Of a stretch of DNA of 64,000 nucleotides, positions 1 to 64,000 are shown piece by piece. The notes beneath the pieces are model-generated. The model saw only the letters and a list, made by a program, of their open reading frames with translations. It was not told where the DNA came from and searched no databases. The stretch spans positions 7,006,001 to 7,070,000 of the forward strand of contig NZ_JACHMO010000001.1 of NCBI RefSeq assembly GCF_014205015.1, written 5' to 3'. This DNA is from Saccharothrix ecbatanensis. Lineage in GTDB: Bacteria > Actinomycetota > Actinomycetes > Mycobacteriales > Pseudonocardiaceae. How positions within the stretch are numbered: position 1 is the stretch's first letter; each line of letters starts with the position of its first letter. A program made the position numbers and the translations under genes.

Positions 1-672
1 AAGAACTCCGACCTGGCCGGGTTCGCGTGGCAGCAGCTCAAGTTCCGGGTCGGTGGGCGGGAGGACCCGCAGAGCGTCGCCGCGTCCCGTGAGCAGGCGT
101 TGTCGTTCGTGGCCGGTCGGTCGGTGGCGGAGTTGGTCTCGCTCGGCGAGGAGATCTACGACGAGCTGATGGCGGACCGGATCTGGACCGGCACGCAGGC
201 GTTGGCGCAGATGCACCTGGACGCCGGGCAGCGGGTGTGGCTGGTGACCGCGACGCCGGTGGAGTTGGCGCAGATCATCGCCAAGCGGCTGGGGCTGACG
301 GGTGCGCTGGGGACGGTGTCGGAGAGCACCGACGGCATCTACACCGGGCGGCTGGTCGGGGACTTGCTGCACGGTCGGGCGAAGGCGCACGCGGTGCGCG
401 CGTTGGCCGCGAAGGAAGGTCTCGACCTGCGGCGGTGCACGGCGTACTCGGACTCGGTGAACGACGTGCCGATGCTGTCGGTGGTCGGCACGGCGGTCGC
501 GGTGAACCCGGACTCGGGGCTGCGGGAAACCGCCCGCAAGCGGGGCTGGGAGATCCGCGACTTCCGCACCGGCCGCAAGGCGGCGAAGATCGGCGTCCCG
601 TCGGTCCTGGGCGCGGGCGCCCTCGCAGGCGCCGTAGCCGCCACCCTCGCCTACCGCCGCCGCGACCGCTGA
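1..672 (+). CDS. HAD-IB family hydrolase (SerB1-like), 5' end missing
   Basis: The reading frame is open from base 1, so the gene starts before the window and the N-terminal DxDxT nucleophile loop is not visible. What remains shows HAD motif II in VWLVTATP and motif IV in the [11 protein letters not shown] region, with the helical cap between them, as in phosphoserine-phosphatase-like HAD-IB enzymes. The C-terminus has a basic stretch followed by a short hydrophobic Ala/Gly-rich segment, possibly a membrane-associated tail. The position beside a PlsC-like acyltransferase matches Rv0505c (SerB1) in M. tuberculosis. The real substrate is uncertain; many members are not phosphoserine phosphatases. 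Confidence 0.85.
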
Positions 673-810
673 CCTGCTCGGCGCTGACCACAGCTCGGCA
701 CTGACCAGCTCAGCACTGGCCGGCTCGGTCAGCCAACGGCGAGGTCAGCCCAGCGGGATGTGCCAGGTCAGCCCAGCGGCGACCGTCAGGGCCCAGGGGT
801 GCGCGCCCGG

Positions 811-1845
811 TCAGCCCAGGAAGACGTTGCGGCGCTGCGTGAGCAGCCGGTACAGGGTCTGCTGGATGGTCTCCCGCACCTGGTCCGTCAGGTTGAACAC
901 CAGCATCGGGTCATCCGCCGCGTGCTCGCCGTACACGTCCGTCCGGATCGGCTCACCGAACTCGATGTACCACTTCGACGGCAACGGGATGGCCCCCAGC
1001 GGCCCGAAAAGCGGGAAGAACGGCGTCACCGGGAAGTACGGCAGCCCCAGCAACCGGGCCAGCGGCTTGATGTCGGCGAGCTTCGGGTAGATCTCCTCCG
1101 CACCCACGATCGAGCACGGGATGATCGGCACGCCGGTGTTCAGCGCCGCCGAGACGAACCCGCCCCGCCCGAACCGCTGCAGCTTGTACCGGTCCTTGAA
1201 CGGCTTCCCGATGCCCTTGAACCCCTCCGGCCACACGCCGACCAGCTCACCGGAGCTGAGCAGCCGTTCCGCATCGGGGTTGCACGCCAGCGTCTGCCCC
1301 GACTTGCGCGCCAACGCACCCAGCACCGGCGTCTTGAACACCAGGTCCGCGCCCAACATCCGCAGGTGACGGCGCTTCGGGTGGTCCGCCCGCACCGCGA
1401 ACGCCGTCATCGTCGCGTCCAACGGCAGCGTGCCGGAGTGGTTGGCGACGATCAGGGCACCACCCTCGCCCGGCACGTTGTGCATGCCGATCGTCTCCAC
1501 CCGGAACCACTTCTCGTACAGCGGCCGGAGCGGCGGCATCAGGACGTGGTCGGTCAGGTCGGGGTCGAAGCCGAACTCGTCCACCTCGTAGTCGCCCTGG
1601 AGGCGCCTGCGGGCGAACGTCAGCAGTTCCGCCAGGTGCCGCTCCCACGCCGCCGGCTCGGACGCCACGGATTCCTCGGACGGCTCGTCCGTGAGTTCGG
1701 CCGAGGGCTCGTCCGGGGGCTCGGGCAGCACAGCGGCCGGTCGCGCCTGGGCCACGCCGCGTCGTCGTCGGGGCGCCTCCCGGTCCGCACCGTGCAGCGG
1801 GATCACCCGTGCCTCTGCCACCGCGTCCACCTCCTCGCCGTCCAC
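811..1845 (-). CDS. Lysophospholipid acyltransferase family protein (PlsC-like, Rv0502 type)
   Basis: This 344-aa protein probably acylates a lysophospholipid or related glycerolipid at the membrane. Residues 1-65 are an acidic, Pro-rich, disordered extension. The acyltransferase domain follows, with NHSGTLPLD near residue 135 (block I; the His-Asp spacing is longer than the usual HX4D), GVWPEGFKG (block III) and GVPIIPCSIVGAEEIYP (block IV). The start is a GTG six bases after the stop of the upstream SDR gene, so the two form an operon. The same SDR-PlsC pair is Rv0501-Rv0502 in M. tuberculosis. The precise substrate cannot be read from sequence. Confidence 0.85.
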   Translation of the reverse strand: MDGEEVDAVAEARVIPLHGADREAPRRRRGVAQARPAAVLPEPPDEPSAELTDEPSEESVASEPAAWERHLAELLTFARRRLQGDYEVDEFGFDPDLTDHVLMPPLRPLYEKWFRVETIGMHNVPGEGGALIVANHSGTLPLDATMTAFAVRADHPKRRHLRMLGADLVFKTPVLGALARKSGQTLACNPDAERLLSSGELVGVWPEGFKGIGKPFKDRYKLQRFGRGGFVSAALNTGVPIIPCSIVGAEEIYPKLADIKPLARLLGLPYFPVTPFFPLFGPLGAIPLPSKWYIEFGEPIRTDVYGEHAADDPMLVFNLTDQVRETIQQTLYRLLTQRRNVFLG

Positions 1846-1851
1846 CGGCGC

Positions 1852-2889
1852 CTAACGGAACCTGGCGGCCACGTCGAGCACGCCACGCTCGACCGACGCC
1901 ACCACCTCGGGATCGATCAGCGGACGCAGGGCGCGCCCGCTCACGTAGTCGTCGAACGCCTGCTGCGTGGTCCACCTCGGGGTGAAGCCGAACTCCCGCT
2001 TGAGCAGCGTCGTGTCCACCACCCGGCCCCAGTTGAGGAACCTCATCTGGTCCGGGGAGAAGTCCACCAGCCTGGCACTGCGGAACAACCTGCCCACGGT
2101 CGGCACCGACGCGCTCGGCACCCGCAGGTTGATCCGGCCGGCACGGCGGATGGCCTGGGACAGCATCAGCACGCCGTCACCGCCCACGTTGTACACGCCG
2201 GGCAGGTCGTGCAGCGCGGCCCGTTCCAGCACGGCCAGCGCGTCCTCGGAGTGCAACAACTGCACCCTGGCGTCGTAGCCCAGCACCGTCGGCACGACCG
2301 GCAGGGCGAAGTACCTGGTCAGCACCGTGTCGATGCGCGGGCCGATGAAGTTGGTGAACCGCAGCGCGGTGACGTCGACGTCCGGCCGGCGGCGGGCGAA
2401 CCCGCGCACGTACCCCTCGACCTCCACCGCGTCCTTGGCGTACCCGCTGGACGGCAGGTCCTTCGGGCCCATGTCCTCGGTGAACACCGCCGGATCACGC
2501 GAACTCGACCCGTACACCGCGCTGGTCGACTTCACCACCAGCTTGCGCACGTGCGGCGACTTCTGGCACGCGGCCAGCAGCTGCATCGTGCCGATGACGT
2601 TCATCTCCTTCATCGCGGTCCGGCCGGTCGGACCGGCCGGGTTCGCCGTCACCGACGCGTGCACGACCGTGTCGACCTGCGCGGTGGCGATGACCTTGGC
2701 GATGAGGGGGTTGCGGATGTCGGCGCGCACGAACTCGGCGCGGCCCATGCGGCGCAGCAGGTCACGTGACGGCAGCTCGGTGTCGACGCCGAGCACCCTG
2801 CCGATGTCCGGGTTCGCGGCGAAGCGCGCGGCGAGGTGACCGCCGAGGAAACGGCTGCAACCGGTGACGAGAACGACCTTGGGCGCCAT
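1852..2889 (-). CDS. NAD-dependent epimerase/dehydratase (extended SDR, GalE2-like)
   Basis: This 345-aa extended short-chain dehydrogenase probably acts on a nucleotide sugar. The Rossmann motif is VLVTGCSRFLGGHLA at the N-terminus; the GCSxFLGG form is a variant of the TGxxGxxG motif. VVKSTSAVYG and the YAKDAVE segment supply the active-site Ser and the YxxxK dyad. A longer start is possible at 2946, but ATG 2889 lies just before the Rossmann strand and has AGGGAG a few bases upstream, so it is preferred. It is the Rv0501 (galE2) counterpart by order and is followed six bases later by the acyltransferase gene. The epimerase substrate is inferred, not shown. Confidence 0.85.
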   Translation of the reverse strand: MAPKVVLVTGCSRFLGGHLAARFAANPDIGRVLGVDTELPSRDLLRRMGRAEFVRADIRNPLIAKVIATAQVDTVVHASVTANPAGPTGRTAMKEMNVIGTMQLLAACQKSPHVRKLVVKSTSAVYGSSSRDPAVFTEDMGPKDLPSSGYAKDAVEVEGYVRGFARRRPDVDVTALRFTNFIGPRIDTVLTRYFALPVVPTVLGYDARVQLLHSEDALAVLERAALHDLPGVYNVGGDGVLMLSQAIRRAGRINLRVPSASVPTVGRLFRSARLVDFSPDQMRFLNWGRVVDTTLLKREFGFTPRWTTQQAFDDYVSGRALRPLIDPEVVASVERGVLDVAARFR

Positions 2890-3053
2890 GCGACTCCCTG
2901 TGCGGGTGGTGCGACTCGTCGATGCTAGCCGGGATCCTCGATCCACCCGGGACGAGGAGCAGGGTCTTGACGCAGGTCACCAGGGCTTTACCGGTCAATC
3001 ACCCGGATGGCCGCTTCGGCGGCCGGGACGCGCGGCCAGGCGCGGAACGACAA

Positions 3054-3094
3054 CACCGCCAGCCCCACGGCCGTTCGCCGGGGGACTGGCGGTG
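3054..3094 (-). terminator. Stem-loop downstream of bS22
   Basis: CACCGCCAG (3054-3062) pairs with CTGGCGGTG (3086-3094), extended inward by CCCC/GGGG past a bulged A. It begins 17 bases after the bS22 stop codon and has no T-tract, as is common for actinobacterial terminators. Confidence 0.55.
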
Positions 3095-3110
3095 CGAGAA
3101 CCCGCAGGGG

Positions 3111-3212
3111 TTACTTGCCGCGCTTCCTGCGCTGGACCCGCGTCTTGCGCAGCAACTTGCGGTGCTTCTTCTTCGACATGCGCTTGCGGCGCTTCTTGAT
3201 GACCGAGCCCAT
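3111..3212 (-). CDS. 30S ribosomal protein bS22 (AURKAIP1/COX24 domain, 33 aa)
   Basis: The 33-codon gene encodes a strongly basic peptide beginning [19 protein letters not shown] and ending RKRGK. This is nearly identical to the actinobacterial bS22 protein (Rv0500B in M. tuberculosis), found in cryo-EM structures of actinobacterial ribosomes in the 30S subunit near the decoding region. GAAGGA lies about seven bases upstream of the ATG. It sits between the excisionase-type HTH gene and the SDR gene, the conserved actinobacterial order. It is easily missed by gene callers because of its length. Confidence 0.95.
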
Positions 3213-3334
3213 GCGGGTTCCTTCACTACTAGACGTTGGTGGTCTCCACGCGCCGGTGGAAACACCCGTCAAGAGGGCGCGCCGACACCAGGCACGAACG
3301 GCCTATCAGTTTACCCGCCGCTCCATACCCGGCC

Positions 3335-3538
3335 TCACCCGGCGTCGAAGTAGGCGTTCCGCAGGTACTCGTGCACCGCCTTCTCCGGCACTCTGAACGA
3401 CTTGCCCACGCGCACCGCCGTCAGCTCACCGGAGTGAACCAGCCGGTACACCGTCATCTTCGACACACGCATCATCAGCGCGACCTCGGCGACCGTCAGG
3501 AATCTGACTTGGCCGAGCGACTTCTCCTCCGCAGGCAT
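3335..3538 (-). CDS. Helix-turn-helix excisionase-family DNA-binding protein (Rv0500A type)
   Basis: A 67-aa MerR/excisionase-like winged helix. The core FLTVAEVALMMRVSKMTVYR is the HTH, followed by LVHSGELTAVRVGKSFRVPE, the wing, and a conserved end in YFDAG. The sequence is very close to the Rv0500A family, which always lies between proC and the bS22 gene. It probably acts as a small sequence-specific regulator rather than a phage excisionase. No integrase or attachment site is nearby. Its targets are unknown. Confidence 0.9.
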   Translation of the reverse strand: MPAEEKSLGQVRFLTVAEVALMMRVSKMTVYRLVHSGELTAVRVGKSFRVPEKAVHEYLRNAYFDAG

Positions 3539-3658
3539 GGATCACCGCGTCCTTCGACACGCGTCGTGCCGTCGGCTTCCCCACCGACGGTTCGACACGC
3601 ACGTGCTCCCTTGAGGGTAACGGGACACGTGGGACTGGTGCGACGGCCAATGGCGGTA

Positions 3659-4471
3659 TCAGTCCGCCTCGTGGTCCCGTCCCAGTTCCACCGAACGGTC
3701 CCGAGCTGCTTCGATGGCCGCCAGCATGGCCGCGCGGACACCGTGCTTCTCCAGCTCGCGGATGGCCATGATGGTGGTGCCGGCGGGTGACGTGACGGCC
3801 TCGCGGAGGATGACCGGGTGCTGGTCGCCCTCGTTCAGCATGGTGGCCGCGCCGACCGCCGACTGGATGATGAGCCGGCCGGCCAGGTCGCGCGGGATGC
3901 CGAGCAGGATGCCCGCGTCGATCATGGCTTCGACCAGGTAGAAGAAGTAGGCCGGGCCGGAGCCGGACAGGGCCGTGACGGCGTCCTGCTGGCTCTCCGG
4001 GACGCGCGCCACCTGGCCGACGGTGCGCAGCAGCTCCTCGACCAGGTTCAGGTGCTCCTCGGTGGCGTACTTGCCGGCCGAGATGGCGCTCATGGCCTCG
4101 CCGACGACCATCGGGGTGTTCGGCATGACACGGACGACCGGGGTGCTGTCGGGCAGCCTGCGCTCGTACAGGGACGTCGGGAGGCCCGCGCACAGGGACA
4201 CGACCAGCGTGCCCGGCTTGATCACCGGTGACAGCTCGTCCAGCAGGGGTTCGATGTCCTGCGGCTTGACCGCGACCACGAGCACGTCGGCCCGCTGCGC
4301 CGCGCCCGCGACGTCGAGGCCCTCCACGCCGTACTGCGCCGTCAACGCTGCCGCACGGTCCGGGTGCTTCTCGGTGAACAGCAGCTCGTCGGCCTTGCGC
4401 CCCCCTTGCAGGAGCCCGGACAGCAGGGCCTCACCGATCTTGCCAGCCCCCAACACGGCGATGGTCGTCAT
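3659..4471 (-). CDS. proC: Pyrroline-5-carboxylate reductase
   Basis: This 270-aa enzyme catalyses the NAD(P)H-dependent reduction of 1-pyrroline-5-carboxylate, the last step of proline synthesis. The Rossmann motif IAVLGAGKIGEALLSGLL opens the protein. The C-terminal dimerisation domain carries VTALSGSGPAYFFYLVEAM and the signature HPVILREAVTSPAGTTI. ATG 4471 is chosen because it starts exactly at the Rossmann strand; a GTG at 4492 would add seven residues. CAGGCT lies six bases before the ATG and may be the -10 of a leaderless transcript. Downstream come the HTH and bS22 genes. A proline dehydrogenase lies about 1 kb upstream, so both directions of proline metabolism are encoded here. Confidence 0.97.
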   Translation of the reverse strand: MTTIAVLGAGKIGEALLSGLLQGGRKADELLFTEKHPDRAAALTAQYGVEGLDVAGAAQRADVLVVAVKPQDIEPLLDELSPVIKPGTLVVSLCAGLPTSLYERRLPDSTPVVRVMPNTPMVVGEAMSAISAGKYATEEHLNLVEELLRTVGQVARVPESQQDAVTALSGSGPAYFFYLVEAMIDAGILLGIPRDLAGRLIIQSAVGAATMLNEGDQHPVILREAVTSPAGTTIMAIRELEKHGVRAAMLAAIEAARDRSVELGRDHEAD

Positions 4472-4496
4472 ACCCCAAGCCTGCCACGCCACCGGA

Positions 4497-4712
4497 CGTT
4501 CAGAACGCGCGAGTCGTACCTTCAGGACGCGCGAGTCGTACCTTCAGGACCACCGTGTCCTACGTTCAGGACCCCCGAATTCAACGCTCAGAACACGCGA
4601 GTCCCTCCGGTCAGGCACCAGGAGTCGCGCGTTCGGACACAGCGAGTCGACCGGTCGGGAACGTAGAGCCACGCGCTCGGACACCGGGAGCCGAGCGGTC
4701 ACGCACCGCGCG
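4497..4712 (-). repeat. 22-bp tandem repeat array A
   Basis: On the minus strand four exact 22-bp units occupy 4504-4591, preceded by degenerate copies that reach back to the thioesterase stop codon at 4714. The units share a CTGAACGTAGGAC-like core. Reading 5' to 3' on the minus strand, the first carries GAATTC, the second GGACAC, and the third and fourth CGACTC. Arrays B (6513-6696) and C (60111-60290) have the same order. The array fills the whole gap between the thioesterase stop and the proC promoter region. Confidence 0.9.
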
Positions 4713-4713
4713 G

Positions 4714-5520
4714 TCAGCCCGCCGGGGTCAACGCCAGCTGCCGCGCCTGGCACACCAGCCGCCCGGCGGAATCGATCACCACGGCGTCCTCGTCGAACCA
4801 CTGCCCGTGCACCGCGCTGCACGACACCCGCACGCGCAGCCACCCCGGCGCCGGATGAGACCGGAGCAACGACGTCATCTGCACCGTCGGCGACCACCCG
4901 AACCGACCCAGGTTGAACGTCACCGGCATCGAGATGTCCCCGGCGATCAGCGCGAAGTACGGATCCGGCCGCTCACCCAGCGGACGCACCCACAGCCGCA
5001 GCACCAACGGGTCGCCGACCCGCCCGGTCAGGAACCCGGCGCCCTCCTGGTCCAGCCGCACGTCGCACACCGACCCGAGCTTGTACACGCCCCCCGACCC
5101 CATGGACGCGAGGTCGATCGCGTCGGCGGGCGGCGCGGCGGCCATGTCCGGCAGGTCGACGTAGTCCGGCGTGCCGTTGGGCATCCGCCCGACCGTCACC
5201 ACCGCCTCCACGCAGCTCCGCCCACGCTGCTCCAGCGCCGACGTCACCACGGTCGCCGTCCGCCCCGCCTTGCGCACCTGCGTCCGCAGCAGCACCGGCC
5301 CCACCTCCGGCGCACGCAGGAACTGCGTGCTCACCGCCAACGGCGCGAGGTCGTCGGCGCCGGGCACGGCCGCCCGCGCGCTGTCCACCGCCGCACGTGA
5401 CACCAGGGCCAGCAGGAACCCGCCGTGCGGCTTGGGACCGACCGTCCACTCGGCGGGCAGGGACGCGGTGTACGTGCCGTCGCCCAGGGGGCGGACCGCA
5501 CTGGCTACCGAGAAGGACAC
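4714..5520 (-). CDS. Acyl-CoA thioesterase-like protein (TesB-type double hotdog)
   Basis: This 268-aa protein probably hydrolyses acyl-CoA thioesters. The N-terminal hotdog has WTVGPKPHGGFLLALVSRA, the HGG motif of the TesB-like family. A second hotdog-like half ends near QARQLALTPAG. The start is GTG 5520: GAGGAG lies four bases upstream and it is only eight bases past the proline dehydrogenase stop, so the two genes are one operon. A longer frame upstream is a shadow of that gene. The substrate is unknown, and the link to proline catabolism is positional only. Confidence 0.8.
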   Translation of the reverse strand: MSFSVASAVRPLGDGTYTASLPAEWTVGPKPHGGFLLALVSRAAVDSARAAVPGADDLAPLAVSTQFLRAPEVGPVLLRTQVRKAGRTATVVTSALEQRGRSCVEAVVTVGRMPNGTPDYVDLPDMAAAPPADAIDLASMGSGGVYKLGSVCDVRLDQEGAGFLTGRVGDPLVLRLWVRPLGERPDPYFALIAGDISMPVTFNLGRFGWSPTVQMTSLLRSHPAPGWLRVRVSCSAVHGQWFDEDAVVIDSAGRLVCQARQLALTPAG

Positions 5521-5528
5521 AGGGCTCC

Positions 5529-6452
5529 TCACGAACGGCTGACCAGCGAGCGCAGGAAGAACGAGACGTTCGCCGGCCGCTCGGCCAGCCGACGCATCAG
5601 GTAGCCGTACCACTGCTCGCCGAACGGGACGTACACGCGCACGACGTGCCCCTCGGCCGCGAGGTGCAGCTGCTCGCCGGTGCGGACGCCGTACAACAGC
5701 TGGAACTCGAAGTCCTCGACCGCTTTGTCGTGCCAGCGGGCGCGTTCCCCGATGATCTCGATCAGCCGCGGGTCGTGGGTGGCGAACATCGGGTAACCGG
5801 AGCCGGCGAGCAGGACGTTCGCGCAGCGCACGTAGTTGAGGTCGACCTCGTGCGGGTCGACGTAGCTCACCGACGCGGGTTCGGCGTACGCGCCCTTGCA
5901 CAGCCGGACGCGGGTGTCCGCGAGCTCGCGGCAGTCGTCCAGGGTGCGGCGCAGGTACGCCTGGAGCACCGCGCCCACCGACGGCCAGTGGCGGCGCAGT
6001 TCGGCGAGCACGCGCAGGGTGGCGTCGGTGGAGGTGTGGTCCTCCATGTCGACGGTGACCGTGGTCGCGGCCTGTTCGGCCGCCGCGCAGATGCGGGACG
6101 CGTTGTCCAGCGCCAACGTCTCGCTCACGGCCAGGCCGACGGCGGACAGCTTCACGCTGACCTCGGCGTCGGCGGCCAGGCCCACGTCGTGCAGCTGGTC
6201 CAGCAGCTCCAGGTACGCGCGCACGGTGCGTTCGGCGGTCGCGCGGTCGGTGGTGTCCTCGCCCAGGTAGTCCAGGGTGACGCGCAGGCCGTGCCGGCCG
6301 ACGAGGTCGCTGGTCACGTCGATCGCGTCGGAGATCTTCTCCCCGGCCACGAACCGGCGCACGACGTCACGGCTGACCGGCGCGGTCGCGACGACCCGGC
6401 GCACCGTGTCGTTGCCCGCGGCCGCGAGGATCAACGTGCGCAACGGATTCAC
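5529..6452 (-). CDS. Proline dehydrogenase (monofunctional PutA/PRODH domain)
   Basis: This 307-aa FAD enzyme oxidises proline to pyrroline-5-carboxylate. The beta-alpha barrel shows VTVDMEDHTSTDATL, VGAVLQAYLRRTLDD and RVRLCKGAYAEPASV, typical PRODH strands, and near the C-terminus YVPFGEQWYGYLMRRLAERP, whose arginines bind the substrate carboxylate. It is a single-domain enzyme; no P5C dehydrogenase is adjacent. GTG 6452 is preferred over TTG 6458 because TAGGGT sits exactly seven bases upstream, making the transcript leaderless. The thioesterase follows after eight bases. Confidence 0.93.
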   Translation of the reverse strand: MNPLRTLILAAAGNDTVRRVVATAPVSRDVVRRFVAGEKISDAIDVTSDLVGRHGLRVTLDYLGEDTTDRATAERTVRAYLELLDQLHDVGLAADAEVSVKLSAVGLAVSETLALDNASRICAAAEQAATTVTVDMEDHTSTDATLRVLAELRRHWPSVGAVLQAYLRRTLDDCRELADTRVRLCKGAYAEPASVSYVDPHEVDLNYVRCANVLLAGSGYPMFATHDPRLIEIIGERARWHDKAVEDFEFQLLYGVRTGEQLHLAAEGHVVRVYVPFGEQWYGYLMRRLAERPANVSFFLRSLVSRS

Positions 6453-6459
6453 GATCAAG

Positions 6460-6465
6460 ACCCTA
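6460..6465 (-). promoter_or_regulatory. Leaderless -10 element of the proline dehydrogenase gene
   Basis: TAGGGT on the minus strand is followed by seven bases and then GTG 6452, so transcription should begin at or next to the start codon. Confidence 0.6.
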
Positions 6466-6512
6466 GTCGCTGGGCCGTGCCGGAGCGGATGGGAGTTCGG
6501 GCCGGTACGGGC

Positions 6513-6696
6513 CGACGTGCCTGAACACCGCGTTCACCGTGCGGGAACACACAACCCCCTGCGTCTGAACGTTGAACTCCCGGTGCCCGAGGGGACGACC
6601 CGCGTGTTCTGAGCGTTGAATTCGGGGGTCCTGAACGTAGGACACGGTGGTCCTGAACGTACGACTCGCGCGTTCTGAACGTAGGACTCGCGCGGA
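6513..6696 (+). repeat. 22-bp tandem repeat array B
   Basis: Four exact 22-bp units at 6609-6630, 6631-6652, 6653-6674 and 6675-6696 follow degenerate copies from about 6513. On the plus strand the order is GAATTC unit, GGACAC unit, CGACTC unit, GGACTC unit. It ends three bases before the 3' end of the 6700-7485 gene. The sequence is nearly identical to array A over about 90 bp but in the opposite genomic orientation. Confidence 0.9.
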
Positions 6697-6699
6697 GGG

Positions 6700-7485
6700 T
6701 CAGAGGTGCAGGCGGGCGAAGAGGAGGGATTCGGCGAGTAGTTCGGCGCGTTCGGCGGTGGTGCGGGCGCGGCGGGTGTTGACCTCCAGCACGACCTGGC
6801 CGGTGAAGCCGGTGCCGGTCAGGTGCGACAGCAGCTCGGCGCACGGCTGGTTGCCCCGCCCCGGCACCAGGTGCTCGTCCTTCGGCAGACCCGAACCGTC
6901 GGCCAGGTGGATGTGCGTGAGCCCTTCGCCCATGCGCTTGGCCAGCTCCATCACGTCCGCGTGCGCGGCCGACGCGTGCGACACGTCCAGCGTGTAGTTC
7001 CGGTGCCCCACGTCCGTCGGGTCGATAGACGGCCGGAACGCCGTGACCTGCACGGACCGCCCCCGACCCAGAGCACGCCGCACCGGGAACATGTTCTCCA
7101 CCGCGATCGCGACCCCGCTGGAGTCCTCCAACGACGCCACCAGGTCGGCGAACCCGTCCGCGTACTTCCGCTGCCACAGGAACGGCGGGTGCAGCACGAC
7201 CGTCCGCGCGCCCAGGTCGCTCGCCGCCTCCACGCTGCGCCGCAGCCGTTCCGCCGGATCCGGCGACCAGACCCGCTGGCTGATCAGCAGGCACGGCGCG
7301 TGCAAGGCCATCACCGGCACGCCGCTGCTCTTCGCCAGCCGGTCCAGCGCCTTCACGTCCTGGCTGATCGGATCGGCCCAGACCATGACCTCGACACCGT
7401 CGTAGCCCAGGTCCGCGGCGGCCTGGAACGCGGCGCCCGCGGGTTGCGGCCACACGGCCGCGGTGGACAGGCCGACCGGGATCAA
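6700..7485 (-). CDS. Sugar phosphate isomerase/epimerase-like TIM barrel (Rv0498 type)
   Basis: A 261-aa AP-endonuclease-2/xylose-isomerase-like TIM barrel. Visible landmarks are LGYDGVEVMVWADP near the N-terminus, a metal-site segment VAVENMFPVR, the THIHLADGS strand and GQVVLEVNTR near the end. Start TTG 7485 overlaps the stop codon of the upstream membrane protein gene (TTGA), so translation is coupled. It lies in the Rv0496-Rv0497-Rv0498 order seen in mycobacteria. The family fold is clear; the reaction is unknown. Confidence 0.85.
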   Translation of the reverse strand: MIPVGLSTAAVWPQPAGAAFQAAADLGYDGVEVMVWADPISQDVKALDRLAKSSGVPVMALHAPCLLISQRVWSPDPAERLRRSVEAASDLGARTVVLHPPFLWQRKYADGFADLVASLEDSSGVAIAVENMFPVRRALGRGRSVQVTAFRPSIDPTDVGHRNYTLDVSHASAAHADVMELAKRMGEGLTHIHLADGSGLPKDEHLVPGRGNQPCAELLSHLTGTGFTGQVVLEVNTRRARTTAERAELLAESLLFARLHL

Positions 7486-8657
7486 GACTTCACCAGGAGC
7501 ATCGCCGCCGGCGAGACCGTGACGATCAACCCCACCAGGACGGCCAGGACGGTGGTCTGGAGGTCGTCCGCCCGACGGATCTTGCGGACCACCATCACCA
7601 GGCCGACGGTCACACCGAGCGCCACGACCAGCGCCGCGGGGGCGGCCGTGCGCCACAGGAAGCTGAAGCCGAGCCACAGCGCCGCGCCACCGAGCACGCC
7701 GACCGCGAGCTGGCCGATCATCACCAGCCACTCCTTGCCGGCCGAACGCTCGGCGGGCTCGTCGTCGTCCTCGACTTCGGCCAGCCCGGCGGGCTCGTCG
7801 TCGAACTCGCGCCGCTGGAAGTCACGGCGCTGGTAGTTGTCACTGGCGTCGTCCTCCTCGTCGAGGTCGACGTACGGGTGGAACTGGGTGCTCTCCTGCT
7901 CCTCGGCCTCTTCGGGCTCGTCGTCGTCGCCGAACCAGTCCTCGGGGGTCTGGTCGGGCAGCGGCTCGGGCAGCCTCGGCGGCGCGGGCGGCACGATCAG
8001 CACCGACTCGGTCGGCAACGACTCCAGCGGCACGTTCGGCGTGAGCTTGTCCGTGATCCGCGGCATGACCTCGGTGACCGGCTCGCGACCGGGCGGTTTC
8101 ACCATCGGCGGCTTGGCCATCGGCGGAGCCGGCGGGCCGGGCCGCATGTTCGACGGCTTGACCTGCGGTTTCGGCGCGTTCGGCCGGGACTGCTCCGGGT
8201 AGTCGTCCACGATCGGCGGGACGACCCGCGTCTCCTCGGCCGGGTCCACGTCGGGCGCGCGACGACGGCCGGACTCGGTCTTCGACGGATCCAGCCGCGA
8301 GAGGTCCGGTCTGGACAGCTGCTCGGGCCGGGCGGCCGGGGGCGGCGGGGCGGGAGGCGGCGCGACCGGCGGCTGGTAGGCCGTGCGCTCAGTCTCGACG
8401 CCACGCTGCTGCTGCGACCGCGCGGGCGGCGACGGTGGCGGTGGCGGTGGCGGCGCGGCGGGCTCGTCGCGGATCGGCATCAGCCGGCCGCTGTCCGAGT
8501 TGACCCGGTCGATGATGGCCTGCGGACCGGTCTCCGACGCCTCTTCGGCACGTCGGCGTCGCCGACGCGGCGCAACCTCGCCGGAGCCCCCGCCGTATTG
8601 GGCGAGCAACTCCGCGACGGTGCGCTGGGTCTGCTCCGACTCGCTCTCTCGACTCAT
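7482..8657 (-). CDS. Rv0497-type membrane protein with Pro-rich cytoplasmic region
   Basis: This 391-aa protein has an N-terminal conserved block (VAELLAQYG, then an Arg-rich run RRRRRR). A long disordered Pro/Ala/Glu-rich region follows to about residue 290. Near the C-terminus are about three transmembrane segments (WLVMIGQLAVGVLGGAAL, AALVVALGVTVGLVMVV and TTVLAVLVGLIVTV). ATG 8657 overlaps the Ppx stop codon in TGATG. Gene order Ppx, this gene, TIM-barrel gene equals Rv0496-Rv0497-Rv0498. Function is unknown; the acidic/proline region suggests a scaffold or signalling role at the membrane. Confidence 0.85.
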   Translation of the reverse strand: MSRESESEQTQRTVAELLAQYGGGSGEVAPRRRRRRAEEASETGPQAIIDRVNSDSGRLMPIRDEPAAPPPPPPPSPPARSQQQRGVETERTAYQPPVAPPPAPPPPAARPEQLSRPDLSRLDPSKTESGRRRAPDVDPAEETRVVPPIVDDYPEQSRPNAPKPQVKPSNMRPGPPAPPMAKPPMVKPPGREPVTEVMPRITDKLTPNVPLESLPTESVLIVPPAPPRLPEPLPDQTPEDWFGDDDEPEEAEEQESTQFHPYVDLDEEDDASDNYQRRDFQRREFDDEPAGLAEVEDDDEPAERSAGKEWLVMIGQLAVGVLGGAALWLGFSFLWRTAAPAALVVALGVTVGLVMVVRKIRRADDLQTTVLAVLVGLIVTVSPAAMLLVKS

Positions 8658-9673
8658 CAACTCCACCGTGCCCCGTGGCGGCCAGTCCGTCCAGTGTCAC
8701 CCGTCGTGCGGGTGCGACCCGGCAGGGTGCTGCCACCCTGGTCCGAGCCATTAGTGTGGTCCAGCCGACGCAGGATGACACCTTCCCGCAGTGCCCAGGG
8801 GCAAATCTCCAGCTCGGCGAGTGACAGGGCTCGCATCGTGGCCTCCGCCACGAGAGCCCCCGCGACGAGCTGGTGGGCCCGGCTCGCGCTCACTCCTTCG
8901 AGTTCGGCCAGGTCGGCCGCCGACATCCGCGAGATGAACGCGACGAGCTGCCGCAGACCGGCGTCCGTGAGCACGCGCCGCGCCCGCGGACCGGCCGACG
9001 ACGGCGCCGCGCCGGTCAACCGGGCCAGCGTGCGGAAGGTCTTCGACGTCGCAACCACACGATCGGGTGAGCCCACGCGGCGGATCTTCTTCGCCGCCGG
9101 CGCCAGCTGCTCGGCCAGCCACTCCGTGGTCTCGTTCACCTCGGCCCGGCTCGGCGGGTCGTTGCGGAACCGGGTCCGGGTCAGCCTGCCCGCGCCGAGC
9201 GGCACCGAGAACGCCTCCTCGGGCTCCTCGTCCACGCCGATCGCCAGCTCCAGCGACCCACCGCCGATGTCCAGGCACAGCAGCCGGCCCGCGGACCACC
9301 CGTACCAGCGGCGCACCGCGAGGAACGTGTACCGCGCCTCGTCCTCGCCGCTCAGCACCTGGAGGTCCACGCCCGTCTCGGCGCGCACGCGGTCCAGCAC
9401 GTCGGCCGAGTTGCCCGCCTCGCGCACCGCGGACGTCGCGAACGCCATCAGGTCCTCGCAGCCCAGTCGCTCCGCCGCCGCCTTGGACGCGGCGACGGTG
9501 CGCACCAGCTGGTCGGCGCCCGCACGGCCGAGCATGCCGGAGCCGTCCAGCTGCTCCGCGAGGCGCAGCACGGACTTCTCCGAACTCATCGGCGTCGGGT
9601 GGGCACCCCGATGAGCGTCCACCACCAAGAGGTGGACGGTGTTGGACCCGACATCAAGCACCCCTAGGCGCAC
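8657..9673 (-). CDS. ppx: Exopolyphosphatase/pppGpp phosphatase family protein (Ppx/GppA)
   Basis: This 338-aa ASKHA-fold phosphatase hydrolyses polyphosphate or guanosine pentaphosphate, linking it to phosphate and stringent signalling. The phosphate-binding loops are [16 protein letters not shown] at the N-terminus and [15 protein letters not shown] near residue 140. It is short, lacking the C-terminal HD domain of E. coli Ppx, like M. tuberculosis Ppx1 (Rv0496). GTG 9673 is chosen because TACGGT lies seven bases upstream; another in-frame GTG at 9682 lies inside that element. It is immediately downstream of regX3, the phosphate-responsive regulator. Confidence 0.92.
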
Positions 9674-9680
9674 GCGGTGC

Positions 9681-9686
9681 ACCGTA
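9681..9686 (-). promoter_or_regulatory. Leaderless -10 element of ppx
   Basis: TACGGT on the minus strand, then GCACCGC, then GTG 9673. This spacing decides between two in-frame GTG codons. Confidence 0.55.
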
Positions 9687-9700
9687 CCCGGTCGGGATTG

Positions 9701-10381
9701 TCAGGATTCGAACTTGTAGCCCAGTCCGCGCACGGTCACCAGGTGACGGGGCGTCGACGGGTCCGGCTCGATCTTCGAGCGCAGCCGCTTGACGTGCACG
9801 TCCAGGGTTTTCGTGTCCCCGACGTAGTCCGCGCCCCACACCCGGTCGATCAGTTGGCCACGGGTCAACACCCGGCCGACGTTGCGCAGCAGGTACTCCA
9901 GGAGGTCGAACTCCTTCAGCGGCAGGTTCACCTCGCCGCCGTCCACCGTCACCACGTGCCGCTCGACGTCCATCCGCACCGGCCCCGCCTCCAGGACCTG
10001 CGGCAACAGCTCTTCGTTCTCCCCGCCGCGGCGGAGCACCGCGCGGATGCGGGCGATCAGCTCACGCGCCGAGTACGGCTTGGTGACGTAGTCGTCCGCG
10101 CCGAGCTCCAGGCCGACCACCTTGTCGATCTCGCTGTCCCGCGCCGTCACCATGATCACCGGCACCGTGGACCGGGCGCGCAGCTGCTTGCACACGTCCG
10201 TGCCGCTCATCCCGGGCAGCATCAGGTCGAGCAGCACGATGTCGGCGCCGTTGCGGTCGAACTCCTCCAGCGCTTCCTGGCCGGTGGCCGCGAGCGCCGC
10301 GGTGAAGCCCTCCTTGCGCAGCAGGAAGGCGAGCGGATCGGCGAAGGACTCCTCGTCCTCCACGATGAGCACCCTGGTCAC
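9701..10381 (-). CDS. regX3: Two-component response regulator RegX3
   Basis: This 226-aa OmpR-family regulator is the phosphate-starvation output partner of SenX3 in mycobacteria. The receiver domain shows the acidic pair in VLIVEDEESFA, the phospho-acceptor Asp in DIVLLDLMLPGMSG, the Thr in VMVTARDS and the Lys in YVTKPYS. The C-terminal winged helix includes LTRGQLIDRVWG and DVHVKRLRSKIE. GTG 10381 overlaps the senX3 stop (GTGA) and has GGAGGA upstream, so the kinase and regulator are translationally coupled. A longer upstream frame is not used. Confidence 0.96.
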   Translation of the reverse strand: MTRVLIVEDEESFADPLAFLLRKEGFTAALAATGQEALEEFDRNGADIVLLDLMLPGMSGTDVCKQLRARSTVPVIMVTARDSEIDKVVGLELGADDYVTKPYSARELIARIRAVLRRGGENEELLPQVLEAGPVRMDVERHVVTVDGGEVNLPLKEFDLLEYLLRNVGRVLTRGQLIDRVWGADYVGDTKTLDVHVKRLRSKIEPDPSTPRHLVTVRGLGYKFES

Positions 10382-11607
10382 AGCTCTCCTCCGTGTTTGC
10401 TGACCGCACCGCTCGGCACGGATCTCGCCATTTCCTGCCTGGACATGTCCTTCTTGGGCAGGTCTTTCCTGGGCAAGTCCTGGGTGGGCTCGTCCTGGTC
10501 GGGATGAGCCGGGATGCGCAGCGTGAACGTCGAACCGGTGCCCGGCAGACTCCACAGCTTCACCTCGCCGCCGTGGTTGTTGGCGACGTGCTTGACGATG
10601 GCCAGCCCGAGCCCGGTGCCGCCCGTCGCGCGGGACCGGGCCTTGTCGACCCGGTAGAAGCGCTCGAACACCCGGGTCTGCTGGTCCTCGGCGATGCCGA
10701 TGCCGCGGTCGGTGACGGAGATCTCGACGAACCCGTCCACGAGCTTGCGGCTGACCGACACCGGACTGCCCGGCGGCGAGTACGCGACCGCGTTCTCCAG
10801 CAGGTTGCTCAACGCCGTGACCAGCAACGTCCGGTCGCCCTCGACTTCGAGCCCGGCGGGCTCGTCGGTGGTGATCTGGATGCCGGCGGACTCGGCGGAC
10901 AGCTTGGACCGGCTCAGCGCCTCGTCCACGACGACGTCGACCTCCACCGGGCCGAGCTCCGGCAGCTTCTCCGCGCCCTGCAAGCGGGACAGCGCGATCA
11001 GCTCGGTGACCAGCGTGCCCAGCCGGGTCGCCTCCTGCATGATCTTGGCGCTGAACCGGCGAACCTGCTCCTGGTCGTCCGCGGCGTCCAGCACCGCCTC
11101 CGCCAGCAGCGCCAGCGCGCCGACCGGGGTCTTCAGCTCGTGGCTGACGTTGGCCACGAAGTCGCGCCTGGTCGCCTCCAGCCGGACCGACTCGGACTCG
11201 TCGGTGGCGTCCACCACGACGAACCCCTCGGTGAGCACCTTGACCGTGGCGTGCACGGCCGCCGGGTGGCGTCCCTTCACGACCTCAAGCGTCGACAGGT
11301 CGACCGAGATGACGCCGCCGTTGCGGCGGGCCAGCTCGGCGGCCCGTCTGGCCCGCTCGTCCACCCGGTTGTTCCGCACCACGCCGAGCTCCTCGGCGCG
11401 GTCGTTGTGGAGCACGACGTCACCGAAGCCGTTCAGCACGGCGATGCCGTCGGGGGACGAGTTGACGACCATGGCCATCAGGTCGGCGACGGTGAGGCCT
11501 TTGGGGCGGGTCTCACCGGGACGCGCTGTCGTGCGTCCGATGAGAAACGCCATACCGCCGATCAGCAGAACGCCGATCGACAGGACGAGGTAACCCGTTG
11601 CGGTCAC
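10378..11607 (-). CDS. senX3: Sensor histidine kinase SenX3
   Basis: This 409-aa membrane kinase has one N-terminal transmembrane segment (residues 5-25). A PAS-like domain follows (VNSSPDGIAVLNGFGDVVLHN). The HisKA box is DFVANVSHELKTPVGAL (phosphorylated His near 155). HATPase boxes are N (LLENAVAYSPPG), G1 (DRGIGIAEDQQ), F (FERFYRVDKARS) and G2 (GGTGLGLAIVKHVANNHGG). The C-terminus has an unusual charged tail repeating DLPRKDLPKKDMSRQ. Start GTG 11607 has TACGAT six bases upstream and is likely leaderless. It overlaps regX3 by four bases. Confidence 0.96.
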   Translation of the reverse strand: MTATGYLVLSIGVLLIGGMAFLIGRTTARPGETRPKGLTVADLMAMVVNSSPDGIAVLNGFGDVVLHNDRAEELGVVRNNRVDERARRAAELARRNGGVISVDLSTLEVVKGRHPAAVHATVKVLTEGFVVVDATDESESVRLEATRRDFVANVSHELKTPVGALALLAEAVLDAADDQEQVRRFSAKIMQEATRLGTLVTELIALSRLQGAEKLPELGPVEVDVVVDEALSRSKLSAESAGIQITTDEPAGLEVEGDRTLLVTALSNLLENAVAYSPPGSPVSVSRKLVDGFVEISVTDRGIGIAEDQQTRVFERFYRVDKARSRATGGTGLGLAIVKHVANNHGGEVKLWSLPGTGSTFTLRIPAHPDQDEPTQDLPRKDLPKKDMSRQEMARSVPSGAVSKHGGEL

Positions 11608-11613
11608 AAGCGC

Positions 11614-11619
11614 ATCGTA
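11614..11619 (-). promoter_or_regulatory. Leaderless -10 element of senX3
   Basis: TACGAT on the minus strand lies six bases before GTG 11607. Confidence 0.5.
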
Positions 11620-11714
11620 AGCAGGTCAGGGCGGGTATGGCCTAGTGCGCGGGTGTGGTTCGTGACTCCCGTGACATGTCCGACGCCGATGTTTTCCCTT
11701 CGGACGGCCGCAGT

Positions 11715-12539
11715 TCACCCAATCGTGTCCAATCGGGTCAGGTCCTGTTCGGACAGGTGCAGTTCGGCGGAAGCCAGGTTCTCCTCCAGGTGACGCGCGG
11801 AGGACGTGCCGGGGATCAGGAGCACGTTCGGCGCCCGGTGCAGCAGCCACGCGAGCGCGACCTGGCGGTCGGTCGCCTGATGCCGGTCGGCGACCTCCTT
11901 CAGGGTGTCGTGCTGCACCGGCGTGAAGCCGCCGAGCGGGAAGAAGGGCACGTACGCGATGCCCTCGGCGGTGGTGCGGTCGAGCATCTTCTCGTCGCGG
12001 CGTTCGGTGACGTTGTAGAGGTTCTGCACGCACACCACCGGCGCGATGGCCAGGGCCTGGTCGAGGTGGTGCCCGCGGACGTTGCTCAGGCCGAGGTCGC
12101 GGATCAGGCCCTGCTCGCGCAGTTCGGCGAGGACGGTGAAGGGCTCCTCGACGGACTCCGGGTCGTGGGCGCCGCCGATCCGGAGGTTGACCACGTCGAG
12201 TCGGTCCAGGCCGAGGTGGCGGAGGTTGTCGTGCACGGCGTCACGCAGCTCCTGCGGCCCGCGCGCGGTGACCCAGCTCGTGTCCGGGGTGCGGCGGTAG
12301 CCGACCTTGGTGACGATCGTCAGGTTCTCCGGGTAGGGGTGCAGGGCCGCCTTGATGAGCTCGTTGACCACGTGCGGGCCGTAGTAGTCGCTGGTGTCGA
12401 TGTGGTCCACGCCCAGCTCGACGGCGCGGCGCAGGACGGCCTTCGCGTTCTCCGGGTCGGCGGGCGGGCCGTAGACGGCGGCGCCGGCGAGCTGCATGGC
12501 GCCGTAGCCGACTCGGTTCAGGTTCAACATGGTGTCCAC
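11715..12539 (-). CDS. Aldo/keto reductase family oxidoreductase
   Basis: This 274-aa NADPH-dependent barrel oxidoreductase shows the active-site Asp-Tyr pair in GVDHIDTSDYYGPHVVNELI, the Lys in LTIVTKVGYRR and the cofactor-binding C-terminal segment LIPGTSSARHLEENLAS. GTG 12539 is favoured because GGAGAG lies six bases upstream; an ATG nine bases later is the alternative. The gene sits alone between senX3 and gpmA and is not part of the mycobacterial gene order. The substrate is unknown. Confidence 0.9.
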   Translation of the reverse strand: MDTMLNLNRVGYGAMQLAGAAVYGPPADPENAKAVLRRAVELGVDHIDTSDYYGPHVVNELIKAALHPYPENLTIVTKVGYRRTPDTSWVTARGPQELRDAVHDNLRHLGLDRLDVVNLRIGGAHDPESVEEPFTVLAELREQGLIRDLGLSNVRGHHLDQALAIAPVVCVQNLYNVTERRDEKMLDRTTAEGIAYVPFFPLGGFTPVQHDTLKEVADRHQATDRQVALAWLLHRAPNVLLIPGTSSARHLEENLASAELHLSEQDLTRLDTIG

Positions 12540-12585
12540 GATCGCTCTCCGCGATCACGCGGTGGACACGGGGCCGGACAGATCG

Positions 12586-12631
12586 AAAACGGCGGCACGT
12601 GCGCAGGTGTGTCCTTGCGCACGTGCCGCCG
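12586..12631 (-). terminator. Intrinsic terminator of gpmA
   Basis: A perfect 16-bp stem pairs 12590-12605 with 12616-12631 around a 10-base loop. On the minus strand it is followed by TTTT (12586-12589). It lies 22 bases beyond the gpmA stop codon. Confidence 0.85.
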
Positions 12632-12653
12632 TCGCGTGGTGGAGCTGTGGGGG

Positions 12654-13400
12654 TCAGCGGCCCTGGTTGGCCACGGCCTTGATCGCGTCGGCCGCCGCGT
12701 CCGGGTCGAGGTACTGGCCGCCCGGCTTGAGCGGCTGGAGCTCTTCGTCCAGGTCGTAGCGCAGCGGGATGCCGGTGGGGATGTTCAGGCCCGCGATGGC
12801 CTCGTCCGAGACGCCGTCGAGGTGCTTGACGAGGGCGCGCAGCGAGTTGCCGTGCGCGGCGACGAGGACCGTCTTGCCCGTGCGCAGGTCCGGCACGATG
12901 GCGGACTCCCAGTACGGGATCATCCGCTTGACCACGTCGAGCAGGCACTCGGTGAGCGGCAGGTCCGGGCCGAGGTCCGCGTAGCGCGGGTCCGCGTCCT
13001 GGCTGAACTCCGTGCCGGGCGCGATCGGCGGCGGCGGGGTGTCGTACGAGCGGCGCCAGAGCATGAACTGCTCCTCGCCGAACTCGTCCAGGGTCTGCTT
13101 CTTGTTCTTGCCCTGGAGGGCGCCGTAGTGGCGCTCGTTCAGCCGCCAGTCCCGGCGGACCGGGATCCAGTGCCGATCGGCCGCGTCGAGGGCGAGGTTG
13201 GCGGTGCCGATCGCCCGCCGCAACAACGACGTGTGCACCACATCGGGCAGCACGCCCGCTTCGCGAAGCAGCACGCCGCCGCGCGTCGCCTCCTTCACGC
13301 CCTTCTCCGAGAGGGGGACGTCCACCCAACCGGTGAACAGGTTCTCCGCGTTCCACACGCTCTCGCCGTGGCGGAGCAGCACCAGGGTTCCGACAGCCAT
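12654..13400 (-). CDS. gpmA: 2,3-bisphosphoglycerate-dependent phosphoglycerate mutase
   Basis: This 248-aa glycolytic enzyme interconverts 3- and 2-phosphoglycerate through a phosphohistidine. The catalytic motif [18 protein letters not shown] is at residues 6-23, the second His is in [16 protein letters not shown], and the conserved [12 protein letters not shown] segment is present. ATG 13400 is the family start; the frame continues upstream only as noise. CAGGCT lies seven bases before the ATG, a possible weak leaderless -10. A strong terminator follows. Order matches Rv0489 next to senX3-regX3. Confidence 0.97.
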
Positions 13401-13506
13401 GGCCGTCAGCCTGCCAGATGAGCCTGCCCTGTTCACGCGGGTGGTCACTGTGACCTTGATCGGTGCAGCTCCAGGCACCCGGAAAGGCTCCGGAAACGGG
13501 ACGGCT

Positions 13507-13536
13507 CCGGGCCAGGCCGTGATCGGCCCGGCCCGG
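13507..13536 (-). terminator. Stem-loop after the Gly-rich secreted protein gene
   Basis: Arms 13507-13518 and 13525-13536 pair over 12 bases with one mismatch around a 6-base loop, 19 bases beyond the stop codon. There is no T-tract. Confidence 0.6.
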
Positions 13537-13554
13537 AACGACCTCGACGGTCGG

Positions 13555-13839
13555 TCAGCCGCCCAGGTTGCCGAGGCCGCCGCCACCGCCCAGACCACCG
13601 AGGCCGCCGCCACCGAGGGCGCCACCGCCCACGCCGGACAGGAACCCGTTGAGCAGCGGGCTGACGATCGGCACGCCCTGGACGCCGGCGAGGCCACCGA
13701 GGGGCGACTTCTGGTCGACGGAGGGGACCGACTTCGACAGCTGGTCCAGCTCACTGGGGGACGCGTTGGCCCCCGGTGCCAAGAGCAGGACGACAGCAGT
13801 GGCGCCGACCGCGACGGCCAGCTTTCCGAGCATGCGCAT
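13555..13839 (-). CDS. Small secreted Gly-rich protein
   Basis: A 94-aa protein with a clear Sec signal peptide ([20 protein letters not shown] then an ANA-SPS cleavage site). A short mature part, [19 protein letters not shown], is followed by a C-terminal tail of Gly, Leu and Gly-Gly repeats. GGAGAA lies seven bases upstream of the chosen ATG; a frame extending further upstream has no start signal. It has no recognised family. The Gly-rich tail suggests a surface or matrix protein. It has its own hairpin terminator and is therefore probably a single-gene unit. Confidence 0.75.
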
Positions 13840-13994
13840 GCGTATGTTCTCCGATGTGTGGATGCGTGTTTTGCACCCGACATGGTTGTGACAACCCGCC
13901 CATCCGGCACGGCAAGCAGCCGACAACAACACCATCGAGTGGCAATCACACCCATCCGCGCAAGATCGTCCGCGCGATGCGGTGAACCCGTGGA

Positions 13995-15566
13995 TCAGGC
14001 CGGTGAGCTGGCCTCACGTGCCCGGAGGTCCTTGCGGAGGATTTTCCCGGAGGCGGACTTCGGGATCGCCTCGATGAATTCCACCACCCGCACCTTCTTG
14101 TGCGGCGCGACCTGGGACGCGACGAACTCCATCACGCCGGCCGCGTCGAGCGACGCATTCGGCTGGAGGACGACGAATGCCTTCGGCACTTCCTCACCGT
14201 CGTCGTCACGCACCCCCACAACGGCGGCGTCCGCGATTTCCGGGTGGGTCAGGAGCAGGGCTTCCAGCTCGGCCGGCGGCACCTGGTAGCCCTTGTACTT
14301 GATCAGCTCTTTGACCCGGTCCACAATGCTGACCAGACCGTCCGAGTCGATCACCGCCACGTCACCCGTGTGCAGCCAGCCGTCCTCGTCCAACGTCACG
14401 GCCGTGGCGTCCGGGTTGTTCAGGTACCCCTTCATCACGTTCGGCCCGCGGCACAGGAGTTCGCCTCGTTCGCCGACGCCGACGTCCTCGCCGGTCGCCG
14501 GGTCGACGAAGCGGCACTCCATGTTCGGCACGATCACGCCGACCGTGCCCACCGAGATGTCGTCACGGCTGTCCGGGATCGCGTGGCTGACCGGGCTCAT
14601 CTCCGTCATCCCGTAGCCCTGCGACACCCGGCACCCGAGGCGCTTGGCGACGGCCGCCGCGAGGTCCACGTCCAGTGGCGCGGCGCCGGAGAAGATCGTG
14701 TCGACGCCGGACAGGTCGTACTGGTCGACCAACGGGTGCTTCGCCAACGCCACCGCCACCGGCGGCGCGATGTACACCCGGTCGGTCCGGTGGTCCTGGA
14801 TCACCCGCAGGAACTCCGGCAGGTCGAACTTCGGCAGCGTCACCACCGTCGCGCCGACGTGCAGGCCGTTGTTCATGAGCACCTGCATGCCGTAGATGTG
14901 GAAGAACGGCAGCACGGCGAGGATCTTCGTCTCGGGACCGACGGCCAGCATCGGCCCGCACTGGACGATGTTCGCCACCAGGTTCCGGTGCGTCAGCATC
15001 ACGCCCTTGGCGCGGCCGGTCGTCCCGGACGAGTACGGCAGCACGGCCACGTCCTCGGCCGGGTCGACCGACACCGTCGGCACCGGCTCGGTGTTGGCCA
15101 GCAACGACGACAGGTTCGGGTAACCCTCGGCCTGGTCCAGCACGACGACGTCGGAGATGCCGGCCTTCTCGGCGCCCGGCGCGGCGTTGGGCAGCAGCAC
15201 GGACACCGTGAAGAGCATCTTCGCGCCCGCGTCGGCCAGCTGGTGCGCGACCTCGTCCGCCGTGTACAGGGCGTTGATGGTGGTCGCGGTGGCGCCGGCG
15301 CGCAGGATGCCGTGGAACACGACGGCGTAGTACGGGGTGTTCGGGCTGAGGATGCCGATGACGTCGCCCTTGCCGATCCCCCTGGCGGCCAGCGCGGCGG
15401 CCAGCCGGTCGACCGCGCCGGCCAGTTGGCCGTACGTCAGCGACGCGCCCGAGGTGCCGTCGACCAGCGCGACCCGGTCGACCCGGTCGCCGAGGTCCGC
15501 GAACAACAGCTCGTGCAGCGAGACGTCCGGGACCGCGACATCGGGGAACGGACTGCGGAAGACCAT
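13995..15566 (-). CDS. AMP-binding acyl-CoA ligase, 4-coumarate--CoA ligase-like
   Basis: This 523-aa ANL-superfamily enzyme activates a carboxylic acid as acyl-AMP and transfers it to CoA. The P-loop is YSSGTTGRAKGVMLTHRN near residue 180. The A5 region is SQGYGMTEMSPVSH, the hinge is DRVKELIKYKGYQVPPAELE and the catalytic Lys is in IPKSASGKILRKDLRA near the C-terminus. The overall pattern is that of plant-type 4CL homologues common in actinomycetes. Stand-alone, with no phenylpropanoid genes around it, so an aryl or fatty acid substrate cannot be decided. GAGGCAG precedes the ATG. Confidence 0.9.
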   Translation of the reverse strand: MVFRSPFPDVAVPDVSLHELLFADLGDRVDRVALVDGTSGASLTYGQLAGAVDRLAAALAARGIGKGDVIGILSPNTPYYAVVFHGILRAGATATTINALYTADEVAHQLADAGAKMLFTVSVLLPNAAPGAEKAGISDVVVLDQAEGYPNLSSLLANTEPVPTVSVDPAEDVAVLPYSSGTTGRAKGVMLTHRNLVANIVQCGPMLAVGPETKILAVLPFFHIYGMQVLMNNGLHVGATVVTLPKFDLPEFLRVIQDHRTDRVYIAPPVAVALAKHPLVDQYDLSGVDTIFSGAAPLDVDLAAAVAKRLGCRVSQGYGMTEMSPVSHAIPDSRDDISVGTVGVIVPNMECRFVDPATGEDVGVGERGELLCRGPNVMKGYLNNPDATAVTLDEDGWLHTGDVAVIDSDGLVSIVDRVKELIKYKGYQVPPAELEALLLTHPEIADAAVVGVRDDDGEEVPKAFVVLQPNASLDAAGVMEFVASQVAPHKKVRVVEFIEAIPKSASGKILRKDLRAREASSPA

Positions 15567-15722
15567 GCGGCTGCCTCATTCATCCGGGGGCCGTGATCCC
15601 GTCATCGTGAGTCAAGCCACACCGCCGGTCAAGGCCGGCGATGATCACCCACAGCGTTACTTAATTCGGCTAAGAACAACACGAATGGACTAGCGCCGGC
15701 TCTTGTGGTGATCGCCGACGAT

Positions 15723-15737
15723 CTGCCAAGTTGGCAG
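15723..15737. promoter_or_regulatory. Palindromic operator-like site
   Basis: CTGCCAA-G-TTGGCAG is a perfect 7-1-7 inverted repeat 157 bases upstream of the CoA-ligase start. No regulator gene is adjacent; the role is inferred from symmetry only. Confidence 0.35.
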
Positions 15738-15828
15738 GGCCTCGCGGGTCGGCTCCCACGCACTCAGACGACCGGCGCGGCACGAACCGCGGCTTGCCAT
15801 CCCCCCGTCGGGCCGCGGCCCGCTTTGG

Positions 15829-15851
15829 AAAACCGGGCTCCCCCCGCCCGG
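15829..15851 (-). terminator. Terminator-like hairpin downstream of the DUF4349 gene
   Basis: On the minus strand CCGGGC and GCCCGG flank a 7-base loop and are followed directly by TTTT. It lies about 130 bases beyond the DUF4349 stop codon. Confidence 0.6.
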
Positions 15852-15872
15852 CTCCACCGCAGCGGGGACTGT

Positions 15873-15923
15873 CGCGGGGCGGCTTGAGCTCGTGAATCCC
15901 CCTCTCTCCCAAGCCGCCCCGCG
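15873..15923 (-). other. Hairpin with 14-bp perfect stem in the 3' region of the DUF4349 gene
   Basis: Bases 15873-15886 pair perfectly with 15910-15923 across a 23-base loop. It starts 59 bases after the DUF4349 stop and precedes the T-tract hairpin. It may be a first terminator or a structured 3' element. Confidence 0.65.
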
Positions 15924-15981
15924 CTCCCGCGCGATGTTGCTCTCAGTAGACTTTTCGCCAGGAACGGCTACCCCGATAGGG

Positions 15982-16872
15982 CTACGGGGTCGCGGTCGTG
16001 ACTGCGGGTTTCGCGGCTGCCCTCCGCCGCCGACGCCACCACAGGTACCCGAACGCCGGCACGCCGAGCACCACCGCGAACGGCAGCACGCCGCCCAGCA
16101 CCACCAGCAGCCAGCTGAACGCCGCCAGCAACGCCTTCCAGCCACCGGCGAACGCGCTCAGGAAGTCGTCCTCCTCCTCCACCACGACCGCCAGCGCGCG
16201 CTGCGACGACATGACGACCGTCAACGTCGACATGGCGACTTGGCCCTTCAGCGTCTCGTACCGCCGCTGCAACGACTCCAGCTCGGACTGCCGCTTGGTC
16301 AGCTCGGCCTCGATGTCGGTGATCTCCGACGTGGTGGAAGCCCGGTCCAGCAGCCCGCGCACCCGCTCGACACTGGCCCGCTGGTTGGCCAACCGGGCCT
16401 CGATGTCCACGACCTGCTCGGTCACGTCCTCGGTCTGCAACTCACGCCGGCTGACCTCGACGCCGTCCAGCCGGCCGATGGACTCCAGCACCGGGTCCAG
16501 CCGGTCGCCGGGCACCTTCAACGTCACCGAAGCGGTCTGCGCCTGCGACTTCTCCTGCGCCGAGTACCCGCCCTCCGCAATGGCCAGGCCCTTGACCTGC
16601 GCCAACACCGCGGTGACGTCCGTCGCGCGCAAATCGATCGTCGCGGTGCGCACGAGCTGCCGGTTCTGCTGCGCCGACGAACCCGCCTGCTGCGCCTCGC
16701 CGGACCCGGCCTTGCCGGCGGACTCCTGCTTCGGTGTCCCGCCGCCCGGCTGCTGCTGCGCCGCCTGGGGCGCGGCCATGTCCGCCGACGACCCCGACGA
16801 CATGTCCGATCCGCACCCGGCCAGCGCCACCACCGCGAACGCGGCGACCGCCAACCCCACCCGTCTGCCCAC
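15982..16872 (-). CDS. DUF4349 domain lipoprotein
   Basis: A 296-aa predicted lipoprotein: signal peptide with lipobox ALAGC at residues 16-20, then a Ser/Gln/Gly-rich linker to about residue 70. The DUF4349 region begins RTATIDLRATDVTAVLAQV, with a long coiled coil (IEARLANQRASVERVRGLL to LQRRYETLKGQ). One C-terminal transmembrane helix (LLAAFSWLLVVLGGVLPFAVV) and a basic cytoplasmic end follow. GTG 16872 has GGGAGG four bases upstream. Anchoring at both ends suggests an envelope-spanning loop; function is unknown. Confidence 0.88.
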   Translation of the reverse strand: MGRRVGLAVAAFAVVALAGCGSDMSSGSSADMAAPQAAQQQPGGGTPKQESAGKAGSGEAQQAGSSAQQNRQLVRTATIDLRATDVTAVLAQVKGLAIAEGGYSAQEKSQAQTASVTLKVPGDRLDPVLESIGRLDGVEVSRRELQTEDVTEQVVDIEARLANQRASVERVRGLLDRASTTSEITDIEAELTKRQSELESLQRRYETLKGQVAMSTLTVVMSSQRALAVVVEEEDDFLSAFAGGWKALLAAFSWLLVVLGGVLPFAVVLGVPAFGYLWWRRRRRAAAKPAVTTATP

Positions 16873-16934
16873 TTGCCCTCCCTCGGTTCACCGGTGGGAC
16901 GGGACGCGGGCTCACCGCAGTTGCGCGGGCGCGA

Positions 16935-17444
16935 TCACGATTCGGACACCAGATGGCGGAACGCCTGGAGGTTGGCCAGCGACTCGCCGCGCGAGACCCG
17001 CCAGTCCCACTCGCGCTGGATGGCGCCGGCGAACCCGATCTCCAGCAGCGTGTTGAAGTCGCCGTCGGCCGCCTCGACCACCTGCCCGAGCACGCGGTCC
17101 AGCTCGTCGGGCGTCACGGCGTGCGGCGCGACCCGGCCGACCAGGTAGATGTCACCGGTCGTGTCGATCGTGTAGTGCACGCCGTACAGCTTCGCGTTGC
17201 GCCGCAACAGGAACCGGTAGACGGCCTCGTGCGCCTCGTCGGGCTTGCGGCACACGAACGCCTCCACCACCAAGGCGTGCCTGCCGGCCACGAGCCAGCA
17301 GTTCGTCTGGAGCTTCTTCGTGCCGGGGAGGGTCACGAAGTACCGGCCCGGCCCCTTGCGGTCGTAGTCCAGCCCGCGTTCGTCCAAAGTGGACCGGATG
17401 ACGTCGTCCAAGCCGTCCGGGCCCTGGTCCGGTTCCCCGCTCAA
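16935..17444 (-). CDS. YbjN domain-containing protein (Rv0487 type)
   Basis: A 169-aa YbjN-fold protein, a class I secretion-chaperone-like alpha/beta fold of unknown biochemical role. Landmarks are [40 protein letters not shown] and [22 protein letters not shown] 17444 overlaps the mshA stop codon (TTGA) and has GGAGGT six bases upstream, so it is coupled to mshA as Rv0487 is to Rv0486. The constant pairing hints at a role connected with mycothiol, but this is inference. Confidence 0.88.
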
Positions 17445-18694
17445 GCGAACACCTCCTCGCGGAACACATCGCGTGCCTCGGCGTACCCGGCGAGGAGTGA
17501 ATCCGTCGTCCGGTCCCACGAGAACCGGCGGGCATGGCCGACGGCGTTGCCGGCCAGCTCCTCCCGGTACCCGGGGTGCAGCACGATGTCGGACAACGCC
17601 CGCGCCCACGGCTCCGCGTCGTGGCCGTCGACCAGCGCGCCGGACACACCGTCCCGAACGGCCACCGGCAGCCCGCCGACGGACGCCGCGACGACCGGCG
17701 TGCCGCACGCCTGCGCCTCCAGCGCGACCAGGCCGAACGACTCGTTGTAGCTGGGCACGGCGACCACGTCGGCCGCCTGGTACACCCGCGCCAGCGCCGC
17801 GCCGCCCTGCGGGGGCAGGAACCGCACCACGTCGGAGATCCGCAGTTCCGCCGCGAGCCGGATCAGCTGGTCGGGCGTCTTCATGCCCGAACCGGACGGC
17901 CCGCCGACGATCAGGACCACCAGCCGCGACCGCAGCCCCGGGTCGCGCGCGACCATCTCGGCGGCGGCGCGCAGCAGCACGTCCGGCGCCTTCAACGGCT
18001 GGATGCGCCCCACGAACGCGAGCACGAGCGACTCCGGCGCCAGCCCCAACGCGGACCGCGCGGCCTCCCGGTCACCGGGCCGGAACCGCTCCAGGTCCAC
18101 GCCCGGCGGCACGACCAGCACCTTCGCCGGGTCCGCGTCGTACAGCTTGATCAGCTCGGTGGCTTCGACATCGGTGTTGGCCACCAGCCGGTCCGCCTCG
18201 GTGACCACCTGCTCCTCGCCGATCACCCGCATCCGGGGCTCCGGCATGTCGGACGCGGCCAGCGCCAGGTTCTTCACCTTCGCCAGGGTGTGCGCGGTGT
18301 GCACGAGCGGCACGGCCCAGCGTTCCCGGGCCAGCCAGCCGACCTGCCCGGACAGCCAGTAGTGCGAGTGGACGACGTCGTAGTGGCCGGGCTCGTGCCG
18401 TGCCTCGGCGCGCAGCACGCCCGCGGCGAACGCGCAGAGCTGGCCGGGCAGCTCCTCCTTGCCCAGACCCTCGAACGGGCCGGCCACCACGTGCCGGACC
18501 TTCACGCCCGGCGCGAGTTCGGCGACCGGCGGCAGGTCGGACGAGGTGGCCCGGGTGAAGATCTCCACCTCGATGCCGCGCTGCGCCATCCGCGTCGCGG
18601 TCTGCACGATGTAGACGTTCATGCCGCCCGCGTCGCCCGTGCCGGGCTGCTCCAGCGGCGAGGTGTGCACGGAGAGCACGGCGACCCGCTTCAC
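17441..18694 (-). CDS. mshA: D-inositol-3-phosphate glycosyltransferase MshA
   Basis: This 417-aa GT-B (GT4) enzyme transfers GlcNAc to 1L-myo-inositol-1-phosphate, the first committed step of mycothiol synthesis. The acceptor domain has [20 protein letters not shown] and [19 protein letters not shown]. The donor domain has [16 protein letters not shown] and the EX7E-type motif [24 protein letters not shown] 18694 overlaps the upstream hydrolase stop by GTGA. The YbjN gene is coupled downstream. Confidence 0.97.
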
Positions 18695-19488
18695 CGGGAG
18701 ACCTCCGCGACGAAGCCGGCCAGGTCCGCGGCGAAGCGTTCGGGCTGTTCGAGGAACGGGGAGTGTGCCGTCCGTTCGTAGCGGCGCAAGTCGGCTCCGG
18801 GGATCATGGCTGCCGCGAACTCGCCGGCGGCCGGGTCGACCACCTCGTCGGCGGTGCCGTGCACCACCAGTGTCGGCTTGTCGACCGACTTCAGCACGGC
18901 GGCGCTCTCGACGTCACGCTCGAACATCTCGCGGCGCACCCTCGGCGGGACGCGCAGGGCCGTGCCCAGCAGGCGTTGCACCAGCTCACCGGGCAGGCCG
19001 GGCGCCTGGTCGCGGCAGAACTCGGTCAACGCCGGCGCCGCCACCGCCGGGTCCTCCGACAGCGAGTCGGCCAGCGTGGCCTTCGACAACCGGCCGGTGA
19101 CCCCGCCGGGCCGGTCCTTGCCCAGCTCGGTGATCGCGCCGACCAGCACCAGCCCGGACACCCCCGCCGTGCCGTGCGCGCGCAGGTAGTCGGTGATCAC
19201 CAGCCCGCCGTAGGACCAGCCGACCAGCACCGCCGGCCTGCCGACGTGGTCGAGCACCGCTCTCAGGTCGGCGGCCCAGGCGGCCGACTCGCGGTAACCG
19301 CCCTCGGTGATCTCCGAGTTGCCATGACCACGCAGGTCGAGCGCGTACGAGCGGTACGACGGATCAGGCGGCCACACCTCCCCGGACTGGGCCCAACCGT
19401 GCACCAGCACGACCGCCGGGGCGTCCACCGGGCCCGACTCACGGACCGCCAGCCGGACGCCCTCGGCGTCGAGGAGAGTGTTCTGCAC
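18691..19488 (-). CDS. Alpha/beta hydrolase
   Basis: A 265-aa alpha/beta-hydrolase fold protein. [14 protein letters not shown] provides the oxyanion loop, VGWSYGGLV the nucleophile elbow (Ser near residue 96), and [13 protein letters not shown] the Asp region; the His is near [15 protein letters not shown]. It is coupled to mshA by a four-base overlap, forming hydrolase-mshA-YbjN. The substrate is unknown; the operon placement suggests, without proof, some link to mycothiol metabolism. Confidence 0.88.
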
Positions 19489-19543
19489 GATCTAGCTCAA
19501 CGCTGTGGTCAGCCAGTCGCTTCCCGTCACAACCGAATTTGTG

Positions 19544-20689
19544 TCACAACGCGGACATGCTCTGCCATTGGGACCAAGGGATCTGCCAGTCGTACCAGTC
19601 GAACTGCGGCGGCAGCGTGGTGATCGAGCCGGTGACCTCGACCGGGTCACCCACGAGCGCGCTGTCGTAGTACGCCTTGGCGTCCGCCTCCAGCAGGTTC
19701 GCGCAGCCGTGCGAGGTGTTGTTCGTGCCGATGTTCGCGGCGTTGTCGTTGTTCTCGTGGATGAACTCGCCGTGGTTGGAGAACCGCACCGACCACTTCT
19801 TCACGACGTTGGTGTAGCCGTACTGGGGGTTGTCGAAGCTCCACGTGTCGAACTTCTGCATCACGACGAACGTGCCGTTCGGCGTGGCCAGGTTCGGGTC
19901 CGCGTCCTTGCCGAACGACGCTGGGTAGGACGCCACGGTCTGCCCGTCGCGCTGCACCACGAGCTGGTGCGACGGCGTGTCGATCTTCACGAGCTGGTGG
20001 CGGCCGATGGTGAAGTCGCTGGTCACGTCCGCGCGGCCGAACGCGCCGCCGCCGTAGGGGACGCCGTAGAGCTTCGCCTCGACGTGGATCTGGGTGTTCG
20101 CGGGCCAGTACTTCTCCGGCCGGTAGTGGACCTCGCGCGAGCTCAGCCACGCCCAGCTGCCCTGCACGCCCGCCGAGTTGGTGACGGTCAGCGCCTTCTC
20201 CACGGTGGCCCGGTCGGCGACGTCCGCGTCGAACTCGACCTTGATCGGGACCGCGACGCCCATCGTCTGGTTGTCGCCGGGGAACAGCGTGGCGCGCACC
20301 TGGACGGCCGGGTTGATCGTGGTGAACGCGCCCTTGAGGTCGACCGGCCTGCCGTCGGTGCCGGTGACCCGGCCCGCGTACGTGTAGGTCTTGCCGTAGC
20401 CCAGCGGCTCGGTGCTCGACCACGACTTCTTGTCGTCGGCGATCTTGCCCTTGACCGGCGTGCCCTCGGGGTTGGTGAGCGCGACCTCGTCGATGACGCC
20501 TTCGGCCACGGTGACCTGCGCCGGCACGTTCACCGGGACGTCGGCCGCACCGTCGGCGGGCGCGGTGGTGACCTTCGCCACGGGCGGGTTGTCGCCGCCC
20601 ACCGGCTTGGCCGTGCCCTGTTCCACTTTCGCCGAGCAGCCGGCCACCAGGGCCAAGCCGATCAGCAGCGCCGCCACTGTCCTGTGCAC
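19544..20689 (-). CDS. L,D-transpeptidase lipoprotein with Ig-like domains (LprQ/Rv0483 type)
   Basis: This 381-aa enzyme forms 3-3 peptidoglycan cross-links outside the membrane. Signal peptide and lipobox LVAGCSA cover residues 1-20. Two Ig-like modules precede the YkuD catalytic domain (HQLVVQRDGQTVASYPASF onward). The active site is EFIHENNDN plus TSHGCANLLEADAKAYYD, with the catalytic Cys in SHGCANL. A C-terminal cap follows. GGAGGT lies six bases before GTG 20689. It is divergent from the SDR gene, as Rv0483 is from Rv0484c. Confidence 0.95.
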   Translation of the reverse strand: MHRTVAALLIGLALVAGCSAKVEQGTAKPVGGDNPPVAKVTTAPADGAADVPVNVPAQVTVAEGVIDEVALTNPEGTPVKGKIADDKKSWSSTEPLGYGKTYTYAGRVTGTDGRPVDLKGAFTTINPAVQVRATLFPGDNQTMGVAVPIKVEFDADVADRATVEKALTVTNSAGVQGSWAWLSSREVHYRPEKYWPANTQIHVEAKLYGVPYGGGAFGRADVTSDFTIGRHQLVKIDTPSHQLVVQRDGQTVASYPASFGKDADPNLATPNGTFVVMQKFDTWSFDNPQYGYTNVVKKWSVRFSNHGEFIHENNDNAANIGTNNTSHGCANLLEADAKAYYDSALVGDPVEVTGSITTLPPQFDWYDWQIPWSQWQSMSAL

Positions 20690-20755
20690 GTTACGACCTC
20701 CTGATCGAAGGACGTTCCACGCGGCTTCCGGTGCGAGTGATCTGCGTCACACACA

Positions 20756-20761
20756 TAGGAT
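20756..20761 (+). promoter_or_regulatory. Leaderless -10 element of the SDR gene
   Basis: TAGGAT followed by seven bases and GTG 20769. Confidence 0.6.
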
Positions 20762-20768
20762 CACCTGC

Positions 20769-21500
20769 GTGAACCGTCCTATCGCAGTCGTGACCGGGGC
20801 CAGCGCGGGAATCGGTGAGGCCACCGCCCGCAGGCTCGCCGCCGAGGGATTCGAAGTGGTGCTCGGCGCCCGGCGAATCGACCGCCTCCAGGCTATCGCG
20901 GACGACATCGGGGGCACGGCCGTCGAGCTGGACGTCACGTCCGCGCCGTCCGTGGCGGCGTTCCTGGATGCCGTCCCCGCCGTGAACGTGCTGGTCAACA
21001 ACGCCGGCGGCGCGCGTGGCATGGCCACCGTGGCGGAAGCCGACGAGGAGCACTGGCGGTGGATGTGGGAGACGAACGTCCTCGGCACGCTGCGGATCAC
21101 CAAGGGCCTGCTGCCGAAGCTCATCGCCTCCGGTGACGGGCACGTGGTCACGGTGACGTCGGTCGCCGCCTTCGAGGCCTACGACAACGGCTCCGGGTAC
21201 ACGTCGGCCAAGCACGCGCAGTCGGCGCTGCACCGGACGCTGCGCGGCGAGCTGCTCGGGCAGCCGGTGCGGGTGACCGAGATCCTGCCGGGCATGGTGG
21301 AGACCGACTTCTCCGTCAACCGGTTCGACGGCGACGCCGAGCGGGCCGCCGCCGTCTACCAGGGCGTGACCCCGTTGACCGCGGACGACGTGGCGGACGT
21401 GATCGCGTTCGCGGTGACCAGGCCGGCGCACGTGAACCTCGACCAGATCGTGCTCAAGCCCCGGGCACAGGCGTCGGCAACCCGCGTGCACCGGGCGTGA
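20769..21500 (+). CDS. SDR family oxidoreductase (Rv0484c type)
   Basis: A 243-aa classical short-chain dehydrogenase. AVVTGASAGIGEATARRLA is the TGxxxGIG cofactor motif, VLVNNAGGARG the NAG motif, SVAAF the catalytic Ser region and YTSAKHAQSAL the YxxxK dyad. GTG 20769 gives the standard start and has a leaderless -10. It diverges from the L,D-transpeptidase. Its 3' end overlaps the convergent protease gene by 47 bp. The substrate is unknown. Confidence 0.93.
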   Translation: MNRPIAVVTGASAGIGEATARRLAAEGFEVVLGARRIDRLQAIADDIGGTAVELDVTSAPSVAAFLDAVPAVNVLVNNAGGARGMATVAEADEEHWRWMWETNVLGTLRITKGLLPKLIASGDGHVVTVTSVAAFEAYDNGSGYTSAKHAQSALHRTLRGELLGQPVRVTEILPGMVETDFSVNRFDGDAERAAAVYQGVTPLTADDVADVIAFAVTRPAHVNLDQIVLKPRAQASATRVHRA

Positions 21501-22449
21501 GCAGGTCGACGTCGAGCTGGTCCAGCACCGGGCGGATGGGGTTGGCGAAGCCGCGCCGCGGGCTGCCGCCGCAGTAGAGGCCGACCACGAGGTTGGCGTC
21601 GTCGAGCAGGACGGCGCCCGAGTCGCCGTGGTCGGCGAACCCCGGCGTCTCGACCCTGATCTGGTCGTACAGGGTGCGGACGCCGAGGCCGACGCCGAAG
21701 TCCAGCCTGATCGCGGCGTCCGTGGAGGCGACCACGCCTTCGGTGACGGCCGTCGTCCGGCCGCGCTTGCGCACCCGTTGGCCGATCCGGGCCTCGGCCT
21801 GGCCCAGGACGGGACCGAGTTCGACCACGTCCAGCTGCACGCACGGCGTGGTGAGCATGATCGCGGCGGCGTCCACCGCGCCGGACAGGGCGGCCCGCGC
21901 CAACGCGCCGACGCGGTCGTGCACCGGGTGCCCGCCGTCGACCCGGGACGGGTGCACCATCGGGTCCCCGACCGCCCAGGCGTCGTCCACGCACGCCACG
22001 TGGAACGACGTCAACGCCATCACCATGTGCCGGCGGCGCGGCGTGACGAACGCGCCCAACGTCCCGGCGACCACGTAGTCGTCGACTTCGGGGACGTCCG
22101 GCGGCACGAACCGGATCGCCCGGCTCGGCCCGATCCCGATCCCGCCCAGCAGCAGCTCGTGCCGCTCCGCCCCGCTCACGCCTTCAGGTGACGCGATGGT
22201 GTGGTGCGGCGAGAACGAGTCCTCGACCACGTCGGTCGGCACGCCCAGCACGTCCGGCGGGATGGCGAACTGGGCGGCCGGGCCCTTGCGGCGGACGAAC
22301 ACCACGATGGCCGGCACACCCGTCGCCCTGCCGCCGACGGTCTTCTCACCGAGGTCGACACCCACCACACCGGGCCGGCTCAGGAAGTCGTCCTCAACCA
22401 GCTTCTTGATCGGCCTGATCGCCGCTCGCTCGTCGTCCGGGTAGGCCAT
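21454..22449 (-). CDS. Trypsin-like (chymotrypsin-fold) serine protease-like protein
   Basis: A 331-aa protein without a signal peptide, so probably cytosolic. The C-terminal half carries FADHGDSGAVLLDD, the GDSG nucleophile motif, and ALTSFHVACVDDAW in the place of the TAAHC histidine motif. The N-terminal part (residues 1-75) has a conserved VVGVDLGEKTVGG strand. ATG 22449 is chosen because GGAGGT lies four bases upstream. The degenerate His motif leaves catalytic competence uncertain. Similar proteins occur as hypothetical proteins in actinomycetes. The last 47 bp overlap the convergent SDR gene. Confidence 0.75.
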   Translation of the reverse strand: MAYPDDERAAIRPIKKLVEDDFLSRPGVVGVDLGEKTVGGRATGVPAIVVFVRRKGPAAQFAIPPDVLGVPTDVVEDSFSPHHTIASPEGVSGAERHELLLGGIGIGPSRAIRFVPPDVPEVDDYVVAGTLGAFVTPRRRHMVMALTSFHVACVDDAWAVGDPMVHPSRVDGGHPVHDRVGALARAALSGAVDAAAIMLTTPCVQLDVVELGPVLGQAEARIGQRVRKRGRTTAVTEGVVASTDAAIRLDFGVGLGVRTLYDQIRVETPGFADHGDSGAVLLDDANLVVGLYCGGSPRRGFANPIRPVLDQLDVDLLTPGARGLPTPVPGA

Positions 22450-22551
22450 GGCGACCTCCAACGGGTGCCCCTACCTCCATGAAACGCGCGCAGTGAGGTT
22501 TCGTCACACCCAGTCACCCATTCGGCTGTTCGGCCGACACGGTGGAGGGGT

Positions 22552-23634
22552 TCAGCGCAGGTCGCAGGCCACCAACACCGGTTCCGGGCGCAGCTCCACG
22601 CCGAACGCCGTCCGCACCCCGTCACGCACCTCGCGCGCCAGGTCCAGCAAGTCCTCGGTCGACGCCCCGCCGCGATTCGTCAACGCCAGGGTGTGCTTGC
22701 CCGACAACGCCACCCGGCCGCCCGGCCCGCGATACCCGCGGTGGAAGCCGGCGCGTTCGATCAGCCACGCCGCCGACAGCTTCGAGAACCCGGCGCCCGC
22801 CGGGTACGTCGGCACGTCCACGTGCGACCCGAGCCGCTCGGCGATCCGGATCAGCACCCCGGTCAACGTCGAGTCGTCCACCATCGGGTTGGTGAAGAAC
22901 GAGCCCGCGCTCCACGTGTCGTGGTCCGTCGCGTCCAGCACCATGCCCTTGCCGCGCCGCAGTTCCAGCACCGCCTTGCGGGCCGCGTCAGCGGGCACCC
23001 GGTCGCCCTGGGTCACACCCAGCACCCGTGCCAGCTCGGCGTACCGGATCGGCGCGGACTGACCGCCCGCCGTCAGCGCGAAGCGGGCCCGCAGCACCAC
23101 CGCGTGGTCCGTGCCCTTCAGCACGCTCGTCCGGTAGGCCAGCCCGAGCCCGTCCGCGGGCACCTGGTGCACCCGGCCGGTGCGGCGGTCCAGCAGGTCG
23201 ACCGAGGTCAGGACCTGCGCCACCTCCACGCCGTACGCGCCGACGTTCTGCACGGGCGTGGCGCCGACCAGGCCGGGGATGCCGGACAGGCACTCCAGCC
23301 CGCCCAGGCCCTGCGCCACGGCCTCCGCGACGACCGAGTCCCAGTCCTCGCCCGCCTCCACGGTGAGCTGCACCAGCCCGTCGCCCAACGGGTCGAGCCG
23401 ACGACCGGCCGTGCCGACCTGCACCACCGTGCCGGCGAACCCGGCGTCCGCGACCACGAGGTTCGACCCGCCGCCGAGCAGCAACAACGGCTCACCGGAC
23501 GCGTCCAACGCGCGCACGGTCTCGACCAGCTCGGCGGCCGTGGTGGCGCGCGTGAACCTCGCCGCGGGGCCACCGAGCCGGAGCGTGGTGCACTCGGCCA
23601 GCGGCACACGGGTACTGGAGGGCGGGGTTGTCAC
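22552..23634 (-). CDS. murB: UDP-N-acetylmuramate dehydrogenase
   Basis: This 360-aa FAD enzyme reduces UDP-GlcNAc-enolpyruvate to UDP-MurNAc in peptidoglycan synthesis. The FAD site is LLLGGGSNLVVADAGF, with LSGIPGLVGATPVQNVGAYG after it. The C-terminal domain has LSAAWLIERAGFHRGYRG and ALTNRGGASTEDLL (type I MurB). GTG 23634 begins the conserved N-terminus; the frame upstream is noise across the divergent gene. Only 25 bp separate it from the DUF2505 gene, as for Rv0482/Rv0481c. Confidence 0.96.
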   Translation of the reverse strand: MTTPPSSTRVPLAECTTLRLGGPAARFTRATTAAELVETVRALDASGEPLLLLGGGSNLVVADAGFAGTVVQVGTAGRRLDPLGDGLVQLTVEAGEDWDSVVAEAVAQGLGGLECLSGIPGLVGATPVQNVGAYGVEVAQVLTSVDLLDRRTGRVHQVPADGLGLAYRTSVLKGTDHAVVLRARFALTAGGQSAPIRYAELARVLGVTQGDRVPADAARKAVLELRRGKGMVLDATDHDTWSAGSFFTNPMVDDSTLTGVLIRIAERLGSHVDVPTYPAGAGFSKLSAAWLIERAGFHRGYRGPGGRVALSGKHTLALTNRGGASTEDLLDLAREVRDGVRTAFGVELRPEPVLVACDLR

Positions 23635-23646
23635 GACCGTGAACGG

Positions 23647-23652
23647 TAGCCT
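23647..23652 (+). promoter_or_regulatory. Leaderless -10 element of the DUF2505 gene
   Basis: TAGCCT, seven bases, then ATG 23660. It lies inside the 25-bp gap to murB. Confidence 0.6.
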
Positions 23653-23659
23653 CCGCGAC

Positions 23660-24154
23660 ATGGCACGCCGCATCGAGCACCGAACCACGTCCCGCCGGCC
23701 CGCGCGGGACGTGTACGCAGCGCTGGTGGACGAGACGTACCTGCGCGAACGGCTGGACGCGCTGGGTGGCACGGACCCGAGGCTGGTCGCCTTCACGACC
23801 ACCGAGACGAGCACGTCGTACCAGCTCAGGCAGGGTGTGCCGGCCGACAAGCTGCCGTCGGTGGCACGCGGTCTGCTCGGCGGCGACCTCGTCATCGACC
23901 GCGCCGAGTCCTGGACCGAGGCCGGTTACGCGGGCACGGTCGAGGTCACGTTGAACGGCGTTCCGGGCCGTTTGGACGGCACGATCACGCTCGCCGACAC
24001 CGCGAGTGGGAGTGAACTCACCCTCACGGGTCAGGTGAAGGTCGGCATCCCGCTCATGGGCGGCAAGCTGGAGACGTTGATCGCCGAGCAGGTCGCCCTG
24101 CTGCTGGACAAGGAAACCGAGTTCACCGCCGAATGGCTCGATCGCCACGCCTAG
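23660..24154 (+). CDS. DUF2505 domain protein (Rv0481c type)
   Basis: A 164-aa START/SRPBCC-like protein of the DUF2505 family. It opens MARRIEHRTTSRRPARDVYA, followed by the typical SRPBCC N-terminal helix and a run of beta strands, with a C-terminal helix containing LLDKETEFTAEWLDRH. Such folds bind hydrophobic ligands, but no ligand is known for this family. It is divergent from murB, and its last 22 bases overlap the start of the methyltransferase gene. Confidence 0.88.
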   Translation: MARRIEHRTTSRRPARDVYAALVDETYLRERLDALGGTDPRLVAFTTTETSTSYQLRQGVPADKLPSVARGLLGGDLVIDRAESWTEAGYAGTVEVTLNGVPGRLDGTITLADTASGSELTLTGQVKVGIPLMGGKLETLIAEQVALLLDKETEFTAEWLDRHA

Positions 24155-24939
24155 CCGCGGGCCGGGCGCGCGCGCTCGGCCTGCCCACGAGAGGCACCAC
24201 CAACCCGAACCGCCTGCGCCGGGTCGACCGGTGGGTCGCGCACGCCTACCGCGACCTGCTGCTCTCCCACGACCAGCCGCTGGTGGTGGACCTCGGCTAC
24301 GGGTCGTCGCCCATCACCACGGTCGAGCTGGCGTCCCGGCTGGGCAAGGTCAGCCCGGACGTCCGGGTGCTGGGCCTGGAGCTGGATGCGGACCGGGTCG
24401 CCGCGGGCAAGGAGGTCGCCGACCCGCCGCGGCTGGACTTCCGGCGCGGCGGGTTCGAGCTGGCCGGCGCCCGCCCGGTGCTGCTGCGCGCGTTCAACGT
24501 GCTGCGCCAGTACACCGAGGAGCAGGCGGCGGAGGCGTGGGACACCATGGTCGGCCGCCTCGCGCCGGGCGGGGTGTTGGTGGAGGGCACGTGCGACGAG
24601 ATCGGCCGCCGCTGCTGCTGGGTCGCGTTGACCGCCGAGGGGCCGCGGACGTTCACCCTGTCGTGCCTGCCCGCCGATCTGGAAACGCCGAGCGACCTGG
24701 CCGAACGGCTGCCGAAGGCCTTGATCCACCACAACGTGCCGGGCGAGAAGGTGCACGCGCTGCTCAGCGAACTGGACGCGTGCTGGGCGACGTCCGCCCC
24801 GTTCGCCCCCTACGGGCCGCGCGCTCGCTGGGTGGAGTCGGTCCGGCTGCTGGCCGCGCGCGGCTGGCCGGTGCTGGACGACCGGAAGCGCTGGCGGCTC
24901 GGCGAGGTCACCATGTCGTGGGATGTCGTGAGTCCCTAG
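24133..24939 (+). CDS. Class I SAM-dependent methyltransferase
   Basis: A 268-aa Rossmann-fold methyltransferase. Motif I is PLVVDLGYGSSPITTVEL, an acidic post-I is in VLGLELDADRVAAGK, and LAPGGVLVEGTCDE is the motif III region. ATG 24133 overlaps the 3' end of the DUF2505 gene by 22 bp in another frame, suggesting co-expression. The stop codon TAG at 24937 is also the first half of the next gene's -10 element. The substrate is unknown. Confidence 0.85.
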   Translation: MARSPRLAAGRARALGLPTRGTTNPNRLRRVDRWVAHAYRDLLLSHDQPLVVDLGYGSSPITTVELASRLGKVSPDVRVLGLELDADRVAAGKEVADPPRLDFRRGGFELAGARPVLLRAFNVLRQYTEEQAAEAWDTMVGRLAPGGVLVEGTCDEIGRRCCWVALTAEGPRTFTLSCLPADLETPSDLAERLPKALIHHNVPGEKVHALLSELDACWATSAPFAPYGPRARWVESVRLLAARGWPVLDDRKRWRLGEVTMSWDVVSP

Positions 24940-24942
24940 GCT
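24937..24942 (+). promoter_or_regulatory. Leaderless -10 overlapping the upstream stop codon
   Basis: TAGGCT begins with the TAG stop of the methyltransferase gene and is followed by seven bases and GTG 24950. Confidence 0.6.
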
Positions 24943-24949
24943 TCGCGGC

Positions 24950-25684
24950 GTGGACCATGCCTATTTCGTGCAGCAGTTGAGGATCCAGTACGCCGCACTC
25001 CGGGACGCGGCGGTGGCCGCCGGGCCGGACGCGCCGGTGCCGACGTGCCCGGGGTGGACGGTGCGGGACCTGGTCGACCACATCGCGCTGGTGCACTCGT
25101 GGGTGGTGCGGGCGCTGCACACCGCGCCGGACGCCGAGCGGCCCCTCCCGGACGAGCGGCCCGCGGACTGGGACGAGCTGCTCGCGTGGTGGGAGGCGAA
25201 GTTCGCCGAGCTGGCGGACACGCTGGCCGGCAGCCCGTCGAACACGCCGGCGTGGACGTTCTCCGAGGCGAAGAACTACGGCTTCTGGTCCCGTCGCCAG
25301 GCGCACGAGACGGCGATCCACCGACTGGACGCCGAGCACGCGCTGCACGGCGCGGACGTGCCGTCGCTGCTGTTCGACGTGGAGTTCGCGGCGGACGGCG
25401 TGGACGAGTACCTGACCCGGATGCTGGTGCGCGCCGCCCAGCGCAAGCCGATCGAGTCGGCGGGCCGGGTGCTGTTCCACGCCGCGGACGCCGGTCGGGC
25501 CTGGGAGGTGCGGCTCACGCCGGGCGAGCCGCCGGAGGTCGGCCCGATCACCGGCTCGGCCACCGACGAGGACGCGACCGTCGCGGGCACCGCGGACGCG
25601 CTGTACCGGGCGGTGTGGGCGCGGCCGAGCGGAGCCATCACATCCGGTGACAGGTCACTGCTCGACGGGCTGCCTCGACCGTAG
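24950..25684 (+). CDS. Maleylpyruvate isomerase family mycothiol-dependent enzyme
   Basis: A 244-aa DinB-like four-helix protein of the TIGR03083 family. CPGWTVRDLVDHIALVHSWV carries the first metal-binding His; FWSRRQAHETAIHRLDAEHA carries the other two in the HETxxHxxD pattern. The C-terminal domain (VRLTPGEPPEVGPITGSATD onward) is the SCP2-like part that shapes the thiol site. The family uses mycothiol as cofactor, which fits mshA nearby. The substrate is not predictable. Confidence 0.9.
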   Translation: MDHAYFVQQLRIQYAALRDAAVAAGPDAPVPTCPGWTVRDLVDHIALVHSWVVRALHTAPDAERPLPDERPADWDELLAWWEAKFAELADTLAGSPSNTPAWTFSEAKNYGFWSRRQAHETAIHRLDAEHALHGADVPSLLFDVEFAADGVDEYLTRMLVRAAQRKPIESAGRVLFHAADAGRAWEVRLTPGEPPEVGPITGSATDEDATVAGTADALYRAVWARPSGAITSGDRSLLDGLPRP

Positions 25685-25692
25685 ATACTTCG

Positions 25693-26574
25693 GTGGTGTC
25701 TCTGCCTGAACGACGCTATGTGATCACCTTCGGCTGCCGTGACCGGACCGGCATCGTGGCCAGGATCTCCTCGTTCCTGGCGGAGCAGGGCGGGTGGATC
25801 GTCGAGGCGGCCTACCACACCGACCCGACCACCAACTGGTTCTTCACCCGCCAGGAGGTCCGGGCGGACTCGCTGCCGTTCGGTGTGGACGAGCTGCGGA
25901 CCCGGTTCACCGAGGTGGCCCGGGACCTGGGCGCGCTGCCCGGTTCGTGGCGGGTCACGGACACCGGCGAGCGCAAGCGCGTGGTGATCCTCGTGTCGAA
26001 GGACAAGCACTGCCTGTACGACCTGCTGGGCCGGGTGGCGGCGCAGGAGCTGGACGTGGACGTGTCGGCGGTCATCGGCAACCACGCCGGGATGGCCGGG
26101 ATCACCAGGGCGCACGGCATCCCGTTCCACCACGTGCCGTTCCCGGTGAACGACCCGGAGGGCAAGCAGGCGGCGTTCGCGCAGCTGCGGCAGCTGGTCG
26201 ACGCGCACGAGCCGCACGCGGTGGTGCTGGCGCGGTTCATGCAGATCCTGCCCGCGGAGCTGTGCGCGGACTGGGCCGGGCGGGCGCTGAACATCCACCA
26301 CAGCTTCCTGCCGTCGTTCGTCGGCGCGCGGCCGTACCACCAGGCGCACGGCCGGGGCGTGAAGCTGATCGGCGCGACGTGCCACTACGTGACCGCGGAC
26401 CTCGACGAGGGCCCGATCATCGAGCAGGACGTGATCCGGGTGGACCACGCCGACTCGGTCACCGACATGGTCCGCAAGGGGCGTGACATCGAGAAGGTCG
26501 TGCTGGCGCGCGGTCTGCGGTGGCACCTCGAAGACCGGGTGCTGGTGCACGGGAACCAGACCGTCATCTTCTAG
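25693..26574 (+). CDS. purU: Formyltetrahydrofolate deformylase
   Basis: This 293-aa enzyme hydrolyses 10-formyl-THF to formate and THF. The N-terminal ACT domain (YVITFGCRDRTGIVARISSF) is regulatory. The formyltransferase-like domain has VSAVIGNHAGM, IHHSFLPSFVGARPYHQAH with the catalytic His, and DLDEGPIIEQDVIRV with the catalytic Asp. Two GTG codons (25693, 25696) are possible starts; TAGATAC just upstream includes the previous gene's stop and may be its -10. Length matches the family. Confidence 0.96.
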   Translation: MVSLPERRYVITFGCRDRTGIVARISSFLAEQGGWIVEAAYHTDPTTNWFFTRQEVRADSLPFGVDELRTRFTEVARDLGALPGSWRVTDTGERKRVVILVSKDKHCLYDLLGRVAAQELDVDVSAVIGNHAGMAGITRAHGIPFHHVPFPVNDPEGKQAAFAQLRQLVDAHEPHAVVLARFMQILPAELCADWAGRALNIHHSFLPSFVGARPYHQAHGRGVKLIGATCHYVTADLDEGPIIEQDVIRVDHADSVTDMVRKGRDIEKVVLARGLRWHLEDRVLVHGNQTVIF

Positions 26575-26630
26575 TCGCTCGTTCCAGTCGCCGGCCGCCG
26601 GAAACGCGCGTGTGGGGCCGGTGCGGGTCG

Positions 26631-26636
26631 TAGGCT
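26631..26636 (+). promoter_or_regulatory. Leaderless -10 element of the LOG-like gene
   Basis: TAGGCT, six bases, then GTG 26643. Confidence 0.6.
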
Positions 26637-26642
26637 TCGCCG

Positions 26643-27713
26643 GTGCGCACCGAGTTCACCGATCCCGACCAGGTCCGCGCGGCGGGCGATCTGAAGCACG
26701 CCGTGCTGATCGGCCTCGACCTGAGCGACGAGGACCTGCGCGTGCCGATGGACGGCGCGCTGTTCCTCGGCTGCACGCTCTCGCCGGTCGGCCAACGGCG
26801 TGCGGCGGCGGCCGGTGCGCTGGTGTTCCCGGCGATCCCGAACCTGCCGTACGACGTGTACCGGTCGCGGCTCTACACGCCGGTCGAGCTGTTCGCCGGG
26901 TTCGACCCGGCCGACCCGCTCTCCTACGCGAAGACACCGGACGCCCTGATCTACCAGCACAGTCGGGCTCAGGGCCACAACCCGGACCCGCTGCACGCGC
27001 TGGCCGAACGCCTGCACGACCACGCGATCACCGACGCGTTGGCGGACGTCCTGATCGGCACGCCGGTCGCCGTGATGGGCGGCCACGCGCTGGGCCGTGA
27101 CACGGACGGCTACCGGCGGGCGGTGCGGCTGGGCGCGGCGCTCGGCGAGGCCGGGTTCACCGTGCTGACCGGCGGCGGACCGGGCGTGATGGAGGCCGTG
27201 CCGCTGGGTGTGCGGATCGGCGTGGACGAGCCGACGTTGAAGGACCTGGCGCGCGCCCCGAAGTTCGGCGACGACGCCGCGTCCATCGGCCGCTGGATCG
27301 CCGCGTGCCCGACCGACCTGCCGGCTTTCGAGCGGCCGCGCACCATCGGCATCCCGACCTGGTTCTACGGCCACGAGCCGCCGAACCCGGCGTGCGAGCT
27401 GCACGCCAAGTACTTCGCCAACTCGGTGCGTGAAGAGGGCCTGCTCACCGTCGCGACCGGCGGCATCATCTACACGCCGGGCAGCGCGGGCACCGTGCAG
27501 GAGGTCTTCCAGGACTACTGCCAGAACCACTACGGCTCGGTCGGCCCGGCCGCGCCGATGGTGTTCCTGGGCAAGGAGTTCTGGGTGGACGAGGTGCCGG
27601 CCGCGCCGCTGGTCCGGAAGCTGGCCAAGGGCCGTGAGGCGGAACGGTGGATCCTCGTCACCGACGACGTCGACGAGGCCGTGGCCTTCCTCGGCGACTA
27701 CCCGGGCGTCTAG
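26643..27713 (+). CDS. LOG family Rossmann-fold nucleotide-binding protein
   Basis: A 356-aa protein. The C-terminal half is a LOG/lysine-decarboxylase-like Rossmann domain: GEAGFTVLTGGGPGVMEAV, the GGGxGxM motif, and IIYTPGSAGTVQEVFQDY, which replaces the PGGxGTxxE motif with PGSAGTVQE. The N-terminal ~130 residues (DLSDEDLRVPMDGALFLGC) are an additional domain found in a larger subfamily. LOG enzymes release cytokinin bases or cleave nucleotide 5'-monophosphates; activity here is inferred. The loss of the second Gly in the PGG motif is notable. Confidence 0.85.
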   Translation: MRTEFTDPDQVRAAGDLKHAVLIGLDLSDEDLRVPMDGALFLGCTLSPVGQRRAAAAGALVFPAIPNLPYDVYRSRLYTPVELFAGFDPADPLSYAKTPDALIYQHSRAQGHNPDPLHALAERLHDHAITDALADVLIGTPVAVMGGHALGRDTDGYRRAVRLGAALGEAGFTVLTGGGPGVMEAVPLGVRIGVDEPTLKDLARAPKFGDDAASIGRWIAACPTDLPAFERPRTIGIPTWFYGHEPPNPACELHAKYFANSVREEGLLTVATGGIIYTPGSAGTVQEVFQDYCQNHYGSVGPAAPMVFLGKEFWVDEVPAAPLVRKLAKGREAERWILVTDDVDEAVAFLGDYPGV

Positions 27714-27736
27714 CGGGCCAGGCCCAGGCAGTCGGC

Positions 27737-28270
27737 TCAGCCCACAAGGCCGTTGTCCGCTGCCCACTTCTCGAAGCCGCCGGGCAGGAACGGCAGGCGG
27801 TATTCGCCTTCGAGGAGGTGATCCGCCAGTTGAGCGACGAGACGAACGGTCAGCAGTCCCGAACGGATGCTCTCGCACAACAGCCCGAGCGTTCCGATGT
27901 GCTCGACGCCGTGACGATCCGCGACCTTCCGGGCCGCGGAGTCATCGACGACTGCGACCCCACCGCTGATGCTCGCCAACGCGAGGACGGCGGCTTCGCC
28001 ACGATTGCGCTCCCTGACCACCAAGTACCTTGAGAACTTCGCGTACGCCTCCAGTTCGACCTCGCCGACCAGCTCCACAGGTTGGAGCCACGACGCGTCG
28101 ACGACGAATTGCAGATGCGGATGGGAACCCACCCCAGCCCGAAGCTCGACCTCTACCGCATCCGGAATCAACGCGTCACGATCGTTGACGACGGCACGCA
28201 AGACGCCCGGCCACTGCTGTTTGGCGAAATGGCTCAGCGGGCCCGTATCGAGCACATGTGGCGGCGTCAC
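27737..28270 (-). CDS. PIN-domain-like (DUF3368/COG2405 type) protein, putative toxin
   Basis: A 177-aa PIN-like nuclease. Acidic residues expected at the active site are visible in HVLDTGPLSHFAKQ, IPDAVEVELRAG, RGEAAVLALA and VVDDSAARKVADRHGV. GTG 28270 overlaps the stop of the upstream XRE-ImmA gene (GTGA), so the two are translationally coupled like toxin-antitoxin pairs. PIN proteins are Mg-dependent RNases. The pair sits as an insertion in the conserved core region. Toxicity is inferred from family and arrangement. Confidence 0.8.
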   Translation of the reverse strand: MTPPHVLDTGPLSHFAKQQWPGVLRAVVNDRDALIPDAVEVELRAGVGSHPHLQFVVDASWLQPVELVGEVELEAYAKFSRYLVVRERNRGEAAVLALASISGGVAVVDDSAARKVADRHGVEHIGTLGLLCESIRSGLLTVRLVAQLADHLLEGEYRLPFLPGGFEKWAADNGLVG

Positions 28271-29385
28271 CGCACGAACGTCCAGATCGCATCCTCGGGG
28301 AGCGGCTGCAACGGGGGCAGTGACGACTCTTCCCACGTGTCCAGCAGGAGGTCGATCGCGCGTGCAGACGAAATGGTCTCCTGACGGTACAAGCGCAGAA
28401 CCGCCAGCTCGTACTCGCGCGGCAACATCGGCGGAGCCAGTTCGTCAGCCACGACGAGGTTCAACTCGACGATGTCCGCCCTCGTGGTCCGCGCACCTCG
28501 GACCAGGTGCGCTCCGCTGTGGTCGATCACAGTCAGCTCGACCAGTCGCCGGGCGAGAGTGGACATGTCGACTCGGTAGTAACTCGCCACCCGAACCGCC
28601 GCTGTCCGCACATCGTCACCGCTGTCGACACATCGGTTCCACATCCCGGTCACACCTGGTTCCGGCAACAGGAGCGCGCGCGCGAACCGATCAAGCCTGG
28701 CTTCCCAGCTTTCCGGGTCGAGACTCTCCGCGACGCGCCAGTCGACGGCGTATTCGTCGGCCAGGAGATAGTGGGCGAACTCGTGTGCCACGGCCAGCCG
28801 GCGACGTCCCACCTGGAGGTCGCCGTTGACCAGTGCGATTCCTCCACGTTCGAGCATCACCGATGCCGCGTCCGCCGAATCCGCGCCGAGTCTCAAAGCG
28901 AATACGAGGAGCCCTTGGGGGGCGACCACCTTCGCGATCTCCTTGACCGGCTCCTGATCGTCCAGTCCCAACAAGGAACGGGCGTGCCGGGCCATCGCCT
29001 CGACCTCGGCGTTCGTGGTGGGACGCATGAACGGATCGACCGTCACGAGACCGGCCTTCTTGTCCTCGGCCAGGACGAACTCGACATCTCGGACGATGCG
29101 CTCGATCACCGTGTCGATCACAGGGCTCGCCGCGCCGGGTTCCCTGAGATTGCGGTGGGAGAGGATCGCCGGAGGCGCGTCGTCGAGGAACCACTCGATG
29201 CGAACCCCGAGTTCGTCGGCGATCCGGGCCAACTGCAGCGCTGACACCCGCTGGAGGCCGTTCTCGATCTTGTTCATGGCAGGCCGACCCAGCGAGACCG
29301 CAGTCGCAAGTTGCTGTTGGGTGAGCCCCGCGCGGCTCCTGGCCTCCGCTATCCGGCCGCCCAAGGTCTTCGCGTCAATCGGCAC
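28267..29385 (-). CDS. XRE-family HTH and ImmA/IrrE metallopeptidase domain protein
   Basis: A 372-aa two-domain protein. Residues 5-62 are an XRE helix-turn-helix (GRIAEARSRAGLTQQQLA, GRPAMNKIENGLQRVS). The zinc-peptidase motif HEFAHYLLADE is at about residues 201-211, followed by a C-terminal region to RYELAV-like helices. This COG2856 architecture is common as regulator/antitoxin next to PIN or phage genes. GTG 29385 is chosen because TAGAAT lies seven bases upstream. A TTCTAGAA palindrome overlaps that element, suggesting autoregulation. Confidence 0.9.
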   Translation of the reverse strand: MPIDAKTLGGRIAEARSRAGLTQQQLATAVSLGRPAMNKIENGLQRVSALQLARIADELGVRIEWFLDDAPPAILSHRNLREPGAASPVIDTVIERIVRDVEFVLAEDKKAGLVTVDPFMRPTTNAEVEAMARHARSLLGLDDQEPVKEIAKVVAPQGLLVFALRLGADSADAASVMLERGGIALVNGDLQVGRRRLAVAHEFAHYLLADEYAVDWRVAESLDPESWEARLDRFARALLLPEPGVTGMWNRCVDSGDDVRTAAVRVASYYRVDMSTLARRLVELTVIDHSGAHLVRGARTTRADIVELNLVVADELAPPMLPREYELAVLRLYRQETISSARAIDLLLDTWEESSLPPLQPLPEDAIWTFVR

Positions 29386-29392
29386 GTGTTCG

Positions 29393-29401
29393 ATTCTAGA
29401 A
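29393..29401 (-). promoter_or_regulatory. Leaderless -10 with overlapping palindrome, XRE-ImmA gene
   Basis: On the minus strand TAGAAT (29393-29398) precedes GTG 29385 by seven bases. TTCTAGAA (29394-29401) is a perfect palindrome over it and a candidate binding site for the encoded XRE domain. Confidence 0.5.
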
Positions 29402-29443
29402 CATCGAGGCAACCGTCGGGCCTCACGAACGGGCGAAACAGGG

Positions 29444-29992
29444 CTAGCGGGCGAGGCCGTCCACGACCTCGGCGCCGGGAAGCTTCGCCAGCACCTCGCC
29501 CGGCACGAGCAGCTTGCTGCCCCGGATACCGCTGCCGATCACCAACTCCGGCGCGGCGGCAACCTCGGGCGACAGCAGCACCGGCCAGTCCGCGGGCAGG
29601 CCGACGGGCGTGATGCCGCCGTACTCCATGCCGCTGAGCGACACCGCGTCGTCCATCGGCGCGAACGACGCCTTGCGCGCGTCCAGCCGACGTCGGACGA
29701 CACCGTTCACGTCCGCCCGCGTGGTCGCCAGCACGAGGCACGCCGCGTACCGGACGGTGTCCCCGCGCTTGCCCGCGACGACGACGCAGTTCGCCGACGC
29801 CTCCAACGGCGAGCCGTAGTGCGCGCAGAACTCGGCCGTGTCCGCCAACGTGGGGTCGATCTCCGCGACCGCGAACCGCGCGCCGTCCGCCATCGACCGG
29901 AGCGCGGCGGCGACCGGACCGGCCACGAGGTCCAGCCGGTCGAGCGCGGGCACGGGGGTCAGGGTTCCTGCGATGGTCCACACACCGACCAT
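29444..29992 (-). CDS. YbaK/EbsC family aminoacyl-tRNA deacylase-like protein
   Basis: A 182-aa YbaK-fold protein, the family that hydrolyses mischarged tRNA such as Cys-tRNAPro. It has ARFAVAEIDPTLADTAEFC, the substrate-site segment NCVVVAGKRGDTVRYAACLV, the conserved Lys in RRLDARKASFAPMDDAV and GMEYGGITPVGLPADWPVL. ATG 29992 is chosen; the frame continues upstream into the divergent promoter without support. It diverges from the tipA-like gene. Specificity is not predictable. Confidence 0.88.
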   Translation of the reverse strand: MVGVWTIAGTLTPVPALDRLDLVAGPVAAALRSMADGARFAVAEIDPTLADTAEFCAHYGSPLEASANCVVVAGKRGDTVRYAACLVLATTRADVNGVVRRRLDARKASFAPMDDAVSLSGMEYGGITPVGLPADWPVLLSPEVAAAPELVIGSGIRGSKLLVPGEVLAKLPGAEVVDGLAR

Positions 29993-30006
29993 CCTGCCGG
30001 CTCGCC

Positions 30007-30037
30007 TTGACGTTGACGTTACGTCAACCTCTAGCGT
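30007..30037 (+). promoter_or_regulatory. MerR-type promoter of the tipA-like gene
   Basis: A -35 TTGACG (30007-30012) and a -10 TAGCGT (30032-30037) are separated by 19 bp, the long spacer typical of MerR-controlled promoters. The perfect dyad TTGACGT-T-ACGTCAA (30013-30027) lies in that spacer, where MerR dimers bind and untwist the DNA. Confidence 0.75.
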
Positions 30038-30063
30038 GGTCCGCACAGGAGGGGAGCACGGAA

Positions 30064-30822
30064 ATGGCCTGGTCGATCGCACAGGTGGCGCGGATGTCGA
30101 AGGTGACTTCGCGGACGCTGCGGCACTACGACTCGATCGGCCTGCTCGAACCGGCGTGGATCGGCGGCAACGGCTACCGGTACTACGAACAGGAGCAGCT
30201 GCTCAAGCTCCAGCAGATCCTGCTGCTGCGCGACCTGGGACTCGGCCTCGACACCGTCGCCGAGGTCCTGGACGGGCGGCACTCGACGGTCGCCGTGCTG
30301 CGCAACCACGCGCGGCGGTTGACGAAGGAGCAGGAACGGCTGGTGAGGCTGGCCAAGACCGTGACCCGGACGATCGAGAAACTGGAAGGGGGTTATCGCA
30401 TGAAGATGGAAGAGCTGTTCGACGGCTTCGACCCGGACCGCCAGGCCCGCTACGAGGCGGAACTGGTGGAGCGCTACGGGGACCAGGCGCAGGAGCACAT
30501 CGACGAGGGCAAGCGCCGGATGCAGGGCTGGTCCAAGTCCGACGCCGACGGGTTCATGGCGGAGTGGCGGTCGATCTACCAGGCGTACGCCGGGCTGTTC
30601 GACGCCGGTGTCGCGGTGGACGCGCCGGAGGCGCTGGACGTGACCGACCGGCATTTCCGGTGGCTGAGCCTGAGCTGGACGCCGAACCGGGAGTCCTACA
30701 CCGGGCTGGGTCAGCTGTACGTCGACGCACCCGAGTTCAAGACGCAGTTCGACGCGCACGCCGAGGGCTTCGGCGAGTACGTCCGCGACGCCATCGCGGC
30801 CTACGCGCAAGCACGCCTCTAG
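30064..30822 (+). CDS. tipA: MerR-family multidrug-sensing regulator, TipAL-like
   Basis: This 252-aa protein matches the 253-aa S. lividans TipAL layout. Residues 1-70 are the MerR winged helix (IAQVARMSKVTSRTLRHYDS, GNGYRYYEQEQLLKLQQI), then a coiled-coil dimerisation helix. Residues 113-252 are the TipAS antibiotic-recognition domain (MKMEELFDGFDPDRQARYEA to the end). GGAGGGGAGC lies upstream of ATG 30064. The promoter has a MerR-type dyad, so autoregulation by bound ligand (thiopeptide-like antibiotics in Streptomyces) is likely. Confidence 0.92.
   Translation: MAWSIAQVARMSKVTSRTLRHYDSIGLLEPAWIGGNGYRYYEQEQLLKLQQILLLRDLGLGLDTVAEVLDGRHSTVAVLRNHARRLTKEQERLVRLAKTVTRTIEKLEGGYRMKMEELFDGFDPDRQARYEAELVERYGDQAQEHIDEGKRRMQGWSKSDADGFMAEWRSIYQAYAGLFDAGVAVDAPEALDVTDRHFRWLSLSWTPNRESYTGLGQLYVDAPEFKTQFDAHAEGFGEYVRDAIAAYAQARL
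30400..30822 (+). other. Probable internal start producing a TipAS-like short form
   Basis: ATG 30400 is in frame with the long protein and begins the TipAS domain. GGAAGGGGG lies eight bases upstream, a strong ribosome binding site inside the coding sequence. S. lividans tipA is known to make such a short, ligand-sequestering form (140 aa here). Confidence 0.65.
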
Positions 30823-30828
30823 AGGGGT

Positions 30829-30858
30829 GTCCACGGGGAGGTGCACATCCCCGTGGAC
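30829..30858. terminator. Bidirectional stem-loop between tipA-like and PfpI genes
   Basis: GTCCACGGGGA (30829-30839) pairs perfectly with TCCCCGTGGAC (30848-30858) around an 8-base loop, in the 60-bp gap between converging genes. Confidence 0.8.
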
Positions 30859-30882
30859 GGGTCCTTCAGGGAGTCAGGAGGG

Positions 30883-31437
30883 TCAGAGGCCCTGCAACCC
30901 GAAGGCCTTCAACGCCTCGCGGTTGAACGCGGGCAGGTCGTCCGGCTTCCGGCTGGTCACGAGCGTCCAACCCCCGCCGCCGGACACGCACACCTCGCTG
31001 TCCTCCCACTCACCGCCTGCGTTGCGGATGTCGGTGGCGAGGCTCGGGAACGACGTGAGCTTCTTGCCCCGCACCACGTCCGCCTCCACCAGCAGCCACG
31101 GTCCGTGGCAGATCGAGGCGACCGGCTTGCCCGCGGCGACGTGCTGCTTCACGAACTGCACCGCGTCGCGGTCCAGCCGCAGGATGTCCGCGTTGGCAAC
31201 CCCACCCGGGATCACCACGCCGTCGTAGTCCATCGGGTCCGCGTGCGCGAACGGCACGTCCACGGAGAACGTGTCGGCGGGCGTCAGGTGGTCGAACCCC
31301 TGCACCTGCCCGAGTTTGGGCGCGAGCAGCCTCGGCAGCGCACCGGCCTTCTCCACGTGCTGCCAGGGATCGGTCAGCTCGACCTGCTCGATGCCCTCCG
31401 TGTCGACCAGGAATGCGATCTTCTTCTGTTCGGCCAT
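30883..31437 (-). CDS. DJ-1/PfpI family protein
   Basis: A 184-aa class I glutamine-amidotransferase-like fold protein. The nucleophile elbow is KPVASICHGPWLLVEADV with the reactive Cys; the conserved Glu is near KIAFLVDTEGIEQVEL. It resembles PfpI/YhbO glyoxalase-deglycase proteins that protect against carbonyl stress. It begins nine bases after the hydrolase stop, so it closes the DUF2516-hydrolase-PfpI operon. Confidence 0.9.
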   Translation of the reverse strand: MAEQKKIAFLVDTEGIEQVELTDPWQHVEKAGALPRLLAPKLGQVQGFDHLTPADTFSVDVPFAHADPMDYDGVVIPGGVANADILRLDRDAVQFVKQHVAAGKPVASICHGPWLLVEADVVRGKKLTSFPSLATDIRNAGGEWEDSEVCVSGGGGWTLVTSRKPDDLPAFNREALKAFGLQGL

Positions 31438-31446
31438 GTGCTTCGG

Positions 31447-32106
31447 CTACCCGCGCAGGAAGTCGAGCAACCACCCGCGGACGTCACCCCGATGGGTCGT
31501 CCAGGACGGCACGAGCTCCAGCCGGCCGTTCGGGAACGACGCCGCCACCTGCTTGGCCACGTCTTCCGGGTGCAGCGGGTCACGGGTCGCGCCGACCACC
31601 AGCACCGGGGCCGTGACCTGGGACAACGCCGCACGGTCGGCGACCGCGACCTGGCCGGGCAAAGCGGCCAATGCACCGTCCAGACGGGCGAACGCACGAC
31701 GCCGCTCGGCCTGGTAGTCGGGCGGGCCGCCGACGGCGGTGATCGCGTCCTCGCGGTCGAGCACCGGCCTCGGCTCGTCCAGCACGGAGGGCAGCAGCAA
31801 CGCCACCCGGTCGAACGCGTCGGGTTCCCCGGCCAGCAGGGTGAGCAGCGCGCCCGCCGTCAGCGACACGCCGATCGCTTGCGTCGCACCGGTTTCACGG
31901 GCGACTTCACGCAGGTCGGCGGCGATCCGCCGGTAACTCCAGTACCCCTCGGGCGCGTCCGGGGCGTCGCCGTGCGAGGGGAGGGTGACCACGACTTTCG
32001 TGCCCGGCAGGCCGGACGTGGGCAGACGGGCTTCACCGGGTGTCGCGCCCAGGCCGTGGCCGACGAGCGTGACCGGCGTTCCGGAGCCGAAGCTCCGGAA
32101 CGTCAC
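31447..32106 (-). CDS. Alpha/beta hydrolase
   Basis: A 219-aa alpha/beta-hydrolase. VTLVGHGLGATPGEAR is the oxyanion strand, AIGVSLTAGALLTLL the nucleophile elbow (GVSLT, lacking the second Gly of GxSxG), and VLVVGATRDPLHPEDV the Asp region. The likely His is in WTTHRGDVRGW. GTG 32106 overlaps the DUF2516 stop codon (GTGA); the open frame extends upstream only as a shadow of that gene. The substrate is unknown. Confidence 0.82.
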   Translation of the reverse strand: MTFRSFGSGTPVTLVGHGLGATPGEARLPTSGLPGTKVVVTLPSHGDAPDAPEGYWSYRRIAADLREVARETGATQAIGVSLTAGALLTLLAGEPDAFDRVALLLPSVLDEPRPVLDREDAITAVGGPPDYQAERRRAFARLDGALAALPGQVAVADRAALSQVTAPVLVVGATRDPLHPEDVAKQVAASFPNGRLELVPSWTTHRGDVRGWLLDFLRG

Positions 32107-32423
32107 CACCGGGGGCCGCGCTGGACCTCGATCAGCCGCGGCCGGACGTCGACCACGTACACCGTGACCGCGACCAGCCCGGCGAGCCAGAACATGGCGC
32201 CGGCGGAGAACGGGTGGAACAGCAGCAGCGCGAACGCGCCACCGCCCGTGATGCCGAGCCACGCGGGCTTGGTCATGCGCTCGGCCGCGGTGTAGGCGTC
32301 CGCCCGCTGCGACAGCGCGTGCGCGAACGCGAACACGCCCATGACCAACGCGGCGTAGTACGCCGCGAACATGACCCACAGGTCCAGGTAGAGCGGGCTG
32401 AACGGCGGGAATGAGGGCAGCAC
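32103..32423 (-). CDS. DUF2516 family membrane protein (Rv0476 type)
   Basis: A 106-aa integral membrane protein with about three transmembrane helices (LWVMFAAYYAALVMGVFAFA, WLGITGGGAFALLLF, MFWLAGLVAVTVYVV) and a basic C-terminal end. It lies just downstream of the hbhA-like gene as Rv0476 follows Rv0475. TAGGCT six bases before GTG 32423 marks its own leaderless promoter, after the hbhA terminator. Function is unknown. Confidence 0.88.
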   Translation of the reverse strand: MLPSFPPFSPLYLDLWVMFAAYYAALVMGVFAFAHALSQRADAYTAAERMTKPAWLGITGGGAFALLLFHPFSAGAMFWLAGLVAVTVYVVDVRPRLIEVQRGPRW

Positions 32424-32429
32424 GAGTCC

Positions 32430-32435
32430 AGCCTA
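32430..32435 (-). promoter_or_regulatory. Leaderless -10 element of the DUF2516 gene
   Basis: TAGGCT on the minus strand, six bases, then GTG 32423. Confidence 0.55.
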
Positions 32436-32465
32436 CGTGCGTTCGGCGTCCCCGGTACAGCGGAA

Positions 32466-32491
32466 CGGGGCGTCCCTGCAGGGACGCCCCG
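32466..32491 (-). terminator. 26-bp perfect palindrome, hbhA terminator
   Basis: Bases 32466-32491 are a perfect palindrome centred on TGCA, starting 11 bases beyond the stop codon of the hbhA-like gene. No T-tract follows. Confidence 0.75.
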
Positions 32492-32502
32492 CACCGGTTC
32501 GG

Positions 32503-33204
32503 TCACTTCGTGGTGTCGGTGGGCTTCTTCGCCGCGGTGGAACGGGTGCCCGTGGCCTTGGGCGCCGTGGTCTTCGTGGTGGCGGGCTTGGTCACCACGG
32601 CCGGCTTGCGCGGCGCGGGCGCGGTGCGGTCGGCCGCCTTGCGGGTGGTGCCACGCACCTCCTCGGCGACGTCACCGCCGACCTCGACCACCGTCTCGGC
32701 CAGCTTCTCGCTCGCGTCGTCCAGCTCGCCGGCGACCTTCTCGCCGACCTCGCGGGTGCGGCGGGTGACCTTGCCGAGCACGTCGTCGGCCATCACGCGG
32801 GCGTCTGCGGCGGCGGCCTCGGTGCGCTTCTGCGCGTTCTCGACGGCTTCCTCGACCTGGTGCAGCGCCTTCTGGAACTGCGGCTGGGTCTTCAGCTTCT
32901 CCAGCGCCTCCTCGCCGTGCTGGGCGAGGTACTGGTAGAGGTTCAGGGCCGACTGCGTGTACGCGTCGACGACCTTGCGCAGCTCCGCCGGGTCCAGCTT
33001 GTCCAGCAGGTCCTTCTTCAGGTCGGCCGACTCGGCGGCGTTGCGCGCCTCTTCGGCGCGCTCACGGGCCTTGGTGAGCGCGTCGATGACGGCCTTCGCG
33101 GCCAGGTCACCGGCGCCGAGCGCGGCGAGCAGCGGGGTGCGGGCGGCGGCGACGGCCTGCTCGCCGGCCTTCCGCAGCTCCTCGGTGGTGGGCATGTTCG
33201 GCAT
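32503..33204 (-). CDS. hbhA: Heparin-binding hemagglutinin-like coiled-coil protein
   Basis: A 233-aa protein with the HbhA layout: N-terminal hydrophobic helix (LLAALGAGDLAAKAVIDALT), a long coiled coil (residues 40-175), and a C-terminal Lys/Pro/Ala/Thr-rich tail (TKPATTKTTAPKATGTRSTA). In mycobacteria the methylated Lys tail binds heparan sulfate and the protein also links to lipid bodies and cell shape. In a free-living actinomycete the latter roles are more likely. ATG 33204 has GGAGGAG eight bases upstream; a GTG at 33213 overlaps the regulator's stop. Confidence 0.85.
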   Translation of the reverse strand: MPNMPTTEELRKAGEQAVAAARTPLLAALGAGDLAAKAVIDALTKARERAEEARNAAESADLKKDLLDKLDPAELRKVVDAYTQSALNLYQYLAQHGEEALEKLKTQPQFQKALHQVEEAVENAQKRTEAAAADARVMADDVLGKVTRRTREVGEKVAGELDDASEKLAETVVEVGGDVAEEVRGTTRKAADRTAPAPRKPAVVTKPATTKTTAPKATGTRSTAAKKPTDTTK

Positions 33205-33209
33205 GGAGA

Positions 33210-33596
33210 TCACTCCTCCGGCTTGGTCTGGTTTGCGGCGGTGTTCTCCCGCCGGAATGACTCGTAGACGTCGAGCAGCACCTGTTTCTGCCGCTCGGTC
33301 AGGTCAGGGGCGGTGACGATGGCGTCCGTGAGGGCGCCGCCCTCCCGCTGCTCCAAGATCCCGGCCTCGACGTACAGCGCCTCCGCCGAGATCCGCAGCC
33401 CCTTGGCGATCTGCTGCAAGATCTCCGCGCTCGGCTTGCGCAGCCCGCGCTCGATCTGGCTCAGGTACGGGTTGGAGACCCCGGCGAGCTTGGCCAGCTG
33501 CCGCAACGAGATCTTCGCGGTGTTGCGCTGCTCGCGGATGTACTCGCCGATGTCGCGGCCGAGTTCGGCCACCGCCTTGTCGATGGACTTGTCCAA
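33210..33596 (-). CDS. XRE family transcriptional regulator (Rv0474 type)
   Basis: A 128-aa protein with an N-terminal helix and an XRE helix-turn-helix at residues 20-75 (ISLRQLAKLAGVSNPYLSQI, ERGLRKPSAEILQQIAKGL). The C-terminal part is predicted helical. TTG 33596 has GGAGGT upstream. It is coupled to the hbhA-like gene, whose possible GTG start overlaps its stop, matching Rv0474-Rv0475. It probably regulates that operon. Confidence 0.9.
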   Translation of the reverse strand: MDKSIDKAVAELGRDIGEYIREQRNTAKISLRQLAKLAGVSNPYLSQIERGLRKPSAEILQQIAKGLRISAEALYVEAGILEQREGGALTDAIVTAPDLTERQKQVLLDVYESFRRENTAANQTKPEE

Positions 33597-33695
33597 ATTT
33601 GCGGCACCTCCTCGATCCGTATTCGACGGTACGCGGAGGTGCTAGCTGTTGCAAGCGCTCTGCTAGCGATCCGGCCGTGTGCTCGACCACAGCGC

Positions 33696-33701
33696 TACGG
33701 T
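33696..33701 (+). promoter_or_regulatory. Leaderless -10 element of the PIMT-like gene
   Basis: TACGGT, six bases, then GTG 33708. Confidence 0.6.
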
Positions 33702-33707
33702 GGTGGC

Positions 33708-34832
33708 GTGGACTTGGCGGCGGACCTGCGCGGACAGCTCGTCGACTCGCTGGTGGCCGCCGAGGTCATCCGCGATCCGCGCTGGGCGGAGGCGTTTCGG
33801 CAGGTCCCGCGGCATGCGTTCCTGCCGGGGTTCTTCGTGCAGCGGCCGGACGGCACGTGGGAGCCGGTGACGTCCGCGCACCCCGACCACCTCGCGCTGG
33901 TGTACCGGAACGAGGTGTGCGTGACCCAGCTCGACGGCGACGACCGGGCGTGGGAGCAAGCACTGGCGAAGGACGCCGTCATCGGGGTACCCACCAGTTC
34001 GTCGAGCATGCCGACGATCATGGCGATCATGCTGGAGGCCCTGGCCGTCACGCCGGGGAACCGCGTGCTGGAGATCGGCACCGGCACCGGCTACAACGCC
34101 GCCCTGCTCTGCCACGTGCTCGGCGACGGTCTGGTGACGTCGATCGACGTGGACGCCGGAGTGCTGGCGCGGGCCGAGTCCCGGCTCACCGGTGCCGGCT
34201 ACCACCCGAGGTGCGTGGCGGGCGACGGCGAGCAGGGGTACGCGCCTCGTGCGCCTTACGACCGCATCCTCGGGACGTGCGCCGTGTCCCGGATTCCTTC
34301 GGCGTGGCTGGCGCAGACCGCGCCGGGCGGGCTGATCGTCACCACGTTCAACCGGCCCATCGGCGCCGGGTTGGTCCGCCTGACCGTCCACGACGGCCAG
34401 GCCACCGGGCGCGTGCTGCTGGAGGACGGCCGCTTCATGCCGCTGCGCGCCCACCGCCAGTCATGGGCGGACGAGGCCCTGGTCGACGCCCTGACCGCGC
34501 CGGCGACGGAATCCCGGACGACCCTGCTGCCGTCGCGTGCCGTGGTGGACCCGTCCAGCGGCTTCGAGTTCTTCGCCGGCCTGGCGTTGTCCGAGGTCGC
34601 GATAGCCGCCGACCCGATCCGCCTGGTGCACCCGGACGGCTCGTGGGTCCGGCACCGGGGCGCGGTCGTGGACCAGGGAGGCCCGCGCGCCTTGTGGGAC
34701 GAGGCCGAAGCCGCCTACCGCCAGTGGCGGGCCCTCGGCAAACCCCGCCGCCACCAGTTCACCTTCACCGCCACCCCCACCGACCAGTACTTCGCCCTGG
34801 ACGGCACCCTCCACACCTGGCCCCTCCCCTGA
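33708..34832 (+). CDS. Protein-L-isoaspartate O-methyltransferase family protein, long form
   Basis: A 374-aa methyltransferase. AFRQVPRHAFLPGFFVQR is the PIMT N-terminal signature, IGVPTSSSSMPTIMAIML holds the active-site Ser-Met region, and NRVLEIGTGTGYNAALL is SAM motif I. The C-terminal ~170 residues are an extension found in actinobacterial versions. Some long PIMTs modify peptide natural products; no precursor or ligase gene is visible here, so a repair role or a protein target elsewhere is equally possible. Confidence 0.88.
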   Translation: MDLAADLRGQLVDSLVAAEVIRDPRWAEAFRQVPRHAFLPGFFVQRPDGTWEPVTSAHPDHLALVYRNEVCVTQLDGDDRAWEQALAKDAVIGVPTSSSSMPTIMAIMLEALAVTPGNRVLEIGTGTGYNAALLCHVLGDGLVTSIDVDAGVLARAESRLTGAGYHPRCVAGDGEQGYAPRAPYDRILGTCAVSRIPSAWLAQTAPGGLIVTTFNRPIGAGLVRLTVHDGQATGRVLLEDGRFMPLRAHRQSWADEALVDALTAPATESRTTLLPSRAVVDPSSGFEFFAGLALSEVAIAADPIRLVHPDGSWVRHRGAVVDQGGPRALWDEAEAAYRQWRALGKPRRHQFTFTATPTDQYFALDGTLHTWPLP

Positions 34833-34850
34833 CCCCACATCCCCGGGCGG

Positions 34851-35636
34851 TCAGTCGAGCAGTTCCTCCAGGAAGCTGCGGCGGCGGGGCTGGGGGTGCG
34901 GGTAGCCGTACTGGCCGGGGTACTGGGCGGGGTACTGGCCGGGCGGGTACGCGGGTGGCGGGGCGGGCGCGGTGCCGGGTGGTGGCTGGTACGGGGGTGG
35001 GGCGCCGCCGGGCTGGACGCCGGGTACCCGGGTGCCGGGCGGCGGTTGGTAGGGCGGTGGTGGGCCGGCGGGTTCGGCGGGCGGTGCTGGTGCCGGTGCC
35101 GGTGCCGGTGCTGGTGCTGGTGCTGGTGGAGGCTGGTACGGGGTCGGCTGGGCCGGGGTGGATGGGGCGGCAGGCGGCTGCTCGCCCTCCACGGGTTCGG
35201 CACCCTCGACAGGCTCGGTGGGTCCGGCGGGCTCGACGGGGCTGGTGGGCTCGACGGGGCTGGTGGGCGCGGCAGGGCTGGTGGGCGCGGCAGGGCTGGT
35301 GGGCTCGGCGGGCGCATGGGCCTCGACCGGGACCTGGCCTGCGAGAGGTGCGTGCATGGTCTGGTCGTGCGCCGGCGCCGGGTCGTACGCCGGCGGGCCG
35401 GGCACCGGAGTCATGGGCACCGGAGTCATGGGCACAGGGGTCATGGGCACAGGCGTCATCGGTACGGGGACGCCTTCCGGCCGGTACGGCTGGGCGTAGT
35501 GCGCACGTTCGGCGGCGATGATCTGCTCCAACTCGCCACCGTCCAGGAAAACGCCCTTGCAGTTCTCGCACTGCTCAACGTGCACGGAACCGCGGCTGAT
35601 GGTCTGCATCAGGTCCTGGCATTTCGGACAGATCAC
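34851..35636 (-). CDS. TFIIB-type zinc-ribbon protein with Pro-rich repetitive region
   Basis: A 261-aa protein. Residues 1-40 form a zinc ribbon: ICPKCQDLMQT and VEQCENCKGVFLDGGELEQI give two CxxC pairs. The middle is built of short repeats: PVPMT units encoded by a 15-bp DNA repeat, TSPA/TSPV units, and runs of Pro-Ala. The end RRRSFLEELLD is the conserved C-terminal peptide of this COG3809-like family. GTG 35636 is chosen because TACCCT lies seven bases upstream; GTG 35654 is the alternative. Function is unknown. Confidence 0.85.
   Translation of the reverse strand: MICPKCQDLMQTISRGSVHVEQCENCKGVFLDGGELEQIIAAERAHYAQPYRPEGVPVPMTPVPMTPVPMTPVPMTPVPGPPAYDPAPAHDQTMHAPLAGQVPVEAHAPAEPTSPAAPTSPAAPTSPVEPTSPVEPAGPTEPVEGAEPVEGEQPPAAPSTPAQPTPYQPPPAPAPAPAPAPAPAPPAEPAGPPPPYQPPPGTRVPGVQPGGAPPPYQPPPGTAPAPPPAYPPGQYPAQYPGQYGYPHPQPRRRSFLEELLD
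35401..35469. repeat. 15-bp tandem repeat within the zinc-ribbon gene
   Basis: About 4.6 copies of GGCACCGGAGTCATG and close variants; each encodes Met-Thr-Pro-Val-Pro on the minus strand. It is in frame, so copy number can change without frameshift. Confidence 0.9.
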
Positions 35637-35643
35637 AGATCCG

Positions 35644-35649
35644 AGGGTA
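35644..35649 (-). promoter_or_regulatory. Leaderless -10 element of the zinc-ribbon gene
   Basis: TACCCT on the minus strand, seven bases, then GTG 35636. Confidence 0.5.
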
Positions 35650-35709
35650 CGCACGACACAGGGGTGACGGTGTCACCACCATCCGTCACAGGTCCGTCAT
35701 GATGCGTTG

Positions 35710-37647
35710 GTGTCCAGATTCCGCCAGCGGGCCGTCCTCACCGGATGCGTGCTGGCCGCCGTGCTCGCCGCGGCCGGCCTGTTCGTCACCGACTACGGCA
35801 TCGCACCCGAACTGTGGCTGACCGGCCTCGCCCTCGGCTTCCTGGCGCTGCTCGCCGCCCTGGACCCGTGGGTGCACCGCAAGCGCGCCGCGGGCCTGGC
35901 CACCGACGACAACCTCGACGCCGCCACGACCGCCCTCGCGCACGCCCTGCACGCCCAGTGGAACGAGGAGTGCCGCGCCCGCGGCCTGCACGACAACCTC
36001 CTCGACGTGCACTGGAGCGCCCTCCAGGACGGGCAAGGCGAACCCGGCCACAGCGACGCGGTCGTCCGCGCGTTCCAGCGCAGCCCCCGCATGGTGTTCC
36101 TCGGCGAACCCGGCGCGGGCAAGAGCACCACGGCCATGCTCCTCACCATGGGCCTGCTCGACCGCCGGACGGACGGCCCGGTGCCGTTCCTCCTCCCCCT
36201 GTCGACCTGGGACCCGAACGCGGAGGACGTCCGCACCTGGATGACCCGGCGGCTGTACGAGGACCACCCGGCCCTGCGCAACACCGAGCTGTACGGCAGC
36301 TACGCGGGTGACCTGCTGGTCGAGCAGCGCCGCGTGTTCCCGGTGCTGGACGGCCTCGACCAGATCCCAGCCGAACACCGTGCCGCCGCGCTGGACCGCA
36401 TCAACCGCGCGTTCCCCGGCTCGCACCCGCTGGTGCTGACCAGCCGCACGGACGAGTTCGCCGAAGCCGGCAACCCGGTCCGGGGCGCGCAGGTCGTCCA
36501 GCTCCAGCCGCTCGACCAGGAAGAGATCGCGGGCTACATCCGGGCGGTCTCGGACCCCGTCACGGCGGCGCGCTGGGAGCCGATCTTCCTGCACCTGCGC
36601 GACGAGCCGGACGGTCGGCTGGCCGACGCGCTGTCCACGCCGCTCGCGGTGTGGCTGGCGGGCATCGTCTACGGCTACGGCGAGCCGAGCGAGCTGCTGG
36701 ACCGCGGCCGGTTCCCGGATCGCCGCGCGGTCGAGGACCACCTGGTGGACCGGTTGGTCAGCAGCGCGTTCGGTGATCGCGGCATCGCACACCAGGCCCG
36801 CGCGAGCCAGGTCTGGCCACGCGACAAAGCCACCCGCTGGCTCACGTTCCTGGCGGACCAGATGCGCGAACGCGGCGTGCTCGAACTGGGCTGGTGGGAG
36901 CTGCGCCGGTCGGTCGGCGCCGTGTGGCTGGCGCTGCTCGGCGCGATCGCGCTGGGCGCCATCGGCGGGTTCGGCGTCATGTGGCTGATGGCGTACGCGA
37001 GCACGCCGAAGCTGGCCCCGATCACCGGTCTGGCCGCCGGACTCGCGGTGGCCGTGGCCGCGCTGTACGCGTCGAGCGACCGTGCGCCGAAGCCCCGGCT
37101 GGGTGTGTGGCGCAGTCTCGTCGTGGTCAGCGGCGTGCTGGGCACGGCGGCAGGTCTGGTGTTCGGCGCGTTGTACGGGCCGGCAGCCGGTCTCGTCGTC
37201 GGGCTGGGCATCGCGGTGGCGGTGGCGCTGCGGTTCTCGTTGGCCAGCAGCGCCGAGTTGAGCCACCCGTCCAGTCCGAAGTGGACGATGGCGCAGGACC
37301 GGATCGCGGTGTGGACCGGGTCGCTCGTGCTTGCCGTGGTGTTCGGCGCCGCCGCCGGTCTGGTGTTCGGGCCGACCCAGACGGGCATGGTCGGGCTTGG
37401 CCTGGCGTCCGGTCTGATGCTCGGCTTCACGCTGTCCGTGCTGCACCTGCGCTGGTGGTGGTTCACGGTGGCGCGGATCTGGCTGGCGCTGCGCGGGAAG
37501 CTGCCGTGGGAGCTGATGGAGTTCCTGGAGGACGCGCGCAAGCTCGGCGTGCTGCGCCAGGCGGGCGCCGCCTACCAGTTCCGGCACGCCCTGGTGCAGG
37601 ACCGGCTGGCGGGCGCCCGCCCGGCGGAGGTCAAGTCAGACGCTTAG
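35710..37647 (+). CDS. Membrane NACHT-domain NTPase (STAND family)
   Basis: A 645-aa membrane STAND ATPase. Two N-terminal transmembrane helices (about residues 10-26 and 35-52) precede a NACHT NTPase: Walker A FLGEPGAGKSTTAML (about 132-146), Walker B RVFPVLDGLDQIP, and sensor region VLTSRTDEF. After the winged-helix region come about six hydrophobic segments (roughly 400-575), ending with a short amphipathic region. There are no LRR or WD repeats. The start is uncertain between TTG 35707 and GTG 35710. Bacterial NACHT proteins include anti-phage NLR relatives; whether this one is defensive is unknown. Confidence 0.85.
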   Translation: MSRFRQRAVLTGCVLAAVLAAAGLFVTDYGIAPELWLTGLALGFLALLAALDPWVHRKRAAGLATDDNLDAATTALAHALHAQWNEECRARGLHDNLLDVHWSALQDGQGEPGHSDAVVRAFQRSPRMVFLGEPGAGKSTTAMLLTMGLLDRRTDGPVPFLLPLSTWDPNAEDVRTWMTRRLYEDHPALRNTELYGSYAGDLLVEQRRVFPVLDGLDQIPAEHRAAALDRINRAFPGSHPLVLTSRTDEFAEAGNPVRGAQVVQLQPLDQEEIAGYIRAVSDPVTAARWEPIFLHLRDEPDGRLADALSTPLAVWLAGIVYGYGEPSELLDRGRFPDRRAVEDHLVDRLVSSAFGDRGIAHQARASQVWPRDKATRWLTFLADQMRERGVLELGWWELRRSVGAVWLALLGAIALGAIGGFGVMWLMAYASTPKLAPITGLAAGLAVAVAALYASSDRAPKPRLGVWRSLVVVSGVLGTAAGLVFGALYGPAAGLVVGLGIAVAVALRFSLASSAELSHPSSPKWTMAQDRIAVWTGSLVLAVVFGAAAGLVFGPTQTGMVGLGLASGLMLGFTLSVLHLRWWWFTVARIWLALRGKLPWELMEFLEDARKLGVLRQAGAAYQFRHALVQDRLAGARPAEVKSDA

Positions 37648-38781
37648 CTTCCGCAGCCGGCTGATCGCCTCGTCCAGCACCTCGTCGCGCTTGCAGAACG
37701 CGAACCGCACCAGGTGCCGCCACTCGTCGGGGTGATCGGTGAACACCTGCACCGGCACGCCCGCGACACCGATCCGCTCCGGCAGCTCCCGGCACAGCTG
37801 CGCGCCGTCGGTGAAGCCGAGCGGCCGGACGTCCGCGGTGATGAAGTACGTGCCCTCGCTCGGCCGCACCGAGAACCCGGCCTCGGTCAGCCCGCCGGAC
37901 AGCCGCGACCGCTTGTCCTGCAACGACGTGCGCAGGCCCTCCACCCAGTCCAGCTCGTTGCGCAACGCGTGCGCCACGGCGGGCTGGAACGGCGCGCCGC
38001 CGACGAAGGTCATGAACTGCTTGGCCGCGCGCACCGCGCCGACCAGCTCCGCCGGACCGCACGCCCAGCCGATCTTCCAGCCCGTGCAGTTGAACGACTT
38101 GCCCGCGCCCGAGATCGTGACGGTCCGCTCCGCCATGCCGGGGAACGTCGCCAGCGGCACGTGCGCGAGGCCGTCGAACACCAGGTGCTCGTACACCTCG
38201 TCGGTGATCGCCACGATGTCGTGCTCGACGCACAGCGCGGCGACGGCGGCCAGCTCCACGTAGTTCAGCACGGTCCCGGTCGGGTTGTGCGGCGAGTTGA
38301 GCAGCAACGCCCTGGTCCGCGGCGTGATCGCGGCACGCAGCGCGTCCACGTCCAGCCCGAGCCGCCCCGTGCCCGGCTCCTCGACCAGCCCGACGGTCCG
38401 CCGCGTCGCGCCGGCCAACGCCACGGACGCCGCGTACGAGTCGTAGTAGGGCTCGATGAGCACGACCTCGTCACCGGGCTCCACCAAGGCGAGCAACGAG
38501 GCCGCGATGGCTTCCGTCGCGCCCACCGTGACGAGGATCTCGGTGTCCGGGTCGTAGTGCGTGCCGTAGCGCGCCCGGTGCTCGGAGATCGCGTTCCGCA
38601 GCTCCGGCATGCCCGGACCCGGCGGGTACTGGTTGAGCCCGGCGTCGATGGACGCCTTGGCCACTTCAAGCATGCCGACCGGGCCGTCGGTGTCCGGAAA
38701 ACCCTGCCCGAGGTTCACCGCCCCGGTCCGGTTCGCCAACGCGGTCATCTCCGCGAAGATCGTCGAGGTGAACGGCCGCAT
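37636..38781 (-). CDS. dapC: PLP-dependent aminotransferase, N-succinyldiaminopimelate/methionine aminotransferase type
   Basis: A 381-aa fold-type I aminotransferase. AVNLGQGFPDTDGP, INSPHNPTG-type motif LLNSPHNPTGTVL, AITDEVYEHLVFDG, and the PLP-Lys in TISGAGKSFNCTGWKIGWA are present. It closely follows the Rv0858c (DapC) pattern, which makes N-succinyl-LL-diaminopimelate for lysine and cell wall, but relatives act on methionine or kynurenine. ATG 38781 matches the homologue start; GTG 38808 is possible. Its last 12 bases overlap the convergent NACHT gene. Confidence 0.88.
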   Translation of the reverse strand: MRPFTSTIFAEMTALANRTGAVNLGQGFPDTDGPVGMLEVAKASIDAGLNQYPPGPGMPELRNAISEHRARYGTHYDPDTEILVTVGATEAIAASLLALVEPGDEVVLIEPYYDSYAASVALAGATRRTVGLVEEPGTGRLGLDVDALRAAITPRTRALLLNSPHNPTGTVLNYVELAAVAALCVEHDIVAITDEVYEHLVFDGLAHVPLATFPGMAERTVTISGAGKSFNCTGWKIGWACGPAELVGAVRAAKQFMTFVGGAPFQPAVAHALRNELDWVEGLRTSLQDKRSRLSGGLTEAGFSVRPSEGTYFITADVRPLGFTDGAQLCRELPERIGVAGVPVQVFTDHPDEWRHLVRFAFCKRDEVLDEAISRLRKLSV

Positions 38782-38837
38782 CCTGGGGACTAGCGCTGGT
38801 ACCCGCACAAGCCCGAATCTTCACGGACAATGGCGGC

Positions 38838-40094
38838 GTGGAGCAACTGACCGCCGCTGACCAGCTCAAGCGCCAGGGCTTGCGCCGGATGAAACTCGTG
38901 GCCACCGGATTCTTCCTGGCCGCGACCGTGATCTTCGTCGTGGCGCTGTTGTTCGAGGACGGCGGCCCGGCGTGGATCGGGTACGTGCGGGCCGCGGCCG
39001 AGGCGGGCATGGTCGGCGCGATCGCCGACTGGTTCGCCGTGACAGCCCTTTTCCGCAGGCCACTGGGCCTGCCGATCCCGCACACGGCGATCATCCCGAG
39101 CCGCAAGGACACCTTCGGCGACGCGCTGGGGTCGTTCGTCGGGACGAACTTCCTGTCCGAGGCGGTGGTGCGGGACAAGCTGCGGCGGGTCGGCATCGGC
39201 CGGCGCCTCGGCGAGTGGGTCGCCGAACCGGCTCACGCCGAGCGGGTGACGTCCGAGGTGGCCAACGTGGTGCGTGGCGCGGTCACCGTGCTGCGGGACG
39301 ACGACGTGCAGGCCGTGGTCGAGCAAGCGCTCGTGCGGCGGTTGGTCGACCAGCCGTGGGGTCCGCCGCTGGGCAAGCTCCTCGGGCAGGTGCTCACCGA
39401 CGGGGCGCACCACAAGCTGGTGGACCTGATCTGCGACCGGGCGTACGACTGGGTGCGGGACAACTACGACAAGGTCATGGGCGTGGTGTCGGACCGGGCG
39501 CCGTCGTGGTCGCCGAAGTTCGTGGACTCGTTGCTCGGCGACAAGGTCTACGGCGAGCTGATGGACTTCGCGTGGGCGGTGAAGACCGACGGCAACCACC
39601 CGATGCGGCTGGCGGTGGACCAGTTCCTGATCGAGTTCGCGGGCGACCTGCGGACCGACCCGGCGACGATGCAGCGGGCCGAGCAGGTCAAGCAGCAGCT
39701 CGTGGAGCACCCGGACGTGCAGCGGCTGATCGGGTCGGCCTGGGGCACGGCGAAGAAGATGCTGCTCGACGCGGCCGAGGACCCGTCGTCCGAGCTGCGC
39801 AAGCGCGTCCGCGAGGGGCTGATGTCGTTCGGCCGCCGGATGGTCGAGGACGAGTCGATGCGGGCGAAGGTCGACGGGTGGCTCGAAGGCGCGGCGGGGT
39901 ACGTGGTGACCAACTACCGCGACGAGATCACCACGCTGATCACCGACACGGTCGAGCGCTGGGACGCCGAGGAGACCTCGCGCAAGATCGAACTCCAGGT
40001 CGGCCGCGACCTCCAGTTCATCCGCATCAACGGCACGGTCGTGGGCGCGCTGGCCGGCCTGGTGATCTACACCGTCTCCCAGCTCGTCACCTGA
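38838..40094 (+). CDS. DUF445 family membrane-associated protein
   Basis: A 418-aa DUF445 (YjiN-like) protein. Residues 20-60 hold a transmembrane helix (LVATGFFLAATVIFVVALLF) and AAAEAGMVGAIADWFAVTAL, the family signature, followed by ALFRRPLGLPIPHTAIIP. A long helical region follows and a second transmembrane helix lies at the C-terminus (INGTVVGALAGLVIYTVS). Both ends are membrane-bound with a large intervening domain. GTG 38838 has GACAAT six bases upstream. The role of the family is unknown. Confidence 0.92.
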   Translation: MEQLTAADQLKRQGLRRMKLVATGFFLAATVIFVVALLFEDGGPAWIGYVRAAAEAGMVGAIADWFAVTALFRRPLGLPIPHTAIIPSRKDTFGDALGSFVGTNFLSEAVVRDKLRRVGIGRRLGEWVAEPAHAERVTSEVANVVRGAVTVLRDDDVQAVVEQALVRRLVDQPWGPPLGKLLGQVLTDGAHHKLVDLICDRAYDWVRDNYDKVMGVVSDRAPSWSPKFVDSLLGDKVYGELMDFAWAVKTDGNHPMRLAVDQFLIEFAGDLRTDPATMQRAEQVKQQLVEHPDVQRLIGSAWGTAKKMLLDAAEDPSSELRKRVREGLMSFGRRMVEDESMRAKVDGWLEGAAGYVVTNYRDEITTLITDTVERWDAEETSRKIELQVGRDLQFIRINGTVVGALAGLVIYTVSQLVT

Positions 40095-40629
40095 CCGTCA
40101 CGCTGAGGGCGCGCCGCTCCCGCCAGTTGCGCGCCTTCTCCCGGTTGCCGCACGTCTGCATCGAGCACCAGGTGCGCGAGCGGTTGCGCGAACGGTCGAA
40201 GAACGCCCACCGGCAGTCGTCCGCCTGACAGATCTTGAACCGCTCCCACGACCCGAGCACCGCCAGCCGTGCCGCCGCGCCGAGCACCGCGCCGAGGGCG
40301 TCGGTGCTGGACATGGTCGGCACGCCGTGGCTGAGATCGACGCGGACCAGGCCCGCGGCGGGAGTGGGATCGGGTCCGTCGTGCGGTTCACCCAGCGAGG
40401 CCCGCAGCGACGCGCGGGCGGCGCGGACTTCCGCCGGATCACCCGCCCGGCCGAGGCCGCGTTCGGTGACCCAGGCGCGCCAAGCGGCGGCGCTGTCCAG
40501 GACGTCCGTGCCGAGTTCGAGATCTCGGGTGTTCAGGAAAGCGAGCAGCAGCTCCACATCGTGTTCCGCATCGCCGGCTCGACCCTGCGTGAAAGCCGCG
40601 TGGTCCCAGCCGGCCGCCAGACCAGTCAC
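40087..40629 (-). CDS. CGNR zinc-finger/ABATE domain putative transcriptional regulator
   Basis: A 180-aa protein with an N-terminal ABATE (stress-response) region (DVELLLAFLNTRDLELG) and a C-terminal CGNR zinc finger: ICQADDCRWAFFDRSRNRSR and WCSMQTCGNREKARNWRERR provide the four Cys. It is a putative DNA-binding regulator. Its last eight bases overlap the DUF445 gene end. Targets are unknown. Confidence 0.92.
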   Translation of the reverse strand: MTGLAAGWDHAAFTQGRAGDAEHDVELLLAFLNTRDLELGTDVLDSAAAWRAWVTERGLGRAGDPAEVRAARASLRASLGEPHDGPDPTPAAGLVRVDLSHGVPTMSSTDALGAVLGAAARLAVLGSWERFKICQADDCRWAFFDRSRNRSRTWCSMQTCGNREKARNWRERRALSVTVR

Positions 40630-40755
40630 CCCTCCACTGTAGGCGTCGAAAGGTCGCGATGTGGCGAAGTAACCGTCAAACGATTGTCACCGGTTAGCCC
40701 GACCGCCGCACCGGACGACCGCGTACGCTGGGCCGTTCGAGCTATGAACCCCGTG

Positions 40756-40774
40756 TATACCCGGTGTGTATAGT
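40756..40774 (+). promoter_or_regulatory. Leaderless promoter and operator-like repeat of the padR gene
   Basis: TATAGT (40769-40774) lies seven bases before ATG 40782. TATAC (40756-40760) and GTATA (40768-40772) form an inverted repeat overlapping it, and GTGTATA occurs twice in direct orientation. Autorepression by PadR is likely. Confidence 0.55.
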
Positions 40775-40781
40775 CGCCCAC

Positions 40782-41306
40782 ATGTCGATCGGACACACCC
40801 TGCTTGGCCTGCTGGAAAAGGGCCCGAGCCACGGATACGACCTGAAACGGGCCTACGACGAGCGCTTCGGCCAAGACCGGCCGCTGCACTACGGGCAGGT
40901 TTACACAACGCTCTCGCGGCTGCTGCGCAACGGCCTGGTCGAAGAGGCCGGAGTCGAGTCGGGCGACGGTCCGGAGCGCAAGCGGTACGCGATCACGGAC
41001 GCCGGCGTGACGGATGTGGAGCACTGGCTGGGCACGCCGGAGAAGCCGGAGCTCTACCTCCAGAACACGCTCTACTCGAAGGTAGTGCTGGCCCTGCTGT
41101 CCGGTCGCAGCGCGGACGACGTGCTCGACGTCCAGCGCGCCGCCCACCTGACCACGATGCGCGAGCTGACCAAGCGCAAGGCGCACGGCGACCTCGCCGA
41201 CCAGCTGATCTGCGACCACGCCCTGTTCCACCTGGAAGCCGACCTGCGCTGGCTGGAACTCACCGCCGCGCGCCTCGGCCAGCTGAAGCGGGCGGTGACC
41301 CGATGA
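40782..41306 (+). CDS. PadR family transcriptional regulator
   Basis: A 174-aa PadR repressor. The winged helix is at the N-terminus (SIGHTLLGLLEKGPSHGYDL, YGQVYTTLSRLLRNGLVEE, ERKRYAITDAG), with a C-terminal helical dimerisation region (residues 85-174). It is the first gene of a four-gene operon and overlaps the ABC ATPase start (ATGA). PadR regulators of this arrangement normally repress the transporter and respond to its substrate. Confidence 0.94.
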   Translation: MSIGHTLLGLLEKGPSHGYDLKRAYDERFGQDRPLHYGQVYTTLSRLLRNGLVEEAGVESGDGPERKRYAITDAGVTDVEHWLGTPEKPELYLQNTLYSKVVLALLSGRSADDVLDVQRAAHLTTMRELTKRKAHGDLADQLICDHALFHLEADLRWLELTAARLGQLKRAVTR

Positions 41307-42076
41307 GCGAAACGACACCGGACACGATGGCGGACACGGCACCCGAGACCATGGCACCAGACACGACGGCACCCGACGCGGCACCGCAGCCGGCACCCGT
41401 GAAAGCGCTGCTGGAGGCCGTCGACCTGCACAAGGCGTTCGGTCCCACGCCCGCGCTCGACGGCGCCGGACTGAGCGTGCACGCGGGCGAAGTGGTGGCC
41501 GTGATGGGTCCGTCCGGCTCGGGCAAGTCGACCCTCCTGCACTGCCTGGCCGGCATCCTCACACCGGACCGGGGCACGGTCCGCTACCGCGACGTCGAGC
41601 TGAGCGCGATGGGCGACGGTCCGCGCAGCGAGTTGCGGCGCACCGACTTCGGCTTCGTGTTCCAGTTCGGCCAGTTGGTGCCCGAGCTGACCTGCCTGGA
41701 GAACGTAGCCCTCCCGCTCCGGCTCGGTTCGGTGAAGCGCAAGGAAGCCGAGTCGCGCGCCCGCGACTGGCTGGAACGGCTGGAAGTCGCCGACGTCGCG
41801 GACAAGCGCCCCGGCGAGACGTCCGGCGGCCAAGGCCAGCGGGTCGCGGTGGCACGCGCCCTCGTGACAGGTCCGCGCGTGGTGTTCGCCGACGAACCGA
41901 CCGGCGCGCTGGACTCGCTCAACGGCGAGCGCGTGATGCAACTGCTCGTCACCGCGGCGAAGGAGACGAACGCGGCGGTCGTCCTGGTGACGCACGAACC
42001 GCGCGTCGCCGCGTACTCCGACCGCGAAATCGTGGTCCGCGACGGTCAGTCCCGCGAGATGGAGCCGACCCCGTGA
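41303..42076 (+). CDS. ABC transporter ATP-binding protein (MacB/LolD type)
   Basis: A 257-aa ATPase. A 35-residue Thr/Pro/Asp-rich extension built of TAPD/MADT-like repeats precedes the domain. Walker A is MGPSGSGKSTLL, the Q-loop FQFGQLVPELTCLENV, the signature TSGGQGQRVAVARAL (Gln-Gly in place of Gln-Gln), Walker B VVFADEPTGALDS, and the H-loop VLVTHEPRV. It overlaps padR and the first permease by four bases each. Confidence 0.95.
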   Translation: MSETTPDTMADTAPETMAPDTTAPDAAPQPAPVKALLEAVDLHKAFGPTPALDGAGLSVHAGEVVAVMGPSGSGKSTLLHCLAGILTPDRGTVRYRDVELSAMGDGPRSELRRTDFGFVFQFGQLVPELTCLENVALPLRLGSVKRKEAESRARDWLERLEVADVADKRPGETSGGQGQRVAVARALVTGPRVVFADEPTGALDSLNGERVMQLLVTAAKETNAAVVLVTHEPRVAAYSDREIVVRDGQSREMEPTP

Positions 42077-44391
42077 GGCAGTGGGTTTCCGACCTCGCGC
42101 TCGGCGTCCGGCTGGCTCTCGGCGGCGGGCGCACGTCGTGGGTCCGGCTCGTGTTGACCGGCCTGGGCATCGGCATCGGGGTGGCCGTGCTGCTGACCGC
42201 GTCCTCGGTGACGACCGTGCTGTCCGAGCGCGCCGAGCGGCAGGCCGTCCGCGAGCCGATCACCAGCGAGACGACCGGCGCGGAGCAGACTTCCGGTGAC
42301 GTCCTGTACTCGACGATGTGGGACAGCGCGTATCGGGGCGAGTCGATCGCCGGCTACTTCGTGAAGGGCAGCGGCCCGGACGCGCCCGTGCCGCCGGGCA
42401 TGTCGAGGGTGCCCGGCGACGGCGAGATCTTCGTGTCGCCCGCGCTGCGGGAGCTGCTGGAGTCACCGGAAGGCGAGCTGCTGCGCGAACGGTTCCCGCA
42501 GCAGGTGGTCGGCACGATCGACCGGGTCGGCCTGAACGCGCCGCACGACATGGTGTTCTACGCGGGTGACGCGACCCTGAAGGTGGACGGCCCGAGCGCG
42601 ATCACGGGCTTCGGCGGGGAGTTGACCGAACGCACGCTCGACCCGCTGCTGACCCTGCTGATCATCGTGGGCGTGGTCGCGCTGCTGTTCCCGGTGCTGG
42701 TGTTCGTGGGGATCAGCACCCGGTTGGCGGGGGCCGAACGGGACCGCAGGCTGGCGGCGTTGCGGCTGGTCGGCGCGGGCGCGTTCCGGGTGCGCCGGAT
42801 CGCGGCGGGCGAGTCGCTGCTGGGCGCGTTCGCCGGGCTGGCGGTGGGCACGGCGCTGTTCTTCGTGGCACGGCAATTCGTGGAGAACGTGCGGCTGGTC
42901 GGGGTCAGCGTGTTCATGGACGACCTGACCCCGTCGCTGCCTTTGGCTGTCCTGATCGCCGTGCTCGTGCCGGTCATGGCGGTGGTGACGTCGGTGGTCG
43001 CGATGCGCCACACGGTGATCGAGCCGCTGGGCGTGGTGCGTCGGGCGAAGCCGGTGCGCCGGGTGCTGTGGTGGCGGACTGTGCCGCTGATCGTCGGCGG
43101 GGTGGCGTTGATCAGCCAGTCCGGCACGCTCGGCGGTGACGAGAACCGCGCCTCCGAGTCGGTCGTGGTCGGCGGCATCCTGATGCTGCTGCTGAGCATC
43201 CCCGTTCTGCTGCCGTGGGTGGTGGAGCGCGTTGTGGGTCGCATCCGCGGCGGCGCGCCGTCGTGGCAACTCGCGATCCGCAGGCTCCAGCTGGAAAGCG
43301 GCACGGCGGCCCGGGTGGTCGGCGGCGTCGCCGTGGTCCTGGCGGGCGGCATCGCGCTCCAGTCGATCATGACCAGCGCCGAGAGCGAGATCGTGGGCTC
43401 GCCGCGGCCCGACACGGACCGGAGCCGGATGGCGATCTCCATGCAGCCGTCGACGCCGGAGTCGACCCTGCAGGCGGTCGGCATGCTGGAGCGGGCGACG
43501 GGCGTCAAACAGGTCCACACGACGTACGACCTCCTGTTCTCGGCAGCTTCGGAGCGGTTCGACTCGGCGACGGTCGGCACGTGCGAAGCCCTGAAGGTCC
43601 AGGTGGAGCTGCCGAACTGCCAGGACGGCGATTCGTTCTACGTCCAGCCAGAGACCACCTACGACAGCGGGCCCGTGCCGGTCAAACCAGGCCAGGAGGT
43701 CACGGTGTTCTCGGGGACCACCTCGACCGGCGAACCCCAGCGCGGTCCGAAGTGGACGGTGCCGGCGTACGCCGTGGTGAAGATGCCCACCGGCGCGATG
43801 GGCGTCCGGGGTCTGTTCCTCACTCCGTCCTTGGTGCGGGACCTGCCCCTCTCGTCCGGTAGCGCCACCCTCCACGTCGTGGTCGACCTGGGCGTGCCCG
43901 ACGTCGCCGAGCACGTCCGGAACGCGGTGGCGCCGATGACCTGGCGCACCTACACCTACTACATGGGCGAGGCCGCGGTGGCCCAGCGGGTGAAGGAGTT
44001 CCAGGGCATCCGCCGAGGGCTGTTGGCGGGTTCGCTGATCACGCTGCTGTTCGCGGGCGCCAGCCTGTTGGTGCTGGCCCTCGAACAGGTGCGGGAACGC
44101 AGGCGACCGCTGGCGGTGCTGGCCGCGAGCGGCGTCCCGAGAGGCGCGCTGAGCCGATCCCTGCTGTGGCAGAACGCGGTGCCGCTGGTCCTCGCGCTCG
44201 TCGTCGCAGTGGCCGTGGGAGGCAGCCTGACGGCCCTGCTGTTGCAGGTCCTCTCCCGACCCGTCGTGCTGGACTGGCCGGGTATCGGCCTGCTCAGCGC
44301 CGCCGCCGCGCTGCTGGTCGTCGTGGTGACGGCCTTGTCCCTCCCGTCCCTGCGACGGGCCACCGGCGCCCTCGGTCTCCGATCCGAGTAA
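42073..44391 (+). CDS. FtsX-like permease
   Basis: A 772-aa permease with an N-terminal transmembrane helix (VLTGLGIGIGVAVLLTASSV), an extracellular domain, and two FtsX four-helix modules (about 195-320 and 660-770). A further pair of hydrophobic segments lies in the middle (about 325-435). GTG 42073 overlaps the ATPase stop. MacB-type transporters of this topology export peptides, lipoproteins or antibiotics; the substrate is unknown. Confidence 0.92.
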   Translation: MRQWVSDLALGVRLALGGGRTSWVRLVLTGLGIGIGVAVLLTASSVTTVLSERAERQAVREPITSETTGAEQTSGDVLYSTMWDSAYRGESIAGYFVKGSGPDAPVPPGMSRVPGDGEIFVSPALRELLESPEGELLRERFPQQVVGTIDRVGLNAPHDMVFYAGDATLKVDGPSAITGFGGELTERTLDPLLTLLIIVGVVALLFPVLVFVGISTRLAGAERDRRLAALRLVGAGAFRVRRIAAGESLLGAFAGLAVGTALFFVARQFVENVRLVGVSVFMDDLTPSLPLAVLIAVLVPVMAVVTSVVAMRHTVIEPLGVVRRAKPVRRVLWWRTVPLIVGGVALISQSGTLGGDENRASESVVVGGILMLLLSIPVLLPWVVERVVGRIRGGAPSWQLAIRRLQLESGTAARVVGGVAVVLAGGIALQSIMTSAESEIVGSPRPDTDRSRMAISMQPSTPESTLQAVGMLERATGVKQVHTTYDLLFSAASERFDSATVGTCEALKVQVELPNCQDGDSFYVQPETTYDSGPVPVKPGQEVTVFSGTTSTGEPQRGPKWTVPAYAVVKMPTGAMGVRGLFLTPSLVRDLPLSSGSATLHVVVDLGVPDVAEHVRNAVAPMTWRTYTYYMGEAAVAQRVKEFQGIRRGLLAGSLITLLFAGASLLVLALEQVRERRRPLAVLAASGVPRGALSRSLLWQNAVPLVLALVVAVAVGGSLTALLLQVLSRPVVLDWPGIGLLSAAAALLVVVVTALSLPSLRRATGALGLRSE

Positions 44392-44514
44392 CCCACTCGG
44401 TAGGCCGAAGCCACGTCACCGCCCTCCACGGCGTCTCTTGATTGTGATCCCAAACCCGCACCACCCCCACCACGTCGTCCGCGGAGACGACCGGAGCACT
44501 CAGGACGCGCTCCG

Positions 44515-46722
44515 ATGAGGTGGGCCGCCGACCTGGTCCTCGGCATCCGACTGGCTGTCGGGGGCAGCCGGACGTCCTGGGCCAGGTTGGCGCTCACCGC
44601 CGCCGGTGTCGGCCTCGGCGTCACCGTCCTGCTCCTGGCCGCGTCCATCGGCCCGGCCCGCGAGGCCAAGTCCGAACGCGTCCAAGCGGCGTCCCTCACG
44701 TCGGCCACGTCGGCTCCCACCCTCAAGGCGCGGCACGTCAGCGTCTCCTGGCAAGGCCGTCTGATCACCGGCGTGGAACTGGCCGCGACCGCACCCGACG
44801 CGCCGTTGCCACCCGGCGTCGGCCGCGTCCCCAGACCGGGCGAACTGGTCGTGTCCCCCGAACTGCTCGACCTGATGCGCACCGACGACTCGGTCCGCGC
44901 CCGCTTCCCGGAGAGCGTCATCGGCGTGATCGCGGACGCCGGCCTGCCCAGACCGAAGTCCCTGATCTTCTACGCGGGCCTGCCCGACGCCCACCTCGAC
45001 ACCGCCCACCCGGCCACCGGCTTCGGCGGCGACCGGCCCCGGTCGACCCTCCTGCCGATCTACCGGCTGCTGATGGTCGCCGCGATCGGGGCGCTGCTCG
45101 TGCCGCTGGGCATCTTCATCCTGGTCGCCACCCGCCTCGGCGCGACCGGCCGTGAACAACGCCTGGCCGCGATCCGGCTGGTCGGCGCGTCCCGCAACCA
45201 GATCCGCTGGATCGCGAGCGGCGAGACGTTGACGGGGGCCGTGCTCGGGTTGTTCGTCGGCGTGGCGCTGTTCTTCGCCGCCCGGCCGCTGGCCCGGTTC
45301 ATCGAGGTCGAAGGAGTGGGCTTCTTCCCGACCGACCTGCTGCCGGACCCACTGCTCGGGGCGTTGATCGCGGTGGGCGTGCCGGTGGTCGCCGTGGTGT
45401 CGGCCCTGCTCGCCCTGCGCACGGAGGACGTCGGCCCGCTCGGGCTGTCCCGTGCCGTCGAACTCCCGAAGCACCGGGCGTGGTGGCGGTTCGGGCTGAT
45501 CGGCGCGGGCGCCCTGCTGATCGTGGTGATCACCGCGGTCGGCAGCTACTGGCAGGTGATGGAGGACCCGAGCCTCGCCGTCGGTCTCGGGATCGGCGTC
45601 ACGTTGATCCTCGCGGGCACGGGCGCGGTGCTGCCGTGGTTGGTCGGCAAGGTCGCGCACCGCCTGGAACCGGACGGCATCGCCCCGATGCTCGCCCTGC
45701 GCACCCTCCGCTTCGACGCCGGCACACCTCGCGTCCTGGCCGGTGTCGTCGTCGTGCTCACCGGGTCGTTGACGTTGCAGGTGCTGCTCGGCGTGGCGGC
45801 CCAGTTCACCGCCGCCCCACCGTCCGACACCCCGGGCCGCTGGGTGCTCGACCTGCCCGACCGCACCCCGGTCCGGTCGCTGGAGGAGGCGATCGCGCTG
45901 GTCGGCGGCGTGCGGCAGGTCAGCGAAGTGCGCGTCGCCAGTGCCGGGGGCACCGCCGTCATCAGCACCGACTGCGCCGAGATCGTCGAACGGCTGAAGG
46001 TCGAGGACTGCACGACCGGCTCCGCGTACCTGGTCGGCCCCGGCCCCGCGCCCGGCACGAAGCTGATCGTCAACGGGCAGCAGTGGACCGTGCCGCAGTA
46101 CAAGTCAGTGCCCGAGGTGTCCGAGGTGTCCGAGGTGTCCGAGCGCACGGAAGCGCTGTCCGAGGAAGCGCTGTTCGTCGCGGGCGGAGCCGATCCGGTG
46201 CTGGCGGCTATCCCGCCGATCGAGCTCGTCGTCCGGGGCGATCCGGACGAGTCCTTCGGTGACCGGTTGCTGGCCGCCACCGGCCGCGCGGACCGGGGCG
46301 TGATCCTCCGCCGTCCTGCCGGACAGGTCGAGCTGTTCACGTCCCTGCGCAGCGGCGTCATCGGCGGATCGGTGCTGCTCACCCTGCTGGCCGTGATCGG
46401 GCTCGCCGCGGCGGCCGTGGACCAGGTCTTCGAACGCCGCCGGCCCACGGCGGTGCTGGCCGCGAACGGCGTGCCGCCGAAGGTCCTCGCGGTGTCCGCG
46501 CTGTGGCAGTCCGCGATACCGGCGGCGCTCGGCATCGGGCTGGCCATCCCGATCGGTCTCGGCACGGCGTGGCTCGTGGTGCCCGCGGAGCGGTTCCGCG
46601 TCGACTGGACCGAGATCGCCACCACGGTCGCCGCGGCGGCGGTCGTCGTCCTCGTGGTGACGCTGTGCACGTTGCCGGCGCTGCGCACGGCGATCCACCC
46701 GACCAGCCTGAGAACCGAATAG
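44515..46722 (+). CDS. FtsX-like permease
   Basis: A 735-aa permease with the same layout as the preceding gene and clear local similarity (WAADLVLGIRLAVGGSRTSW versus the start of the first permease). A Glu-Val-Ser triplet, encoded by three direct GAGGTGTCC copies near 46111-46140, sits in the large extracellular domain. It starts 123 bp after the first permease, so it probably belongs to the same operon and the two permeases form a heterodimer with the single ATPase. Confidence 0.92.
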   Translation: MRWAADLVLGIRLAVGGSRTSWARLALTAAGVGLGVTVLLLAASIGPAREAKSERVQAASLTSATSAPTLKARHVSVSWQGRLITGVELAATAPDAPLPPGVGRVPRPGELVVSPELLDLMRTDDSVRARFPESVIGVIADAGLPRPKSLIFYAGLPDAHLDTAHPATGFGGDRPRSTLLPIYRLLMVAAIGALLVPLGIFILVATRLGATGREQRLAAIRLVGASRNQIRWIASGETLTGAVLGLFVGVALFFAARPLARFIEVEGVGFFPTDLLPDPLLGALIAVGVPVVAVVSALLALRTEDVGPLGLSRAVELPKHRAWWRFGLIGAGALLIVVITAVGSYWQVMEDPSLAVGLGIGVTLILAGTGAVLPWLVGKVAHRLEPDGIAPMLALRTLRFDAGTPRVLAGVVVVLTGSLTLQVLLGVAAQFTAAPPSDTPGRWVLDLPDRTPVRSLEEAIALVGGVRQVSEVRVASAGGTAVISTDCAEIVERLKVEDCTTGSAYLVGPGPAPGTKLIVNGQQWTVPQYKSVPEVSEVSEVSERTEALSEEALFVAGGADPVLAAIPPIELVVRGDPDESFGDRLLAATGRADRGVILRRPAGQVELFTSLRSGVIGGSVLLTLLAVIGLAAAAVDQVFERRRPTAVLAANGVPPKVLAVSALWQSAIPAALGIGLAIPIGLGTAWLVVPAERFRVDWTEIATTVAAAAVVVLVVTLCTLPALRTAIHPTSLRTE

Positions 46723-46777
46723 CGACGCGCTGCGAACCGACGCGGCGAACCGACGCCGCGAACCGAATAGCGACGCG
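46712..46777 (+). repeat. 18-bp direct repeat spanning the permease stop codon
   Basis: GAACCGAATAGCGACGCG occurs at 46712-46729, including the TAG stop of the permease, and again at 46760-46777. CGAACCGACGC-like copies lie between them. Confidence 0.85.
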
Positions 46778-46858
46778 ACGGAACGATCGCGGGTTCCCCC
46801 GACCACACCATCGGATGGCCACGGTATCCCCAGGTCAGGCCGGGTGCTCTCAACGAGC

Positions 46859-47404
46859 ATGCAAGATCGGACCAACACTGAACTGCTCACGCTCGCCCAG
46901 GCCGGCGACGAGACCGCGTGGCACGAGATCGTCCGCCGGTACGTCCGCCTGGTCTGGGCGGTGCCGCGTTCGCACCGGCTGAACCCGGACGACGCGGCCG
47001 ACGTCTGCCAGGCCACCTGGCTGGCGCTGGCCGAGAACCTGACCCGCATCCGCCGCCCCGAGCGGCTGGGCGCGTGGCTGGTCACGACGGCCCGGCGCGA
47101 GACGCTGACCGTGCTGCGCCTGCGCGGTCGGGAGGAACCGCTCGACCTGTGGGAACCGCCCGACGACCGGCCGACACCCGAGGACGCGGCGGTGGCGGGT
47201 GACGCCGGGCCGAGGTTGTGGCGCGCGTACGCGACGTTGACGGACCGGTGCCGGGAGATCCTGCGGCTGGCGGCGTTCGCGCCGGAACTGTCGTTCACGC
47301 AGGTCGCCGAGGCGGTCGGGATCCCGGTCAACAGCCTGGGCGCGACCCGCGGCCGGTGCCTGGCCGTGTTGCGCCGACGCATCGGCGTCGAGGTGGCCCG
47401 ATGA
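46859..47404 (+). CDS. ECF-like sigma-70 family RNA polymerase sigma factor
   Basis: A 181-aa sigma factor with regions 2 and 4 only. Region 2 spans about residues 5-75 (LAQAGDETAWHEIVRRYVRL, DDAADVCQATWLALAENLTR, RLGAWLVTTARRE); region 4 spans about 125-175 (LTDRCREILRLAAFAPELSF, VAEAVGIPVNSLGATRGRCL). ATG 46859 is chosen; a GTG five codons earlier is possible. GGAAC at 46780-46784, mirrored by GTTCC at 46793-46797, resembles an ECF -35. It overlaps the next gene by ATGA. No classical anti-sigma gene is present. Confidence 0.92.
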   Translation: MQDRTNTELLTLAQAGDETAWHEIVRRYVRLVWAVPRSHRLNPDDAADVCQATWLALAENLTRIRRPERLGAWLVTTARRETLTVLRLRGREEPLDLWEPPDDRPTPEDAAVAGDAGPRLWRAYATLTDRCREILRLAAFAPELSFTQVAEAVGIPVNSLGATRGRCLAVLRRRIGVEVAR

Positions 47405-47823
47405 CCACCGACCGTGAACTCCTCGACGCCCTCGCCCACCTCGTCGACAACCTCGACCCGACACCGCGAACCCTTGCCGCGCAAGCACGATCGGCTCTCG
47501 ACGAACGCACCGGCGGGACCGCGATGCGGCTCTTGTCCGACTCGGCCCGGGTCGATCCGCCAGGCATGCGGGGCAGGGGCGGCACCCGCACGTTGGCCTT
47601 CACCGGCCTCGACCTGCGCCTCGACCACGTGACGGGTGGCCTGCACGCCACCGGGCTGGCCCGCGCCGGTGCGGTGGCGGTGGCGCGCTGGCCGGGTGGC
47701 GAGGTGACGGCCGTGATCGACCCGGCCGGCTGGTTCCACGTCGACCGCGTGCCGTTCGGGCCGGTCAGGTTCGTGCTGCGCGGTGACGGCCGTGAGCACG
47801 CCACGCCGTGGTTCGTCGCATGA
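47401..47823 (+). CDS. Unknown 140-aa protein between sigma factor and CHAT protease
   Basis: Not recognised with confidence. Residues 1-40 are helical and charged (RELLDALAHLVDNLDPTPRT). Residues 60-140 look beta-rich and resemble a carboxypeptidase-regulatory/Ig-like sandwich (VIDPAGWFHVDRVPFGPVRF). There is no signal peptide or transmembrane segment, so it is cytosolic. ATGA overlaps at both ends couple it to the sigma factor and to the CHAT protein. Its position suggests a regulator or substrate linking the two; that is inference. Confidence 0.8.
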   Translation: MTTDRELLDALAHLVDNLDPTPRTLAAQARSALDERTGGTAMRLLSDSARVDPPGMRGRGGTRTLAFTGLDLRLDHVTGGLHATGLARAGAVAVARWPGGEVTAVIDPAGWFHVDRVPFGPVRFVLRGDGREHATPWFVA

Positions 47824-49376
47824 CGCCCGACCGTTCGCTGGCCCTCGTCGGCCACGCGGAAGCGCTGCTCAACACCGGTCTGGTGCGTGAGGCGAACGTC
47901 GTGCTGCGGCAGGCGGTCAACTTCTCCCGACTGCCCGAAGCGCTGCTGCTCGCCGCACGGTGTGCGTTGCGGGACAACGACCTCACCGCGGCTCGCGCGT
48001 TGACCGACGAGGCCGAAACCCTGTTCCGCGCGGAGAACCGGCCGTCGTGGATACCGGCCGCGCAAGCCGTGGCGTTGCGTGCGGGTGCGTCCGGTTCACC
48101 TCTTGCGGTGGCCGATGCGTGCGACCGGCACGGGCACTACGACGACGCGGCCGAACTGCGACTCACCCACGCGCCCTCGCAGGCGGCGGCGCACCGGCAC
48201 CAGGGCACGTCCCGGTCCCGGGCCATCGGCTGGCTGGCCCGCGCACGGCTCGCGGAGACCCGGCGTGACGCGGTGGCCGCGTGCCGGGCCGGGTTGGCGC
48301 TGCACGACCCCGACACCCACGGAGACCTGGTGGACATCGCCCTTGACCATGCCCTGACCAGCGGCGACGCCCGATCCGCGTGGCGCTGGAGCGAACACCG
48401 ACCGGTGTGCCCGCCGGACGTCCCGCCCGAGGTCGCCTCGGTGCGCGCCGAACTGCGCCTGGCCAGGGTGCGGCGTGATCGGGACCGGATCGCACGGCTG
48501 GAACGCGAGATCCGCCGGCTCTCCCACGTCCCGCGCGTGGTCCGGCGACCGGCCGTTCCGCTGGCTGACGTGGTGGATGCGTTGGGGGACAAAGCGTTGC
48601 TGCACTTCATCAGCCATCGGGGACAGCTGCTGGCGGTGTCCGTCGCCGCCGGTCGGGTGCGGCTGCACGATTTCGGCGAAGCCCGGACGACAGGTCGGCA
48701 CGTTCGTTCGCTGTCACTCGCCGTGGCGCCGCACGCGATAGCCGACCTCGACCGCCTGCTGCGGCCGGCGGGCGACCGGCCGCTGGTGATCGTCCCGAGC
48801 CCGGAACTGGAGCGCATGCCGTGGGCCGCGCTGCCGTCCGCCGCCGGGAGGGCGTTGTCGGTGGCGCCCTCGGCGAGTTGTTGGCACCGGGCGAGCACCC
48901 GGCCGTTGGCGCTGGCGAACCGCCTCTGGGTCGCCGGGCCGAGTCTGCTGCACGCGCACCGGGAGGTGGAGGCGTTGCGGAGGACGCACGGCGGTCGTTC
49001 CTGTTCCACGGTGGACGAGACGTTGCGCGAGATGGTCCACGTGGACGTCGCGCACTTCGCCGCGCACGGCGTGCGGCAGGACGACTTGTTCTCGTACCTC
49101 CAACTGGACGACGGGCCGTTGGACGGGCACGACCTCAACGGCTTGGCGCGGGTGCCGTCGGTCGTGGTGCTGTCGGCGTGCGAGTCCGGTTTGGCGCGGG
49201 TGTTGTTGCGGCGTGGTGCGCGGGTGGTCGTGGAGAGCGTGCGGGCGGTGCCGGACGACCGGGTGGTGGACCTGATGGTCGACTTGCACGACGGCTTGGC
49301 GAACCCGGCGCAAGCGCTTGCGGACGCGCAGGCCCGACACGGTGATCTCGGCTTCGTGTGCGTTGGCGCGGGATGA
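47820..49376 (+). CDS. CHAT domain caspase-like protease with TPR-like N-terminus
   Basis: A 518-aa protein. Residues 1-235 are helical with TPR-like pairs (ALVGHAEALLNTGLVREANV, LLLAARCALRDNDLTAARAL). The CHAT domain covers about 240-518. The catalytic dyad is His416 in VAHFAAHGVRQ and Cys454 in VVLSACESGLA. The family end PAQALADAQARHGD is present. ATG 47820 overlaps the previous stop (ATGA). CHAT proteins are caspase/separase-clan peptidases; TPR-CHAT Csx29 of type III-E CRISPR cleaves a partner to free a sigma factor. There are no CRISPR genes here. Confidence 0.9.
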   Translation: MTPDRSLALVGHAEALLNTGLVREANVVLRQAVNFSRLPEALLLAARCALRDNDLTAARALTDEAETLFRAENRPSWIPAAQAVALRAGASGSPLAVADACDRHGHYDDAAELRLTHAPSQAAAHRHQGTSRSRAIGWLARARLAETRRDAVAACRAGLALHDPDTHGDLVDIALDHALTSGDARSAWRWSEHRPVCPPDVPPEVASVRAELRLARVRRDRDRIARLEREIRRLSHVPRVVRRPAVPLADVVDALGDKALLHFISHRGQLLAVSVAAGRVRLHDFGEARTTGRHVRSLSLAVAPHAIADLDRLLRPAGDRPLVIVPSPELERMPWAALPSAAGRALSVAPSASCWHRASTRPLALANRLWVAGPSLLHAHREVEALRRTHGGRSCSTVDETLREMVHVDVAHFAAHGVRQDDLFSYLQLDDGPLDGHDLNGLARVPSVVVLSACESGLARVLLRRGARVVVESVRAVPDDRVVDLMVDLHDGLANPAQALADAQARHGDLGFVCVGAG

Positions 49377-49690
49377 GCCGTGCCACTCGACGGGACGACA
49401 CTCGAATGGACTAATGGGACTGCGTGCACCGAATCCACTGCTCAGGCGTCCATTGCGGACACGGGATGGGCGTCCACAAGGGACTTCGGTGGGGATGATC
49501 CGATGCGGTGAACACGACGGACTGTGGTCAGCGGCGGGTGTGACAACCCGGACAGCCGCACCCCACCGCCCTTCCGAGTGGGTTCCGGCGCAGATCGTTC
49601 GAAAATTCGGTTACCAGTGCTAGACATAGCAGAACGTCGACCTCGAACGGTCCGTCCCGTTCGCCGTACCCGGAACGGTGGTGATCCACA
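49377..49690. other. 314-bp intergenic region
   Basis: No gene, RNA or strong hairpin is seen. It must carry the promoter of the secreted protein at 49691; TAGACAT at about 49620 is a possible -10 but is not convincing. Confidence 0.5.
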
Positions 49691-50713
49691 GTGGCTGTCT
49701 CCGACGCGGTGCGCCGCAGCGGGTCGGCGCTGCTCCGGGCGCTCGCCGTCGGCGGGTTGGCCACGGCGGCCTGGCTCGCGTGCGCCGGGCTCGCCTCGGC
49801 CGGCGAAGATCACCCGGACGAGATCGCGACGACGCTCGACGCGGTGAACGTGGCGCTGGGCGAGCAGCAGTCGGCCACCGCCGACCCACTGCTCGCCGAC
49901 CCACTGGCGTCCGACCCGCTGCTAGCCGACCTGCCGGCGTCCGACCTGCTCGGCCTCCCGACGTTCGACCACAGTGCCTTCGCAGCGGACTGCCGCCCCT
50001 TCGACGGCCCCCTGGACGGCCGCCTCGACCGCCCACTCGCGGTCAACGAGCGCCCGTTCGAAGCCGCCCTCGAAGTCGGGTTGCCGTCCCTGCTGGACGC
50101 ACCGTCGACCGACGACTCACGCGCTCCGCACTCCGATCCGTACTCCACCCCGTACTCCGACCCGAACGCGGACGCGCCGTACGCCGATCCGTACGAGGAC
50201 GACGAGTACACCCACCCCGGATTCACGTCCGGGAGCAGCAACTACAGCCACTCGGGCTCGGTGTCGAACACCATGCCCGCCCCGCTGTACGAGGCGAAGG
50301 TGGCCGCGAAGGCAGCGGCCCGGGCAGCAGCTTCGGCGCCGCCCGTCGCACTGCCGCCCCCGACGGCAGCTCCAGCCCCGACGGCCGTTCGCGCAACCGC
50401 ACTGGCCGGCTTGGACCTGCTGCCCGTATCCGCTTCACCGGTCTCCCAGACCACGTCGAACGCCGACGTGGTCTGGGAGGTGCCGAACCCCAGTGCCCCC
50501 GCACCCACGCCGAACCAGGCGCCGGCGCCCAGTGCGCCGACTGCGTCGTCTTCGAGCAGTGCGGACAGCGGTGGTGGTCACCGCGGTGGCCTCATCGCGT
50601 CGTTCAGCAGCCAGTCCGACCCGAAGCCGTTGGCGGCGTGGTCGACCGAGCGGTGGGACGGCGGGCGATCTCCAGGCAGCGTTCCCGGGCTGCCCAGCAC
50701 GTCACCCGACTGA
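49691..50713 (+). CDS. Secreted low-complexity protein
   Basis: A 340-aa exported protein of unknown family. The signal peptide (residues 1-37) ends ACAGLASA. The mature part has PLLADPLASDPLLADL repeats, a DPYSTPYSDPNADAPYADPY stretch, an Ala/Pro-rich linker and a Ser/Gly-rich end. It has no cysteine pattern and no enzyme motif. A 16-bp perfect inverted repeat lies within its coding sequence at 50443-50479. GTG 49691 has only weak upstream Shine-Dalgarno potential. Confidence 0.75.
   Translation: MAVSDAVRRSGSALLRALAVGGLATAAWLACAGLASAGEDHPDEIATTLDAVNVALGEQQSATADPLLADPLASDPLLADLPASDLLGLPTFDHSAFAADCRPFDGPLDGRLDRPLAVNERPFEAALEVGLPSLLDAPSTDDSRAPHSDPYSTPYSDPNADAPYADPYEDDEYTHPGFTSGSSNYSHSGSVSNTMPAPLYEAKVAAKAAARAAASAPPVALPPPTAAPAPTAVRATALAGLDLLPVSASPVSQTTSNADVVWEVPNPSAPAPTPNQAPAPSAPTASSSSSADSGGGHRGGLIASFSSQSDPKPLAAWSTERWDGGRSPGSVPGLPSTSPD
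50443..50479 (+). other. Long perfect inverted repeat inside a coding sequence
   Basis: Bases 50443-50458 pair with 50464-50479 over 16 bp without mismatch, leaving a 5-base loop AACGC. It lies about 80 codons before the stop of the secreted-protein gene. Confidence 0.9.
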
Positions 50714-50726
50714 GTCAGACAGGACC

Positions 50727-50745
50727 CGTGTGCCCAGAGCACACG
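50727..50745 (+). terminator. Stem-loop after the secreted-protein gene
   Basis: CGTGTGC (50727-50733) and GCACACG (50739-50745) pair perfectly around CCAGA, 14 bases after the stop codon. Confidence 0.55.
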
Positions 50746-50843
50746 TGAAACGACCGTCTGCCAGTCATATCCCGCATTAACACCGTCGCGCAGCCGTGCA
50801 GTCGCTTCGCAGCAATTGACGCGCTGGCGCACGCCCCAGACTT

Positions 50844-51026
50844 CCCGTCCTGCCGACCGCGCCCTGGCAGGAACGGGCAAGGTCCCATCGCCGCGCTGCC
50901 CCCGCGGCGAAGGGATCGCACGGGAACCTGCGGCAGGGGACGCCAATCCCTGGAGCGTCCCCGCCGCAGGTCCACGTTCCACCGTCGGGTTCCGGCTCAT
51001 CGAGGGGCTGCGCCGGGACCCGACGG
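50844..51026. ncRNA. Candidate structured RNA: four tandem long hairpins
   Basis: H1 50844-50854/50866-50877 (11 bp, one bulged A). H2 50881-50895/50903-50917 (14 pairs, one A-A mismatch, one G-T). H3 50927-50943/50955-50970 (16 bp, one bulged A). H4 50982-50996/51012-51026 (15 bp with one G-T). Spacers are 3-11 bases. The strand and promoter are not known, and it matches no RNA class I recognise. Confidence 0.45.
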
Positions 51027-51282
51027 GAATCGCGTACACAATCGGGTGATCATCACCGAAATATGTACGGAAACACTGTTACCGCACCTCGGTTAAACCA
51101 TGAGGAGTCCCGCCAACCACCCGACACACCTCCACCCGACACACCTCCAGCCAGCCACCGCCCCGCGAGACAGCAGCGAAACGCCCCGGAGACAGGCACA
51201 GGCGGCAGGGACACGGGTGACAGGACGCAAGCGGCAGGGACTCAGGCCGCGGGACACAGGCAGCGGGACAGTCGGCAGGCGC

Positions 51283-52743
51283 CTAGGCGACAGGAACGGT
51301 GACGTCAGCCTCGCCCGCCGGCCCCGTACCGGCCACCGACGCCGCCACCAGACCAAGCCGGCGGGCGGCGTCGCGCAGGACGTCCGGGGGCTGGACGAAC
51401 GGCAGCCGGAGCCAGCGCTCGAAGCCACCGTGTGCGCCGAAGCGCGACCCCGGCGCCAAGCGGATGCCGTGATTCTGCGCGACGACCGCGATGCGCGTGC
51501 TCACCGGCGCGTCCAGCTCACACCACACACTGAGCCCGCCCGAAGGCGTGCGGAAACGCCAAGCCGGGCAGTGTTCGCGCAGGCCCTCGATCAGCACGTC
51601 GCGTTGGGCCGCGAGCTGGGCGCGGCGTTCACGTAGCGCCGGTTCGGGGTCGGCCATCAGCTCCGCCAACACCAGCTGCTCCACCACCGCGGAGCCCAGG
51701 TCCAGGGCCGTGCGGGTGGAGATCAAGCGGTGGACTACTTCGGGGGTGGCTCGGATCCAGCCGATCCTCAGGCCGCCCCAGTGGGATTTGCTCGCCGAGC
51801 CCAACGTCACGACCAGGTCCTCGGCGAACGACGCCATCGGCGGCGGGCCGTCCAACGGGTCGCCGTCCAGGTCCAGTTCGACGACGGTCTCGTCCACCAC
51901 CAGCGGTGTGCGGGCGCGGCGGGCTATGTCGGCCAGTTCGGCTCGACCCTCGGCGTCCAGACGGTGCGCGGTGGGGTTGTGGAAGTCGACCACGACGTAC
52001 GCCATGCGGGGCGCGGCTTGGCGCAGGGCCGCCGCGATGCCGGGCAGGTCCCAGCCGGTGTCGGTCATCGCCACCGGCACCGGGATGGCCGAAACGGCCT
52101 TGATCGCGTCCAAAGCGTTGGGGTAGCTGGGCTGCTCGACCAGCACCCGGTCGCCCGGACCGGTCAGCAGCCGCAGCGCCAACGCCAGCGCGTGCTGCGC
52201 GCCGCTCGTGATCACGATCTGGTTCGGCGACGTCGGCAGCCCACGCGCCGCATACCGGTCCGCGATACGTTTCCGCAGCTCAGGCAACCCGTGCTCGTAG
52301 TAGCCGTGATCGGCCAGGTACTCCGGCAGCGACCGCCGGACCTGGTCGAACGCCGCCAGCAACCCCGGCAACGCAGGCGGCGCGGCACGGGCGAAGTCGA
52401 CCATGCTCTGCCCAACCAACGGGGTGTCCGGCGCCACCCCCAGACTCCCGGTCGGCAGGCTGATCCACGACCCCGCCCCGCGCCGACTCGCGACCAGACC
52501 TTCCGCCCGCAGCTGGTCCAGTGCGGCCGTGATCATGGTCCGGCTCACCGGCAGCACCTCGGCCAGCTCACGTTCCGCCGGCAACCGCGTACCCGCGGGC
52601 AGGCGGCCGTCCAGCACCAGCATCCGGACCGCGGCGGCCAGGTCCGCCGAGCCGTGACGTGTGCCACGACGTCGCCACTCACCGAGCAATCGGGCCAGAC
52701 GGAAGCCGGATATACGTCCACCTGGTGGGACGTTGCGATTCAT
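51283..52743 (-). CDS. MocR/GntR-family PLP-dependent transcriptional regulator
   Basis: A 486-aa MocR protein. An N-terminal GntR winged helix (LPAGTRLPAERELAEVLPVS, RTMITAALDQLRAEGLVASR) joins a fold-type I aminotransferase-like domain (residues 120-486). The PLP-binding Lys is in TLGSASKSHWGGLRIGW. ATG 52743 is chosen: it starts the family N-terminus, and AATAAT lies seven bases upstream. It diverges from a YczE-type membrane protein gene across 61 bp carrying three GCCAAT half-sites. Confidence 0.93.
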   Translation of the reverse strand: MNRNVPPGGRISGFRLARLLGEWRRRGTRHGSADLAAAVRMLVLDGRLPAGTRLPAERELAEVLPVSRTMITAALDQLRAEGLVASRRGAGSWISLPTGSLGVAPDTPLVGQSMVDFARAAPPALPGLLAAFDQVRRSLPEYLADHGYYEHGLPELRKRIADRYAARGLPTSPNQIVITSGAQHALALALRLLTGPGDRVLVEQPSYPNALDAIKAVSAIPVPVAMTDTGWDLPGIAAALRQAAPRMAYVVVDFHNPTAHRLDAEGRAELADIARRARTPLVVDETVVELDLDGDPLDGPPPMASFAEDLVVTLGSASKSHWGGLRIGWIRATPEVVHRLISTRTALDLGSAVVEQLVLAELMADPEPALRERRAQLAAQRDVLIEGLREHCPAWRFRTPSGGLSVWCELDAPVSTRIAVVAQNHGIRLAPGSRFGAHGGFERWLRLPFVQPPDVLRDAARRLGLVAASVAGTGPAGEADVTVPVA

Positions 52744-52785
52744 AAGGCCAATTATTGCCGATTGGCTCTGGAATACAAGGCCAAT
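52744..52785. promoter_or_regulatory. MocR-type operator: two direct and one inverted half-site
   Basis: AAGGCCAAT occurs at 52744-52752 and 52777-52785, exactly 33 bp (three helical turns) apart. ATTGGC (52761-52766) is the inverted copy between them. It fills the divergent promoter gap. Characterised MocR regulators use direct repeats in this manner. Confidence 0.65.
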
Positions 52786-52804
52786 CTCGACGAAGGATAG
52801 CCAC

Positions 52805-53434
52805 ATGCTCGCCGCACTCACCCAGGTCCCGGTCACCGTCTCGCCGCTCCGCCGCATCCCCCAACTCCTCGCCGGGCTCTGGCTCTACGGCGCGAGCATG
52901 GCGCTCCAGATCCGCGCCACCCTCGGCCTCGACCCGTGGGACGTGCTGCACGAGGGCCTGACCAAGATCACCGGCTTGTCCTTCGGCACGATCACCGCGC
53001 TCGTCGGCCTCGTGGTCCTGCTCTGCTGGATCCCGCTCAGACAGAGACCCGGCGTCGGCACGATCAGCAACGTGATCGTCATCGGCGTCGCGGTGGACGT
53101 CAGCCTGGCCATCCTGCCGAACCCGGTCGAACTCCTGCCGCGCATCCTCTTCCTCACCGCCGGCATCGTGCTGAACGGCGTGGCCGCCGCCGTCTACATC
53201 GGAGCCCGCCTCGGCCCCGGCCCGCGCGACGGCCTGACGACCGGCTTCTGCGCGCGGACCGGGACCTCGTTGCGCCTGGTCCGAACCGTCGTGGAACTGA
53301 CCGTGCTGGCGATCGGCTGGCTCCTCGGCGGCACGATCGGCGTGGGCACGGTCCTCTACGCCGTCACGATCGGGCCACTGACCCAGGCGTTCCTCCCCCT
53401 GGTCACCTGGGCGAACGAGCGACCCGCTTCCTGA
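52805..53434 (+). CDS. YczE family (YitT-like) integral membrane protein
   Basis: A 209-aa membrane protein with five to six transmembrane helices (LLAGLWLYGASMALQI, FGTITALVGLVVLLCWI, FLTAGIVLNGVAAAVYI, LTVLAIGWLLGGTIGVG). The ARLGPGPRDGLTTGFC loop is the family signature. GAAGGA lies seven bases before ATG 52805. Its divergence from a MocR gene is a repeated association, suggesting the regulator controls it. The transported substrate is unknown. The last 32 bases overlap the convergent Clp-N gene. Confidence 0.88.
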   Translation: MLAALTQVPVTVSPLRRIPQLLAGLWLYGASMALQIRATLGLDPWDVLHEGLTKITGLSFGTITALVGLVVLLCWIPLRQRPGVGTISNVIVIGVAVDVSLAILPNPVELLPRILFLTAGIVLNGVAAAVYIGARLGPGPRDGLTTGFCARTGTSLRLVRTVVELTVLAIGWLLGGTIGVGTVLYAVTIGPLTQAFLPLVTWANERPAS

Positions 53435-53936
53435 CCTCCGTGTAACTCACCCCGCGCGCCTCCAGCACCTCGGCCACCAACCCGCGCTCGGCCAGCAGCG
53501 CCAACAACAGGTGCTCCTGGCCGAGCGTGCCGTGGCCGAGCTCGCGTGCCTCGACCAGGCTGCGCACCAACGTGTTCTTCGCCGCTGCCGTGAACGGCAG
53601 GTGGTTGCCGAAGAACCGCCGCCGACGTCGTGGCGCACCGGCCAGCGCACCTTCACCGTGCGACCGTTCGACCGACGCCACGATCTGGTCGACGTCGATT
53701 CCCAGGCCTCGCAATGCCTCGGTGTCGGCGTCGCTGAGCCCGCCCTTGCGCCGTGCCGCCGCGAACGCGTCGACCACTTCGTCGCGTGGCAGCGCGAACT
53801 CGGCCAGCACGGGCGCGTCGAGCAGCGCCAACGCCAGGTGTTCGGGCCCGATCTCGGACGAGTCGAGCCGTTCGGCCTGCACCACCGCCTCGTGGACGGT
53901 CTGGCGCGCGGCCCTGGTGAACCGTTCCCCGATCAT
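53403..53936 (-). CDS. Double Clp N-domain protein
   Basis: A 177-aa protein made of two Clp_N modules: residues 1-70 (FTRAARQTVHEAVVQAERLD, IGPEHLALALLDAP) and 105-175 (FTAAAKNTLVRSLVEARELG, LGQEHLLLALLAERGLVAEV). There is no AAA domain, so it is a stand-alone adaptor-like protein that may compete for or deliver ClpC/ClpB substrates. ATG 53936 overlaps the HTH gene stop (ATGA). Confidence 0.9.
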   Translation of the reverse strand: MIGERFTRAARQTVHEAVVQAERLDSSEIGPEHLALALLDAPVLAEFALPRDEVVDAFAAARRKGGLSDADTEALRGLGIDVDQIVASVERSHGEGALAGAPRRRRRFFGNHLPFTAAAKNTLVRSLVEARELGHGTLGQEHLLLALLAERGLVAEVLEARGVSYTEVRKRVARSPR

Positions 53937-54145
53937 CGGTCTCCCCCGTGCTTCTTGTGGACGGCCTGCCGGGTGACCCCGAGTTCGGCCGCGATCTCCT
54001 GCCAGGACCAGCCGCGGGCACGAGCGTTGCGCACCTGCACGACTTCGAGTGTTTCCAGTAGTCGGCGCAGCGCGCTCACCGCTCGCAGCCCGACCCTGGG
54101 GTCTTGGTCGCCCGCCGCCGAGGCGAGCTCGGTTGCCTCCGTCAT
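53933..54145 (-). CDS. Small helix-turn-helix protein
   Basis: A 70-aa protein whose second half is an HTH resembling sigma region 4/RpiR-type helices: ARGWSWQEIAAELGVTRQAV followed by HKKHGGDR. ATG 54145 is just inside two GTCAAC-N4-GTTGAC palindromes in the divergent promoter region, which are its likely targets. It is coupled to the double Clp-N gene, a pairing I recall in other actinomycetes. Confidence 0.85.
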   Translation of the reverse strand: MTEATELASAAGDQDPRVGLRAVSALRRLLETLEVVQVRNARARGWSWQEIAAELGVTRQAVHKKHGGDR

Positions 54146-54148
54146 GCC

Positions 54149-54192
54149 GTCAACTTTGGTTGACAAGCGCCGGTTTGTCAACCCAGGTTGAC
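54149..54192. promoter_or_regulatory. Two palindromic operators between HTH and PP2C-like genes
   Basis: GTCAACTTTGGTTGAC (54149-54164) and GTCAACCCAGGTTGAC (54177-54192) are the same dyad GTCAAC-N4-GTTGAC, 28 bp apart. Their facing halves also form GGTTGACAA-N8-TTGTCAACC (54158-54183). They cover both divergent promoters. Confidence 0.75.
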
Positions 54193-54196
54193 GCAC

Positions 54197-54202
54197 TAGG
54201 CT
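54197..54202 (+). promoter_or_regulatory. Leaderless -10 element of the PP2C-like gene
   Basis: TAGGCT, eight bases, then ATG 54211; it starts five bases after the second operator. Confidence 0.5.
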
Positions 54203-54210
54203 CGACGTCG

Positions 54211-54963
54211 ATGCCGGAGATCACCACCGCCGAACGGCCCGGAGTGGGCCGGGACGGCTTGCCGCGCCCCACCGAGGACCGCATCGTCCGACTGTCGAAC
54301 GCCGTGGTCCTGCTGGACGGCGCCACCTCGCCGACCCCGCGCGAACGGGACGGCGGCTGGCATTCGCGGCACTTGGCCGAGGAACTGGGAGCCGACCGGA
54401 CCTGCCTGGACGGCGATCTCGCCGACGACCTGGCCCGTGCCATCGAACGCCTCGCCCGCCACCACGGCCTGACCCCGGGGGATTCACCGTCGAGCACGGT
54501 CGCGATCACGCGCTGGACCGACACCACCGTGGACGTGCTCGTGCTCGCCGACAGCCCGGTGGTGGTGTTCACCGACGCCGGCTTCGAGGTCGTCGCGGAC
54601 AACCGGCTGCGTGACCTGCGCGGCAAGGTCGACCGGATCACGGACTGGCGCAACCGCGAGCACGGCTGGTGGGTGGCCGAGGCGGATTCGGCCGCCGCAC
54701 ATCGGGCGGTCCGCGCGAGTTGGCCGCGCGATCGGGTGCGGGCAGTCGTGATGGCGACGGACGGCGTGTCCTGCGGCGTGGACGACTACGAGTTGTTCGA
54801 CTGGAAAACCGTGTTGGACGTCACAGCGAAAATGGGACCGGAAGCGGTCTTGGACGAGATTCGCGCGGCGGAAGTGCGAGATGCCGATCGGCAGAAGTGG
54901 CCGCGGCCTAAAGTCCACGACGATCAGGCGTTGGCCGTCATCCGATTTTCTGCGGAGAAATGA
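54211..54963 (+). CDS. PP2C-like phosphatase-fold protein
   Basis: A 250-aa protein with PPM/PP2C-like strands: EDRIVRLSNAVVLLDGATS, SSTVAITRWTDTTVDVLVLA, VVMATDGVSCGVDD and HDDQALAVIRF near the end, the places where PP2C enzymes bind two metals. The first Asp-Gly (LLDGAT) and last Asp (DDQA) are kept, while others are less clear, so activity is uncertain. It diverges from the HTH/Clp-N operon behind two operators. The stop codon lies inside a bidirectional terminator. Confidence 0.75.
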   Translation: MPEITTAERPGVGRDGLPRPTEDRIVRLSNAVVLLDGATSPTPRERDGGWHSRHLAEELGADRTCLDGDLADDLARAIERLARHHGLTPGDSPSSTVAITRWTDTTVDVLVLADSPVVVFTDAGFEVVADNRLRDLRGKVDRITDWRNREHGWWVAEADSAAAHRAVRASWPRDRVRAVVMATDGVSCGVDDYELFDWKTVLDVTAKMGPEAVLDEIRAAEVRDADRQKWPRPKVHDDQALAVIRFSAEK

Positions 54964-54996
54964 GAAAAGCCCCTCGCATCAGCAAGGGGCTTTCTC
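54962..54996. terminator. Bidirectional intrinsic terminator
   Basis: AAAGCCCCT (54966-54974) pairs with AGGGGCTTT (54985-54993), extended by GAG/CTC past a bulged A. A-runs and T-runs on both sides make it work for the PP2C-like gene and for the opposing tRNA operon. Confidence 0.88.
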
Positions 54997-55005
54997 GAAC
55001 GGGTC

Positions 55006-55082
55006 TGGTGGCCAGGGGCGGGGTCGAACCGCCGACCTACCGCTTTTCAGGCGGTCGCTCGTACCAACTGAGCTACCTGGCC
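55006..55082 (-). tRNA. tRNA-Phe (GAA)
   Basis: The 77-base minus-strand cloverleaf has acceptor GGCCAGG/CCTGGCC, anticodon loop CTGAAAA (anticodon GAA), T-loop TTCGACC and an encoded CCA end. Confidence 0.97.
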
Positions 55083-55117
55083 AGGTAGCGGCTCGACCAA
55101 CCGGCCGAACTGCCTTG

Positions 55118-55191
55118 CGACCCAGACGGGACTCGAACCCGCGACCTTCGCCGTGACAGGGCGACGCGCTAACCAACTGCGCCACTGGGCC
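55118..55191 (-). tRNA. tRNA-Asp (GTC)
   Basis: The 74-base minus-strand cloverleaf has acceptor GGCCCAG/CTGGGTC with discriminator G, and anticodon loop CTGTCAC (GTC). CCA is not encoded. Confidence 0.97.
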
Positions 55192-55233
55192 TTGCTTTAC
55201 TGCTTCTCACTGTACTCGACTAACTGTACTACG

Positions 55234-55306
55234 TGCCCCCAACGGGATTCGAACCCGCGCTACCGCCTTGAAAGGGCGGGGTCCTAGGCCGCTAGACGAT
55301 GGGGAC
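55234..55306 (-). tRNA. tRNA-Glu (TTC)
   Basis: The 73-base minus-strand cloverleaf has acceptor GTCCCCA/TGGGGGC with discriminator A, and anticodon loop CTTTCAA (TTC). CCA is not encoded. The order Glu-Asp-Phe is the conserved actinobacterial cluster. Confidence 0.97.
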
Positions 55307-55460
55307 CTAAGTTCCTCCGGCAGCCCTTGGGCCACCATCTTCCCAGGCCCTCCACGCTGTCCGGTGGAAGCATCGTAAGCATAGGGCACGAGTGTCCACA
55401 CCTCCAAAACGGGGGTGGCACAAGTTGTTGACCTGCGATTCCACCGCGCGCACGGTGGCA

Positions 55461-55494
55461 TCGGCCCCTCTCGGACGGGTCCGGGAGGGGCCGA
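55461..55494 (-). terminator. Stem-loop after the 81-aa protein gene
   Basis: TCGGCCCCTC (55461-55470) and GAGGGGCCGA (55485-55494) pair perfectly, 13 bases after the stop codon of the 55507-55752 gene. Confidence 0.7.
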
Positions 55495-55506
55495 CGGCCG
55501 CACGTC

Positions 55507-55752
55507 CTACCGCTGCACGGGCGGCGCGCCCCCGTCCTCGCCCGGTGACAACCCGAGCATGTCGAGCAGCAACCGGCAGTCCTCGGCACTGGTGGCACCG
55601 CGCGCCACCGAGAGCCTGGCCCGGTGCACCTGCTCGTCCGAGATCCGCGATGGCTCGCCTGTCCGCTGGGTCGGCACCCCACCGCCGCCCGGCCTGGACA
55701 TCGTGTCGTCCTGGTTCCACAGGAACTGACGCATTTCTAGGGACCCGCTCAT
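55507..55752 (-). CDS. Small hypothetical protein (81 aa)
   Basis: Begins MSGSLEMRQFLWNQDDTMSR and has one conserved-looking helical block, DEQVHRARLSVARGATSAED followed by CRLLLDMLGLSPGEDG. GGGAGG lies just upstream of ATG 55752. No known domain; the helical block with a Cys-Arg-Leu-Leu-Leu core recurs in small actinobacterial proteins that I remember only as hypothetical. A terminator follows it. Confidence 0.65.
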   Translation of the reverse strand: MSGSLEMRQFLWNQDDTMSRPGGGGVPTQRTGEPSRISDEQVHRARLSVARGATSAEDCRLLLDMLGLSPGEDGGAPPVQR

Positions 55753-55916
55753 GACGCCTCCCCGACTTGAGGTTGGCGCGAGGCTAAGCGAGCCCGTCGG
55801 ACCACCGCAGCCCCCCGCAGAGTGATTCGGGGGCAACGGAGCGTCACTTTCCGTGTAGGCCAGTCGGTGTCAAGCGTCCCGTGATGTGCTTGACGCGAAC
55901 GAGGAGGGTGCAACCC

Positions 55917-56495
55917 ATGACCGAACCGGTACCGGGGCAGACGCCGGAACCCGCCGTGACGGATGCCGCGGCCGTCACCCCGCCGGCCGCGGACCCGTCC
56001 GCGGCGGAACAGCAGCCGACCGAGCCGACCAAGACACCCGAGCGGTCCGATCAGCCCGAGACGCCCCCGGCGGACGCCGCGGCCACCGGACCCGAGCCGA
56101 TGGACGCCGCGGCCACTGGACCCAAGCCGGCGGAGCCTGAGCCGGCGGAGTCCAAACCAGCACCTGCCGAACCGGCGGAACCCGAGCAGGCGGCGTCCGA
56201 GGCGGACGGAGCCGAAGCAACCGGGCCCGACGCGACTGAGCCAGACGCGACTGGACCCGAAGCGCAAGCCGAAGGCGGAGCGGGCGCGGGAACCGTGCCG
56301 CCGAACCCGCAGGAGTTGTTCGGCAGCCTCTCGCTGTCCGCGATCGAGGCGGACATCGACCGGTTGATGAACGACAAGATGAGCCAGCTCGACGGGATGC
56401 TCGCGGGCCTGGAGGACCTGGTGCAGCGACTCGAGGGCGAGATCACGAACCTGGAGCCCCCGCCGGACGATCCGACTACCCCGACTACCCCATAG
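55917..56495 (+). CDS. Hypothetical protein with acidic Pro/Ala/Glu-rich region and coiled coil
   Basis: A 192-aa protein. Residues 1-125 are low complexity, made of Glu-Pro-Ala-type repeats with AATGPEPMDAAATGPKPAEP duplicated. Residues 128-185 form an amphipathic helix (LFGSLSLSAIEADIDRLMND, LDGMLAGLEDLVQRLEGEIT). No signal peptide or membrane segment. GAGGAGGG lies eight bases before ATG 55917. It may be a scaffold or a coiled-coil partner protein; no function is known. Confidence 0.75.
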   Translation: MTEPVPGQTPEPAVTDAAAVTPPAADPSAAEQQPTEPTKTPERSDQPETPPADAAATGPEPMDAAATGPKPAEPEPAESKPAPAEPAEPEQAASEADGAEATGPDATEPDATGPEAQAEGGAGAGTVPPNPQELFGSLSLSAIEADIDRLMNDKMSQLDGMLAGLEDLVQRLEGEITNLEPPPDDPTTPTTP

Positions 56496-56754
56496 GGGTA
56501 TCACCGCCGGTGCGGTCCGAAGGGCCACATCGGGGCCGGGTACGGGTTTCCGCCATCGACTACCTGAAGATTTCGGTCCAACCCACTCCCCAGTCCCACC
56601 TGCGCGTGCAACAATCCGAATTGCTGACACACCCCCGGTCAGCGCCTGTGGAGATCCCCTCCGGCCCCCGCGTTCCTCCCCCTGGCGCGGGGGCCCCTCC
56701 ATGCACACATCTGTGACCCAAGCCACAGTTTGAGCGGCTCCGCAATCCAACCGT
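56496..56754. other. Intergenic region with two hairpins
   Basis: TACCCC-ATA-GGGGTA spans the stop codon of the preceding gene near 56490-56505. The strong hairpin at 56663-56695 is listed separately. No gene is seen. Confidence 0.5.
56663..56695 (+). terminator. GC-rich stem-loop
   Basis: GGCCCCCGCG (56663-56672) and CGCGGGGGCC (56686-56695) pair perfectly with a 13-base loop, upstream of the RHH-like gene. Confidence 0.6.
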
Positions 56755-56760
56755 TATCGT
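56755..56760 (+). promoter_or_regulatory. Leaderless -10 element of the RHH-like gene
   Basis: TATCGT, six bases, then GTG 56767. Confidence 0.6.
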
Positions 56761-56766
56761 GACGCG

Positions 56767-57075
56767 GTGCCTCTTGGATCCCTTGGGCGGTCGAAGTCCG
56801 GCCGCCACCGCCCGTCCGACCGTGAAGACGAAGTCGTGCCCGCCGACGACGAGCTGGAGTCGTACCTCGCGGCCCTCGCGCCGGAGACGACCGACGCGGA
56901 GACGACCGCCGGCACCAGCTTCGGCAACGCGCAGGTCTACCAGCTCCGCCTCCAGCTGATGGCGAACGAGCAGCTGAAGGAACTGGCCGCCGAGCGGCAG
57001 ACGTCCCCCCAGGCGCTGGCCACCGAATGGGTCATGCAGCGACTGGAGTGGGAAGCCCGCCAGCGCGGCTTCTAG
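56767..57075 (+). CDS. Small protein with ribbon-helix-helix-like C-terminus
   Basis: A 102-aa protein. The first 55 residues are polar and disordered, acidic in the middle. The end, VYQLRLQLMANEQLKELAAE followed by QTSPQALATEWVMQRLEWE, fits a strand-helix-helix (CopG-like) DNA-binding domain. GTG 56767 has a leaderless -10. A hairpin terminator follows at once. It stands alone, so no partner toxin is evident. Confidence 0.7.
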   Translation: MPLGSLGRSKSGRHRPSDREDEVVPADDELESYLAALAPETTDAETTAGTSFGNAQVYQLRLQLMANEQLKELAAERQTSPQALATEWVMQRLEWEARQRGF

Positions 57076-57092
57076 AAGTTCCACACGCAGAC

Positions 57093-57121
57093 AGGCCCCC
57101 GACCATCCCGGTCGGGGGCCT
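57093..57121 (+). terminator. Stem-loop after the RHH-like gene
   Basis: AGGCCCCCGAC (57093-57103) and GTCGGGGGCCT (57111-57121) pair over 11 perfect bases around a 7-base loop. Confidence 0.8.
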
Positions 57122-57126
57122 GCGTC

Positions 57127-57186
57127 GTGCTGGAACGTTGTGGTGCTCGAACGTTGTGGTGCTCGAACGTGGTGGTGCTGGAACGA
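57127..57186. repeat. 16-bp tandem repeat array D
   Basis: Three full copies and one partial copy of GTGCTSGAACGTTGTG lie between the converging RHH-like and cspA genes, directly after the terminator. The GAACGT core recalls arrays A-C. Confidence 0.85.
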
Positions 57187-57195
57187 TCGCCGCGA

Positions 57196-57399
57196 TCAGA
57201 CCTTGCGCACGTTCTGGGCCTGCGGACCCTTGGTGCCCTGACCGATCTCGAACTCGACCCGCTGGTTCTCCTCCAGGGTGCGGAACCCCTGACCCTGGAT
57301 CTCCGAGTAGTGCACGAAGACGTCCGGCCCGCCGTTCTCCTGCGCGATGAAGCCGAAGCCCTTTTCGGAGTTGAACCACTTGACAGTGCCCAGTGCCAT
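57196..57399 (-). CDS. cspA: Cold-shock domain protein (CspA family)
   Basis: A 67-aa OB-fold RNA/ssDNA chaperone. It has RNP1 KGFGFIAQE and RNP2 DVFVHYSEI, and opens [18 protein letters not shown]. It closely resembles mycobacterial CspA. GGAGG lies about eight bases before ATG 57399. The upstream leader carries a perfect 9-bp hairpin (57427-57447) about 28 bases from the start codon, which could regulate translation. Confidence 0.96.
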
Positions 57400-57426
57400 G
57401 TACCTGCCTCCATCGCAGGGAAGCTT

Positions 57427-57447
57427 GGGGCTGCACCGTGCAGCCCC
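57427..57447 (-). promoter_or_regulatory. Hairpin in the cspA leader
   Basis: GGGGCTGCA and TGCAGCCCC pair perfectly around a 3-base loop; a competing CCCCG/CGGGG pairing overlaps it at 57444-57460. Confidence 0.5.
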
Positions 57448-57613
57448 GGCCGTCCCGGGGCGTTTTCCCCCACCAACGGGAGCGGAGGCGGCACGCCCGC
57501 GTGTCGTTCCGCGAGCGTGAGACACGAACACAGAAACCACGGCCTGCGTGGCTGAGCGTATCGGTTGGCCACGCCCAGCACTACTGCCCGGAAGCCTTTG
57601 GTCCACCCAGGAT

Positions 57614-58441
57614 CTACTTCTCGGTCACCTTGGGCGGTTCGGGCAGCTGCACGTCCGCTTGGCCGATGTTCCGCTCCAGCGCGGACCGCCATTCGCCGGA
57701 GCCGACCATCTTCTCGATGGCCGCGCTGACCTCCGCGCGGCCCTTCGCGTCGCTCTTGGCGAGGCCGATGCCGTACCGCTCGGTGGTGAACGGTTCGCCG
57801 ACGAGCTTGAGCAGCTCGGGGTTCTCCGCCACGTACCCGGCCAGGATCACCTCGTCGGTGGTCACCGCGTCGACGTTCTCCGCGAGCAGCGCGACGACGC
57901 AGTCGGAGTACTGGCCGTACTCGACCAGCTGCACGTCCTGCGCGAACTGCTCCTTGACCTTCTGCGCGGACGTCGAGCCGGCGACCGAGCACAGCTTCTT
58001 GCCGTTCAGCGTCTCGGGACCGGCGATCTGGTCGTCGGTGTAGCGCACCAGCACGCCCTGGCCGGTCTGGAAGTAGGGGCCGGCGAACGACACCTGCTCC
58101 TTGCGCTTGTCGGTGATCGAGTAGGTGGCGACGACGAAGTCCACGGCGCCGTCCTCGATCAGCTTCTCCCGGTCGGCGGAGCGGGCTTCCTTCCACGTGA
58201 TGCCGGATTCGTCGACGCCGAACTGGGCCGCCACGTACTTGGCGACGTCCACGTCGAAGCCGACGTACTTGCCGTCCAGCCTGCGCTGCCCCAGGCCCGG
58301 TTGGTCGAACCGGATGCCGATGGTGAGCTCGCCGTCGTCGGCCTTGCCGGCCAGGGTGTCGCCGCTCTCGCTGCCGCACGCGGCGGTCAGGGTGAGGGCG
58401 GTGACCAGCGCGGTCGCGGGCAGCATTCTTCGGAACAGCAT
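57614..58441 (-). CDS. Amino-acid ABC transporter substrate-binding lipoprotein (GluB-like)
   Basis: A 275-aa periplasmic-binding-like lipoprotein: signal peptide with lipobox LTLTAAC at about residues 16-22. The SBP_bac_3 fold shows [38 protein letters not shown] and [20 protein letters not shown]. The fold matches glutamate/glutamine-binding proteins. No permease or ATPase gene is adjacent, so it is an orphan that must use a transporter encoded elsewhere or act as a sensor. ATG 58441 is the signal-peptide start. Confidence 0.92.
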
Positions 58442-58586
58442 GAGCTGGGGCCTCTCGGGGTGCTCGGACTCGGGCTCTCGGCGCAGGCGCGGATCGACGC
58501 ACCGGACGTTGCCCATGCTAAGCAAAGTGACTGTGAAAACAGGTGCCGCAAAGGTCGCAGTGGCCCAACTCACTAGGCCGTTCAGT

Positions 58587-59467
58587 CTACCTGGGCAGCT
58601 GCGAACGCCTGGGCGCCACGTGGCAGCCGAGCCGGCGGATGGCCTTGTTCACGTGACCTTCGGGCATGCTCCAGCGGATCGGCGCGGGCACGAGCAGTGC
58701 GGCGGTCCGAAGTCCGCGCAGGAGGGCGGTGGCGGCCGGTTCGGGGTACGGGCGGTGGCCGTGCAGGGCGATGGCCCACGGGGGCAGCACGGAGTACGCG
58801 AGGTGGCCCAGCAGCGGTTCGTAGGCGTCCAGGCCAAGGCGCAGCACGCCGGTGACTGGCGGGCGGCGCAGGAACCGGTACACGGTCTCGGAGTCCTCGG
58901 TGCGCTTCAGCTCGGGGAGCATCGCGGCGAAGTAGTCGCTCATCTCGCGGGCGCTGCCGGGCACTTCGTCCTCGTGCAGGCCGACGAGGGCGGCGGTGCG
59001 GCGCTGCGGCGCTGTTCGTCGTAGTAGCGGTCGACCTGGGTGTCGGTGAGGCGGTAGCCGGCGCGGCGCAGGACCGTGACGAAGCTGTGGACCTCGGCGC
59101 AGTGGACCCAGAGCAGCAGGTGGGGGTCGTCGATGCGGAACGTCCTGCCGGTGGCGTCCTTCGCGCGGAGGGTGCGGTGCAGGTCGCGGACCCGTGCGGC
59201 GGCCCGTTCGACCTCTTCGGTGGAGCCGTAGCTGACCGTGCCGACGAAGCTCGCGGTGCGCCTTAGGCGGCCGAGCGGGTCCTGTCGGAAGTTCGAGTTC
59301 TGCACGATGGCGGCGACGGCGCGCGGGTGCAGGGCTTGGAGGTAGAGGCTGGCGATGCCGGCGACCCACATCGCGGGGTCGGCGTGCAGCTGCCAGGTCA
59401 CCGTTCCGGGTCCGAGCAGCCCTGCGTCCACTCGGCCGATGGTGTCACGTGCGGCGGTTGACGTCAC
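58587..59467 (-). pseudogene. Frameshifted MpaB-family (DUF2236) oxygenase gene
   Basis: The N-terminal part (59467 to about 59013) reads MTSTAARDTIGRVDAGLLGP, WQLHADPAMWVAGIASLYLQ and LLLWVHCAEVHSFVTVLRRA. The C-terminal part (about 58996 to 58587) reads LVGLHEDEVPGSAREMSDYF and ends RLGCHVAPRRSQLPR, in another frame. The break is an exact 8-bp tandem duplication, TGCGGCGC at 58997-59004 and 59005-59012. Removing one copy gives one continuous 290-aa frame (Asp-Glu-Gln-Arg-Arg-Thr-Ala-Ala-Leu). These heme-dependent DUF2236 proteins resemble rubber oxygenase Lcp. As read, the product would be a 175-aa truncated protein. Confidence 0.9.
58997..59012 (-). repeat. 8-bp tandem duplication causing the frameshift
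   Basis: TGCGGCGC occurs twice without interruption. A single copy would restore the reading frame. Confidence 0.92.
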
Positions 59468-59577
59468 CCGTTCGAGGCGGCCTTAGCGGGCTGACGGCGT
59501 AACGGGCTGGGGCGTAACGCCTTTCGCCTGGCGAACGATTTCACGTGACACCGTGGAGCGTCGAAGCGGGTGCTGGG

Positions 59578-60099
59578 ATGAGCAATGGCAAGAGCGTCGC
59601 CTTCGCCGGGGTCGCGCTGTTACTCGCGACCGGTGGACTCGTGTCCGTGGCGCTCACGGTCAACGAGCCCCGGCCGGTGGACGTGCGTCGGGTCGACGCG
59701 AGTCCCGCGGTGCCCGGAGTGCTGAGCGCGAGTTACACCACCACGATCCAGGCGACTCGTCCCACGACTCCCGCGGTGATCGCCATCCCGCCACCGCCGC
59801 AGCCTCGTCCCGTTCCGGCTACGACCACCGTCGTGCCGACGACCACCGAGCCGCCGCCGCCACCGTCGTCCAGCGTTCCGGAGGAGACCACGTCTTCCTC
59901 CCCACCGACTTCGGACGACCACTGCGACCCCGCGTACGTGACCGAGGGCCCGTGCGTGCCGAAGCGCTTCCCGCGTGGGGTGTGGCGCAAGTGCGAGTGG
60001 CTGTACGACCAGGGCACCACCAAGATCGAAGTGGTCGGCTGGGACCACCACTACCTCGACCGCGACCACGACGGCATCGCCTGCGAACGCTCCGACTGA
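59578..60099 (+). CDS. Secreted/membrane-anchored excalibur-domain protein
   Basis: A 173-aa protein with an N-terminal signal anchor (VAFAGVALLLATGGLVSVAL), a Pro/Thr/Ser-rich linker (residues 60-120, PTTTEPPPPPSSS), and a C-terminal excalibur calcium-binding motif DHHYLDRDHDGIACE. Cys residues in DDHCDPAYVTEGPCVPKRF and RKCEWLYDQG may form disulfides. ATG 59578 is chosen; a GTG at 59545 would add 11 residues. Excalibur domains occur on extracellular nucleases, but no nuclease domain is present. Confidence 0.85.
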   Translation: MSNGKSVAFAGVALLLATGGLVSVALTVNEPRPVDVRRVDASPAVPGVLSASYTTTIQATRPTTPAVIAIPPPPQPRPVPATTTVVPTTTEPPPPPSSSVPEETTSSSPPTSDDHCDPAYVTEGPCVPKRFPRGVWRKCEWLYDQGTTKIEVVGWDHHYLDRDHDGIACERSD

Positions 60100-60110
60100 C
60101 CCGCGCCGCC

Positions 60111-60290
60111 GTCCTGAGCGTTGAATTCAGGGGTCCTGAACGTAGGACACGGTGGTCCTGAACGTACGACTCACGCGTTCTGAACGTAGGACTCACGCGG
60201 GTTGGGGGTGAGTCCTACGTTCGGTGCGGGTGAGTCCTACGTTCGGAACGACCGTGTCCTACGTTCGGAACGGGTGAATTCAACGCTCGG
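60111..60290. repeat. Mirrored pair of 22-bp tandem repeat arrays C
   Basis: Plus-strand units at 60114-60135, 60136-60157, 60158-60179 and 60180-60201 follow the excalibur gene. An inverted array of four 22-bp units (about 60209-60289) runs back from the opposing ATPase gene. Each array, read from its gene's 3' end, has the GAATTC unit first, then GGACAC, then GACTC units. The GAGCGTTGA of the inverted array supplies the ATPase stop codon (60280-60282). Confidence 0.93.
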
Positions 60291-63200
60291 GAGGGGCCAG
60301 GCGGTCGAGGGCGGTGCCGACGCGGTCGGACAGGAGGGCTACGGCGCCCACCGCGCGGCTCATCGGGTCGTCGTCCGAGCCGCCCAGGGCCTGGGCGCGG
60401 AGGTAGCCCGACTTCACCTCCTGCCAGCGGGCGGACTGGGCGGGCGTCAGGGTCCCGCGCAGTTCGGCCAGCTTGAGCAGGTTCGCCTCGGCGCCGGACG
60501 TCAACGTCTGCGCTTCACCCACGTAGTGGTCGTCGATCACGGCGGCCAGCTCGGCGTCGTTCATCACCGGCACGACCTTCTCCGCCAGCTTGTTCATGTT
60601 CCGGTACGAGCCCTGCAACTGGAACGGCGGCTCGACCCGCGACGCGTCGGACTGGGCGGCCGAGGCGATGTACGCCTGGTTGTTCGCCAGCACGACCCCC
60701 TGCACGCGCAGCAGCTTCCGCAGCACGGACAGCACCTGTTCCAACTCCACCGACGTGTACGGGTGCGCCAGCCGGTCCGCCCGCACGTCCTCGCCCCGCG
60801 CCATCCGCACCAGCAGCTCGATGTCACCCCGGTCACGGGTGGACAGCGGCGCGAGCACCGGGTTCGACGTCAGCGCGTTCTCGATGTAGCTCAACGCGAA
60901 CAGGTCCTCGCGCCCGGACAGCACGTCGCCCAGGTTCCACACGTCCGCGCGGTTGGCGAGCATGTCCGGAATCCGGAACCGCTGCCCCGACTCGGTGTAC
61001 GGGTTGCCGGCCATGCACACCGCGAACCGCTTGCCACGCATGTCGTACGTGCGCGTGCCGCCGTCCCACACGCCTTCCATCCGCCGCTGCGCGTCGCACA
61101 GCGAGATGAACTTCTGCAACAGCTCCGGTGACGTGTGCTGGATGTCGTCCAGGTACAGCAGGACGTTGTTGCCGGCCTCCAGCGCGAACGAGATCTTCTC
61201 GACCTCCTGCCGCGCGGTGGCGTTGGGCGCGTCGGCCGGGTCGACCGACGTCACGTCGTGGCCCAGCGACGGGCCGTTGACCTTGACGAACACCAGCCCG
61301 AGCCGGTTGGCGACGTACTCCATCAACGTCGTCTTGCCGTAGCCGGGCGGTGAGATGAGCAGCAGCAGGCCCATCTGGTCGGTGCGCTTCGAGTCGCCCG
61401 CCGCGCCGAGCTGCTTGGCCAGGTTGTCGCCGATCAGCGGCAGGTACACCTCGTCCAGCAGCCGGTTGCGGACGAACGCGCTCATCACCTTCGGCTGGAA
61501 CTCGTCCAACCTGAGCCGAGCCCGTTCACGCGCCACGACCTCGTTCCGCCGACGCTGGTACGCCCGGTAGGCGGGCACGCGTTCCTCCCGGAACACCCGC
61601 GTCCGCGTCAGCAGCTCGTCCAGCCGGATCCCCAACGTCCGGTCGGTGATCCGCGGGTGCGTGCCGAGCAGACCGTCCACAGTGGCCTGCAGCTGGGCGG
61701 ACGACTCGTATCGCGGCAGGTCGCGGCACAGTTCCAGGGCCACCGCCTCCGGCAGGTCCGGTTCGGCCGAGCCCGCCAGGAACGCCTCGTACCAGCCCTC
61801 CACCAGCCGCCGCCGCACGGCGAGATCGCTGAACGCCCGCAGGTCCTCGTCGAACTCTTTGCGCCCGCCCAACGCCTGGTGGAACGCGTCCACCAGAGCG
61901 CGCGCTCCGGCACTCGTGGCGAACCCGACCGGCGCGCTGCACAGCTCCTCGAACAGGTACTCGCCGGCCAACGGATCACCGGCCAGCGACGACAGCTCCG
62001 CGCACAGCTCGTCGATCGCCGCCGTGTGCCCGAACGCCGACCGCGCCCGCCCCAACGACGCCGCCCGCCGCGACCACGAAGCCCGCGTCTCCTCGGCAGC
62101 CGAGGCCCAGAACAGCTGCCCCGCCGCACGGGCGCCGGGCGGGTACCGCAGCACGCCCGCACCAGCGTGCAACCGGAGCAGCACGTCCAGGATCCGGGCC
62201 GCGTCGTGGTCGTGCACGCCCCGCTCGTAGCCCTCGTCCAGCCGCGACTCGGCGACCTGCCGCACCAGGTCCGACAACCGCTCTTCGGTGACGGCGGCGT
62301 GCAGGTCGTCCAACGGGTGGGTGGCCAGGATCGACGCGGCCAGGTGCTCCGCCCGGTACACGTCGGCGGTCTCCGACACGACCAGCTGGTCCCAGAACGG
62401 CTGGGTGTCGGCGAACTCCGGATCACGCACCGGCGCGCGGAAGTCGGTGCCGGTGATGGCGAACGACAGCGCGCCGTCCTTCGGCACCAGCGTCAGGTCC
62501 ATCGGCTGGGTGTTCACCGCGAACCGGTGCTTGCCGAGCCGGATCGTCTCGCCGTCGAACAGGTCGAGCCGGTCGCGCAGCGAGCGCCCGGCCTCCTGCC
62601 GCGCGGCGAGCACCCGGCCGTCCAGCTCCTCGGCCCGCACCTGGTCGCCCAACGCGCGCAGCTCGTCCGCCACCGAGCGGATCTTGGCCACCATCGGGTC
62701 GGACGCGAAGTAGGTGTTGACCTCGTCCAACGACGCCAGTGACGCCACCCGCCGGGTGACGCTGACCAGGATCCGGTCGGCGGACGAGGCGAGCCGGTCG
62801 GCGCGTCGGGCCCGGTCGTCAAGCAACGCCTGCTTGCGTGACGAGAACGCCTCGTAGACGTCGGTCCGCTTGTCGCCGAGCCGGGTCAGGAAGTCGTCGA
62901 ACTCGCCGAACCGCGACTCCAGGTTCTCCAGCTGCAGCAGCAGCCGGCCCAGCTGCTCGTCGCACCGCTGGGGGGTGTCCGCGACCGCCAGCGCGCCCGT
63001 GATGGCCTGTCCGAGCAGCGCGAACTCGGCGGCGAACTCGGCCCGGCCCTCGGTGGCCAGCAGGGCACGCCTGCGACCGTCCACAGTGGCCCGTGCCCGG
63101 TTCAGCCCGCCCAGCACCTCGCCGATGCGTTCCAGGATCGACGTGCGCACGGTGGCGTCCGTGATGTCCAGCGAGCCGACGACCTCGGTCAGCACTTCGA

Positions 63201-64000
63201 GACCGCGTTGCTGCTCGCCCAGCTCCTCGACCAGCGGGGCGGCCTCGGCGACCGTGCGGATGCCGTCCGCCTTGCCGACCAGGGCCTCGACCTGCTCGTG
63301 GTAGCCGGCGAACGCGTCGTCCTGGCGCAGGTGCTCGACCGCGCGCTGCGCCGTCACCCCTAGCTCGTCGTCCAGCGACGACACCAGGGAGTCGATGCGC
63401 GCCACGTCGACGTACCGCATCTCCTTCAACGTGACCAGGTGCCCTTGCGCCTGCCGAAGGCCGGCCAGCTGCCGCACCCACGCGTCGGCGGACGTCGGCA
63501 CCTCGCCGCGCACCCGGCGGACCATGGACGCGATCCGGTCGGCCGCCTCGGTCAACGCCGTGGACGCGTGGTCGGTCAGCGCCTGCACGGTCTCGAACTC
63601 GTCCAGCACCTGCTCGGCGGTGGCGCGCACCTCCGTCAACGGGGTGCGCAGGTCCTCCAGCGCCGCCTCGCCCAGCCAGTGGTAGGCGTCGAACACCCTG
63701 GTGCACGAGGCGATCAAGTCCTCGAACACCGGCACGGACGGCGCCATCTCGCCGACCATCCGGCTCACCGACAGGCAGTCGGAGATGCCGCGGACCAGGT
63801 CGGCGTTGCCCACCCGTTCCAACGGGCCGGTGCCGACGGGCTGCGCCGCGGTGTACGTGTCGGACAGGTACGGCGTCTGCCACACCTGCATCGGGTGCAC
63901 GCGGGTCGGCTCGTCGCTCGACGCGCGGAACACGACCAGCGTGCCGTCGTCGAACAGGGAGAACCCGTGGCAGGACAACGGGTTCGACACTTCCTTGCGG
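60280..64000 (-). CDS. Large AAA 'DNA repair ATPase', N-terminus outside the window
   Basis: The frame is open through the window edge, giving at least 1,239 residues of a longer protein. The first ~500 visible residues are long helices, predicted coiled coil (EDLRTPLTEVRATAEQVLDE, QLGRLLLQLENLESRFGEFD). A beta-rich middle follows (HRFAVNTQPMDLTLVPKDGA). The AAA core is C-terminal: Walker A LISPPGYGKTTLMEYVANRL, Walker B NNVLLYLDDIQHTSPELLQK, and CMAGNPYTESGQRFRIPDML. The family is named 'DNA repair ATPase' in databases, but biochemical proof is lacking as far as I know. The stop codon falls inside a 22-bp repeat. Confidence 0.9.
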   Translation of the reverse strand, partial: RKEVSNPLSCHGFSLFDDGTLVVFRASSDEPTRVHPMQVWQTPYLSDTYTAAQPVGTGPLERVGNADLVRGISDCLSVSRMVGEMAPSVPVFEDLIASCTRVFDAYHWLGEAALEDLRTPLTEVRATAEQVLDEFETVQALTDHASTALTEAADRIASMVRRVRGEVPTSADAWVRQLAGLRQAQGHLVTLKEMRYVDVARIDSLVSSLDDELGVTAQRAVEHLRQDDAFAGYHEQVEALVGKADGIRTVAEAAPLVEELGEQQRGLEVLTEVVGSLDITDATVRTSILERIGEVLGGLNRARATVDGRRRALLATEGRAEFAAEFALLGQAITGALAVADTPQRCDEQLGRLLLQLENLESRFGEFDDFLTRLGDKRTDVYEAFSSRKQALLDDRARRADRLASSADRILVSVTRRVASLASLDEVNTYFASDPMVAKIRSVADELRALGDQVRAEELDGRVLAARQEAGRSLRDRLDLFDGETIRLGKHRFAVNTQPMDLTLVPKDGALSFAITGTDFRAPVRDPEFADTQPFWDQLVVSETADVYRAEHLAASILATHPLDDLHAAVTEERLSDLVRQVAESRLDEGYERGVHDHDAARILDVLLRLHAGAGVLRYPPGARAAGQLFWASAAEETRASWSRRAASLGRARSAFGHTAAIDELCAELSSLAGDPLAGEYLFEELCSAPVGFATSAGARALVDAFHQALGGRKEFDEDLRAFSDLAVRRRLVEGWYEAFLAGSAEPDLPEAVALELCRDLPRYESSAQLQATVDGLLGTHPRITDRTLGIRLDELLTRTRVFREERVPAYRAYQRRRNEVVARERARLRLDEFQPKVMSAFVRNRLLDEVYLPLIGDNLAKQLGAAGDSKRTDQMGLLLLISPPGYGKTTLMEYVANRLGLVFVKVNGPSLGHDVTSVDPADAPNATARQEVEKISFALEAGNNVLLYLDDIQHTSPELLQKFISLCDAQRRMEGVWDGGTRTYDMRGKRFAVCMAGNPYTESGQRFRIPDMLANRADVWNLGDVLSGREDLFALSYIENALTSNPVLAPLSTRDRGDIELLVRMARGEDVRADRLAHPYTSVELEQVLSVLRKLLRVQGVVLANNQAYIASAAQSDASRVEPPFQLQGSYRNMNKLAEKVVPVMNDAELAAVIDDHYVGEAQTLTSGAEANLLKLAELRGTLTPAQSARWQEVKSGYLRAQALGGSDDDPMSRAVGAVALLSDRVGTALDRLAPPER

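Follow-up and report, generated by a model that had tools for sequence, protein, structure and literature searches.

The window analyzed here is a continuous stretch of 64,000 nt from Saccharothrix ecbatanensis (positions 7006001-7070000 of a 9.69-Mb genome). Within it, 3 genes follow one another on the forward strand: an ECF sigma factor of 181 aa (46859-47404), a small protein of 140 aa that we call the middle protein (47401-47823), and a TPR-CHAT cysteine protease of 518 aa (47820-49376). All 3 frames are open, and neighboring genes overlap by an ATGA, at 47401-47404 between sigma and middle and at 47820-47823 between middle and CHAT. The initial annotation of this DNA had described such a set, and its coordinates, frames, and junctions hold. 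The locus lies in stable chromosomal synteny. Comparison with a relative (L079) gives dN/dS values of 0.15 for sigma, 0.24 for the middle protein, and 0.19 for CHAT.

The first gene encodes a recognizable ECF sigma factor. It matches Pfam Sigma70_r2 (E 7.7e-11) and NCBIfam sigma70-ECF (67 bits against a cut-off of 42.9); the match to region 4 is weak (E 0.018, below its cut-off). No known anti-sigma family was found among the scanned neighbors of the operon, in keeping with the original description of a sigma factor without an anti-sigma gene. About 55 nt 5' of the sigma gene, on the same strand, lies a 26-nt element, CCACACCATCGGATGGCCACGGTATC (46803-46828), conserved across the genus and present as the sole exact copy in the whole genome. 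Its genus conservation and an EM motif point to a promoter- or operator-like function: the motif reached a log-likelihood of 170.8 (40 seeds) vs. 80.7, 95.6, and 89.4 for 3 shuffled sets (20 seeds). The word GTATCA is enriched upstream; a constant partner word was looked for and none was seen. At a score of 10 or more, the element occurs in 35 of 80 sigma upstream regions, compared with 2/49 upstream of subtilase (S8) genes and 2/33 upstream of CHAT, where the shuffled rate is 0.02-0.03. A separate EM run on S8 upstream regions returned a word similar to the sigma element in about one third of them. Two patterns derived from the sigma element found 8 places in the genome vs. 1 in the control, and 25 vs. 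21; the 15 matches whose surroundings were inspected are mostly intragenic. Given the mostly intragenic matches, we claim no regulon beyond the operon itself, where the element may serve autoregulation.

The middle protein was called unrecognised, and it matches no Pfam, NCBIfam, or PADLOC family, CarboxypepD_reg included. Within its family, 15 of 42 members do match CarboxypepD_reg at E values up to 0.1, the best being L099 (E 1.6e-7, 32 bits vs. a cut-off of 32.3). Similarity to anti-sigma families is not detectable. A search with the middle-family profile returned no Csx30 chains at E up to 10, and Csx30 is absent among the top 50 Foldseek matches listed for the model, which does not exclude likeness further down. 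In the predicted structure (pLDDT 87.3), a loose linker connects 2 helices to a beta-sandwich, and this linker contains Arg57 (codon 47569-47571, forward strand). Residues 51-60, which include Arg57, are the model's least certain stretch (mean pLDDT 55). Named relatives of the protein belong to Saccharothrix and Actinosynnema. From the translation, the model, and family alignments A1 and A4, we predict that the middle protein is a sigma partner and a CHAT substrate; conservation in the phylum and the genus marks Arg57 as its predicted cut site.

The protease matches PF12770 over residues 307-505 (E 3.7e-21). The catalytic pair reported earlier, His416 (codon 49065-49067) and Cys454 (codon 49179-49181), is intact: His and Cys are each found in 86 of 87 CHAT proteins, with one gap, and an alignment of 15 proteins shows no variation at His412, His416, or Cys454. 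PADLOC yields a single weak match, to BovA (E 2e-5), across the active-site stretch. The TPR-like label stands in part, since the model shows helical repeats followed by a caspase-like domain, but no Pfam TPR is detected in the window protein; among longer relatives, TPR_12 scores above its cut-off in L075 and below it in L088. The proposed likeness to Csx29 is borne out, as the fold match spans the whole model and the fold is common to both proteins. The window CHAT is about 340 N-terminal residues shorter than most relatives, and the loop after Cys454 is missing. Short post-Cys loops cluster with a convergent S8 (9/11). We considered a subtilase acting on this loop and dropped the idea, as 22 of 27 CHATs without S8 retain the loop.

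Are these 3 genes a unit? The middle protein is present in 46/150 genomes of the family (single-sequence query) and in at least 33/396 genomes of the phylum (15-row profile; nine candidates scored per genome). Loci were annotated with profiles built in this analysis and later rebuilt, in 3 samples that have some genomes in common. The middle-anchored sample drew on 22 of 53 family places and 35 of 38 phylum places, giving 56 loci, of which 55 are counted; the window genome's own third copy (L126) is left out. Here, all 4 genes (sigma, middle, CHAT, and S8) occur together at 30 loci, sigma and middle at 11, sigma, middle, and CHAT at 9, middle alone at 4, and S8, middle, and CHAT at 1. The sigma-anchored sample comprises the best 80 of at least 164 sigma matches: all 4 genes at 48 loci, sigma alone at 11, sigma with middle and CHAT at 10, sigma with middle at 10, and S8 with sigma and middle at 1. 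Among these best 80, CHAT is present at 58 and the subtilase at 49. The CHAT-anchored sample took 40 places from the top down, one per genome, skipping the window genome and five already sampled; all 4 genes were found at 27, sigma, middle, and CHAT at 7, S8 and CHAT at 3, CHAT alone at 2 (both contig ends), and S8, middle, and CHAT at 1. Sigma and middle are thus both present at 34/40 loci found through CHAT only, so the gene set does not arise by chance, and the check on conservation of the 3 genes suggested by the initial annotation comes out in its favor. With the rebuilt profiles, sigma accompanied by CHAT without the middle protein was found at none of 58 sigma-anchored and none of 34 CHAT-anchored loci. 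The first profiles had suggested an S8, sigma, and CHAT set without middle (4/80 sigma-anchored, 1/56 others); no such case remains in the samples after the rebuild.

The subtilase is absent at the window locus, with none adjoining the 3 genes, yet it is often part of the module in relatives; the best S8 match in the window genome, with 41% identity, belongs to a paralogous locus at 5.34 Mb. Both this frequent subtilase and the published ECF54 context (PMC8999054) had been overlooked earlier. The module can also be split. Several genomes have sigma and middle at one place and CHAT beside a subtilase elsewhere (L099/L243, L107/L248); CHAT+S8 units apart from sigma and middle are found at L243, L245, L247, L248, L253, L269, L277, and L281, and units of middle, CHAT, and S8 without their own sigma at L121 and L123. 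Partial correlations of evolutionary distance (98 loci, one copy each) are 0.52 for CHAT-S8, 0.38 for sigma-CHAT, 0.37 for sigma-middle, and 0.32 for middle-CHAT; those of S8 with sigma or middle are about zero, which links S8 to CHAT alone. Bootstrap ranges and a thinned 65-locus set agree, for a statistic that ignores phylogeny.

The genus offers natural knock-outs of CHAT. In 25 genomes searched, we found 22 orthologous loci. Left out of the count are G316 and G809 (no match), G353 (a single weak match, inside a frame of 8367 residues), and the paralogous copies L315-L317, where Arg is kept and the stretch examined contains no CHAT. A full-length CHAT with both catalytic residues is encoded at 13/22 loci, and the gene is absent from the examined stretch at 6/22. 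The other 3 carry relics of 297-298 aa that consist of the CHAT domain only, the TPR part being lost; His416 is replaced by Asp (L303), Gly (L304), or Leu (L307), and L304 has also changed Cys454 to Gly. The linker of the middle protein follows suit. Read without any alignment, it contains Arg-Gly in 13/13 loci with an intact CHAT vs. 0/9 loci where CHAT is lost or lacks its His. Eight of these nine linkers are shorter by 4-9 residues (12-16 long vs. 20-21), and in the ninth (L311) Ser replaces Arg; all nine retain one to three other arginines. In a MAFFT alignment, 122 columns are invariant among the 13 (80 in sigma, 42 in middle), and Arg57 is the only one changed in all 9. The count becomes 8/9 in a profile alignment that places another Arg of L314 in the Arg57 column; the L314 linker is about 9 residues shorter and has no Arg-Gly. 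A tree was built from sigma, an FtsX permease, and a GntR-type aminotransferase; CHAT changes state on it three times, and by the MAFFT alignment the site is lost each time. One of these losses is L314, and the sign test gives p 0.25; as only 3 pairs exist, which cannot pass 0.05, the strength of the result rests on its specificity, not on its count. The subtilase is absent from the examined stretch in 8 of the 13 site-intact loci, which indicates that the site follows CHAT, not the subtilase.

This pattern bears on which protein the protease would act upon. For ECF54 sigma factors, the published reading, put forward from gene context in the review PMC8999054, would have the proteases degrade sigma itself and so keep it off. 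At the present locus, we regard this as highly improbable: of the 80 sigma columns invariant in the 13 loci, not one differs in as many as 4 of the 9, and sigma Arg91 is kept in 8 of the 9 loci with CHAT absent or dead and is Lys in one. The fate that the linker site shares with the CHAT active site fits the middle protein as the CHAT substrate. A different reading of the same site is that Arg57 is where CHAT docks rather than cuts, the linker binding the protease and inhibiting or positioning it. A binding motif would give much the same conservation and co-loss, and some protease inhibitors bind as pseudo-substrates. The conserved feature is narrow, however, an Arg and the small residue that follows it in a flexible linker; moreover, the 3 relics lost their catalytic His, so that catalysis went with the site, although the TPR part was lost too. 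On balance, docking seems unlikely, and we favor cleavage.

Across the phylum, position 57 is Arg in 103/105 aligned middle proteins and in 83/83 of those with CHAT at the locus; middles without CHAT at the locus have Arg in 20 cases, Ser in 2, and a deletion in 1. Val precedes Arg57 in 69/103, and the next residue is Gly, Ser, or Ala in 93/103. A loose alignment-free test, which accepts any linker Arg with a small residue directly after it (81/83 with CHAT vs. 22/23 without), fails to separate the loci because other arginines lie nearby. Automatic alignment assigns Pro or no residue to position 57 in three CHAT-bearing loci, L173, L183, and L211; on inspection, the linkers of L173 and L183 do contain an Arg, and L211 ends at a contig edge. 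In six CHAT calls (L086, L102, L131, L171, L187, L262), His/Cys could not be read, probably owing to a contig edge, a disrupted frame, or a gap in the alignment; all six go with Arg, and we give them no weight.

Where CHAT is missing from the locus and Arg is kept, the protease is often present elsewhere: this is the case in 13 genomes outside the genus (those of L164, L212, L166, L167, and L159, together with G482, G617, G522, G724, G732, G552, G659, and G592). Five genomes have a middle protein without a close CHAT, namely that of L182, G329, G362, G793, and G689. L182, outside the genus, has Ser at 57 in a genome without CHAT of this family at 1e-20; G329 and G362 have a shortened linker that still contains arginines, with no close CHAT found; G689 and G793, drafts of hundreds of contigs, keep Arg with no close CHAT found. 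These last four genomes count against the link. L137 has lost the site (Ser at 57) even though its genome retains paralogous CHATs, so that the site would be tied to its cognate protease. These data also speak to the proposal that CHAT and the subtilase are end effectors made by sigma, cell-death proteases for example, the tie between CHAT and linker being lineage drift. Some genomes do carry CHAT+S8 units at a distance from sigma and middle, and the tie is backed by three losses only. Yet one perfectly associated column of 122, and co-loss in a genus as distant as that of L182, are both hard to obtain by drift, and we consider end effectors quite unlikely.

The direction of the switch is less settled. 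Sigma and middle persist in lineages without CHAT. In the largest CHAT-less clade, the middle protein relaxes, with a raw dN/dS of 0.59 vs. 0.38 in active sisters, and sigma is steady at 0.31 to 0.32 (six loci each), which counts in favor of the CHAT-middle link. The upstream element is present in 7/8 of the genus loci viewed with CHAT absent or dead, L314 being the one where it was not seen, and also in L081. Because sigma and middle persist without CHAT, mostly with the upstream element, CHAT cannot be the only input, and the switch could also run in a direction other than release. The simple model in which cleavage releases sigma does not predict their retention. The earlier proposal, in which the middle protein holds sigma or gates the protease and cleavage switches on a sigma regulon, is accordingly supported in one respect, the linker site following the fate of the CHAT active site, and strained in another, this persistence being unlike simple release. 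In the opposite direction, the middle protein would assist or stabilize sigma as a positive partner, and the cut at Arg57 would shut the pathway down. A self-sufficient pair would be expected to survive the loss of CHAT with sigma constraint unchanged and the element mostly kept, and in two further genomes, those of L089 and L091, the sigma-middle pair is likewise retained without a close CHAT. Small proteins encoded beside ECF sigma factors nevertheless more often hold sigma than help it. In the solved analogue, moreover, the CHAT substrate is a sigma inhibitor (PMC10028731). A positive partner is therefore a reading we take seriously and still judge rather unlikely.

Our preferred reading, on sequence evidence, is of an operon for a dedicated ECF sigma factor, its small partner, and a TPR-CHAT protease resembling Csx29; the protease probably cuts the partner after Arg57 and would thereby switch sigma. 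We infer sigma binding, cleavage, the direction of the switch, autoregulation, and the subtilase role, as follows. The N-terminal helices of the middle protein would hold sigma, and the beta-sandwich would tether or sense. A signal sensed by the TPR repeats would activate CHAT. The cut at Arg57 would part the helices from the beta-sandwich and alter sigma activity, most likely by releasing sigma, and sigma would then drive its own operon. A subtilase may act jointly with CHAT in many relatives; none is present at the window locus. In this manner, a sigma class without a known anti-sigma gains a single-residue hypothesis for its switching, and the idea of nearby peptidases acting on sigma becomes a testable claim about another protein. 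The natural knock-outs serve as a ready-made control for Arg57 swaps.

The closest published context is ECF54. Proteolysis is proposed for this group because carboxypeptidase, subtilase, and CHAT proteins are encoded nearby, as stated in the review PMC8999054, which cites Huang 2015 and Casas-Pastor 2021. The likeness lies in an ECF sigma without a recognized anti-sigma, whose relatives have CHAT, a subtilase, and a CarboxypepD_reg-like gene nearby; the window locus shares CHAT and differs in its missing subtilase. The "carboxypeptidase" component, as far as it can be matched, is a small beta-sandwich protein and no enzyme, and the middle protein may be what was meant in print. The evidence here also favors this beta-sandwich protein over sigma as the CHAT target. 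Among the literature titles and abstracts listed, none mentions the middle protein by name or reports what CHAT cuts in such a gene set; the primary ECF54 papers fall outside this scope, so that novelty is unproven. What is already known is the gene context; what is newly claimed is the small protein as target and the position of the cut.

Other systems resemble the operon in part. In EACC2-caspase systems, a caspase-type protein, an ECF sigma, and a TPR gene are proposed to form one signaling unit; the likeness is one of description (PMC8195603), and the constant domains there are others, EACC2 and DUF1822. DdvA, the anti-sigma of DdvS in Myxococcus (PDB 8rw5, 8rot), is by PDB title a transmembrane anti-sigma, whereas the window CHAT is a separate gene with a His/Cys pair. 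Separase differs as a eukaryotic cohesin protease with no sigma context.

The comparison that frames the locus is with type III-E CRISPR (CASP/Craspase), in which Csx29 cuts Csx30, the inhibitor of CASP-sigma, as PMC10028731 reports. Both have a TPR-CHAT protease with catalytic His and Cys. Membership in type III-E is not supported for the window locus, where no cas-like gene was seen among the neighbors scanned and no CRISPR-like array within 30000-64000; in addition, the middle protein has no detectable sequence similarity to Csx30, and in relatives the module often has a subtilase as partner. The anti-phage role once raised for the operon is not supported either: nothing was found pointing there, and the surrounding synteny is stable. 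As a tentative extension, which we put forward as possible and still doubtful, the module could be a CRISPR-free Craspase: a phylum-wide actinobacterial cascade running from the subtilase to TPR-CHAT, then to an anti-sigma-like protein cut at one invariant arginine, and finally to a freed ECF sigma, with Csx29-Csx30-sigma as one branch of an older general CHAT-to-sigma design. On the evidence of this operon, control of transcription by CHAT proteases may well extend beyond CRISPR.

Immediately 5' of the operon and on the same strand lie genes for a PadR regulator, an ABC ATPase and two FtsX permeases (40782-46722), and these genes are syntenic with the operon in the genus Saccharothrix. Downstream, the gene at 49691-50713 encodes a protein of 340 aa that is rich in Ala and Pro and hydrophobic at its N-terminus. 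A Pfam search returned no match for this protein; those of its relatives that adjoin the locus in the genus share a similar ending, GSVPGLPSTSPD in many of them. Further along, two overlapping genes on the reverse strand (53403-54145) encode a 177-aa protein, for which a Clp N-terminal domain is the only match, and a small HTH-like protein; the pair is retained close to the locus in several loci of the genus. The window also carries an array of diverged 22-nt repeats (60111-60290), of the types GTCCTGAACGTA and GTCCTACGTTCGG.

The same genome harbors a second, full copy of the module (5332637-5337765), in which subtilase, sigma factor and middle protein genes stand back to back with the gene for an 840-aa CHAT protease. 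A third copy, near 7.943 Mb, consists of a sigma factor and middle protein pair.

Among CHAT relatives, most contain a loop of about 12 residues after the catalytic Cys454. This loop is absent from the window protease and from one clade of relatives, where the subtilase gene is convergent or absent in most members. In two further loci (L121 and L123), subtilase, CHAT protease and middle protein occur as tandem units; since the sigma factor is missing from some of these units, the middle protein can accompany proteases alone.
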